From NCBI GenBank assembly GCA_016219025.1, contig JACRCM010000026.1:1-43594 (forward strand): a DNA stretch of 43,594 bases, given 5' to 3'. A program made the translations under genes and the position numbers. Numbering within the stretch: the first letter of the stretch is position 1; each line of letters begins with the position of its first letter. The stretch is from Deltaproteobacteria bacterium. Lineage in GTDB: Bacteria; Desulfobacterota; GWC2-55-46. Of the stretch, positions 1-43,594 are shown one piece after another. A model generated the notes under the pieces. It was not told where the DNA came from and ran no database searches. It was given only the letters and a program-made list of their open reading frames with translations.

Positions 1-50
1 CCGAATGTTTCTGCCGGGCATCTAGCGTCCTTAGCGCGGGCGATAAGATA

Positions 51-108
51 AAGACACTGGATTCCTCCCCGAATGTTTTAGTCGGGGACAAAAGCACGCG
101 GGAATGAC
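51..108. repeat. Dispersed intergenic repeat, copy A (AAGACACTGGATTCC...CGGGAATGAC) with internal hairpin CCCCGA/TCGGGG
   Basis: Shares aagacactggattcc and cgggaatgac ends with the copy at 7138-7175; internal inverted repeat at 67-72 / 82-87. Confidence 0.5.
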
Positions 109-174
109 GGTTTGATGGACTTGCATTACTTATACAGAAGTCAATAACTGATAAATTATATAGCGGAGGTTGAC

Positions 175-1449
175 ATGCAGCTGACGGGACTTCTGTGGGG
201 TGGAAAACTTCTCCGGCGCGTCGAGTTTCCAAGCGCCGAGGTGCTCGGCCCGGAGGCGAGCGTCGATGAGATAAAGACGCTCATCAAGAAGTGCGCTCAG
301 GTCTTCATAAAACCCGTATTCAAGGGCGGGGTGGGCAAGAAGGGCAAGGCCGGTCTCATAGGACGGGCCAAGGACATCGGCACGGCGCTCAAGGAGAAGG
401 AGCGGCTCTACTTCATCGAACACAGTTTCGGCAACTCCGTGGCCAAGGCGGACGGCGTTACCTTCGAGGGGGGAGTGCCCGCGGAGCACGAGGTCTACTT
501 CTCGATAGCCGACTCCACCATCCACCGCTCTCCGATAATGACGATTACACATCATGGCGGCATGGATATAGAAGAGCTTCCCAAGGACAAGATACGGGAG
601 GTGCCATTCGACCCGCTGACCGGCCTCAAGAGCTACCATGTCTCTAACGCGCTATCGGAGCTCGGCGCGCCGAGCGAGATAATAAGCCCGCTCGTGCAGA
701 ACCTCCCCAAGCTCTGGGCGCTCTTCAACAACTACGGCATGAGCATGATGGAACTGAACCCCATAAGGATGTCTCCTGACAAGGCCGGAAGGCTCGTGCC
801 CGTGGCGTGCGACTTCAAATGCGCCTTCGACCTCGACAACCCGGCATGGAAGAGGCTCGATCTCCCCTCGCACCTCTTCGCGTCGGATTACTCCGAGTTC
901 GAGCAGGAGATAAACCAGCTTCGCACCTATCAAGGCCAGAGCGACGTATTCGTCATAAACCCCAAGGGCACCATCACCTCTCCTACGTTCGGCGGCGGGG
1001 CCAACGCCCTGGTCACGGAACTCCTCGGCGAGCGCGCCACCATATCGTCGGACTTCGGCGGCAACCCGCCTTATGAGAAGATGTTCCATATATCGAGGAT
1101 AGTCTTTAAGTACTGGCTCAGGCAATCGAACGTCCTCTTCATCATAGGCGGCAAGGCCAATAACACCGACATCTACGAGACCTTCAGGGCGATGGCCGAC
1201 GCCTTGAGGGACAACTTCAACGCCAAAGGCCCGACGCCCTTGTACGTCGTCGTGGGCAGGGGAGGCCCGAACCTGATACGCGGCATGGCTTACATGAGGG
1301 ACACGCTTGAGAACCTGAAACTCCCTTACAGGATGTTCGGCCACGACAGCGCCATGAGCGAGGTCGTCAACTACGCGCTCAACGTGGATAAGTGGATGGA
1401 GAAGGAAGGCCGCAGGCTCGTCGCGGCGAAGCTGGGTTGCGGGTGTTAG
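175..1449 (+). CDS. aclB: ATP-citrate lyase, small (beta) subunit AclB
   Basis: 424 aa ORF with GGAGG ribosome-binding site upstream; ATP-grasp/CoA-ligase-like motifs (FGGGANALVTELLGE, MMELNPI) and adjacency to aclA. Confidence 0.88.
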   Translation: MQLTGLLWGGKLLRRVEFPSAEVLGPEASVDEIKTLIKKCAQVFIKPVFKGGVGKKGKAGLIGRAKDIGTALKEKERLYFIEHSFGNSVAKADGVTFEGGVPAEHEVYFSIADSTIHRSPIMTITHHGGMDIEELPKDKIREVPFDPLTGLKSYHVSNALSELGAPSEIISPLVQNLPKLWALFNNYGMSMMELNPIRMSPDKAGRLVPVACDFKCAFDLDNPAWKRLDLPSHLFASDYSEFEQEINQLRTYQGQSDVFVINPKGTITSPTFGGGANALVTELLGERATISSDFGGNPPYEKMFHISRIVFKYWLRQSNVLFIIGGKANNTDIYETFRAMADALRDNFNAKGPTPLYVVVGRGGPNLIRGMAYMRDTLENLKLPYRMFGHDSAMSEVVNYALNVDKWMEKEGRRLVAAKLGCGC

Positions 1450-1482
1450 CGATGCCTCGATTCATTGCCGTTGACGGCGCGC

Positions 1483-1509
1483 GGGTTGCGGTTCTTTTAC
1501 GCGCAACCC
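1483..1509. terminator. Hairpin downstream of aclB (GGGTTGCG...CGCAACCC), possible weak terminator
   Basis: Perfect 8-bp inverted repeat at 1483-1490 / 1502-1509; no strong T-tract. Confidence 0.35.
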
Positions 1510-1551
1510 AGACAGGCAGGCTCTCAGAAGCCCCCCTTAACAGACTCAAGT

Positions 1552-1581
1552 TTGTATTTGGGCTATGATAGTCCGTATAAT
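1552..1581 (+). promoter_or_regulatory. Candidate sigma70 promoter for the TA pair (TTGTAT-N18-TATAAT)
   Basis: TTGTAT at 1552-1557, perfect TATAAT at 1576-1581, just upstream of the toxin ORF. Confidence 0.5.
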
Positions 1582-1603
1582 AAACTTGGGAGTTGGAATA
1601 TAA

Positions 1604-1855
1604 TTGGTATACTGGAGTCATTTCAGCCCCTTAGATTTTGAATATGACTTCAAGAGTGATAAACTTGGCGCTCATAGGATTGACTTTGAGGAGGCCGTTG
1701 AGTGTTTCTTCTCAAGTTTCGAGATACGCAGGAACAAGACCTATAAAGACCGCTATCAACTTATCGGACGGACGATGGGAGGCCGCAAGCTCAAGATAAT
1801 CTTTCAATTGAAGCCGGGCGATTGCGTCCGTATTATAACGGGATGGCCTGTATGA
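1604..1855 (+). CDS. BrnT-like (DUF4258-type) toxin, TTG start
   Basis: 83 aa; DFEYDFKSDK...IDFEEAVECFF...DRYQLIGRTMGGRKLKIIFQ...VRIITGW follows the BrnT pattern; overlaps the next ORF by ATGA. Confidence 0.7.
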   Translation: MVYWSHFSPLDFEYDFKSDKLGAHRIDFEEAVECFFSSFEIRRNKTYKDRYQLIGRTMGGRKLKIIFQLKPGDCVRIITGWPV

Positions 1856-2136
1856 AAACAAAACGGAAAGCCTTATCCGAGGAAGCGATAGACCGCGCGG
1901 TAATCGCGCAGGCCGATGACGAATCCGCGTGGGATAGGCCCGTGAGGGCGCATAAGGCAAAAGGCACCTCCATATCGCTCCCCGCTGCATTGGCCTCGCG
2001 CGCGGTTTTTTTTGCAAGACTGCATCGCCATGCGAGTTTGGAGGACTGGCTTGAACACATTATACAGGAACGATTGGATATCGAAGAAGCCGCATTTGCC
2101 GGATTTAAAAAGGAATTGCTTGCAAAGAACACCTGA
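1852..2136 (+). CDS. BrnA/CopG-like antitoxin
   Basis: Start ATG at 1852 overlaps the toxin stop (ATGA); small charged protein with 'GTSISLPAALASRAVFFARLH...LEDWLEHIIQERL' ribbon-helix-helix-like segment. Confidence 0.6.
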   Translation: MKTKRKALSEEAIDRAVIAQADDESAWDRPVRAHKAKGTSISLPAALASRAVFFARLHRHASLEDWLEHIIQERLDIEEAAFAGFKKELLAKNT

Positions 2137-2199
2137 TTGACATGGATACGGCGCACATAACCGCCAAGAACGAATAACGGCATCCTAAGGAGTTTTTAT

Positions 2200-3090
2200 A
2201 TGCATAAAGAGGGCGTCAAGAAGTTCCCGTATTACGTCGGCATAAAGTCTCTGGCCGAGATAGCCACGCGGGAGGACAGGGTCTGCGTACTCAACATCCT
2301 CGGCACCGAGAGCCGCACCGTTACCCCGGTTAGTCACGTGTACTCCGGAGGCAACATCGTATTCGGCACGGGCCCGGGCAAATCCGGCCAGTTCCTTGAG
2401 ACCAAGTCGGGCAATATCCCGGTCTACGATTCGATAAAAGAAGGTCTCAAGGCCGGACATAAGTTCAATACCGCGGTCATATACCTGCCGCCATCCGGCG
2501 TAAAGGACGGCGTGGCCGAGGCCGTTAAATACAACCCCGACCTCCGCAAGATTATAATCCTTACCGAAAAGATTTCGGTCGGAGACGCGCGCATCATCAG
2601 GGCGGTCTGCCAGACGAACGGCATAGACGTGTTCGGCGGCAACTGTCTCGGCGTTGCCGACGCGTGGAACAAGGTCAGGATAGGCGGCGCGCTCGGCGGC
2701 AACAAGCCGGAAGAGTCGCTCGTCAAAGGCTCGGTCGCCCTCTTTTCCAACTCCGGCAACTTCACCACCACCATAGCCGTCTACCTCCTCACGAAGGGCT
2801 GGGGCACCACCACGTCCATCTCAAGCGGCAAGGACGTATACGTCCACTACGCGCCGAGGGAGTTCTTCCACGCCCTTGACAACGACGACAGGTCGAAGTC
2901 GGCCATAGCCTACATCGAGCCGGGCGGGTATTACGAGGCCGGGCTTGAGATAAACAAGCCCACGGTCGCCTGCATAGTGGGCAGGTGGAAGGCGCGCCTC
3001 ACAAAGGCGTGCGGACACGCGGGCAGCCTCGCGGGTTCCGGAGACGACGCCAAGGCCAAGGAAAGTGGTTCATGGACTACTTCGGCGTAA
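2200..3090 (+). CDS. aclA: ATP-citrate lyase, large (alpha) subunit AclA, N-terminal part (frame 1, ends prematurely)
   Basis: CoA-binding / succinyl-CoA synthetase-like part ending at ...IVGRWKARLTKACGHAGSLAGSGDDAKAKE, after which the frame is lost. Confidence 0.85.
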   Translation: MHKEGVKKFPYYVGIKSLAEIATREDRVCVLNILGTESRTVTPVSHVYSGGNIVFGTGPGKSGQFLETKSGNIPVYDSIKEGLKAGHKFNTAVIYLPPSGVKDGVAEAVKYNPDLRKIIILTEKISVGDARIIRAVCQTNGIDVFGGNCLGVADAWNKVRIGGALGGNKPEESLVKGSVALFSNSGNFTTTIAVYLLTKGWGTTTSISSGKDVYVHYAPREFFHALDNDDRSKSAIAYIEPGGYYEAGLEINKPTVACIVGRWKARLTKACGHAGSLAGSGDDAKAKESGSWTTSA

Positions 3091-4910
3091 AGGGCATCTA
3101 CACCCCGCAGACGCCGATATTCTCCAAGAAAGGCGCGGTCGTCACCAACATCGCCGACATACCGGAGGCGCTCACGAGGGTCATGGAACTCAACGGCGTA
3201 AAGCCGGACTTCGAGGCCAAGGGCGACCTCTCCCTCAAGTGCTGGTTCGCCGACAACGCGGGCATTGCCGTGCCCGCCGAGCTTGACGTCAAGCAGGTAA
3301 AGGCCGTCGCCCCGTATGACGAGCAGATAGAGCACGTCAACAGGCAGATAGGCGCGCAGTTCCCGCGCCAGGCCATGAAGGACGCCTCCGGCGTCTCCAT
3401 GATGGACGCCAAGAGCCAGATAACCAAGGTCAATAACGTCTCCATACTCGATGCCTCGAAGCGCTCGCTTGAGGAGAACCTCTTCATGTCGCTCCTCAAG
3501 AGATACCCGACCGACTACGAGCGCGCGCTTTGCAACATCGTCTTCAACGCATACGTCAACCACCACGAAGACCCGGCGGTTATGTCGGCCGACGCGGCCC
3601 GCGAGGCGGGCAGCTCGCCGAATACGGTCCTTTCTGCCGCCGTGGCCATAGTAGGCAGGAAGCGCGTAGCCGCAGCGCTGGAGACGGCGAACGTCATACT
3701 CGACCTCTTCCAGACATCAGGACTCCAGAACGCGACCGACAGGTTTGATTACTCCTCCATCATCAAGGGGCTTTCAAAAGAGGCGCGAAAGGCCATGACC
3801 GAGGGCAAGGGAGACGCGCTCGCCGAGGTCCTGCTCGAGGCCATCACCGGCCTTGAAAAAAAGTCCGTATTCATCGAGTTCGTCAAGGAGGCCGCCGGAG
3901 GCAAGCCGTCGTCCGAGGCCCTCCTCGGCGCCGCATGGATGACGCTCGGATGGGAGCCGCTCATCAAGAGGGCGGTATCCAAGGTCACGGTCACTCAACT
4001 CCCGTGGTACTCCCGCGTATTCTCCGCGTTCGTCGGCTGTGCCGTATCGTCCGACAAGCACGGCAAGAGGCAGTTCTGCGGGGTAAAGAACGAAGAGATT
4101 ATAAAGTCATGGTCGTTTACCGAGGTCGCGTTCCTCTCTCTCATAGGCAGGCGTCCGGTCGAAAAGGAACTCTTCGAGTTCTCGATGCTCCTCGGCCTCA
4201 TCATCTCTAACGGCCCCGGCACCATATCGGCGCAGGGCTGCAAGGGCGGGGTAAGCTCGGACGGCCCGGAAGACCCGTCAAGGGTGCAGATAAACAAGGC
4301 GTTCATCGGGTTCCTCACGCATACGGGCTTTGCCCACGGCGGCAACGGCTACGAGGCCATCGAGTTCCTCATAGAGAGGTTCAAGGGCACGGGACTCAAA
4401 GACCCGGCGCATAAAAACCACGGCATCGACCTCAAGAATATCGCCGACGAATACGCGAAGTGGTATGCCAAGTACAAGGCCGACCAGAAGGCGTTCGGCA
4501 ACATCGAGTACATGAAGGTGCCGTGCGTCAACCACCCGGTCTTCAAGGGACAGGAGGTCAACTACGATCCGCGGGAACGGTTCGTAAACGCCCTCTTCGA
4601 GGAGAAGGGGATATACAACATCTTCCTCGACTTCTACCACAAGATAGTCTGGTCGCTCTTCGAGGCCAAGGTCTCGAAGGACGTCTACTGCGTCAACGTC
4701 GACGCGGTCATAGCGGTCATACTCTTGAAGGTCGTATGGGACACGTATCAATCCGGCAAGATGACCGAGTCCGAGGTCGAGACCGCCGCGTTCACGACCT
4801 TCCTCTTCGGCAGGATGATAGGCTGCGCCGCCGAGATAGACGACCACATCAACAGGGGCCGCAACATGGACACAAGGACCGCCGCGTCGAAGTGCGTGTA
4901 TGTAGGGTAA
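3063..4910 (+). CDS. aclA: ATP-citrate lyase, large subunit AclA, C-terminal part (frame 3; citrate synthase-like domain)
   Basis: Continues exactly as ...KWFMDYFGVKG...; contains citrate synthase-like GFLTHTGFAHGGNGYEA and terminal DDHINRGRNMDTRTAASKCVYVG. Joined by a -1 shift at about 3063. Confidence 0.85.
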   Translation, partial: KWFMDYFGVKGIYTPQTPIFSKKGAVVTNIADIPEALTRVMELNGVKPDFEAKGDLSLKCWFADNAGIAVPAELDVKQVKAVAPYDEQIEHVNRQIGAQFPRQAMKDASGVSMMDAKSQITKVNNVSILDASKRSLEENLFMSLLKRYPTDYERALCNIVFNAYVNHHEDPAVMSADAAREAGSSPNTVLSAAVAIVGRKRVAAALETANVILDLFQTSGLQNATDRFDYSSIIKGLSKEARKAMTEGKGDALAEVLLEAITGLEKKSVFIEFVKEAAGGKPSSEALLGAAWMTLGWEPLIKRAVSKVTVTQLPWYSRVFSAFVGCAVSSDKHGKRQFCGVKNEEIIKSWSFTEVAFLSLIGRRPVEKELFEFSMLLGLIISNGPGTISAQGCKGGVSSDGPEDPSRVQINKAFIGFLTHTGFAHGGNGYEAIEFLIERFKGTGLKDPAHKNHGIDLKNIADEYAKWYAKYKADQKAFGNIEYMKVPCVNHPVFKGQEVNYDPRERFVNALFEEKGIYNIFLDFYHKIVWSLFEAKVSKDVYCVNVDAVIAVILLKVVWDTYQSGKMTESEVETAAFTTFLFGRMIGCAAEIDDHINRGRNMDTRTAASKCVYVG

Positions 4911-4962
4911 GGGGCCGTCCCTCATGGAATAAAAGAGGGTCGATTGCCCCGTATTTTCAACG

Positions 4963-4990
4963 AAGGCCCGACACTGACCGGGCCTTTTAC
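4963..4990 (+). terminator. Rho-independent terminator after aclA
   Basis: AAGGCCCG...CGGGCCTTTT (4963-4970 / 4979-4986) followed by T residues. Confidence 0.75.
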
Positions 4991-5048
4991 TTCGGATGCG
5001 CACATCATGTTCTATACGGTTCACGGCCACGGTCACGGTATTTTAATA

Positions 5049-5081
5049 AAACGGGGGCATTGATGTTCAATGCCCCCGTTT
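5049..5081. terminator. Strong, possibly bidirectional hairpin terminator
   Basis: Perfect 15-bp stem AAACGGGGGCATTGA / TCAATGCCCCCGTTT with a 3-nt loop, A-rich upstream. Confidence 0.8.
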
Positions 5082-5260
5082 GTTATTGTCCGCGCTTCGG
5101 CTTGCCGCCTCATTGCCTGCACAAACGGCACAATTCCGCATTTTCTCCGCTATAATAGTTGCATCAGGTCTAGACGCCCCATCCTTCGTCCTCCGCCATA
5201 AGCCGCAAAAACCGTGACGTGAATGTTTTTTCACGTTCGCGGCCACGGTATCTTAGGCCC

Positions 5261-6967
5261 ATGCCTATAGTCAGAAAGATACGTCCCATAGGCGAGATAC
5301 TCGTCGAGAAGAGGGTGATTACCCCGGCCCAGCTTGACGAGGCGCTGGTCATCGGCAAACGCACGAATGCGCGCGTCGGCAACGTCCTTGTCCGGCTCGG
5401 ATACGCCGATGATAAGGACGTGGCCGACGCCCTCGCCGTGCAGTATAACCTCCCGTCCATTATCCTAAGCAAGACCGCGCTCAAGGCGCAGGTCGTACGC
5501 CGCATCCCGGAGTCGTTCGCAAGGCGCTATATGGTCGTTCCAGTCTCGGTCGAGGGCACCACCATGAGCGTCGCCATGCTCGACCCCCTGAACGTCTTTG
5601 CGATAGACGAACTCAAGAAGATGACCGGACTCGGCATAAAGCCCCACGTCACGACCGAGGCCGAGATATTGAAGGCGATAAACCTCTACTTCGCCATGGA
5701 GGTCTCGCTTGAGGAGATGATACGGAAGGTGCAGGCGTCGGGACTCGAACTCGTGCCCGGGGAGGAGGAACTGCCGGAGAAGTTAGAGAAGATCGCGGGC
5801 GAGGCGACGATAATACAACTCGTCGACCTCCTCATAAGCCGGGCCGTGATGGAGAACGCATCCGATATACACGTGGAGCCTGACGAGGACGCGCTCCGCG
5901 TCCGTTTCCGCGTTGACGGCCTTCTGCACGAGAGCGTGAACCTCCCATTGAAGCTCCACCCGGCGGTCATATCGCGGATAAAGATACTCGGAGAGATAAA
6001 CATCGCGGAGAAGAGGCTTCCACAGGACGGCAGGTTCCTTGTCAAGATAGGCGGGCGCGACGTAGACATAAGGCTCTCGACCCTCCCGACCATATTCGGA
6101 GAAAAGGCGGTCTTGCGGCTCCTCGACAAGACGATGATGATCCTCGACATCGAGCACCTCACCCCGCTGCCGGACACGCTTGACGTGTTGAAGAGGATAA
6201 TCAAGAGGCCGTTCGGCATGATCCTGCTCACCGGGCCGACCGGGAGCGGCAAGACCACGACCGCATACACCCTGATGAACATCCTCAACACGATGGACAG
6301 GAACCTTGTGACCGTCGAAGACCCGGTCGAGTATCACTTGAAGAGGATCAATCAGGTGCAGGTGAACGTCAAGGTCGGCGTGACCTTCGCCTCGGCCCTG
6401 CGCCATATACTCAGGCAGGACCCGGACATCGTGATGATAGGCGAGATACGCGACAAGGAGACCGCGGAGATCGCCATACACGCGGCCCTGACCGGCCACC
6501 TCGTCGTCTCGACCCTCCATACGAATGACGCCATAGGCACGGTCTCCAGACTTCTCGACATGGGGATAGAGCCGTATCTTGTCTCGTCTTCGGTCACGTG
6601 CATCGTCTCTCAGAGGCTCGTGCGCAGGGTCTGCGACGGATGCAAGGCCGCGTATAACGCCGACCCGCGCCTTTTGGAGGAGATGGGCATAAGGGCGCAG
6701 GAGAAGCCCTTGCAATTCCATAAAGGCAAGGGTTGTCAGCGGTGTCAGGGCACCGGACTCAAGGGCAGGGTGGGGATATTCGAGGTGCTGACCCTCGACG
6801 ACGAGCTGCGCTCGCTCGTCGTGGCCAAGGCCGATGCCAACGCCATACTTGAGGCCGCGAGGCGCAAGGGGTTCAAGCCCCTGCGCATCCAGGGCCTGCG
6901 AGCCGCCGCCGCAGGACATACCACCATCGAGGAAGTCATGCAGGCGACGCAGACGGGGGTCGAGTGA
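5261..6967 (+). CDS. pilB: Type IV pilus assembly / type II secretion ATPase (PilB/GspE)
   Basis: Walker A GPTGSGKTTT, Walker B region DPDIVMIGEIRDKETAEIA, HAALTGHLVVSTLHTND, CDGC...CQRCQGTG zinc site; N-terminal MshEN/T2SSE_N-type region. ORF can start at 5219; 5261 preferred. Confidence 0.93.
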   Translation: MPIVRKIRPIGEILVEKRVITPAQLDEALVIGKRTNARVGNVLVRLGYADDKDVADALAVQYNLPSIILSKTALKAQVVRRIPESFARRYMVVPVSVEGTTMSVAMLDPLNVFAIDELKKMTGLGIKPHVTTEAEILKAINLYFAMEVSLEEMIRKVQASGLELVPGEEELPEKLEKIAGEATIIQLVDLLISRAVMENASDIHVEPDEDALRVRFRVDGLLHESVNLPLKLHPAVISRIKILGEINIAEKRLPQDGRFLVKIGGRDVDIRLSTLPTIFGEKAVLRLLDKTMMILDIEHLTPLPDTLDVLKRIIKRPFGMILLTGPTGSGKTTTAYTLMNILNTMDRNLVTVEDPVEYHLKRINQVQVNVKVGVTFASALRHILRQDPDIVMIGEIRDKETAEIAIHAALTGHLVVSTLHTNDAIGTVSRLLDMGIEPYLVSSSVTCIVSQRLVRRVCDGCKAAYNADPRLLEEMGIRAQEKPLQFHKGKGCQRCQGTGLKGRVGIFEVLTLDDELRSLVVAKADANAILEAARRKGFKPLRIQGLRAAAAGHTTIEEVMQATQTGVE

Positions 6968-7004
6968 AGGGCTGATAAGCCGTGATGCGTGCGCGTGATT
7001 TACA

Positions 7005-7026
7005 ATAGAGCTACTTTGTAAATCGT
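7005..7026. repeat. Dispersed intergenic motif, copy 1 (ATAGAGCTACTTTGTAAATCGT), within a GATTTACAA/TTGTAAATC inverted repeat
   Basis: Near-identical to 28319-28338 and 31306-31327. Confidence 0.6.
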
Positions 7027-7137
7027 AGCCTTATGCGTGATGCGCATGAGGATAACCGTTTCACGCCTGCCTCCGAACGTATCTGCCGAGTGAGGGAACG
7101 CATGCAATGTTCTGCGCCCCGCGTACGAACAAAACGT

Positions 7138-7175
7138 AAAGACACTGGATTCCCGATAGAGACCTCGGGAATGAC
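7138..7175. repeat. Dispersed intergenic repeat, copy B, with hairpin ATTCCCGA/TCGGGAAT
   Basis: Shares AAGACACTGGATTCC and CGGGAATGAC with 51-108; perfect 8-bp inverted repeat 7149-7156 / 7165-7172. Confidence 0.55.
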
Positions 7176-7300
7176 ATACGTGCCTACGGGCTCAGCCCAT
7201 CATATTCAAAATATCACTTGACAGGCAAGACGACGTCTACTGCGAACTGAAGCATTGGAACGATAAAAATAAGGTGACGCATCACGGTATTTAAAACGAT

Positions 7301-8518
7301 ATGCCATCCTACCAATACAGGGCACGGGACAGGGGAGGCGCTCTGGTGACGGGCAGGCTTGAGGCGGCCGCAAGGCCGGACGCCGAGACCACGCTCGACC
7401 GCATGGGGCTGATCCCGATACGCATCGACGCGGAGAGGGAGACAAGGGGTCTCATCGCCGCGTTGAAGGCGCCATTTGAAAAGACCGCGCCGCAGGACGT
7501 AATCCTCTTTTCCCGCCAGCTCGCCACGCTCTTCGGCGCGGGCGTGCCGCTTTTGAAGGCGCTCGGCACGCTTGAGAAACAGGCCGCGTCGCTGGCATTC
7601 GTCAGGGTGGTAAAAAAGATACGGGAGGACGTCGAGGCCGGGGCCTCTCTCTCGGCGGCCATTGCGAAGCACCCGCGGGCCTTTCCCGAATTCTATCCCC
7701 ACATGGTCGAGGCGGGAGAGGCCGGGGGCATTCTGGATCCCGTCCTTGAGCGCATAGCCACCATGCTTGAGAAGAACGCCGAGAGCAGGGCAAAGGTGAG
7801 GAGCGCCACGCTATATCCCAAGATAGTCGTGGCCGCGATAGTAATCGCGGTGGTCATTCTGATGAACTTCGTGGTGCCGAGGTTCGCGCAGATGTACGCG
7901 TCCTTCAACGTGCCGCTGCCGTTGCCGACGCGGATGCTGATACTCTTATCAAACGCCTTCCTCGGGTACTGGTATTACGCGCTTGTCCTTGCAGGGGCGT
8001 CTTATGCCGCGCTCAGACTTTATCTCTCCACCGCGGCGGGGAAGCGGCGCCGGGACGGTCTGCGTCTCTGGTTCCCGATATTCGGGCCGATAATAACCAA
8101 GGCGACGCTTTCGCGGTTTTGCAGGGTGCTCGGCGCGCTCTATAGGAGCGGGCTTCCGATACTCCAGTCGCTCGACATATCGTCGCGGGCGGTCGAGAAC
8201 GCCGTCATATTCACCGAGATAAAGGCGATGGAGGACGAGGTCAGGGCCGGGAAAAACCTTTCGGAGCCGATGGAGAAGGCGGCGCATTTCCCGCCGCTCG
8301 TGGCGCAGATGACGACGGTGGGCGAGGAGACCGGCAGCCTCGACGCCATGCTTGAGAAGGCCGCCCAGTACTATGACGCGGAGGTCGACACCTCCATCAG
8401 GAATCTTACGACCACCCTTGAGCCGCTCCTCCTGACCTTTATCTTCGGCATGGTCTTATTCCTCGCGCTCGCCATCTTCCTGCCCATGTGGGACATACTC
8501 AAGGTCGTTAAGAGATAG
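7301..8518 (+). CDS. pilC: Type IV pilus inner-membrane platform protein (PilC/GspF)
   Basis: Two GspF-like repeats (LFSRQLATLFGAGVPLLKAL; RFCRVLGALYRSGLPILQSLDI) and TM segments, downstream of pilB. Confidence 0.92.
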   Translation: MPSYQYRARDRGGALVTGRLEAAARPDAETTLDRMGLIPIRIDAERETRGLIAALKAPFEKTAPQDVILFSRQLATLFGAGVPLLKALGTLEKQAASLAFVRVVKKIREDVEAGASLSAAIAKHPRAFPEFYPHMVEAGEAGGILDPVLERIATMLEKNAESRAKVRSATLYPKIVVAAIVIAVVILMNFVVPRFAQMYASFNVPLPLPTRMLILLSNAFLGYWYYALVLAGASYAALRLYLSTAAGKRRRDGLRLWFPIFGPIITKATLSRFCRVLGALYRSGLPILQSLDISSRAVENAVIFTEIKAMEDEVRAGKNLSEPMEKAAHFPPLVAQMTTVGEETGSLDAMLEKAAQYYDAEVDTSIRNLTTTLEPLLLTFIFGMVLFLALAIFLPMWDILKVVKR

Positions 8519-8528
8519 GAGGCGCATA

Positions 8529-8951
8529 ATGACGAGGCAATGTTGCGCGGCAAACCAATCGGGCCGCACCGCGCTTGAGGCGCTTCTCATCGTCGTGGCG
8601 GTCTCGCTGCTGCTCATAGCGGCGGCGGACAGGTTTTATTCATCCGTAAGGCCGATTAAGGAAACGGCGCTCCGCGTCGAGCTTGCGAATCTCCGGGGCG
8701 CCGTCACTACCTACGCTCTATTCAACGGGAGGTTGCCGCCGGGCCTGAGCGAATTGGCGAGGAACAACATCGTCATCCCCAAACACGCGATAGAGGGAAA
8801 GGACTACGCGATAGAGATAGGGAGCAGATACGTGGAGGGCATGACCGTTGATAAAGACGGCAACCTGCTCGACCCGTTCGGCGCCGCCTATAAGTACGAC
8901 CCTGTCACCGGCAGGATAAATTCGGCGTCCGCCGGGCATGAGACATGGTAA
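8529..8951 (+). CDS. Pseudopilin-like protein with non-canonical prepilin motif
   Basis: 140 aa; G-RTALEALLIVVAVSLLLIAA hydrophobic N-terminus with Glu at +5, and GspG-like C-terminus (DPFGAAYKYDPVTGRINSASAG). Confidence 0.7.
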   Translation: MTRQCCAANQSGRTALEALLIVVAVSLLLIAAADRFYSSVRPIKETALRVELANLRGAVTTYALFNGRLPPGLSELARNNIVIPKHAIEGKDYAIEIGSRYVEGMTVDKDGNLLDPFGAAYKYDPVTGRINSASAGHETW

Positions 8952-8955
8952 ACGC

Positions 8956-8983
8956 TTGACATCTGGCCGGATTATGCTCTAAT
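8956..8983 (+). promoter_or_regulatory. Candidate sigma70 promoter upstream of the pilin gene (TTGACA-N16-TCTAAT)
   Basis: TTGACA at 8956-8961 and TCTAAT at 8978-8983, ahead of the pilin ATG at 9014. Confidence 0.55.
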
Positions 8984-9013
8984 TCGTAAAGACTACATGC
9001 CAAGGAGGCGGCG

Positions 9014-9430
9014 ATGATAAGAGACGAAAAGGGTTTCACCCTCATCGAGCTCGTTATGGTGATAGTCATCCTGGGTATACTTGCAGCCGTGGCCGTGCCG
9101 AGGTTCATCAGTTTTCAGCAGGAGGCGCGGGACGCCGCGGCAAGGGGCGTGGGCGGCGCGATAATAAGCGCCGCGAACATACTCCATGCCCAATACGTCC
9201 TCCGGGGCACCAACTACGTGGTGGGCACGACGCTTGATCCCGGCACCACCGCCGTCATCAACAACGCCAACCTATCCGGCCTGACCGTGATGGTCTCCGA
9301 CGCGGCGGCAGGCTCGGCCAACGGGAACGCGAGCGAGATAACGATATTCATAGGCGGCACCACCTACACCATGACGCTCACCTCCGGCTCGTCCACCCAA
9401 GGGCCGCGGGCGCAGTTCAACAACTTCTGA
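9014..9430 (+). CDS. Type IV pilin / prepilin, candidate major pilin
   Basis: [26 protein letters not shown] canonical class III prepilin signal. Confidence 0.9.
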
Positions 9431-9492
9431 GCGACGACGGACGGGCCGCGGCAAAACACTTACGCCTGCGTCCCATCCGCCTCCCGAACAGG

Positions 9493-11841
9493 ATGGTCAT
9501 CTTCCTCGTAACCCTTTTTTTCACGCTGCTCGCCGGAGGCTATTTCTCATCAGCCCTCGACGGGACTCGCCTTCTCACGGAGCGCGACCTCGCGGTCTTT
9601 TTCATCCCGCCGCGGATACTCTGGACGGACATGATAAGGCACGGCGAGTTTCCGTTATGGAACCCGTATGCCTATTCGGGTTCCCCTCTCCTTGCCACGC
9701 TCCAGCCCGGCGTGCTATACCCGCCGAACCTCCTGCTAGTGCTCATGCCGTTCGACCTTGCCTTCAACTGGTTGATAATTATCCACTTCATCATGGCCGG
9801 GGTCTTTACCTTTCTCCTCCTGCGCGAGTTGCGCGCAGGCATCGCCGCCTCCATCATCGGCGGCCTTACGTTCATGCTCGGCGGATATCTCTTCTCCACG
9901 CACAACGTAATGAGCACGCTCTTCTCGGCCGCATGGGCGCCCATCGCGCTCTTCGTCTTTCTGAGATCGATAAGGCGGGCGTCATACCGCTTGGCGGTCA
10001 TCACAGGATGCGTCCTTGCCGTGATGTTCATGGGCGGCGGCATAGAGACGGTCATCGGGACGTGCGGACTGCTCACCTTTTTGGCCCTCATGCCGACGGC
10101 GATAGATACGGAGGTTGACGCGGCTCCTTTCGCGCCGGTCTCGAAGAGGCTCGCGCTTCTGGCGTGCGCCGCCGCGATATTCCTGCTCCTCGCGGCGGTT
10201 CAACTCCTGCCGTTCATCGAGCTTGCGCGTCTCTCGACGAGGGCAGGGGGCCTGAGCTATCAGGAAGCGACAACGTGGTCGTTCGACCTCAAGGACTTCG
10301 CGCAGTTCTTTGTGCCCGACCCGTTCGGATACGGCGTATCGAGCGCGAAATACTGGGGCAACCAGTCATGGCTCAAGACGATATACCTCGGGCCGATCCC
10401 TTTTATCCTCTCCTTTTTTTTCCTCAGCGACCCGCGCAGAAAGGTCTTGCCGTTCGTCCTGCTCGCCGCGTTGTCCATGACCCTTGCCCTTGGCCGCAAC
10501 AGCGCCATATATGCGCTCCTCTACGCGTGGTTTCCGGTCTTCGGCAAACTGCGCTTTCCCGTAAAATTCCTCTTCCTTGCCTTTCTTCTCGTCTCGATAT
10601 CAGCCGGATTGGGCTATGACTCATTTATAAGTAACCGCGCCAGGCTGGGCAGGCCGGTCATCGTCATCCTTGCCCTGTCCTTCTTCGCGGCAATCGCATT
10701 CGGCGGTCTCTATCATTTCGAGAACGAAGCGCGTGGTTTTTTGATAGGCCGCGGGATAGACTATCCTGAATATAACCGCGCCGGGATAAACCTCTTCAAT
10801 GCGAAAAGGCTATTGTTCTTCACCATTGCGGCATCGATTATCATCTACGGCGCATGGAAGACTCCGAGGCTCGCAAGGGCGCTCCCGTATCTCCTGACCG
10901 CCCTTCTAACCATAGACCTCTTCTTCGCGCACCAGGGTTACTACCAGACGACGCTCGCGTCCGAGTATCACAGGAGCGGCGGCATAATGGAGTTCCTGAA
11001 AAAAGACCCGGAGCTTGCCCGCGCCTTTGTGACGCCTAAGACCATGACCGGCAACCTCGACGCCGTCGACGTAAAGCAGATCGCAAGATTCACGCGGGAA
11101 CGGATGAACCTCGACAAGGAAAAACTCCAGGGTTACAACCTCGAACACCGCGTCTTCGACACCACCGGCGTGGAGGTCATGCAGCGCGCCGACTACTCGG
11201 CGTTCTACGACCTTATAAGGCTTCAGAAAAGGCCGGACGAGACGCAGCTGCTTTCGCTCCTCAACGTCAAATACGTCATCTCAGCCCCTAAGATAGCGTC
11301 GAGGCGATACCGGCTCGTAAGGGCCGCCGGGTCTATCAAGGTCTACGAAAACACCGCGCATACGCCGAGGTTCTATACGGTCGGCGCGTGGCGGGTTATC
11401 AAGGACAGGCAGGCATATATGAACGCGCTTCTCGACAAGGGGTTTTCGCCGATGCAAGAGGCGTTGCTCGAAGAGGAGCCGTTTGCCGGCGGGACGCCAG
11501 CGTCCGCCGACGCGCCTCGGGACGAGGCGGTCAAGGTCGTCTCCTATCGCAATGATTCCATAGAGCTCTCCGTGCGGCGCTCCACGCCGGGTCTCCTCGT
11601 CGCAAGCGAGACATGGTACCCAGGATGGACGGCCTATGTTGATGGCGTCGAGACGAAGGTCTTGAAGGCCGACTACATCATACGCGCCGTTCCGGTGGGC
11701 AGGGGGGGGCACGCCGTAAGGCTCGCCTACAGGCCGTGGACCTTCCGCGTCGGCGGAGCGGCGAGCGGGCTTACGCTCGCGGGCGTCGTTGCGTATCTGG
11801 CCGCCGGACGGCGCATGGGGAAGGGCCGAGATGCTCAATGA
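9493..11841 (+). CDS. YfhO-family-like polytopic membrane protein
   Basis: 782 aa with many TM segments; FPLWNPYAYSGSPLLATLQPGVLYPPNLL and C-terminal 'ETWYPGWTAYVDGVETKVLKADYIIRAVPVGRGGHAVRLAYRP' are typical of YfhO-like proteins. Confidence 0.82.
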   Translation: MVIFLVTLFFTLLAGGYFSSALDGTRLLTERDLAVFFIPPRILWTDMIRHGEFPLWNPYAYSGSPLLATLQPGVLYPPNLLLVLMPFDLAFNWLIIIHFIMAGVFTFLLLRELRAGIAASIIGGLTFMLGGYLFSTHNVMSTLFSAAWAPIALFVFLRSIRRASYRLAVITGCVLAVMFMGGGIETVIGTCGLLTFLALMPTAIDTEVDAAPFAPVSKRLALLACAAAIFLLLAAVQLLPFIELARLSTRAGGLSYQEATTWSFDLKDFAQFFVPDPFGYGVSSAKYWGNQSWLKTIYLGPIPFILSFFFLSDPRRKVLPFVLLAALSMTLALGRNSAIYALLYAWFPVFGKLRFPVKFLFLAFLLVSISAGLGYDSFISNRARLGRPVIVILALSFFAAIAFGGLYHFENEARGFLIGRGIDYPEYNRAGINLFNAKRLLFFTIAASIIIYGAWKTPRLARALPYLLTALLTIDLFFAHQGYYQTTLASEYHRSGGIMEFLKKDPELARAFVTPKTMTGNLDAVDVKQIARFTRERMNLDKEKLQGYNLEHRVFDTTGVEVMQRADYSAFYDLIRLQKRPDETQLLSLLNVKYVISAPKIASRRYRLVRAAGSIKVYENTAHTPRFYTVGAWRVIKDRQAYMNALLDKGFSPMQEALLEEEPFAGGTPASADAPRDEAVKVVSYRNDSIELSVRRSTPGLLVASETWYPGWTAYVDGVETKVLKADYIIRAVPVGRGGHAVRLAYRPWTFRVGGAASGLTLAGVVAYLAAGRRMGKGRDAQ

Positions 11842-13498
11842 ATTGCTGGCCTCAAGGCGCGCCCGCGCCGTCATACCCGTTGTCCTGCTCGCCGTCTTTG
11901 TGTCTCAGGCGTCTTACATCGCATGGGAGAAGTCGAGCACGTGGGACGAGCCGACGCATCTGATGAGCGGGTATGCGCGGTTGATGGGCGGGGACACCCG
12001 CGCCTCCATGCACCACCCGGCGCTCGGTCAGGAGATGATCGCCGCGCCTGCCGCCGTGTTCCTTGCGCTCGCATTCGACAAGACGATAAACCCGTCGTAT
12101 CCGAATGGCCGCTTCTTCGTCTCGTCGGTCAAGTTCCTCTACGAAAACAGGGTTGATGCAAGGACGCTTCTCTTCCTCGCCCGTCTGCCCAATATAATCC
12201 TCGGCGCGATTCTCGGTCTGTATGTGTTTCTATGGTCTGAGAGCCTTTGGGGCGCGTCTGGCGCTTACCTTTCGCTCTTCTTCTATTCCCTGTCGCCGGA
12301 CGTGCTCGCGCACGCATCCCTCGCCACGACCGACCTAAGCGCCGCCGCGTTCATCTTCATCGCCGCGTTTTATCTCTACAGGATTTACGACCGTGGCGCA
12401 GACTCAGCCGGAGCGCTCGCCGCCGGGGTTGGCATCGGCCTGGCCCTCAGCGCAAAACACACTGCCGTCATACTCGCACCGTTCGTCTTAGTGACCTTCG
12501 CCATGAGGCTCAAAAAAGACGGGGCGCGGAAGACCGCCGTAGCCTTCCTTTATCTCTCGGCTGCGGCATACCTCGTTGTCTGGGCGGTCTATGGGTTCAG
12601 GTATCAGGCGTCGGTCGCGCCGCTTCCTTGGGACGGGTTTCCTCCGTCGGCCTTAAAGGCTATATTCAGCCTCTTGAAAGAGATAAAATTTTTGCCGGAG
12701 GCGCACCTCTACAGTCTTGCGGGCACGTTCGCGGCAGGCGCATCGGGCGGCGCTGGATTCCTCATGGGCGGATATTCAGGCACGGGCTGGTGGTATTATT
12801 TCATCACCGCATTTCTGATAAAGACACCGGTGCCCACGATATTCCTTGTCATCGCGGCGCTTCTCTATGGCTGCCGTTCATCAAATTCGCGGGGCAGGGC
12901 GTTCGCGCTCTTTTTGCCCGTGGCCGTGATATTCCTGCTCGCGTCCCTCCAGAAGGTCAACATCGGCATACGCCATATCCTGCCCGTGTATCCGTTCCTC
13001 TTCACGCTCATCGGTTTCGTGCCCTCGATTAAGACCGGGAGCGTCCGGCCCGCACGGCATGTATTTGGCGCGGCCTGCGTCTGGTATCTGTATGCCGCGG
13101 TATCCATCTTTCCGCACGACCTCGCATACTTCAACGAGTTCATCGGCGGGCCTGCCAACGGCTATAAGTATCTTGTGGACTCAAACCTCGATTGGGGCCA
13201 GGACCTGCGGGGACTCAAGGAATTCATGGACGCGAACGGCATCAAAAACATCAAACTCGCCTACTTCGGCCTTGGAGACCCGCGCTACTACGGGATAGAC
13301 TACGACTACATGCCGAGCTACGTGATACCGGAGCCGGGAAACGTCAGGGCAGATATCGTTCTCAAGGGCTGGTTCGCCGTGAGCGCCACGATGCTACAGG
13401 GCGTCTACCTTCCACAACGGGATTTTTATAGGCCCTTCCGGGAGACCGAGCCTGTGGCTATGATAGGATATTCGATATTCGTATACCGGTTCGATTGA
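11831..13498 (+). CDS. GT39/PMT-like membrane glycosyltransferase
   Basis: TM-rich; N-terminal 'STWDEPTHLMSGYARLM' acidic loop, 'NIGIRHILPVYPFLF', 'NLDWGQDLRGLKEF...'; start ATG 11831 overlaps the upstream gene by 11 nt. Confidence 0.78.
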   Translation: MLNELLASRRARAVIPVVLLAVFVSQASYIAWEKSSTWDEPTHLMSGYARLMGGDTRASMHHPALGQEMIAAPAAVFLALAFDKTINPSYPNGRFFVSSVKFLYENRVDARTLLFLARLPNIILGAILGLYVFLWSESLWGASGAYLSLFFYSLSPDVLAHASLATTDLSAAAFIFIAAFYLYRIYDRGADSAGALAAGVGIGLALSAKHTAVILAPFVLVTFAMRLKKDGARKTAVAFLYLSAAAYLVVWAVYGFRYQASVAPLPWDGFPPSALKAIFSLLKEIKFLPEAHLYSLAGTFAAGASGGAGFLMGGYSGTGWWYYFITAFLIKTPVPTIFLVIAALLYGCRSSNSRGRAFALFLPVAVIFLLASLQKVNIGIRHILPVYPFLFTLIGFVPSIKTGSVRPARHVFGAACVWYLYAAVSIFPHDLAYFNEFIGGPANGYKYLVDSNLDWGQDLRGLKEFMDANGIKNIKLAYFGLGDPRYYGIDYDYMPSYVIPEPGNVRADIVLKGWFAVSATMLQGVYLPQRDFYRPFRETEPVAMIGYSIFVYRFD

Positions 13499-13738
13499 TG
13501 GTTTTTTATAGGCCCTTCCGGGAGACCGAGCCTGTGGCTACGATAGGATATTCGATCTTCGTATACCGGTTCGATTGATGGTTTTTTATAGGCCCTTCCG
13601 GGAGACCGAGCCTGTGGCTATGATAGGATATTCGATCTTCGTATACCGGTTCGATTGATGGTTTTTTATAGGCCCTTCCGGGAGACCGAGCCTGTGGCTA
13701 CGATAGGATATTCGATCTTCGTATACCGGTTCGATTGA
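13421..13738 (+). repeat. Four-copy 80-bp tandem repeat; copy 1 is the 3' end of the upstream CDS
   Basis: Anchor ggcccttccg recurs at 13431, 13511, 13591, 13671 (period 80); copies differ only at the start of copy 1 and at two internal sites (T/C and A/C). Confidence 0.97.
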
Positions 13739-13751
13739 CCGCCTGAGCGCC

Positions 13752-13779
13752 TTGACGTCCGTTAAGGTTGCAATATAAT
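13752..13779 (+). promoter_or_regulatory. Candidate sigma70 promoter (TTGACG-N16-TATAAT)
   Basis: TTGACG 13752-13757, TATAAT 13774-13779, directly after the tandem repeat and before the ORF at 13847. Confidence 0.65.
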
Positions 13780-13846
13780 GGGATGAGAGACGCGCCTCTG
13801 ACAACGCATCCTGATGCAATCAATCAATTCATAGGAGGGTGCACTC

Positions 13847-14077
13847 ATGGGGTACTTTCTCGCCATAGGGATAATCGCGCTCGTCTCAGGCGTGATGTTC
13901 ATCTTCGCGCCGTCCGCCGTCCGCTCGCTTAACGAGAGATCGACCCGCATCATCTCTTCCTTCGACGCGGTCACGCTCTCCTACAGGATAGGCGTAGGCG
14001 TCGTGCTCGTAATAGCGAGCGGGGTCTTCTTTTACGCGGCCTACTTCATGAAGCGGCACGGGTTTTATCTCTTTTAA
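13847..14077 (+). CDS. Small two-TM membrane protein
   Basis: 76 aa, AGGAGGG ribosome-binding site upstream; two hydrophobic segments. Confidence 0.7.
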   Translation: MGYFLAIGIIALVSGVMFIFAPSAVRSLNERSTRIISSFDAVTLSYRIGVGVVLVIASGVFFYAAYFMKRHGFYLF

Positions 14078-14081
14078 CCCG

Positions 14082-14678
14082 ATGGGCAAAAGAGGCTTCA
14101 CGTTGATAGAGCTGCTCATGGCGCTCTCCCTGACGGGCATCCTTGCCGTTGCCGCGTCCCTCGTCCTCTTCGGCGGCAAGGCCGCATTTACCGTGCCCGC
14201 CCTCGCCGCAAAAATCAGGGATGACATACGCTACACGCAGGCCCTTGCCATGTCAGGGACAAAGCTCGGCGTATCCTCCGCCGCGGCCCCGGTCTTCCGG
14301 TACAGGATGCGCTTCAACGTGGCCGACGCCAATTGCCCCGGGGCTGGCCAGTATACGATAGTAAACGACGCGGACTACAACGGCGCGTGGGGAGAAAACC
14401 CCAATGCCTCCGGCGTGGTCGAGAGCGGCCGCAATCCGTCCGACGGGGCGCCATACTTCTGCGTCAAACTCAATACGGGAAATTACGCTGGGCTCACGGC
14501 CTCGGCCAGCTTCGGCGCGACGGTCGGCGACGCCCGGATACTCGAATTCGACAACTACGGCGTCCCGTACAACGACGACGGCAGGATGCTCTCAGCCGGA
14601 ACCGTGACGATATCAGGCGGCGCTCAGGCCGCGACTGTAACGGTCGCGCCCAACACAGGCAGCGTGACCGTGCAGTAA
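14082..14678 (+). CDS. Prepilin/pseudopilin (GspH/FimT-like)
   Basis: MGKRGFTLIELLMALSLTGILAVAASLVLF prepilin signal; FDNYGVPYNDDG-type C-terminus. Confidence 0.88.
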   Translation: MGKRGFTLIELLMALSLTGILAVAASLVLFGGKAAFTVPALAAKIRDDIRYTQALAMSGTKLGVSSAAAPVFRYRMRFNVADANCPGAGQYTIVNDADYNGAWGENPNASGVVESGRNPSDGAPYFCVKLNTGNYAGLTASASFGATVGDARILEFDNYGVPYNDDGRMLSAGTVTISGGAQAATVTVAPNTGSVTVQ

Positions 14679-14690
14679 GGTTGTCCGCTA

Positions 14691-15128
14691 ATGATAAAAA
14701 TATCAAACCGATACGGCTTTACATTAATAGAAACTCTTATGGTTATCCTCATCCTCGGCATAGCCGCGGCCGGGGTGCTCATGTATTTTATCGGGATGGG
14801 CAAGGCCGGTCAGGAGGGCAGGACCGCCGAGGCTGCGATGCTCGCCGAGGAACGGATCGAGCGGATTATCGCGGATAAGAAGGCCAATGGATTCGCGTCC
14901 ATCGCCTTGAGTTCGCCTCCGGTGAACGACCCGGCCTTCAACCCGCCGTTCGATTCATTCACGAGGTCGGTCGAGATATACTGCGTGAACGAGGCCAGCC
15001 TCGACGTGAATAACGGAGACGCATCGGCGCAGTGCCCCGGCTCAGACATCGTGGCAAAGCGCGTGAAGGTGGCCGTCTCATGGGCGGGCGGGGCGGTCGA
15101 TCTGGTGACGGTCATCTCCGAGCATTGA
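14691..15128 (+). CDS. Prepilin/pseudopilin (PilV/GspI-like)
   Basis: RYGFTLIETLMVILILGIAAAGVLMYF prepilin signal. Confidence 0.88.
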   Translation: MIKISNRYGFTLIETLMVILILGIAAAGVLMYFIGMGKAGQEGRTAEAAMLAEERIERIIADKKANGFASIALSSPPVNDPAFNPPFDSFTRSVEIYCVNEASLDVNNGDASAQCPGSDIVAKRVKVAVSWAGGAVDLVTVISEH

Positions 15129-15138
15129 GGGGCGCGGC

Positions 15139-15699
15139 GTGGCGCTGAAAGAGAGGAAAAGACGGTGTGCGAAGGGTTTTACCCTCATCGAGACGGTCAT
15201 GTCCATCGTTATACTCGGCATCGTCGCCGTGACCGCCGGGCTCCTCATATATCAGGGGACCCGGTCTTACGGGGAGATGGACAGGATGCGCGGCCTCACC
15301 GCTCAGGCAACGCTCGCCTCGGAGCGGATGGCGCGCGAGCTGATGACCATGCGTTGCTCGAACTCCAACGCCACGCGGTGCCTGCCGACCGCCTCGGACA
15401 TAACCGTGATGACGGGTCAGGAGGTGAGGTTCGTGAACTCAAACAACGAGGGCAGGGGGCTGCGCCTCGACGGCGCGGCGAATGCCGTAAAACTCCGCCA
15501 GGGCATAAACAACGGAGACCCCGAAGACGCGCTGGCCGGCAAGGTCTCCGGCCTGACCTTTACCTATCTTGACAGGAGCAACGCCTCTGCCGCTTCCGCC
15601 GTGGACGTGTGGACGGTGCTCATGGACATCACGCTCACCGACGGCAATCAGTCGGTCTCCATCCGGGGCAGGGCGCATCCAAAGGCGTTCGAGAGGTGA
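15139..15699 (+). CDS. Prepilin/pseudopilin (PilW/GspJ-like)
   Basis: AKGFTLIETVMSIVILGIVAVTAGLLIYQG prepilin signal. Confidence 0.88.
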   Translation: MALKERKRRCAKGFTLIETVMSIVILGIVAVTAGLLIYQGTRSYGEMDRMRGLTAQATLASERMARELMTMRCSNSNATRCLPTASDITVMTGQEVRFVNSNNEGRGLRLDGAANAVKLRQGINNGDPEDALAGKVSGLTFTYLDRSNASAASAVDVWTVLMDITLTDGNQSVSIRGRAHPKAFER

Positions 15700-15703
15700 G
15701 CTG

Positions 15704-16468
15704 GTGGACGGGCGCAAAGGCATGACAGGGGCAAGACGCCTGAAGGCAGGCAACGCATCCGGCGCGTCGGTAATCGCCGTCATATTCATCCTTGCGGTAA
15801 TCACCTTTTTTGGCGTCGTCTTCTCGTCGTTTCTCTCCACTGGCGTTGAGGAGTCGGTGAGCGAGGCCGGTTCGGAGCGCGCCTTGTATATTGCCGAGGC
15901 GGGCGTAGAGACCGCGATAGGACGCCTGAAAATGACGCCGGTCTCCACAAACTGGCTCTGGAACGACGGGTATCTGAACAAGGCCGTTGGCATGGGCACG
16001 GTCACGGTCGAGGTCTTGCAGCACGAGGACAGGAGCGGCTCCCTCGTTGGGCCGCGCTGCGAGTCTTTTACGTCGTCCATCGAGGCCGCCGGGGCCTTCC
16101 CGGCGCGCACGGTATACGCGGCGCTCACGTGGGATCCAACGGTCAACCTCAACAATCTCGACATGAACCTCTACGGCGACGGCACATGCGCGGCCCAGAT
16201 AACGGGCCTGTCAAAGACTATCATCTACGACCCCGCCGGCGCGTCCCGGCGCGCGGTCTTCCTGCGCTACCGTATACCGGACGCGGCGCCAGCCGTGGTG
16301 ACTTATTCGGCTAAGGTGCTTAACAACACGGCGGGGACGGCCTATAAACTCGGCATATCGCACCCGGACGACACGGCCTTCAACTCAAGCTCAAAGAGGG
16401 CCGTCATAAGCACCGGTCACGTGAATGACGCTAATAGAGAGGTATTCGCCGCGTTCGGGAGGCCGTAA
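15704..16468 (+). CDS. PilX/GspK-like minor pilus protein
   Basis: N-terminal 'GASVIAVIFILAVITFFGVVFSSFLSTGVEESVSEAGSERALYIAEAGVE' as in PilX-like proteins; GTG 15704 (after GAGGTGAG) or ATG 15722 start. Confidence 0.75.
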   Translation: MDGRKGMTGARRLKAGNASGASVIAVIFILAVITFFGVVFSSFLSTGVEESVSEAGSERALYIAEAGVETAIGRLKMTPVSTNWLWNDGYLNKAVGMGTVTVEVLQHEDRSGSLVGPRCESFTSSIEAAGAFPARTVYAALTWDPTVNLNNLDMNLYGDGTCAAQITGLSKTIIYDPAGASRRAVFLRYRIPDAAPAVVTYSAKVLNNTAGTAYKLGISHPDDTAFNSSSKRAVISTGHVNDANREVFAAFGRP

Positions 16469-16521
16469 GGCGGTTAGCGGTGAACGGTTATCGGTTATCG
16501 GTAAAGGATAAAAAGCAGGAT

Positions 16522-19107
16522 ATGAAGAAGACGGCGCGGATTATCTTTCTGCTCATTTCCCTCATTGCGTCGCGCGCGAATGCGGCGAATACCTTTTCAG
16601 CGTCCGCCGCCTCCGGCACGGGGGCGGTCATGGGAGACCCCGCCGTGGTCATCCCGTTCGTCATCACGAACGGCGCGGGGTCCACCAACGACATCAAGAC
16701 GCTCTTTTTCAATATCCCCACCACGAACTATAACATAAGCGCGGCTACCGCAGCGCCTACGGCGTGCGCCGTGGCATGGAACGTCCAGAACCCGGCCTCG
16801 TGCCTGTTGCCGGGCTGTATTGAATTCCAGAGGGTGAGCGGAGGCGGCTTGGCCCCGGGCGCGTCATGCACCTTTGACATCGTCCTTACCGGGGTTGGCG
16901 GCGCTCTAATACCGGCGGCGTCGATGGACGCAACCGACGCCCTTGCGAATACGAGCATCGTGGCGTCAAAGAACGCCACATCGACTCAGTCCGCCAATTT
17001 CACCCTCACAGGCTCTCCGCCCTCATGGCCGAGAAATGCGTTAGCCGCCACGATGACCGCTGTGCCGGACTCCGTCGGCACGGGCGATGCGATTAGCGTT
17101 TCGATGGGCGTGACAAACCGTTCGAGCGCGGCGCAATCCGGCGTTATCGCCTCTCCCGACCCGCCAGCGAGGACGTACACGGGAGGCGCGAACGCAACCC
17201 AGTCCGGGGCCGCGATATACGGCTCCACCACCGCGACGACGAACCCAGCGCCCGCCGCCCTTTCAAATAGCCTGACCGCGTCGATGACCATCGTGCAGGC
17301 CGCGTCGACCGCGGGGTTTCCAGCAAGCGGAAGGCTTTTAATAGACGCTGAGCTCGTCGATTATACCGGAAAGACCGCGACCGCGTTTACCGGCTGTGCG
17401 AGGGCCGCCGGAGGCACAACGGCGGCCGGCCATTTCGCGGGCGCGTTGATATACAGCCAGAATACGTCCTCGTTCACGCTCGCATCCGGGGAGTCTTCCA
17501 CGATAACGTGGCTCTTCAACGCGGCCGCCGCGGGCACCGTATACTTCACCTCGTCGGCCACGAACGTCACCGCGACGTCTAAGAACGTAAATTCCAATAT
17601 CGCAGCCATCGGCGCATTCACGGCGCAGTTGTCCATGACCCCCCTATCTCTCGTAAGCGGCCAGAACGTCACCGTCACCATGACCGCCGCCAACAACGGG
17701 ACGACGGCGTTGACGAACGTCACGCCGACGCTCGGCGCGCTCGGCACCGCGATGCTTACGCCCGCCTCAGGGCCAACGCCGTCGAGCATAGCGGATATCG
17801 CCCCGGGCGCGAGCGGCGCATTTCAATGGACGTATGCCGTCACGGGCACGCCGGGACAGACGTATTCATTCACCGGCTACGCCGCGAGCGGGGCGAGCAA
17901 TACCAATACGGCCGCGTCCGCCACCGGGACGCTCGTTCAATACGGGGTAGCAGTCAGTCCGTCAACCGTGGCGACGGGCGCGGCGGGCGGCGCGTTCACG
18001 TGGACGGTATCCAACAGGGGAGGGGCGGACATAAAGACCGTGGCAATAACCATACCGCCGCCTCTTACCTCGGCCTGCGGCGTGACAAAGGGCTGGGGCT
18101 ACTCGTCCAATACGCCGCCGGCGAACTGGACGGCAACCACAACTGGCGCGCCTGTAACCTCCGTCACATTCAACTCGAATACCCCATACGCCACTAATGG
18201 GATACCCGTAGGCGGCTCAAAGAGTTTTACCATTACATTCAACTGCGTCCCCGCCGTTACGTCGGATGCCGCATATAACTTCGCGGCCGCCGTGACCGAT
18301 ACGGCTAACGCCGCCACAACGATAAACTCGTACATAACCGTCACGGCATACCAACTGACCATCGCCGCGTATGACGAAGACTGCGCCGGCGTTGCCCCGG
18401 CCTCGAAGACCGCCGACGGCGCAAGCGCATACTGCCTCAAGGCGTCCCTCAGCGCCGGGGGGATTCCCGTATCCGGCAAGGCCATTGACTTTGCAATCAC
18501 CTCTGGCGCGGGGATGCTCGATGTCGCGTCAACTGTGACGGATTCATCGGGCAGCGCCGCGGTCAAGCTGACCGCCCCGTGCTCTACGGCGGGCGTAAAC
18601 ACAATGGTCAGGGCAACTCTATCCGGAAGCCCCGGCCTCTACGGCGACCTCGGCTCAAGCCTCGTCTTTACGGGCGTAAGCGGCGGCAGCCTCCAGTATC
18701 TATCCGGCAGTTTTAAAAAGACCGACGGAACTTCGCCCGATATATCGACCGGTTACGCAGGCGGCTTTATATTGAATGTCAGGAATTGCGGCAACGGCGC
18801 GCTTACCCTGAATGCCGCCAATACGACGCTTACGGACCGTGTGGGCAACGGCTTCACCCTCGCCTCAGGCGCCACATTGAACGCCGGCGCGTCCGCGCAG
18901 TTGAGTTTTATCGGCGCGGTCTCCGCCGGGCCGTCCAACTGCGCTCCGACGCTCACGGCCGACGCGGGCGCAGGGTATACGGGCGCGTTCTCATACTACA
19001 AGAGTCCCGCCGGAAACTCCATCTCCGCAAGCGATACCCTCATAGTGGATTCCGGCGCATATTGCCCGGAGGTGGTGAAGGTGCTGGATTGGCGCGAACT
19101 GCGGTAG
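16522..19107 (+). CDS. Large secreted Ala/Thr/Ser-rich protein with Ig-like domains; candidate pilus-associated adhesin
   Basis: Signal peptide MKKTARIIFLLISLIASRANA; repeated beta-rich segments; Big_1-like segment (KTADGASAYCLKASLSAGGIPVSGKAIDFAITSGAGMLD); follows the minor pilin cluster. Confidence 0.65.
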   Translation: MKKTARIIFLLISLIASRANAANTFSASAASGTGAVMGDPAVVIPFVITNGAGSTNDIKTLFFNIPTTNYNISAATAAPTACAVAWNVQNPASCLLPGCIEFQRVSGGGLAPGASCTFDIVLTGVGGALIPAASMDATDALANTSIVASKNATSTQSANFTLTGSPPSWPRNALAATMTAVPDSVGTGDAISVSMGVTNRSSAAQSGVIASPDPPARTYTGGANATQSGAAIYGSTTATTNPAPAALSNSLTASMTIVQAASTAGFPASGRLLIDAELVDYTGKTATAFTGCARAAGGTTAAGHFAGALIYSQNTSSFTLASGESSTITWLFNAAAAGTVYFTSSATNVTATSKNVNSNIAAIGAFTAQLSMTPLSLVSGQNVTVTMTAANNGTTALTNVTPTLGALGTAMLTPASGPTPSSIADIAPGASGAFQWTYAVTGTPGQTYSFTGYAASGASNTNTAASATGTLVQYGVAVSPSTVATGAAGGAFTWTVSNRGGADIKTVAITIPPPLTSACGVTKGWGYSSNTPPANWTATTTGAPVTSVTFNSNTPYATNGIPVGGSKSFTITFNCVPAVTSDAAYNFAAAVTDTANAATTINSYITVTAYQLTIAAYDEDCAGVAPASKTADGASAYCLKASLSAGGIPVSGKAIDFAITSGAGMLDVASTVTDSSGSAAVKLTAPCSTAGVNTMVRATLSGSPGLYGDLGSSLVFTGVSGGSLQYLSGSFKKTDGTSPDISTGYAGGFILNVRNCGNGALTLNAANTTLTDRVGNGFTLASGATLNAGASAQLSFIGAVSAGPSNCAPTLTADAGAGYTGAFSYYKSPAGNSISASDTLIVDSGAYCPEVVKVLDWRELR

Positions 19108-19242
19108 GAGGCCCAAGCTTGACAGGAGCGGTCTTTGGATTCCTAATTGTACAAGTATATATTTATAACCATCTTTGAACCCATCCCGCCGGACATCCGC
19201 GACCATCCTTGAACTGTAATCCCGAAATGAGGTGAAAGGAAG

Positions 19243-19500
19243 ATGAAGACCTCTCAGGTTCTGGAGAAGACCGGCATTCCGAGGCACAAGCTCTATTACC
19301 TCGAACAAAAAGGGTACATACGGCCAAGGCGCGTGCCTGCCGGAGACCTTGAGGCGAGGGAGTATACCAAGAAAGACCTCCTTGTGATAGGGCTCGTCTG
19401 GAAGTATCTGCAAATGGGGTTCAGGCACAAAGTCGCATATAAAAAATCCCTTGACGAGATAGACAGGGACGCCCATGCGAGATTAAAGACGGCGGGGTAG
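19243..19500 (+). CDS. MerR-like DNA-binding protein (short)
   Basis: 85 aa; 'KTSQVLEKTGIPRHKLYYLEQKGYIRPRR...YTKKDLLVIGLVWKYLQMGF' MerR-type HTH. Confidence 0.75.
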   Translation: MKTSQVLEKTGIPRHKLYYLEQKGYIRPRRVPAGDLEAREYTKKDLLVIGLVWKYLQMGFRHKVAYKKSLDEIDRDAHARLKTAG

Positions 19501-19504
19501 GCGG

Positions 19505-20422
19505 ATGTACGAACGTTTCTTCTATCTTACCGAACGGCCGTTTCATATTACGCCGGACCCGGCGTTCCTCTATCTCAGCGGAGGCCACCGGGAGGCGCTC
19601 GACCTGATGCTCTACGGGATTACAGGCAAGCGCGGCTTTGTCCTCCTTACCGGAGAGGTGGGCACCGGCAAGACGACGCTGTGCCGCGCGCTTTTGGAGC
19701 GGCTTCCAAAGAAGACCGGCAGCGCCCTGATACTCAATCCTATCCTCTCGGAGCGTGAACTCCTCGGCACCATCGTGGCGGATTTCGGCATAACCCCGGC
19801 GGACACCACGGCAAAGGGGCATCTGGAAGGGCTTAATGGATTCCTCATCAAGGAAGCGGAGAGCGGCGGCAACGCCGCGGTCATAATAGACGAGGCGCAG
19901 CTTCTTGGCCTTGGGGCGCTTGAGATGCTCCGCGTCCTGTCGAACCTTGAGACCGAAAAGGAGAAGCTCCTCCAGATAATCCTCGTGGGGCAGCCTGAGC
20001 TTGACGGAAGGCTCAAGGACGCGGGACTAAGGCAACTTAACCAGAGGATCGCCGTCAGGCACCGCCTCGCGCCGCTCGGACCCGGCGATACCCATGCCTA
20101 CATACAGAACCGTCTCTTCGTGGCGGGCGGGCGCGGGGCCGTGGCGTTCGACGAGGCGGCGTCGCTCGCGGTCTACAAGGGGAGCGCGGGCGTGCCGCGC
20201 GCAATAAACGTCATCTGCGACCGCGCCCTCACCGCGGCATTCACCGAGGAGAAGAGGGCCATAGACGCCGTCATCGTCAGGAAGGCCGTGGAAGAGCTGC
20301 GCCGCGAAGGCTGTCTGCCGCAGCGGGCGGAACCCGTCTACGAACGATACTACGCGCACCTCGCGCTCATGCTCCTCGCGCTCGCGTTTATGATAGCGGT
20401 TGTCTGGGGGCCTAAGCCGTAA
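19505..20422 (+). CDS. ExeA/GspA-like AAA ATPase
   Basis: MYERFFYLTERPFHITPDPAFLYLSGGHREAL, Walker A GEVGTGKTTL, AAVIIDEAQLL; C-terminal TM. Confidence 0.88.
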   Translation: MYERFFYLTERPFHITPDPAFLYLSGGHREALDLMLYGITGKRGFVLLTGEVGTGKTTLCRALLERLPKKTGSALILNPILSERELLGTIVADFGITPADTTAKGHLEGLNGFLIKEAESGGNAAVIIDEAQLLGLGALEMLRVLSNLETEKEKLLQIILVGQPELDGRLKDAGLRQLNQRIAVRHRLAPLGPGDTHAYIQNRLFVAGGRGAVAFDEAASLAVYKGSAGVPRAINVICDRALTAAFTEEKRAIDAVIVRKAVEELRREGCLPQRAEPVYERYYAHLALMLLALAFMIAVVWGPKP

Positions 20423-20445
20423 TTAACCGGTAAAGGATCAACCCT

Positions 20446-21189
20446 ATGAGCCTTATCCATGACGCGCTTAAAAAGGTGGAGCAGGGGAGGCGGCCCGGCG
20501 GGGCGAAGGCCGGGGTGCCGGACGCCGCGGCTTATCAATCAAGGGGAGGCCGCGCAAGGCGCCTCGTTGTTGTCCTGTCAGGCGTCGGCGCGATTGTGGC
20601 GTCCGTCATAACGGCGGCATACGTCTTCAACTCGCCGATAGAGGACGCAAGACCTATTCTTGTGAAAAAAACGGCGGAGAACGCCGTTGCAACGCCTGAC
20701 CGCAACGCCAAAGGGGTTTCCTTGTACCGTGAAGGAAGGTTCGGCGACGCCCTCGCCGAGTTCAACTCCGCGCTCGCGCAAAACCCTGGGGACGGCGCCG
20801 CCCATAACAACGCGGGGCTTGCGGCCATGTCCCTTGGCGACACAAAGGACGCCGAGTCCCACTTCAAGGAGGCGATACGGCTTCGCCCCGAATACCCGGA
20901 GGCGCTCAACAACTACGGCGCGCTCCTCGACGGCATGGGCCGCTCCGACATGGCGGTGGAACTCTTTGCGAGGGCATTGACGGCAGAGCCTGCCTACGAG
21001 GACGCGGAGCTGAACCTAGCCATCGCGCTCGACAGGCTCGGCAAGAGAGGCGAAGCAGCGTCGCACTACGAGCGTTTTCTTCAGACCGGCCGCGATGCCG
21101 GACGCGGCGCCGAGGTGCGCTCCCGTCTTACGCGGCTTCGCGCCGACGGGCTTGTAAAGGGGCGAAAGGCCGCGCAGGACATATTCTAA
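20446..21189 (+). CDS. TPR protein with N-terminal TM (GspB-like N-terminus)
   Basis: MSLIHDALKKVEQGRRP start, one TM, then TPR repeats (AHNNAGLAAMSLGDTKDAESHFKEAIRLRPEYPEALNNYGALL). Confidence 0.8.
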   Translation: MSLIHDALKKVEQGRRPGGAKAGVPDAAAYQSRGGRARRLVVVLSGVGAIVASVITAAYVFNSPIEDARPILVKKTAENAVATPDRNAKGVSLYREGRFGDALAEFNSALAQNPGDGAAHNNAGLAAMSLGDTKDAESHFKEAIRLRPEYPEALNNYGALLDGMGRSDMAVELFARALTAEPAYEDAELNLAIALDRLGKRGEAASHYERFLQTGRDAGRGAEVRSRLTRLRADGLVKGRKAAQDIF

Positions 21190-21202
21190 AAGGTGCGTTC
21201 CC

Positions 21203-22267
21203 ATGTTGTCATTATTCGGCAAAGACCTTATCGGCATAGACCTTGGGTCGTACTCCCTCAAGGTGGTTTGGCTGAAGGCGGGCGCCAAGACACCCCGGCT
21301 GAAGACCGCCGCGTCATGGCGGCTGCCGCCGGAGGCGCGCGCGGCGTCAGACAGCGGTTCGTTGGCGGGCTTTCTCTCAGGCATAGCGTCGGCCAAGGGA
21401 CTGCGCGGCAGAAGGGCCGCCGCGCTGATGACCGGACGTTCGCTCATATTCAGACAGATATACCTGCCCGTCATGCCTGAGGCCGACCTCCGCGAGGCCG
21501 TGAAATGGGAGATAAAAAAAGAAGGCGCGATACCGGAGGAAGAGATAGTCTGCGACTACTGCCACGCCTCGACCGACGGCAAGGCCGCCGGGAATCTATA
21601 CTCGCTCATCGCGTTCGCCGCGAGGAAGACGGACGTTGAGGCCCTGATGAGCGGCTTCGGGGAGGCCGGGATCGGCATCCGGGTGGTGGACGCCGTGCCG
21701 ACGGCCCTGCTCTTCACGTTCAATGAAAACAACGTCTGGGAGGACGGGGTGAACTACGGCGTCGTTGATATCGGCCATGAGAAGACCACGCTCGTGATAT
21801 TGAAAGACCGCAAGCTCGCCTTTGTCCGCGAGATAGCCTTCGGCGGCATTGACCTGACGAAGGCGGTGGTTGAGGCGCTCGCGCTGTCCGAGACCGAGGC
21901 CGAGGAACGCAAGATATCCTGCGGCCTTGGCGGCGATGAACCGGGACAATCGGGACAAGGGGGATGTTCAAGGGCGCTCGCGCCGCCGTTGGAGCGGTTT
22001 GCCACCGAGCTGCACAGGTCTTTCGACTTCTATCAGGCCCAGTTCAGGGGCGGGGCGGTGTCCAAGCTATTCCTGAGCGGGGCCACTGCCATGATGCCGG
22101 GCATCGACTCTTTCGTGGCCGAGGCCGTGGGGATGCCGTCGTTCGTCGATGACCCGCTCAGGAAGATAGGACAGCGCGGCGGCGTAAGAGAGGCCGCGGC
22201 AAACATCGCGCCGGCGCTTGCCGTGGCCACGGGCATGGCGCTTCGGATGTCGCAGCATGATTATTAA
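21203..22267 (+). CDS. pilM: Type IV pilus assembly protein PilM
   Basis: KDLIGIDLGSYSLKVVWL, EADLREAVKWEIKKEGAIP, GVVDIGHEKTTLVILKD, KLFLSGATAMMPGID. Confidence 0.9.
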   Translation: MLSLFGKDLIGIDLGSYSLKVVWLKAGAKTPRLKTAASWRLPPEARAASDSGSLAGFLSGIASAKGLRGRRAAALMTGRSLIFRQIYLPVMPEADLREAVKWEIKKEGAIPEEEIVCDYCHASTDGKAAGNLYSLIAFAARKTDVEALMSGFGEAGIGIRVVDAVPTALLFTFNENNVWEDGVNYGVVDIGHEKTTLVILKDRKLAFVREIAFGGIDLTKAVVEALALSETEAEERKISCGLGGDEPGQSGQGGCSRALAPPLERFATELHRSFDFYQAQFRGGAVSKLFLSGATAMMPGIDSFVAEAVGMPSFVDDPLRKIGQRGGVREAAANIAPALAVATGMALRMSQHDY

Positions 22268-22859
22268 GGGCATAAACCTTATACCTCCGGAGGCGAAGGA
22301 ACGCTGGAGGGCGCGGAGATGGCGGGCCGTCATCGTCATCGCGTGCGCGGTCTACGCCGCCGCGTTCATGGCCGTCTATGTCCGCCAGCGCTCCAGCGCG
22401 GCGGGCCGTCTCAGGCAGGTCGAGGCGCTGAAGGCCGAGCGGGATAGAGGCTTCTCGCGGATGAGCGGGTACGCGGAGTTCACGAAAAAACTCGCGGACC
22501 TGCAAAAGGCCGAGGCCGAAATCGGAAAGAGGCTCGGCGCGGCCGGGGTCATCGGCGCGGAGCGCGTCTCGTGGGCGGACGTGCTGAGGCGCATAAGCCG
22601 TGACGTCCCGCCGGACGTTTGGCTCAAATCCATATCAACGTCGGACGCCGCCTCATCCGGCGCCGGTAAGCGGATCAAGTTCATCGGTTCGTCGTCCGCG
22701 AACAGCGGCGTAACCAGTCTGTTGTTCGCCCTTGAGAACTCCGGTTACTGCCGTAACGCCACGCTCGTCTACTCGCAGAGGAGGGCCGGGGCGGACGCGG
22801 TCTTCGACTTCGAGATCAATGCCGATATAAAGCCAACCGCCGGGGCCGCGTATGAATAA
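22257..22859 (+). CDS. pilN: Type IV pilus assembly protein PilN
   Basis: MIIKGINLIPPEAKERWRAR start, one TM, overlaps pilM 3' end. Confidence 0.87.
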   Translation: MIIKGINLIPPEAKERWRARRWRAVIVIACAVYAAAFMAVYVRQRSSAAGRLRQVEALKAERDRGFSRMSGYAEFTKKLADLQKAEAEIGKRLGAAGVIGAERVSWADVLRRISRDVPPDVWLKSISTSDAASSGAGKRIKFIGSSSANSGVTSLLFALENSGYCRNATLVYSQRRAGADAVFDFEINADIKPTAGAAYE

Positions 22860-23445
22860 AAACTTTTTCAGGGATAACGCCGCGCTCATCAAGGCGTTAA
22901 AAACGGAACTCGCCGCCGCCGGTCTTATCATCATGGCAAGCGCGGTCTTTTTTAAGTTCGTCTACCTGCACGGGAGAAAGACGCTTCAGGAGGCTGACGC
23001 AGGCATAATGACCATAAAGGCGGAGATGGACCGCGTGGGAGCAGGCATAAAGGCCGGAGAGGACTTGAAAAAGTCGGTCGTTGAGGCCGACGCCAGGGTG
23101 CGCCTGCTTGACGCGCGCCTTAAAAACCTGCGCGAGCGTCTGCCGTCCGATAAACGCATGGCTCGTATACTCGCGGAGGTCACGGCCGGCGGGGCAGGGA
23201 AAAACCTCCGGGTCGCGGCTGTCAAGCCCCTGCCTCCGGAGGACAGGGGAGAACTCATAAGACTGCCTTTTCAGCTGAGCGTAGAAACGGGTTTTTTCGC
23301 GTTCGGGGATTATATCGAGATGATCGAGGGTATGCCGAGGATAATCGTCGTGGACAACTTCATGATAGAGCGGACGGGCGAGACCGGTTCCGCGCTTACC
23401 GCCCAGATATACTTCAGCGCCTATGCCTTGAGCTACGGGGGGTGA
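22852..23445 (+). CDS. pilO: Type IV pilus assembly protein PilO
   Basis: N-terminal TM, coiled coil, 'IRLPFQLSVETGFFAFGDYIEMIEGMPRIIVVDNFMIE'; gene order. Confidence 0.87.
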   Translation: MNKNFFRDNAALIKALKTELAAAGLIIMASAVFFKFVYLHGRKTLQEADAGIMTIKAEMDRVGAGIKAGEDLKKSVVEADARVRLLDARLKNLRERLPSDKRMARILAEVTAGGAGKNLRVAAVKPLPPEDRGELIRLPFQLSVETGFFAFGDYIEMIEGMPRIIVVDNFMIERTGETGSALTAQIYFSAYALSYGG

Positions 23446-23449
23446 CGCC

Positions 23450-23881
23450 ATGATGAAAGGCCGCGCGATCATGCTGACAATGGCGGCGGTCTGCACCGCG
23501 TCCTTGTGCGCGGCGCAGACCCCGCAACCGCGGAGCGAATCGCTCTCCTACGCGGGGCAGGTGCCGCAGCCCGGAAAAGAACCCATCGCCTGGGGCAGGG
23601 ACCCTTTCGCGCAGCCCGGCAAACGCGCCATCATGGAGGCTGGAGCTCCGGCGCTCTCGCTTACGGCCATCTTCTATAACCCCGAACGCCCGTCGGCGAT
23701 TATAAATGAAAGGATAGTTTACAAAGGCATGGTCATAAAAGGCCAGAAAGTCATTGATATAGGGAAAACTCATGTTATACTCCAAGGAGAAGGCGGCGCG
23801 GCGCGTCTCGACATCGCGGGGAATCCGGCCGTTGAAGCCGATGGAGGAAGACGCGGGGGAGGCGGCAATGCCGGCAGATAG
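23450..23881 (+). CDS. pilP: PilP-like pilus assembly lipoprotein/periplasmic protein
   Basis: WGRDPFAQPG...LSLTAIFYNPERPSAIINERIVYKGMVI pattern and position between pilO and pilQ. Confidence 0.75.
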   Translation: MMKGRAIMLTMAAVCTASLCAAQTPQPRSESLSYAGQVPQPGKEPIAWGRDPFAQPGKRAIMEAGAPALSLTAIFYNPERPSAIINERIVYKGMVIKGQKVIDIGKTHVILQGEGGAARLDIAGNPAVEADGGRRGGGGNAGR

Positions 23882-25229
23882 ACTCATAAGGCATATTTTT
23901 TCTTGCCAGACCGCGTCCTTCGTGATATTTTTTCTGTGCGTGGCGCTCTGCTGCCGCGCCGCGTCCGGACCGGAGACGAAGGCATCTTACGGGCGCGCGT
24001 CCATCGCTGGCGCCGCAAGCAACGGGTTCTTTACCATAGAGGTCAGGGACGCTGAGATATCGGACGTATTGCGGGCGCTTGCCCAGCAGGCCGATATGAA
24101 TATAATCATAGGCGAAGGGGTCTCCGGCAAGGTCACGCTGAGCCTCAGGGATATCGCGTTCAAGGACGCCCTTGAGATGGTCATCAAGGCCAACGGCCTC
24201 ATGTACACCATACGGAACAACGTCTTCTGGGTGGGCAGGAAGGTGGATAACTCCGGGGAGTTCGTCATTGAGATGGTGCCGCTCAACTATTCCGACCCGG
24301 CGAGCGCGGTTGCCTATGTAAAAGGCGCCCTCAGCGAGGGCGGCACGGCCATGTCAGACCCGCGCATGAATTCGGTCATCGTGCGCGACCTCCCTGCCAA
24401 CGTCGGGGCCGCCAAGGCGCTCCTCGCGGCCATGGACGCGCAGACCCCGCAGGTGGTAATAGAGGCGCGGATAGTGGAGGCGTCGAACAGCTTCAGCCGC
24501 AACCTCGGCATCCGCTGGGGCGGCAGGTACGCGTCGGGGAGGGACGTGGCGACCGGCGGGAGCGACCTGCCTGCGTCTCCCGGCGGCAGAAACTTCGCCG
24601 TAAACCTCCCGGCGGACGCGCCGAGCTCAGGCCTCGGACTCATACTCGGCAACGTCACCAATAAACTCTTCCTCGACGCCGAGCTTTCGGCGGCGGAGAC
24701 GAGGGGGGAACTCAGGATAATATCGAGGCCCAAGATAGCCACGCTCAATAAAAAACCGGCGGCAATCCACAGCGGGCTGACCTTCCGCGTGAAGGTAAAT
24801 CAGGCGTCGGCCACGGCGACCGCCGCGGCAACGGCCGCCGGCCAGACGACGACCGGACTTGAGGAGATAAAGACCGGCATAGACCTTACCGTAACGCCGC
24901 AGATATCGAACGACGATTACGTGCTTTTGAACATCGCCACCAACAAGAGCGACCCGGACTACAGCCACACGGTCGACAACATACCCGGCGTATCCGAGAA
25001 AAGCGCGTCCACCGTGGTGCTCGTAAAGAACGGAGAGACGGTCGTGATAGGAGGACTCTACAAGTCCACAACGTCCGATCAGGACAACGCGGTTCCCTTT
25101 CTTGAGACGATACCGGTGCTCGGCGTCCTTTTTAAGGGCAACGCAAAGAGGGTTGAAAACGAGGAGCTGCTGGTCTTCATAACGCCTACGATAGTCAAAT
25201 ACGGCAAAAATACGGAGGTGCTAAATTGA
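23868..25229 (+). CDS. pilQ: Secretin PilQ/GspD family
   Basis: AMIN/STN-type and secretin motifs (VVIEARIVEASNSFSRNLGIRWGG; VTPQISNDDYVLLNI; VLVKNGETVVIGGLYKST; ELLVFITPTIV). Confidence 0.92.
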   Translation: MPADRLIRHIFSCQTASFVIFFLCVALCCRAASGPETKASYGRASIAGAASNGFFTIEVRDAEISDVLRALAQQADMNIIIGEGVSGKVTLSLRDIAFKDALEMVIKANGLMYTIRNNVFWVGRKVDNSGEFVIEMVPLNYSDPASAVAYVKGALSEGGTAMSDPRMNSVIVRDLPANVGAAKALLAAMDAQTPQVVIEARIVEASNSFSRNLGIRWGGRYASGRDVATGGSDLPASPGGRNFAVNLPADAPSSGLGLILGNVTNKLFLDAELSAAETRGELRIISRPKIATLNKKPAAIHSGLTFRVKVNQASATATAAATAAGQTTTGLEEIKTGIDLTVTPQISNDDYVLLNIATNKSDPDYSHTVDNIPGVSEKSASTVVLVKNGETVVIGGLYKSTTSDQDNAVPFLETIPVLGVLFKGNAKRVENEELLVFITPTIVKYGKNTEVLN

Positions 25230-26062
25230 GCATTAAAGATACGCTTGAAAAGCAGAAAAAGCCCGTCATCCTCGGCGCGGCGGTTGTGGTGCTGATAATC
25301 GTTCTGGTCATCGTCTTTGTGCCGTTCGGAGGTGAGAATAAGGCCCCGGCCAAACCGGAGACCATAGTAAAGAAGGCCAAGATAACGCCTCCCGGCGAGG
25401 CCGCGCCAGTGCAGACCGCGAAGGTAGAGGTGCCGGCGGCAAAGACCACCCCGGCTGCGCCTGCGGCAAAGCCCGAAGTAAAGGCACAGGCCGCGCCGCC
25501 AGTGAAAACGGATGTAAAGCCGCCGGTGATGGAGAAGATACCCGCCGTCAAGGAGACTGCAACCGCCAGGAAGACAGAGACCCCGGCAATGCCTGATAAG
25601 AAGCCTGTAACAACGGCAAAGACGGAGACGCCGGCGGCGTCCGGGAAAATGCCAGTAACAACGGCAAAGCCGGAGACCCAGGCCAAGGTCGACAAGGCCG
25701 CGCCGTCACCGGCGCCGCCTCCCGCAAAGGCTGAAAAGGCCGTAAAACCGGCGGAACCGGCACCGCCCGCCGAAAAAACTGCGCCAAAGGCAATAACAAA
25801 GTCCTGGGCCGTTAATACCGCGTCGTTCCCATACCGCGACGAGGCGGAACGTTTTGCCAAGGCATTGAGGAAGGCCGGGTATAACGTCTACATAACCGAA
25901 TTCAAAAAGGACGACGTTGTCTGGCAGAGGGTCAGGGTAGGATTCTACCGCACGCAGGCCGAGGCCGTGAAGGCCGTCAAGGATATCGGCGTCAGGTTCA
26001 AGATTGACACCCCGTGGGCGGTAAAGCCGTCGAAGAAAGAGGTCGAGCGCCACACGAAGTGA
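25226..26062 (+). CDS. SPOR domain protein with Pro/Ala/Lys-rich linker, TTG start
   Basis: One N-terminal TM, low-complexity linker, C-terminal SPOR-like 'SWAVNTASFPYRDEAERFAKALRKAGYNVYITEF...WQRVRVGFYRTQAEA'. Confidence 0.85.
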   Translation: MSIKDTLEKQKKPVILGAAVVVLIIVLVIVFVPFGGENKAPAKPETIVKKAKITPPGEAAPVQTAKVEVPAAKTTPAAPAAKPEVKAQAAPPVKTDVKPPVMEKIPAVKETATARKTETPAMPDKKPVTTAKTETPAASGKMPVTTAKPETQAKVDKAAPSPAPPPAKAEKAVKPAEPAPPAEKTAPKAITKSWAVNTASFPYRDEAERFAKALRKAGYNVYITEFKKDDVVWQRVRVGFYRTQAEAVKAVKDIGVRFKIDTPWAVKPSKKEVERHTK

Positions 26063-26116
26063 CGCGCCTTCTCAATGCAGCGTCCGCTAACCGTCCTGTA
26101 TTCGAGCCAGGTCCAG

Positions 26117-26141
26117 AACCGGCAGGCCGTCCCTGCCGGTT
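26117..26141. terminator. Hairpin between the SPOR gene and miaB
   Basis: AACCGGCAG/CTGCCGGTT perfect 9-bp inverted repeat; weak T-tract. Confidence 0.45.
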
Positions 26142-26210
26142 TGCCGCATCTTGCGCGCCGGCGCCGTAAAGAGGCTTGCTAAATCCATGCAAAAATCTTA
26201 AAATGTTCTG

Positions 26211-27653
26211 ATGGACCAGTTGAACGGAGGCGCTCCCCGCATGGTATACCTTGAGACGTTCGGGTGCCAGATGAACGAGCTCGACTCAAGCCGCATGATA
26301 GGCGCCCTCGCTGAGATAGGGTTCAGGCGGACCGATAACCCCGGCGCGGCCGAGGTGATACTCATAAACACCTGCGCCGTCAGGGACAAGGCCGAACATA
26401 AGCTATACTCCATGCTCGGCAGGTTCAGGGAACTCAAACGTGAGCGCCCCGGGCTTGTCATAGGCGTGGCGGGCTGCGTGGCGCAGCGCGACAGCGCCGC
26501 GCTTCTCAAACGCGCGCCTTATGTGGACATCGTCTTCGGCACGCACAACGTCCACAGGTTGAAGGATTTTCTCGATAAGGCGGCCACGGACGCCGGGGTC
26601 GTGGTCGAGACGGCGTTCCGGGACGCGCTTGAGCCGGAGGAATACGCATTCAACGAGGTTGCGGCGGACGCCCGCGCGTTCGTCGCCATAATGCGGGGGT
26701 GCAATAACTTCTGCGCATACTGCATTGTGCCTTACACGAGAGGCCGCGAGTTAAGCAGGAGAAGCGCTGACATAATCGCCGAAATAGAGCGCCTTGCGCG
26801 CTCCGGCGCGGCGGAAGTAACGCTCGTGGGCCAGAACGTCAACTCTTACGGCGCAAACTCGGGCGGAGATTGTTCGTTCCCGGAATTATTGCGCAAGGCG
26901 TCCATGACCGCCGGGATAAAGAGGGTGCGTTTTATGACCTCGCACCCCAAAGACATATCGGACGAGCTGATAGACGCATTCAGCGAGGCGCCTAACCTGT
27001 GCAGGCATATGCACCTGCCCGTTCAATCGGGCTCCGACGGGATATTGAAGAAAATGAGGCGGGGGTATACGCGGGACGAATACGCCGCCAAGGCGCGGCG
27101 GATCAGGTCGCTGTATCCCGACATGTCGATAACGTCGGATATAATAGTCGGTTTTCCGGGCGAAGGCGACAAGGACTTTGAGGACACGCTGGGGCTTATC
27201 TCCGACCTCCGTTTCGACAACATATTTTCGTTCATGTACTCGCCGAGGCCCGGCACGGAGGCCGCGGCGTTCAAAGACCATGTCCCGGCCGAGGTCAAAG
27301 CGGAACGCCTGCGCCTCCTGCAGGAGGCGCAGCGCGGGATAACCATAGCGAGGAACGGCGCCCTGGTCGGGACGATGCAGGAAGTGATGATAGAGGGCGA
27401 TAGCAAGACGAACGCGAGGATGACCTCCGGCAGGACGCGGTGCGGTAGGATAGTTAATTTTCCAGCGCCTGACGGTTATCGTGAAGCGCTTGGCGCGACG
27501 ATAAGGGTTATGATAACCGGCGCATACGCGAACTCCCTGGCCGGCGAATTCGCCGGCCAGGGACAGGGACGGACGCCGGGACAGCCGGCCTTGCTGAATG
27601 GCCTGGCATGGGCGGCGGCGGCGCAACAACGGGATGGCCTCTCCAACCGGTAA
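26211..27653 (+). CDS. miaB: tRNA-2-methylthio-N6-dimethylallyladenosine synthase MiaB
   Basis: YLETFGCQMNELDSSRM, radical SAM CNNFCAYCIVPYTRGRELSR, MHLPVQSGSDGILKKMRRGYTR, C-terminal TRAM ending ANSLAGE followed by an atypical extension. Confidence 0.92.
   Translation: MDQLNGGAPRMVYLETFGCQMNELDSSRMIGALAEIGFRRTDNPGAAEVILINTCAVRDKAEHKLYSMLGRFRELKRERPGLVIGVAGCVAQRDSAALLKRAPYVDIVFGTHNVHRLKDFLDKAATDAGVVVETAFRDALEPEEYAFNEVAADARAFVAIMRGCNNFCAYCIVPYTRGRELSRRSADIIAEIERLARSGAAEVTLVGQNVNSYGANSGGDCSFPELLRKASMTAGIKRVRFMTSHPKDISDELIDAFSEAPNLCRHMHLPVQSGSDGILKKMRRGYTRDEYAAKARRIRSLYPDMSITSDIIVGFPGEGDKDFEDTLGLISDLRFDNIFSFMYSPRPGTEAAAFKDHVPAEVKAERLRLLQEAQRGITIARNGALVGTMQEVMIEGDSKTNARMTSGRTRCGRIVNFPAPDGYREALGATIRVMITGAYANSLAGEFAGQGQGRTPGQPALLNGLAWAAAAQQRDGLSNR
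27534..27563. repeat. 30-bp perfect palindrome in the miaB 3' end
   Basis: tccctggccggcgaa|ttcgccggccaggga, no spacer. Confidence 0.95.
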
Positions 27654-27668
27654 GAAAAAGGAGTCCTT

Positions 27669-28166
27669 ATGTTCATTGAAATGAAGGTGTTCGGGATAAC
27701 CATGGACCCTTACACCAACGTGCCGGTCGTCGTCCTCAAGGACGCCGCGGAGAAGAACGTGCTGCCGGTGTGCATCGGGGTGTTGGAGGCGGGCGCCATA
27801 GCCTCGGAGCTCGAAAAGGTGCATTTCGCCAGACCCATGACGCATGACCTTCTGAGGGAAGCCATCCGCGTCACCGGCGCGGCGGTATCCAAGGTCGAGG
27901 TGGTGGACCTGCGCGACAACATATTCTACGCCATAATCCATCTCGCCACCAAGTCCGGCGCGTTTTCCATCGACGCCAGACCCAGCGATGCCATTGCGCT
28001 GGCGCTCCGCACCGCCTCGCCGATATTCGTCGACGACGGGGTCTTGGAAAAATCCAGAAACATAGACCTGCGCGCCGCATCTGAGAAGGGAGGCTCTCCC
28101 TCAAAGGGACTCTTCGACTCATTGGAGGATTTTTCCCAGGGAGACTTCGGAAAATACAAGATGTAG
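27669..28166 (+). CDS. Bifunctional nuclease family (DUF151) protein
   Basis: MKVFGITMDPYTNVPVVVLKD...LPVCIGVLEAGAIASELEK...ARPMTHDLL...IDARPSDAIALALRTASPIFV. Confidence 0.9.
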   Translation: MFIEMKVFGITMDPYTNVPVVVLKDAAEKNVLPVCIGVLEAGAIASELEKVHFARPMTHDLLREAIRVTGAAVSKVEVVDLRDNIFYAIIHLATKSGAFSIDARPSDAIALALRTASPIFVDDGVLEKSRNIDLRAASEKGGSPSKGLFDSLEDFSQGDFGKYKM

Positions 28167-28243
28167 AAAACGCCGCGACCGCGATCGTGATCGTGAAAAC
28201 CGTTGTCATGGCAAACGCCCCTCGTCACGGCCGCGGCGATTAA

Positions 28244-28406
28244 AGGCTATCTCTAAAAATCGCTGTTTTCCACGAGGTCAAGCAGGGACGAAAATAAAAA
28301 GCGCAGCATATACGTTAAATAGAGCTGCTTTGTAAATCATGTGCGCATTTTTATTTTCGGCCTGACGCAGAGACCGGGGAAAAGAGCGATTTTTAGAGAC
28401 AGCCTA
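28244..28406. mobile_element. MITE-like element 1, about 163 bp
   Basis: 26-bp terminal inverted repeats AGGCTRTCTCTAAAAATCGCTSTTTT (2 mismatches) at 28244-28269 and 28381-28406; nested internal inverted repeat CGAAAATAAAAA..GCGCA. Confidence 0.75.
28319..28338. repeat. Dispersed intergenic motif, copy 2 (ATAGAGCTGCTTTGTAAATC)
   Basis: Matches 7005 and 31306 copies; lies in the loop region of MITE-like element 1. Confidence 0.7.
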
Positions 28407-28417
28407 AAGAGGATTGC

Positions 28418-29410
28418 ATGTTGACCGAGACCAAGGCCGCAGCCGCCAAAAAGACGGCGCCAGGCAAGCTCTACGACACCTTCTTCGTGAGCGAGTACGG
28501 GAAGCTCGAATCGCTTCGCGCGGCGAGATACAACGCCCAGTTCTCCATACTGCTGATGAACGTCGATGGCATGGACAAGGCGCTGCGCGACGACGATGCG
28601 GCGGACTTCATCAAGAAGATATCCGCGCCCATCCTCGAAGCGGTGCGCCCGTGCGACGTGGTGGGCATGATCGACGAAAGACAGGTGGCCGTCATATTGC
28701 CGGAGACGGATTACTTCGGCTCCCTCATAGCCATAAGAAAACTCACCAAGGCGCTTGCCGCTACCCTCACGTATGAGACCCCGCCCAAGAAGGCGGTGCT
28801 CTCGCAGGCTACTTTTCCGAAGGACGGCAGGGGATACGGCGCGCTCATATCGACCGCGGCCCAGCGGATGACCGACAAAAAGGAGTCCCTCTGGGAGAAG
28901 CATGAGTTCAAGAACAAGCTCTTCTGGGAGATAATGGGCGACCTGTGCGGCACGTCCTACAAGGGGTTTGAGAATACGTCCTTCGACCTTGGCGGGGGCC
29001 AGGCGCTCACGGAGGCGTTCATAGACCAGATAAACGAGCTTATCATCAAGGAAATAACGATGTTCCCGCACAGGAGGGGGATAGCGTATTTCGCCTCCAA
29101 GAAGCTCTCGGCGTTGCCGGCCATAACCACGCTTGGACACATAGGCACGCTATCGACCAAGGTCTTCCTAGTGGGTCAAGCCGAGGACAGTCTGCGCGAC
29201 ATCAAAAACGCAACGCCCATTTTTTTAGAGGATCCGAGGCTGCGCGAGACGTTTTTTACTTTGTATCTGACCGAGGACTTCGGGTACGCTTTGATATGCC
29301 GCGAGAATTGGGGTTCCACCTTCTCGTGCTTCCATTCCTCGGACCCTTACCTTGTGGACGGGCTCATAAATAAATTCCAGACGGAATATTCGCTGCAAGA
29401 GCAGTTGTAA
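28418..29410 (+). CDS. Degenerate GGDEF-domain protein with uncharacterised C-terminal sensory-like domain
   Basis: 'RAARYNAQFSILLMNVDGMDKALRDDDAADFIKKISAPILEAVRPCDVVGMIDERQVAVILPETD' follows the GGDEF fold pattern without GG(D/E)EF. Confidence 0.6.
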   Translation: MLTETKAAAAKKTAPGKLYDTFFVSEYGKLESLRAARYNAQFSILLMNVDGMDKALRDDDAADFIKKISAPILEAVRPCDVVGMIDERQVAVILPETDYFGSLIAIRKLTKALAATLTYETPPKKAVLSQATFPKDGRGYGALISTAAQRMTDKKESLWEKHEFKNKLFWEIMGDLCGTSYKGFENTSFDLGGGQALTEAFIDQINELIIKEITMFPHRRGIAYFASKKLSALPAITTLGHIGTLSTKVFLVGQAEDSLRDIKNATPIFLEDPRLRETFFTLYLTEDFGYALICRENWGSTFSCFHSSDPYLVDGLINKFQTEYSLQEQL

Positions 29411-29430
29411 CCGGAGAACGGATAATCGAC

Positions 29431-30984
29431 ATGGCGGGCAAAGACAAGATACTGCTGGCGCTCAGAAACGACGAAGAGATAAAATCGTTCACCACCTACC
29501 TCTACAGTCTCGGCTACGAGACCGTTGCGGTCAAGGACGGCGCGCGCGCCCTTGAGGCCGCCATCGCCGAATCGCCGGCCATTCTCATAGCGGATACTGA
29601 CCTGCCGGTCATAAACGGGGACAGGCTCTTCCAGATACTGAGAAATAACCCGCACACCTCGAAGATACCATTTCTGTTCATCTCTGACGTCATAGTCGAC
29701 ATAAAGGGCTTCCGCTCAGGCGTGGACATCTTCCTCATCAGGCCGCTCAACATGGAGGAACTCCACGGCAGGATCAGGCACACCCTCGCGGTAAAGGACA
29801 GCGGCGGGTTCGCCTCCGGAGAGATCGAGGGGAGGCTCCGCCAGATGTCCCTGGCCGACATACTGCAATTCCTCCATCTCAACAAGAAAGAGGGCGTCTT
29901 GAAGATATCCTCGGCCGACATGACCGGGAACGTCTTCATAAAGGAAGGGCAGATATATAACGCGGTGTCGGGAAACGTCGAAAAGGAAAAGGCGCTCTTC
30001 AGGCTCCTCCAGTGGACCGAAGGCAAGTTCGAGTTCATCCCGTCCCCCATCGCCGTTACGAAGAAGATATCGACTTCAACGGGCAACATCCTGATGGAGG
30101 GGATGCGGCAGATAGACGAATTCAGAAAGAGCCAGGACCAATTCCCTAACAAGAAGATGCTCCTCAGGGCGCGCATCGAGGATGCCGCCCTGCCTCAGGG
30201 ACTGCAACCGATAATCTACGAAATAATAGAGCTCCTCAAGACCTACCAGAAGGTCGAAGACCTCGTCGAGAACGCCACCTATACCGACTACGAGGTCTAC
30301 AAGACCATCGCGGGCATGATCTCGAAGGGCATCCTCGAAGAGGCCCGCGCCAAGGGCGAGAGCCATAGCGACACGGTTGAATTCCTCACCAACGATCAGG
30401 CTATCAGCATCAGGGAGAAGATCATCAGCCGGTTCTCCGAGGCGCACAACGTAAGCTCCGGCAAGGTCTTTCTCATCGCCTCGTCGGGCGGACTTATCAG
30501 CGCCTTTGTCGAGCACTGCAGGCGCATACCCGGCTTTTCCGTGAGTTACAAGTCGTCCTACGTGCCCAACGCCAAGGAAAACCCCCTTGGTATAGTCGCC
30601 ACGCTCAAGCTGTACGGCGGCATGGAGATAAACATCTTCTCCATCCCGTCCGTAAAAAACATGGGACCCATGTGGAAGTCCTTCTCGACGAACCTCATAG
30701 GTCTCATACTCCTGTGGAACGAGGAAGGCGGCAAGGATATTAAAGAGATGGTGGCGGCGAAGCAGGACATACTGCTCCAGAGGCGCATCCCGGTGGTGCA
30801 CGTATTCGCGGACACCGGAGGCGAGGATACTACCGGGGGGCGTCAGACGTTCAACCTGAGATATAAAAAGGCGTTCAACCTAAAGCTCGACGAGCCGATA
30901 TTCAGGATGGACGCGGAGATGGTCTTCGAGGTCTTCTACTCGCTCTTCAGCACGCTTATCAAGGAAGACTACGTAAGCGCGTAG
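29431..30984 (+). CDS. Response regulator receiver - PATAN (DUF4388) - G-domain-like protein
   Basis: REC 'ILIADTDLPVINGDRLFQILRNNPHTSKIPFLFIS'; PATAN 'IEGRLRQMSLADILQFLHLNKKEGVLKIS'; C-terminal Ras-like fold pattern without a P-loop Lys. Confidence 0.75.
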   Translation: MAGKDKILLALRNDEEIKSFTTYLYSLGYETVAVKDGARALEAAIAESPAILIADTDLPVINGDRLFQILRNNPHTSKIPFLFISDVIVDIKGFRSGVDIFLIRPLNMEELHGRIRHTLAVKDSGGFASGEIEGRLRQMSLADILQFLHLNKKEGVLKISSADMTGNVFIKEGQIYNAVSGNVEKEKALFRLLQWTEGKFEFIPSPIAVTKKISTSTGNILMEGMRQIDEFRKSQDQFPNKKMLLRARIEDAALPQGLQPIIYEIIELLKTYQKVEDLVENATYTDYEVYKTIAGMISKGILEEARAKGESHSDTVEFLTNDQAISIREKIISRFSEAHNVSSGKVFLIASSGGLISAFVEHCRRIPGFSVSYKSSYVPNAKENPLGIVATLKLYGGMEINIFSIPSVKNMGPMWKSFSTNLIGLILLWNEEGGKDIKEMVAAKQDILLQRRIPVVHVFADTGGEDTTGGRQTFNLRYKKAFNLKLDEPIFRMDAEMVFEVFYSLFSTLIKEDYVSA

Positions 30985-31066
30985 ACGGTTATCAGTTATC
31001 CGTTATTAGTTATCTGGAAAGGATAATGATAACAATCGGCAAGCGCGCTCCTCGTTCCCAAGCTCT

Positions 31067-31204
31067 GAGGCTGTGTCGCAATGCAAAAATCGGAGAAAAA
31101 ACCTCTTTTTTCGGAGGGGTTTTACCCCTAAAATTCAAAAGAAATCGCTTATAGGGCATCGTGGAGAGCCTGTTTTTTTACAAATACAATTGCGACACAG
31201 CCTC
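31067..31204. mobile_element. MITE-like element 2, about 138 bp
   Basis: Perfect 16-bp terminal inverted repeats GAGGCTGTGTCGCAAT at 31067-31082 and ATTGCGACACAGCCTC at 31189-31204, flanked by TTCCCAAGC/GCTTGGGAA arms. Confidence 0.8.
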
Positions 31205-31305
31205 TCCGGCTTGGGAACGGCGTTGTCGGGAAGCTTCGCTTCCAGTGTCAAGGCCACGCGGCTTCGATGGCCGCGCAATCGTTGGGTCAGTGCCTGCCCC
31301 TGAAC

Positions 31306-31327
31306 ATAGAGCTGCTTTGTAAATCGT
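31306..31327. repeat. Dispersed intergenic motif, copy 3 (ATAGAGCTGCTTTGTAAATCGT)
   Basis: Matches 7005 and 28319 copies. Confidence 0.7.
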
Positions 31328-31386
31328 TAAGGCGGGGGCTGAGCTAACCCAACCTGCCCGGCTGGTAACCGGCAACCGGCAACCGA

Positions 31387-32034
31387 ATGATAGACTGCCA
31401 CACGCACAGCATACTCTCCGACGGCGCGCTCATACCCGCCGAACTCATCCGCAGGGCAAGGGTAAAGGGCTATGCCGCGATGGCGATAACCGACCATGCG
31501 GACGAATCCAACGTCGAGGCGCTCGTGGCGGCCCTCTCCAAGGTCTGCGCCGTCTACAGGGTGAGGGGGTTTCTTGCCGTGCCTGGCGTGGAGTTGACGC
31601 ATATACCGCCGGGGCGCATCCCGGCGCTCGTCAAGAGGGCCCGCTCGCTCGGCGCGCGCGTCGTAGTCGGCCACGGAGAGACCCTTGCCGAGCCGGTTGA
31701 ACCCGGCACGAACATGGCATACATAAAGGCGCGCGTGGACGTGCTCGCGCACCCCGGCCTTTTAAGCGATGAGGAATGCCTGCTTGCCCGCAAGAATTCC
31801 GTCCTGTTGGAGATAACCGCGAGGGCCGGACACAGCCTGTCGAACGGGCGAGTGGCCGCTCTTGCGCGGCGTCACGGGGCGGAGATGGCGCTTAACACCG
31901 ACGCCCATGCGCCGGGAGACCTCGTGGACGACGAAACCGCCGTAAGGATAGTCCTCGGGGCCGGACTTGACGCGGAAGACTGGAGGAGGATGCAGGGCAA
32001 TGCCGAAGGTCTGCTCAAGAATGCCGTTCGATAG
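31387..32034 (+). CDS. PHP-domain phosphohydrolase
   Basis: MIDCHTHSILSDG, AITDHAD, GVELTH, HPGL, NTDAHAPGD metal-binding motifs. Confidence 0.88.
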   Translation: MIDCHTHSILSDGALIPAELIRRARVKGYAAMAITDHADESNVEALVAALSKVCAVYRVRGFLAVPGVELTHIPPGRIPALVKRARSLGARVVVGHGETLAEPVEPGTNMAYIKARVDVLAHPGLLSDEECLLARKNSVLLEITARAGHSLSNGRVAALARRHGAEMALNTDAHAPGDLVDDETAVRIVLGAGLDAEDWRRMQGNAEGLLKNAVR

Positions 32035-33241
32035 GTCTCTATGCCTTCTCGCCGTCCTTTTTGCCCTTGCCGGCTGCGCGGCAAAGCCTCTGCCGACCGG
32101 CGAGCTCAAGCCGTGGACTACCGGGTTGGCCGATGAGGCTCGATCGAACGTCTCGCCGGATAAGATAGGCGCCCCGCTCGTCGCGGCATGGACAAAAGAC
32201 GCGTCGGCGTGGAGGCTCCTCAACAGGTATGCGCCCGCAGAGTCGTCGTCGCCCGCGTTGGCCGGAGGGGTGCTCTATACCGGCTCAGACGCAGGCAAGG
32301 TGTATGCGATAGACCTTGCGTCCGGCGGCGCGTTGTGGAGCTTCGACGCGGATTATCCGGTCGGAGGCGCGCCTGGAGTTGCCGACGGCAAGGTCTGTTT
32401 CGGGGCGGCCAACGGCGTATTCAGATGCCTTGAGGCGGCCAGCGGCAGGGAACTGTGGCGTTTTCAGGCAAAATCCGGGATAGTCTCCTCCCCGTTGATA
32501 AAAGACGGACGCGTGTGGTTCACGTCGAGCGACGACCGTCTCCATGCCCTGTCCCTCGACAAGGGCGAGAGGCTCTGGACGTATACGCGCGGCACTTACC
32601 AGACAGTGGCCCCTGAACTGCCTCTATCGTCCGCATGGCACGACGGCAATATCTATCAGTTATTCTCCGACGGCTTCGTGGTCGCGCTCGCCGCCGGTTC
32701 CGGCAAGCAGTTGTGGGAAAAAAGGGTGGTGGCTAACTTCGATTCCACGAACCCGGCCCGCAGGGTACCGCTCATCCATGACGGACTGGTCTACGTCATA
32801 AACGCGAAGAACGCAGTCGAGGCGCTCGACCCCAGGACCGGCGCGTCCATGGCGGTATACGACGCCATTGCGGCTTATGACTTCGTCATGCCGGGCGACC
32901 GGACGCTCGTCGTGGCCGGGAGCGGCGCGATAGCGGCCATCGACACCGTAACGGGCGCGGTCCTGTGGAGGCGCGGCCTCGCGCATAAGCCTGCGTCGTC
33001 CATCTTCGCGGCCGGAGACCTCCTCTTCATCCTCTCCAACTTCAAGACGTCCACGTTCGACATCTCGTGGTTTGAAAAGACCAAAGGGCACATAGAGGCC
33101 GCCCACCTCTTGGACGGGAAAACGGCATGGGAGGCGGAACTGGATTCGACCCTGAGCGCGCGCGGCGCATCGGCCTACGGCCGCGCGGCGTTCCTTGCGG
33201 ACAACGGAGTCGTGCGCGTCTACTCCGCGCAGCAGCCCTAA
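32000..33241 (+). CDS. BamB-like PQQ beta-propeller lipoprotein
   Basis: Lipobox LFALAGC; repeated 'GKVYAIDLASGGALWSF', 'GRELWRFQAKSGIVSSPLIKDGRVWF'; start 32000 or 32021. Confidence 0.82.
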   Translation: MPKVCSRMPFDRSLCLLAVLFALAGCAAKPLPTGELKPWTTGLADEARSNVSPDKIGAPLVAAWTKDASAWRLLNRYAPAESSSPALAGGVLYTGSDAGKVYAIDLASGGALWSFDADYPVGGAPGVADGKVCFGAANGVFRCLEAASGRELWRFQAKSGIVSSPLIKDGRVWFTSSDDRLHALSLDKGERLWTYTRGTYQTVAPELPLSSAWHDGNIYQLFSDGFVVALAAGSGKQLWEKRVVANFDSTNPARRVPLIHDGLVYVINAKNAVEALDPRTGASMAVYDAIAAYDFVMPGDRTLVVAGSGAIAAIDTVTGAVLWRRGLAHKPASSIFAAGDLLFILSNFKTSTFDISWFEKTKGHIEAAHLLDGKTAWEAELDSTLSARGASAYGRAAFLADNGVVRVYSAQQP

Positions 33242-33263
33242 GGGTCTTACCCCATTGCAAATC

Positions 33264-35507
33264 ATGTCTAACCCGGATGACAAGAGACTCAACATAGCCT
33301 TCGTCTGGCACATGCACCAGCCCCTGTACAAAGACCCGTTAAACGGCGAATACGTCATGCCCTGGGCGCTCTACCACGGCACCAAGGACTACTATGACAT
33401 GGCCGCCATACTCGATGAATTCCCCTCCATACATCAAACCTTCAACCTTGTGCCGTCCCTCATAGGGCAGCTTCAGGACTACGCATCGGGCAATGCGATA
33501 GACCGTTACAGGACGGTCACGGCGCTGCCTGCCTCGCGCCTTGCCCCGGCGGATAAGGCGTTCATCATACATAACTTCTTTCAGGCGAACTGGGATAACA
33601 TGATAAGGCCGTTTCCGCGTTACATGGAGCTTGCCATGAAGCGCGGTCATGTGAATTCGGATGAAGACGTCCGCGCCGCGGTCCGTTACTTCGACGCCCA
33701 GGACTATCTCGACCTTCAGACGCTCTTCAACCTGTCATGGATCGACCCCGCCATGCGTCAGGCCGACCCTGCCCTGGCCGCGCTCGTTGAAAAAGGGAGG
33801 GGTTACACCGAGGAGGACAAGTCGCTCGTGCTCGGCAAGCAGACGGAGATCGTCGGAAGGATACTCCCCAAGTACAAAGAGATGCAGGAGAGGGGGATTA
33901 TCGAGGTCACCACGACGCCGTATTACCACCCGATAATGCCGCTCCTGTGCGACAGCTTCTCGGCCAGAACGGCCATGCCTGAGGCGGCCATGCCCAAGGA
34001 GCGTTTTGTCCACCCGGAGGACGCCGCCGCTCAGATAAGAAAGGCCGTGGCGCTCTACAAAAAGATATTCGGGGCCGCACCCCGCGGGATGTGGCCGTCG
34101 GAAGGCTCGGTCTCCATGGACGTGATACCGCTTGCGGCCGCCGAAGGCATAACGTGGCTCGCCACCGACGAGGAGATACTCTCCAACACCTTGAAGCGTC
34201 CGATAAGAAGGGATGCTTACGGCAACTGTCAAGACCCGTTTCTCTACAGGCCGTATTCGATTAACGCCGGCGCCGCGTCCGTGGCCCTCATATTCAGGGA
34301 CCATCTGCTCTCGGACCTTATCGGCTTCGACTACGCTAAGATGGATCCTCCGGCGGCGGCGCGGGACATGGTCGAACGGCTCGATTGGATAGCGCGGGCA
34401 ATCCCTGAGCCGCATGAACACCTCGTCAGCATAATCCTCGACGGCGAGAACGCATGGGAGAACTACTGCAACGACGGCAGGGACTTCCTCGCCGCGCTCT
34501 ATGGCGCACTTGAATCCCATGAGCGGCTTCGCTGCGTTACGGTGAGCGAGTTTCTCGGCAAGACGGCGCTGAGAGACAGCCTCCAGTGGCTCTACCCGGG
34601 CTCGTGGATAAGCCACAACTTCAAGATATGGATAGGCCACCATGAGGACAATGCCGCGTGGGATTATATAAACGAAGCGAGAGGCAGGCTCGTGGAATAC
34701 GAGGCCGCGCAAAAGGGGACGGGCGCGGCAGAGGCGCGCAAGGCCATAGACGACGCATGGGAGGAGGTCTACGCCGCCGAGGGAAGCGATTGGTTCTGGT
34801 GGTATGGCGACGAGCACTCGTCCCTTTCCGACGAGCACTTCGACGCGCTCTTCAGAAACCACATCAAGAAGATATACTCGCTCATGGGACAGGAGCCTCC
34901 CGGGCACCTCGACGTGCCGATAATCTCCGAGGCCAGGGGCACGAGGCCGGCGGTGGAGCCGTCCGCATACCTGCACCCTAAGATAGACGGCGAGGTGACC
35001 AACTACTTCGAGTGGCTCGCCGCCGGGAGGTTCGAGCAGAAGAGTTACGGCAGTTCCATGCACAGGGAGATGCAATCCGGCGGCATCCTCTCGGCGGTCT
35101 TATACGGGTTTTCCACGGACGCGCTCTATATGAGGTTCGATTACGCCAAGGACGTAAAGGACGCCGAGAAGTCGTGGACGTTCTCCATAAACTTCATAGC
35201 GCCCAAGGCCGTCAAGATAAACGGCGAGGTGGCCATCGGCGCGTCAAGGGCCGAACTGCTCGAAAAAGACCCGGCGAGCGGAAGATGGACTCCGGCCCCG
35301 GACGGCGCGGACATCCAGATTGCCTCAGGCACGGTAGTGGAACTGCGCGCGGGGTGCGCCTCGTTGAACGTTCAGCCCGGCGCGGAGATGAGGCTTTTTA
35401 TAAACATAGAGGCGAAGGGCAGGGGGCCTGAGAGATGGCCGCTCAAGGGGTGCCTCTGCGTCAACGCGCCCGCCGCGGGCTTCGAGGAAGAAAACTGGTC
35501 GGTGTGA
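33264..35507 (+). CDS. Glycoside hydrolase family 57 protein
   Basis: LNIAFVWHMHQPLYKD, FNLVPSLIGQL, GMWPSEGSVSMDVIPLAAAEGITWLATDEEIL, IILDGENAWENY. Confidence 0.92.
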   Translation: MSNPDDKRLNIAFVWHMHQPLYKDPLNGEYVMPWALYHGTKDYYDMAAILDEFPSIHQTFNLVPSLIGQLQDYASGNAIDRYRTVTALPASRLAPADKAFIIHNFFQANWDNMIRPFPRYMELAMKRGHVNSDEDVRAAVRYFDAQDYLDLQTLFNLSWIDPAMRQADPALAALVEKGRGYTEEDKSLVLGKQTEIVGRILPKYKEMQERGIIEVTTTPYYHPIMPLLCDSFSARTAMPEAAMPKERFVHPEDAAAQIRKAVALYKKIFGAAPRGMWPSEGSVSMDVIPLAAAEGITWLATDEEILSNTLKRPIRRDAYGNCQDPFLYRPYSINAGAASVALIFRDHLLSDLIGFDYAKMDPPAAARDMVERLDWIARAIPEPHEHLVSIILDGENAWENYCNDGRDFLAALYGALESHERLRCVTVSEFLGKTALRDSLQWLYPGSWISHNFKIWIGHHEDNAAWDYINEARGRLVEYEAAQKGTGAAEARKAIDDAWEEVYAAEGSDWFWWYGDEHSSLSDEHFDALFRNHIKKIYSLMGQEPPGHLDVPIISEARGTRPAVEPSAYLHPKIDGEVTNYFEWLAAGRFEQKSYGSSMHREMQSGGILSAVLYGFSTDALYMRFDYAKDVKDAEKSWTFSINFIAPKAVKINGEVAIGASRAELLEKDPASGRWTPAPDGADIQIASGTVVELRAGCASLNVQPGAEMRLFINIEAKGRGPERWPLKGCLCVNAPAAGFEEENWSV

Positions 35508-35509
35508 AA

Positions 35510-38116
35510 ATGGACATGCCCGAAATAAAAAACCTGACCCCGGCCATGAGGCAGTATCTTGAGGTCAAGGCGGCGCACCCGGACTGCATCGTCCTTTTCA
35601 GGATGGGTGACTTCTACGAGATGTTCTTTGACGACGCGCGCCTTGCCTCCCGCGTCCTCGGCATCGCCCTGACCTCGCGCGACAGGGAGCGCGAGATACC
35701 CATGTGCGGCGTGCCATTTCATTCCGCGGCCTCCTACCTCGCAAGGCTTGTAAAAGAAGGGCATAAGGCCGCCATCTGCGAGCAGATAACCGACCCCAAG
35801 GACTCGAAGGGGCTAATCGAGCGCGCGGTTACGAGGGTGATAACCCCGGGCACCGTCCTTGAAGACGAGCTCCTCGACGCGAAGACCAACAATTACATAG
35901 CCGCCGTGGTCATCGGACGCAAGAGGAGCGGCCTCGCGTATATGGACGTCTCGACCGGCGAGTTCAGGGTAACGGAGACCGGGACGGAGTCCGGGGCCTC
36001 GGACGAGCTGCTGCGGATAATGCCGCTGGAACTCTTGATACCCGATGCGCCGTCCGTCCCGCTAAACCTCGCCGATGCGCCCGTCAGGAAGATAACCCTG
36101 CGCGCCGCGGCTGAATTCGATTACCGGCGCTCGCATGAGCGGCTCTTGAAACAGTACGGGGCCGCGTCCCTCGACGGCTTCGGTCTCGGGGAGATGAACG
36201 AGGCCGTGGCCGCCGCGGGCGCGCTCCTAAATTACGTCAGGGAGACGCAAAGGTCGCAGGCCGTTCACCTCAAGCCGCCCTCTCCCTATCTTGCGGACGA
36301 TTGCCTCGTCATGGACCATTCGACCCGCCGGAACCTCGAACTTGCCGAGAACGTCCGAGCCGGCGGACGCGAGGGCACGCTCCTTGACGTTATCGACCTT
36401 ACAAAGACCGCGATGGGCGGCAGGAGGCTGCGCTCGTGGCTCCTCGCGCCGCTCAGGGACAGGCTGCATATCATCGAACGCCATGAGGCCGTGGAAGAGT
36501 TGATGGAAAGGCGGGCCGGGCGCGAACGGATTCACGCGCTTTTGAACGGCGTATCCGATATTGAAAGGCTCGCCGCCCGCGTTGCGATGCGCCGCGCCGC
36601 GCCGCGCGATCTGGTCTCTCTCAAGACCTCCCTGTCGGCATTGTCGGAGTTGAAAGAACTCCTCGCCGGGATGGACGCGAAGATGCTTAACGAGGCCGCG
36701 CTCATCGACGACTGCGCAGACGCCGCCAGCTTCATAGGGCGCTCTATCTCAGACGCCCCGCCGATGTCGGCAAGGGACGGCGGCGTGATAAGACCGGGGT
36801 TTTCCGCCGCGCTCGATGAGCTGCGCGGCATATCTGCCGGCGGCAAGGAGAGCATAGCGCGGATAGAGGCCGAGGAACGCGCCGCCACGGGCGTAAACTC
36901 CCTGAAGGTCGGATACAACAGGGTCTTCGGTTATTACATCGAAGTGACGCGGGCGAACTCAGGCGCGGTGCCGCCTCATTACATGAGGAAGCAGACGCTC
37001 GTCAACGCGGAGCGTTTCATCACGCCAGGGCTAAAGGAATGGGAGGAAAAGGTCGTCTCATCCGAGGAACGCGGCCTTGCGCTTGAAGCTGAACTTTACG
37101 CGGCCGTGCTTGACGAGCTTTCCGGACACGTTCAGAAGATGCAGACCGCGGCGTCGCAAGTCGCGGCCATCGACTGTCTTGCCTCGCTCGCCCTCCGCGC
37201 CGAGGAGCGCGGCTGGCGAAGACCCGTCATGGACGAAGGCGGCGCGATAGCCATAGAGGGCGGAAGACACCCTGTGGTCGAGGCCGCATCGGACGCGGGC
37301 TTCGTGGCCAACGACCTTCGCCTCGGCGCGGAGGAAGACCAGATAATAATACTTACCGGCCCGAACATGGCGGGCAAATCGACGTATCTCAGACAATGCG
37401 CGCTTATCGTGATAATGGCGCAGATGGGGTCGTTCGTCCCGGCCGACAAGGCGGCGATAGGGATAGTGGACAGGGTATTCACCAGGGTGGGAGCCTCGGA
37501 CGACCTTGCCAGAGGACAGTCGACCTTCATGGTCGAGATGAGCGAGACCGCCAACATCCTCAACAACGCCACGCCGAGGAGCCTCGTCATACTCGACGAG
37601 ATAGGCAGGGGCACGTCCACCTTCGACGGCCTCTCCATTGCATGGGCGGTCGTTGAATACCTGCATGGGAGAAAAGAGGCCGGGGCCAAGACGATATTCG
37701 CCACGCACTACCACGAGCTTACTGAGCTTTCCTTGACTTTAGCAAGGGTCAAAAACTATAATATGTCTGTAAAGGAGTGGGAAGGGAAGATAATCTTTCT
37801 CCGCAAGGTCGTACCCGGCGGCGCGTCGAGGAGCTATGGCATAGCAGTGGCAAAGCTCGCCGGAATCCCGGAAGAGGTAGTGGCGCGCTCGCGTGAGATA
37901 TTGAAGAACCTCGAGGCGGGCGAACTCGTCCCGTCCGGGATGCCGAGGCTCGCGGCGCATACAAGGGAAGACGGCGCGGACGAGCCGCGTCAGTTGAGCC
38001 TGCTTGGAGAAAGAGACAGGCTCCGCGACGCGCTCGCGGCCGTGGACATGGACGACACGACGCCCCTCGAGGCGTTGACCCTGCTGACGAAACTCAAAGA
38101 GATGGCTCAGGATTGA
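35510..38116 (+). CDS. mutS: DNA mismatch repair protein MutS
   Basis: VLFRMGDFYEMFFDDA, ILTGPNMAGKSTYLRQ, LVILDEIGRGTSTFDGLSIAWA, ATHYHELTEL. Confidence 0.96.
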   Translation: MDMPEIKNLTPAMRQYLEVKAAHPDCIVLFRMGDFYEMFFDDARLASRVLGIALTSRDREREIPMCGVPFHSAASYLARLVKEGHKAAICEQITDPKDSKGLIERAVTRVITPGTVLEDELLDAKTNNYIAAVVIGRKRSGLAYMDVSTGEFRVTETGTESGASDELLRIMPLELLIPDAPSVPLNLADAPVRKITLRAAAEFDYRRSHERLLKQYGAASLDGFGLGEMNEAVAAAGALLNYVRETQRSQAVHLKPPSPYLADDCLVMDHSTRRNLELAENVRAGGREGTLLDVIDLTKTAMGGRRLRSWLLAPLRDRLHIIERHEAVEELMERRAGRERIHALLNGVSDIERLAARVAMRRAAPRDLVSLKTSLSALSELKELLAGMDAKMLNEAALIDDCADAASFIGRSISDAPPMSARDGGVIRPGFSAALDELRGISAGGKESIARIEAEERAATGVNSLKVGYNRVFGYYIEVTRANSGAVPPHYMRKQTLVNAERFITPGLKEWEEKVVSSEERGLALEAELYAAVLDELSGHVQKMQTAASQVAAIDCLASLALRAEERGWRRPVMDEGGAIAIEGGRHPVVEAASDAGFVANDLRLGAEEDQIIILTGPNMAGKSTYLRQCALIVIMAQMGSFVPADKAAIGIVDRVFTRVGASDDLARGQSTFMVEMSETANILNNATPRSLVILDEIGRGTSTFDGLSIAWAVVEYLHGRKEAGAKTIFATHYHELTELSLTLARVKNYNMSVKEWEGKIIFLRKVVPGGASRSYGIAVAKLAGIPEEVVARSREILKNLEAGELVPSGMPRLAAHTREDGADEPRQLSLLGERDRLRDALAAVDMDDTTPLEALTLLTKLKEMAQD

Positions 38117-38117
38117 C

Positions 38118-39368
38118 TTGTCCAATACCCGCGACATAAGAGCAGTATGGACGAAGGCCATCGCCGCGCTTTGCCTGACGCTATTTCTCCTCGCGTCCGC
38201 ATCCTCTGCCGGCCTTTGCGCCGCGTCCCCGCCGAAGGTGGCGGTGGAGGAGATAAGGCATTGGTCGAACCCCAACTATACCCGCATAGTCATCACCCTC
38301 GGAAGGAAGACGAAGTTCTCGCACAGGCTCCTCAAGCAAGACCCGTCGATAAACGTAGGCTGGAGACGCCTCTACGTCGACATAGAAGGCGCGGCGCTCG
38401 GTGCAAAACTGCCCAAGACCATACCGATAAACGACGGGTTGCTCAAGGCCGCAAGGGCAGGGCAGTTCGACAAGGACACGGTGAGGGTCGTCCTCGACAT
38501 CGAGTCGATAGAGGATTTTAAGATATTCCCGCTCGAAGAACCATACAGGATCGTCATCGACGTGACCGGGGTTCATGGCGCGCTTCCGAAGGAAGCCGCC
38601 AAACCCGCTTTGCCCAAGGCGGACGCGGTCCAGCCGCCGGTCCCGCCCGTGGCGGCAGACCCCACGCTCTCGCAGCAACTCGGCCTAAAGGTCAGGAAGA
38701 TCGTAATCGACCCGGGCCACGGCGGAAAAGACCCCGGCGCCGTAGGCAAGGGCGGCTTGCAGGAGAAGGACGTAACCCTCAAACTCGCCAGGATGCTCAG
38801 GGAGAAGCTCAAGAAGACCGCGTTCGGCGGGACGGTCATAATGACGAGGGAGACGGACGTATTCATACCGCTTGAGGAACGCACGGCCATCGCCAACAGC
38901 AAGGAGGCCGACATATTCATCTCCATACACATCAACTCAAGCCCCAAGAGGACCGCATCCGGCGTCGAGACCTACATCCTCAACGTCTCGCGCGACGCCA
39001 AGGCCAGGAGACTCGCCGCAAGGGAGAACGCCACCTCCACGCGATCCGTAAGCGACCTCGAGTTCATACTGAACGACCTCATAAAGACCGCCAAGACCAA
39101 CGACTCGTCGAGGCTGGCCTCGTCCGTAAACACAAGGCTCGCCGCCAAGCTCCGCGAGAATTACGGCGGGATAAAGAGCAACGGGGTAAAGGGTGCGCCG
39201 TTCTACGTGCTCGTCGGCACCAAGATGCCCAGCATCCTCGTCGAGGCCTCCTTCATCAGCAATCCCGAAGAAGAGAAGCGGCTGCGCGAGGACAAATACC
39301 TACAGTCGATAGTGGACGGCATATACTCCGGGCTCGCCGAGTTTCTCTCAGGCGGCTCATCCGTTTAA
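38118..39368 (+). CDS. N-acetylmuramoyl-L-alanine amidase with AMIN domain (AmiC-like), TTG start
   Basis: AMIN 'YTRIVITLGRKTKF...'; Amidase_3 'KIVIDPGHGGKDPGAVG', 'IFISIHINSSP', 'PSILVEASFISNPEEE'. Confidence 0.92.
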   Translation: MSNTRDIRAVWTKAIAALCLTLFLLASASSAGLCAASPPKVAVEEIRHWSNPNYTRIVITLGRKTKFSHRLLKQDPSINVGWRRLYVDIEGAALGAKLPKTIPINDGLLKAARAGQFDKDTVRVVLDIESIEDFKIFPLEEPYRIVIDVTGVHGALPKEAAKPALPKADAVQPPVPPVAADPTLSQQLGLKVRKIVIDPGHGGKDPGAVGKGGLQEKDVTLKLARMLREKLKKTAFGGTVIMTRETDVFIPLEERTAIANSKEADIFISIHINSSPKRTASGVETYILNVSRDAKARRLAARENATSTRSVSDLEFILNDLIKTAKTNDSSRLASSVNTRLAAKLRENYGGIKSNGVKGAPFYVLVGTKMPSILVEASFISNPEEEKRLREDKYLQSIVDGIYSGLAEFLSGGSSV

Positions 39369-39372
39369 AAAA

Positions 39373-42039
39373 ATGCCATATAACGCCCAACTCGCGCAAT
39401 CCCTCAAGTCCGCGCCATCGGTCAAGGACTTCGTCAGGGCCTACCTCTCGGAGGGAGAGGCGCAGTTGCGTTCGCGCCACCTTGCCGAAAAAAAAGGGGC
39501 GCAGATATGCGCCTCCTACGCCGCGCTCATCGATGAGCTTTTAAAGGCGCTCTTTGCGGCGAAGGGCGCGGACGCCGGGTGCGCCCTCGCCGGGTGCGCC
39601 CTCGCCGGGTGCGCCCTCGTCGCGTTGGGCGGCTACGGCCGGTCGGAGCTTAACATAAAGAGCGACGTGGACCTCATGCTCCTCTACGGCAGGAAGATAA
39701 CGCCGGAGATGGAGAGGCTCACGCAGGAGATGCTCTACGTCCTGTGGGACACGGGACTCGACGTGGGCTTCAGCATACGCTCGCTGGAGGAATCCCTCGC
39801 GCTCGCCAAGGAAGACCTCAAGACCCGCACCGCGCTTCTGGACGCGCGGTTCCTGTCCGGCGACGCGGCGCTCTACGACGCGCTCGTCAAGAAGACGGCC
39901 TCAAGGCTTTTTGAAGGAAGGGCGGCCTCGCGGTTCATCGACGCCAAGATAGAAGAGACGAGGGAGAGGCACGTGAGGTTCGGCGGCTCGGTCTACATAC
40001 TCGAACCCAACATAAAGGAAGGGGAGGGGGGGCTGAGGGATTTTCATACCGCCGTCTGGATAGTGAAGGCGCGGCACGGGCAAAGGGGCATAGAGACCGC
40101 CCTTGAGGACGGCATCGTTACCAGGGGAGAATGGGCTGAACTCACCGCGTCGGTGGATTTTCTCCTCTGGGTCAGGAACGAGCTCCACTTCGCGGTGAAA
40201 CGCAAGACCGACCAGATGACCTTCGACCATCAGGAGAGGATCGCCGGGGTGCTAGGGCACGCCAGCACCGAACGGATGCTCGCGGTCGAGGCCTTCATGC
40301 AGCGGTATTACCGCCACGCCTCGGCGGTGAACGGGCTGTCCGGCCTCATGCAGTCGAGATGCCTGCACAAGAACGCAGGGAAGGGACTCTTCTGGCCCAG
40401 GAAGAAGGTGCGGATAGACAGATGCTACGCCGTCGTGGACAACATGCTTACGGTGCGCGATAAGGACGCCTTCGCTTTGAGCGAGGACGCGGCCATAAAC
40501 GCATTCGTCTACTCGCAGGCGTTCGGCGTGGAGTTGAATCAGGAGACGCGCGACCTCGTGCTCCGCTATCCCGTTGACGGGGGAACCTCATGGCGGAGTT
40601 CTCCGGTGATTTCGGCGGCCTTTTTGAAGATACTCAAGGGCGCGAACGTCTACAAGACACTCTCCGAGATGCACAGGCTCAAGTTTCTTGAGCGCTACAT
40701 CCCGGAGTTCGGCGAGATAACGTGCAGGGTGCAGCACGACCTCTACCACGTCTATACGGTTGACGCGCACACGCTCTTCGCGGTGCGGGAACTGGAACGC
40801 CTCCGGGGCGAATACAAGGCGAATTTTTCGCTCCTCTCCACGCTCTTCGGCGAGACGCCCAACCCCGAAGTACTGACGCTCGCCGTGCTCCTGCACGACA
40901 TAGGCAAGGCCGCGGGCAAGGGACACGCCGAGCACGGCGCCGAGATCGCGCGCGGGATATGCAAAAGACTCAATCTCCCTGAGGACAGCGCGAGTCTTGT
41001 AAGGTTTCTCGTAAGGAACCACCTCTGCCTCGCCGACACCGCGCAATACCGCGACATTCACGACGAAAAGCTGGTCATAGAGTTCGCCAAAAAGGTCGGC
41101 GACATCGAACGGCTCAACCTCCTCTACCTGCTTACGTTCGCCGACGTGCGCGCGGTAGGCCCGGACGTATGGAGCCAATGGAAAGGGGCGCTCTTCCAGG
41201 AACTCTACTTCAAGGCGCTGACGGTGATAGAGAGGGGCACCTTCGAGGCCGAGGACGTGGAGGCGCGCCTGAGGGCGATACGCGACAAGGTGCTGGCCCT
41301 CATCAAGCAGGACGGGACGGGCGCTGGGGCTGTGGAGGAATACTTCGGGCTCCTTCCGCAGAGATATTTCCTCACGACCTCGCCGGACTTCGTAGCAGAT
41401 CATATAAGGATACTGCGCGGCCTCGGCACGCGGCCATACGTGTTCACGACGCGCCAGGACAGGGGGAGGGAATACACCGAGTTCGTCGTATGCACGCACG
41501 ACACGCACGGCCTCTTCTCGATGATAACCGGCGTCATGTCCGCCAACGCGGTAAACATACTCGGCGCGCAGATAAACACCCTGAAAAACGGACTCGTCCT
41601 CGACGTGCTTCAGGTCACGTCGCACATCGGTGAGCTTATCGTTGACGAGGCCAAACTCAAAAAGATCGAACGCGACCTCGCCGACGTGCTTACCGGCAAG
41701 GTAAAGGTCGCCTCTCTCGCCGGCAGGCGCAAGGCGTCGATACTGGACAGGAAGGCGAAGCCGAGGGTAGCCACGAGGGTGGAGACGGACAACGAGGTAT
41801 CCGACGCATACACGGTGCTGGACATCCACGCCCAGAACCGGATCGGCCTCCTCTACGACATTACGAGCGCGATAACGCGGCTCGGCCTCTACATCCACGT
41901 CTCGAAGATAGCGACCAAGGGCGACGAGGCGGCGGACATATTCTACGTCAAGGACATCTTCGGGCAGAAGGTATACTATACGGAAAGGCTCCGCGAGATA
42001 AGCAGCTCCATCACGAAGGCGATTGACGAAAAGGCGTAG
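39373..42039 (+). CDS. glnD: [Protein-PII] uridylyltransferase/uridylyl-removing enzyme GlnD
   Basis: GGYGRSELNIKSDVDLMLLY nucleotidyltransferase motif, HD motif LLHDIGKAAGKGHAEHG, two C-terminal ACT domains. Confidence 0.94.
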   Translation: MPYNAQLAQSLKSAPSVKDFVRAYLSEGEAQLRSRHLAEKKGAQICASYAALIDELLKALFAAKGADAGCALAGCALAGCALVALGGYGRSELNIKSDVDLMLLYGRKITPEMERLTQEMLYVLWDTGLDVGFSIRSLEESLALAKEDLKTRTALLDARFLSGDAALYDALVKKTASRLFEGRAASRFIDAKIEETRERHVRFGGSVYILEPNIKEGEGGLRDFHTAVWIVKARHGQRGIETALEDGIVTRGEWAELTASVDFLLWVRNELHFAVKRKTDQMTFDHQERIAGVLGHASTERMLAVEAFMQRYYRHASAVNGLSGLMQSRCLHKNAGKGLFWPRKKVRIDRCYAVVDNMLTVRDKDAFALSEDAAINAFVYSQAFGVELNQETRDLVLRYPVDGGTSWRSSPVISAAFLKILKGANVYKTLSEMHRLKFLERYIPEFGEITCRVQHDLYHVYTVDAHTLFAVRELERLRGEYKANFSLLSTLFGETPNPEVLTLAVLLHDIGKAAGKGHAEHGAEIARGICKRLNLPEDSASLVRFLVRNHLCLADTAQYRDIHDEKLVIEFAKKVGDIERLNLLYLLTFADVRAVGPDVWSQWKGALFQELYFKALTVIERGTFEAEDVEARLRAIRDKVLALIKQDGTGAGAVEEYFGLLPQRYFLTTSPDFVADHIRILRGLGTRPYVFTTRQDRGREYTEFVVCTHDTHGLFSMITGVMSANAVNILGAQINTLKNGLVLDVLQVTSHIGELIVDEAKLKKIERDLADVLTGKVKVASLAGRRKASILDRKAKPRVATRVETDNEVSDAYTVLDIHAQNRIGLLYDITSAITRLGLYIHVSKIATKGDEAADIFYVKDIFGQKVYYTERLREISSSITKAIDEKA
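39574..39618 (+). repeat. 15-bp x 3 in-frame tandem repeat in glnD (gccgggtgcgccctc)
   Basis: Three exact units, encoding AGCAL-AGCAL-AGCAL. Confidence 0.95.
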
Positions 42040-42078
42040 CAAAACCGCGCATCAGCGCCTTTACTTGCGGACACTTAT

Positions 42079-42975
42079 ATGAAAGACGACGCCTCGCTTG
42101 TAAGCGCCTTCCTCGACCACGTCATCGTGGAAAAGGGCCTATCTCTCAACACGCGCCTCTCCTATGAGCGCGACCTTGCGAGGTTTTTGCGTTACATGGA
42201 CGGTGCGGGCGCCGGCGTAACCGGCGCGTCGCCGGACGACATACGCGGGTATCTCAAACGACTGCATGACGACGGACTCTCGGTGCGGTCTTACACGAGG
42301 GCGCTCGTCGCCGTGCGCGGATTTTATAAATTTCTCATCAAGCGTAAATACGTAGACAGCTCGCCTTGCGCCGTTATAGACATGCCGCGCATGCAAAAGA
42401 GGCTCCCGGAATTCCTTTCCATATCCGACGTTGACAGGCTTCTCGACGCGCCAAAGAGCGATACGCCCATGGGACTGCGCGACAAGGCGATGATAGAGGT
42501 GCTCTATGCCACGGGGTTGCGCGTCTCAGAGCTGGTCGGCCTGAAACTGAACGACCTCAATATGCAGGCGGGTTATGTGACGACCGTCGGAAAAGGCTCC
42601 AAGGAGCGGCTGGTTCCGGTTGGAGACTCGGCAATCGTCTGGCTCAAACGCTACATGGAGACCTCAAGGCCGCTGCTTCTGCGCGGCAGGACAAGCGCAG
42701 TTCTCTTTTTGTCTAACCGCGCAAACCGCATGTCGAGGCAGAACTTCTGGGTCATCATAAAAAGATACGCCCTGATCGCAGGGATAGATAGGGCAAGGAT
42801 AAAGCCGCACACGCTCCGCCATTCCTTCGCCACGCACCTCCTTGAAGGCGGCGCGGACCTGAGAATGGTTCAAGCCATGCTCGGCCATGCGGACATATCC
42901 TCAACCCAGATATATACCCACGTCACCACCGAAAGGCTGAAAAAACTCCACAAGAAGGCGCATCCGAGAGGGTGA
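42079..42975 (+). CDS. xerD: Tyrosine recombinase XerD
   Basis: TGLRVSELVGLKLNDL, KGSKERLVPV, HTLRHSFATHLLEGGADLRMVQAMLGHADISSTQIYTHV. Confidence 0.92.
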   Translation: MKDDASLVSAFLDHVIVEKGLSLNTRLSYERDLARFLRYMDGAGAGVTGASPDDIRGYLKRLHDDGLSVRSYTRALVAVRGFYKFLIKRKYVDSSPCAVIDMPRMQKRLPEFLSISDVDRLLDAPKSDTPMGLRDKAMIEVLYATGLRVSELVGLKLNDLNMQAGYVTTVGKGSKERLVPVGDSAIVWLKRYMETSRPLLLRGRTSAVLFLSNRANRMSRQNFWVIIKRYALIAGIDRARIKPHTLRHSFATHLLEGGADLRMVQAMLGHADISSTQIYTHVTTERLKKLHKKAHPRG

Positions 42976-43079
42976 ACGGATCGAGCGTAGCGAGAACTAC
43001 AACCCGGTACCCCAAAGGGCAGGGCACTAACCTTGAAATCATGCCAAATCGCCCCTCCGATACTATTTGACATAATATC

Positions 43080-43594
43080 CATTATGCGACACTTCGGGTG
43101 CTTGAAGTATTTGGCGGCCCTGCCGGGCGGTTTCTGCAACATGCGCATGTACGAGACCATCTTGCGTTTCAGTTCCTTCCCGGTTCTCTCAAGCGCCCCG
43201 CCGTGCTTCCCACGCTTCACGCCGCAGTTAAGGTATTCATCGGGGTGCAACTCCGGCGAATACGACGGCAGGCAAACACTTCAATCTCTTCCGCGTGCCC
43301 CGCGACCCACTGCCTCACCATCTTGCCGTGGCGTGTCTTGAGGTTGTCCACGACCAGAAATACCTTGCGTCCGGCGTCTTTGACCAAACGCCCCATGAAT
43401 CGAATGAAGAGCGCGGGATTCATGGCGTCCTTGATTATGCTTGTCCTCTTGGCGTTGGGGCGTATTGTGGGCGTTTTGCCCTTTGGGACGTATCCTCGGG
43501 CGTTGCTCTCGCCGTTCCTTATCCCTGTCTCATCGCACCAGCTTATCTGCGCGCCCTCCTTCTTTGCGCGGGAGGATATGGCGGGATATTCCTC
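43080..43594 (-). pseudogene. IS630-family transposase remnant (frameshifted, probable internal deletion), runs off window end
   Basis: Minus-strand translation EEYPAISSRAKKEGAQISWCDETGIRNGESNARGYVPKGKTPTIRP...VFLVVDNLKTRHGKMVRQW, then frame change to YSPELHPDEYLNCGVKR. Confidence 0.82.

Follow-up and report, generated by a model that had tools for sequence, protein, structure and literature searches.

Repeat array at the end of a glycosyltransferase gene

The window, by which we mean the whole stretch of 43,594 nucleotides that was analysed, carries a gene for a PMT_2 (GT39-like) glycosyltransferase whose 3' end is repeated in tandem (Table 1). An initial annotation of this DNA had described four 80-bp units at the end of the gene, joined by overlapping stop and start codons. 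Our analysis found the same arrangement, including all three of the TGATG links, with 98% matches and 0% indels between the copies (TRF). Unit 1 is the native C-terminus of the glycosyltransferase, and the array holds only three mini-ORFs, with the peptide MVFYRPFRETEPVA(T/M)IGYSIFVYRFD. Because unit 4 ends in TGAC, the chain of mini-ORFs halts there.

Table 1. Features of the window and relay loci elsewhere in the source genome
Feature	Position	Strand	Remarks
PMT_2 / GT39-like glycosyltransferase gene, 554 aa	11834..13498	+	Pfam PF13231, E 2e-8
Entire tandem array, period 80, 4.0 copies	13423..13738	+	TRF score 611
Array unit 1, 3' end of the PMT_2 gene	13420..13498	+	Own C-terminal codons and TGA stop
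Mini-ORF 1, 26 aa, MVFYRPFRETEPVATIGYSIFVYRFD	13498..13578	+	Start overlaps the PMT_2 gene stop, TGATG at 13496
Mini-ORF 2, 26 aa	13578..13658	+	TGATG at 13576; M replaces T at the variable site
Mini-ORF 3, 26 aa	13658..13738	+	TGATG at 13656; ends TGAC, without a further overlapping ATG
Candidate sigma-70-like promoter, TTGACG-N16-TATAAT	13752..13779	+	11/12 consensus positions; consensus match alone
76-aa ORF	13847..14077	+	ORF list; preceded by its own AGGAGG, no coupling to the array
mraY, three 25-aa ORFs (TGATG, 77 bp), GTGA into murD	L052:17709-19999	-	
ResB-like gene, 28-aa ORFs (ATGA, 83 bp), ATGA into Na/Ca exchanger-like gene	L054:1-265 and L157:1-231		
cheW, 5-nt gap, 27-aa ORFs (ATGA, 80 bp), ATGA into cheR	L163:1-121 and L078:1-153		
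Rhodanese-domain gene, four 27-aa ORFs (ATGA, 80 bp), 23-aa ORF	L095		No coupled gene

The differences between the units agree with those first reported. The T/C variable site (positions 13461, 13541, 13621 and 13701) has the order T,C,T,C; the sole other internal difference is ATA at 13477 against ATC in the later units. Unit 1 matches unit 3 and unit 2 matches unit 4, which supports the earlier proposal that a 160-bp dimer was duplicated, and this pattern recurs at the rhodanese locus described below. On the left edge, the homology reaches 13420 if a single mismatch (GGATTTTT versus GGTTTTTT) is allowed. This edge would fit an exact 80-bp duplication from 13420 followed by two later junction changes, from TTGAC/GGATTTTT to TTGAT/GGTTTTTT.

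After the last TGA of the array, the sequence continues with CCGCC, then with the promoter-like site, which is present as previously claimed, and then with an ORF having its own AGGAGG. This 76-aa ORF gave no Pfam match, and there is no coupled gene downstream of the array. We saw no Shine-Dalgarno-like stretch before the starts of the mini-ORFs, and the folding of the unit RNA was not unusual (z = 0.19). Based on this score and on the lack of a terminator-like site, an RNA structure or a terminator at the array was rejected.

Assembly and conservation of the array

The source genome is a draft of 170 contigs and many of its arrays lie at contig ends, both of which speak for an assembly artefact. 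However, the lengths of the exact overlaps shared by contig ends have their peak at 141 bp, a sign of a k-mer assembler run at a k of 141, and the longest exact repeat within the window array is 101 bp. No 141-mer is therefore repeated, and the array should be resolvable under the apparent k-mer size of the assembler, making a collapsed or mis-joined array unlikely. The variant sites also tell the units apart. We consider an artefact highly improbable, whereas longer alleles with additional dimers would pass the assembly limit and may exist. In this comparison, contig-end overlaps of 399 bp were ignored, as they come from short self-matching contigs and are probably runs of N. The contigs L045, L083, L084, L158, L168 and L175, all shorter than 3 kb, have long self-matching stretches that were probably masked as N.

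Orthologues of the PMT_2 glycosyltransferase in relatives share 48-57% identity. The C-terminus ...YSIF(V/I)Y(R/K)F is conserved in about 20 of these orthologues, most of them with the same end point, and none has an 80-bp array at its gene end. An array of the 80-bp unit was absent from 40 relatives, among which two weak matches were partial and single. Accordingly, conservation of the array was rejected, and this distribution, together with the 98% identity of the copies, supports a recent tandem duplication at the locus. One relative, of a different species, carries an unrelated 91-bp array of 3.9 copies at the 3' end of its orthologous glycosyltransferase gene (L027:6619-6973), which is not a relay. 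In samples of two relatives, we found no tandem array in 400 kb and two in 343 kb, and this 91-bp array is one of the two.

Relay arrays elsewhere in the source genome

We surveyed 1.08 Mb of the source genome, about half of it, for tandem arrays with a period of at least 30 (TRF), using genes from a simple hexamer caller whose gene starts are approximate. There were 40 such arrays, a much higher number than in the samples of the two relatives. About 25-26 of them were not inside a predicted gene, and in every array of this latter group we looked for chains of ORFs with overlapping stop and start codons, which we call relays. The same relay was found at no fewer than four unrelated loci besides the window, and the gene families at these loci were assigned by Pfam (Table 1). 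Two of the relays are split over contig pairs (L054/L157 and L163/L078), each of which is probably one locus as judged from the common array.

Array sequence comes at least partly from the adjoining genes in the resB, mraY and rhodanese arrays as well as in the window. The mini-ORF of the cheW-cheR array begins with the head of cheR, and for its remaining part no source was found. Units of the rhodanese array follow an A,B,A,B dimer pattern and hold a short element, some 21-25 nt in length, that is dispersed in the source genome. The window array and that of L052 have no overlapping ATG in their last copy; this ATG may therefore have been made at the repeat junction instead of being inherited.

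For the resB array, the ancestral state can be compared. In a same-genus relative (G001, L183), the resB-like gene directly overlaps the exchanger gene as ATGA, without an array. The mini-ORFs of the source genome have an exchanger-like start (MTIEI versus MTIDI) and a ResB-like end, and the resB array would fit a tandem duplication across a pre-existing coupled junction.

A further array, upstream of rplC (L153:1-280), has a 56-bp period and ORFs of 16-18 aa linked by TAATG, and it was excluded from the relay count because of a hairpin-like repeat in the unit. Its unit and the array of L178 have a common CCCGCGTTAAAAAAGCGGG hairpin-like motif. Other repeats were observed inside the window. 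The intergenic region at 31020-31360 contains matches to short repeat units from elsewhere in the source genome, among them inverted copies of the GCGACACAGCCTC type near 31052 and 31192; the stretch 31333-31358 matches the 42-bp unit of L086. A perfect 15-bp tandem repeat of 3.1 copies, with a period divisible by three, lies within a long ORF at 39573-39619.

We also considered a mobile element of the MIRU type, that is, a dispersed repeat inserting at stop/start overlaps. On the one hand, the MIRU units between senX3 and regX3 are tandem units of 77 bp and 53 bp, both 2 mod 3 (PMC4213456). On the other hand, the 80-bp unit has no second location in the source genome, it is the own C-terminus of the host gene, and the relay arrays share no sequence except within the two contig-end pairs. 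A dispersed or mobile element was rejected for the window on these grounds and is highly improbable.

Period, chance and neutrality

The periods of the five relay arrays are 77, 83, 80, 80 and 80 bp, all of them 2 mod 3, for which the chance is about 0.004. At this period class alone the stop of the next copy falls in frame, and the ORF chain across ATGA or TGATG follows from it. When random tandem duplications were simulated over the gene ends of the source genome, an ATG relay appeared in 3.1% of cases; counting every start codon, the figure was 6.3%. No ATG relay arose at periods of 0 or 1 mod 3. At gene ends already overlapping an ATG, the fraction rose to 25-28%. The arrays at gene 3' ends showed an ATG relay in four of seven cases (P 3e-5 against the simulated 3.1%), and in three of six (P 6e-4) without the window array, which prompted the search. 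With five members, the set of relay arrays is small.

These figures bear on the possibility that the window array is a neutral minisatellite whose chain was made by one chance event, without any link to the other arrays. A single event, combining a period of 2 mod 3 with a start overlapping the stop, accounts for all three links, random duplications yield relays at the rates given above, and there is no recipient gene in the window. However, the layout is common to four other unrelated arrays of the source genome. We therefore regard pure coincidence as a serious but less favoured possibility; for the window array alone, where it overlaps with our preferred explanation, it could still be right.

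Pooled over the arrays, the differences between units comprise 5 synonymous and 15 non-synonymous changes, with an expected synonymous fraction of 0.276, and include no stop and no indel. This pattern would fit an absence of constraint on the peptide, and it seems that the frame is preserved and the peptide is not. Accordingly, a function of the mini-ORF peptides was rejected.

The reinitiation relay put forward in the initial annotation thus stands in part. As an architecture it holds, since it recurs at four unrelated loci and reaches a real gene at three of them. As a maker of useful C-terminal peptides it does not, considering the neutral differences between units, the folding score (z = 0.19), the lack of a visible Shine-Dalgarno-like stretch and the missing coupled gene after the window array. 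The same evidence weighs on a functional relay in general, in which the chain would be kept either for free C-terminal peptides or for carrying ribosomes to the end of the transcript, where they would protect or regulate the mRNA. In its favour, all three mini-ORFs of the window are intact and other loci of the genome have the architecture as well. Moreover, termination-reinitiation is known to be possible at overlapping stop/start pairs, often aided by a Shine-Dalgarno-like motif (PMC6728339). However, removal of that motif strongly lowered reinitiation in four of five E. coli pairs (PMC6728339), and no such stretch was seen before the window starts. The peptide changes are neutral, the folding of the unit RNA is ordinary, no coupled gene lies 3' of the array, and the array is missing in orthologues. 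A functional relay at the window is therefore unlikely.

Discussion

We consider it probable that tandem duplication in situ is frequent in this genome, that arrays across coupled junctions persist only if the hand-over of ribosomes is kept, and that the window array is a neutral by-product of the process. In this explanation, the final 80 bp of the PMT_2 gene would have been duplicated in situ and then amplified as a 160-bp dimer, in a genome rich in minisatellites of this kind. As the unit has a stop, an overlapping start and a length of 2 mod 3, every copy automatically becomes a small ORF beginning from the previous stop. Where an array falls across a stop/start overlap in an operon, the terminating ribosome would be passed from unit to unit and on to the following gene if the period is 2 mod 3, and at no other period. 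Arrays such as those of mraY-murD, resB-exchanger and cheW-cheR would survive for this reason.

In three of the four other arrays, the chain connects adjacent genes whose translation may have to be linked. We infer that ribosomes truly reinitiate along the chains and that the set of arrays was shaped by selection for coupling. There are two exceptions to the coupling argument, namely the window array, which has no coupled follower, and the rhodanese array, which ends in a 23-aa ORF and not in a gene. In the window, a putative independent promoter follows and a coupled recipient is lacking; therefore, the relay there is most likely a neutral by-product without function, possibly translated at a low level. 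It would be tolerated because no further gene of its transcription unit lies beyond it.

More tentatively, the lineage may repeatedly fix duplications across stop/start overlaps as relay arrays, which would then be equivalents of MIRUs without mobility, with the copy number setting the number of reinitiation steps. We hold this broader reading to be rather doubtful at present. If it is true, the number of reinitiation steps between operon genes, for example those for MraY and MurD, would be a heritable and reversible tuning of their expression ratio. Since each added unit adds one more reinitiation, arrays such as that of mraY-murD could be natural counters of repeated reinitiation, and in this case the relay array is inserted into a core junction of the cell-wall operon, a housekeeping locus. 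The observations suggest a simple rule: a repeat that spans a stop/start overlap can grow in a coupled operon without breaking it, provided that its period is 2 mod 3. By this route, MIRU-like structures could arise without any mobile element.

Comparison with known systems

In the open-licence literature, we found no earlier description of such arrays apart from MIRU. In terms of likeness to bacterial minisatellites (VNTRs), the window array consists of near-identical local copies arranged head to tail, it shows a dimer pattern, and it occurs in one species among those examined; the orthologous loci are without an array or have a different one (91 bp, L027/L007). It differs from them in that a stop codon lies within the unit and the copies build a chain of linked ORFs. 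The relay arrays also use the same ATGA and TGATG motifs as the gene overlaps that serve termination-reinitiation. However, ordinary overlaps of this kind join two genes, whereas here one to four intact mini-ORFs per contig lie between, and more are possible at contig ends.

The closest comparison is with MIRU, in which a stop/start overlap couples the small ORF to the downstream gene (PMC12548453). The units, of 80 bp in the window and of 77-83 bp elsewhere among the relays, fall within about 50-100 bp, the start and stop of the internal ORFs overlap their neighbours, as seen in the TGATG links of the window, and the periods are 2 mod 3 both in MIRU and in the relay arrays. On the other hand, MIRUs are one dispersed and apparently mobile family, whereas each relay array here has its own sequence. 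Moreover, coupling of the last ORF to a downstream gene is found at L052, L157 and L078, but not in the window. The window array is therefore better named an in-situ minisatellite with a MIRU-like translational architecture.
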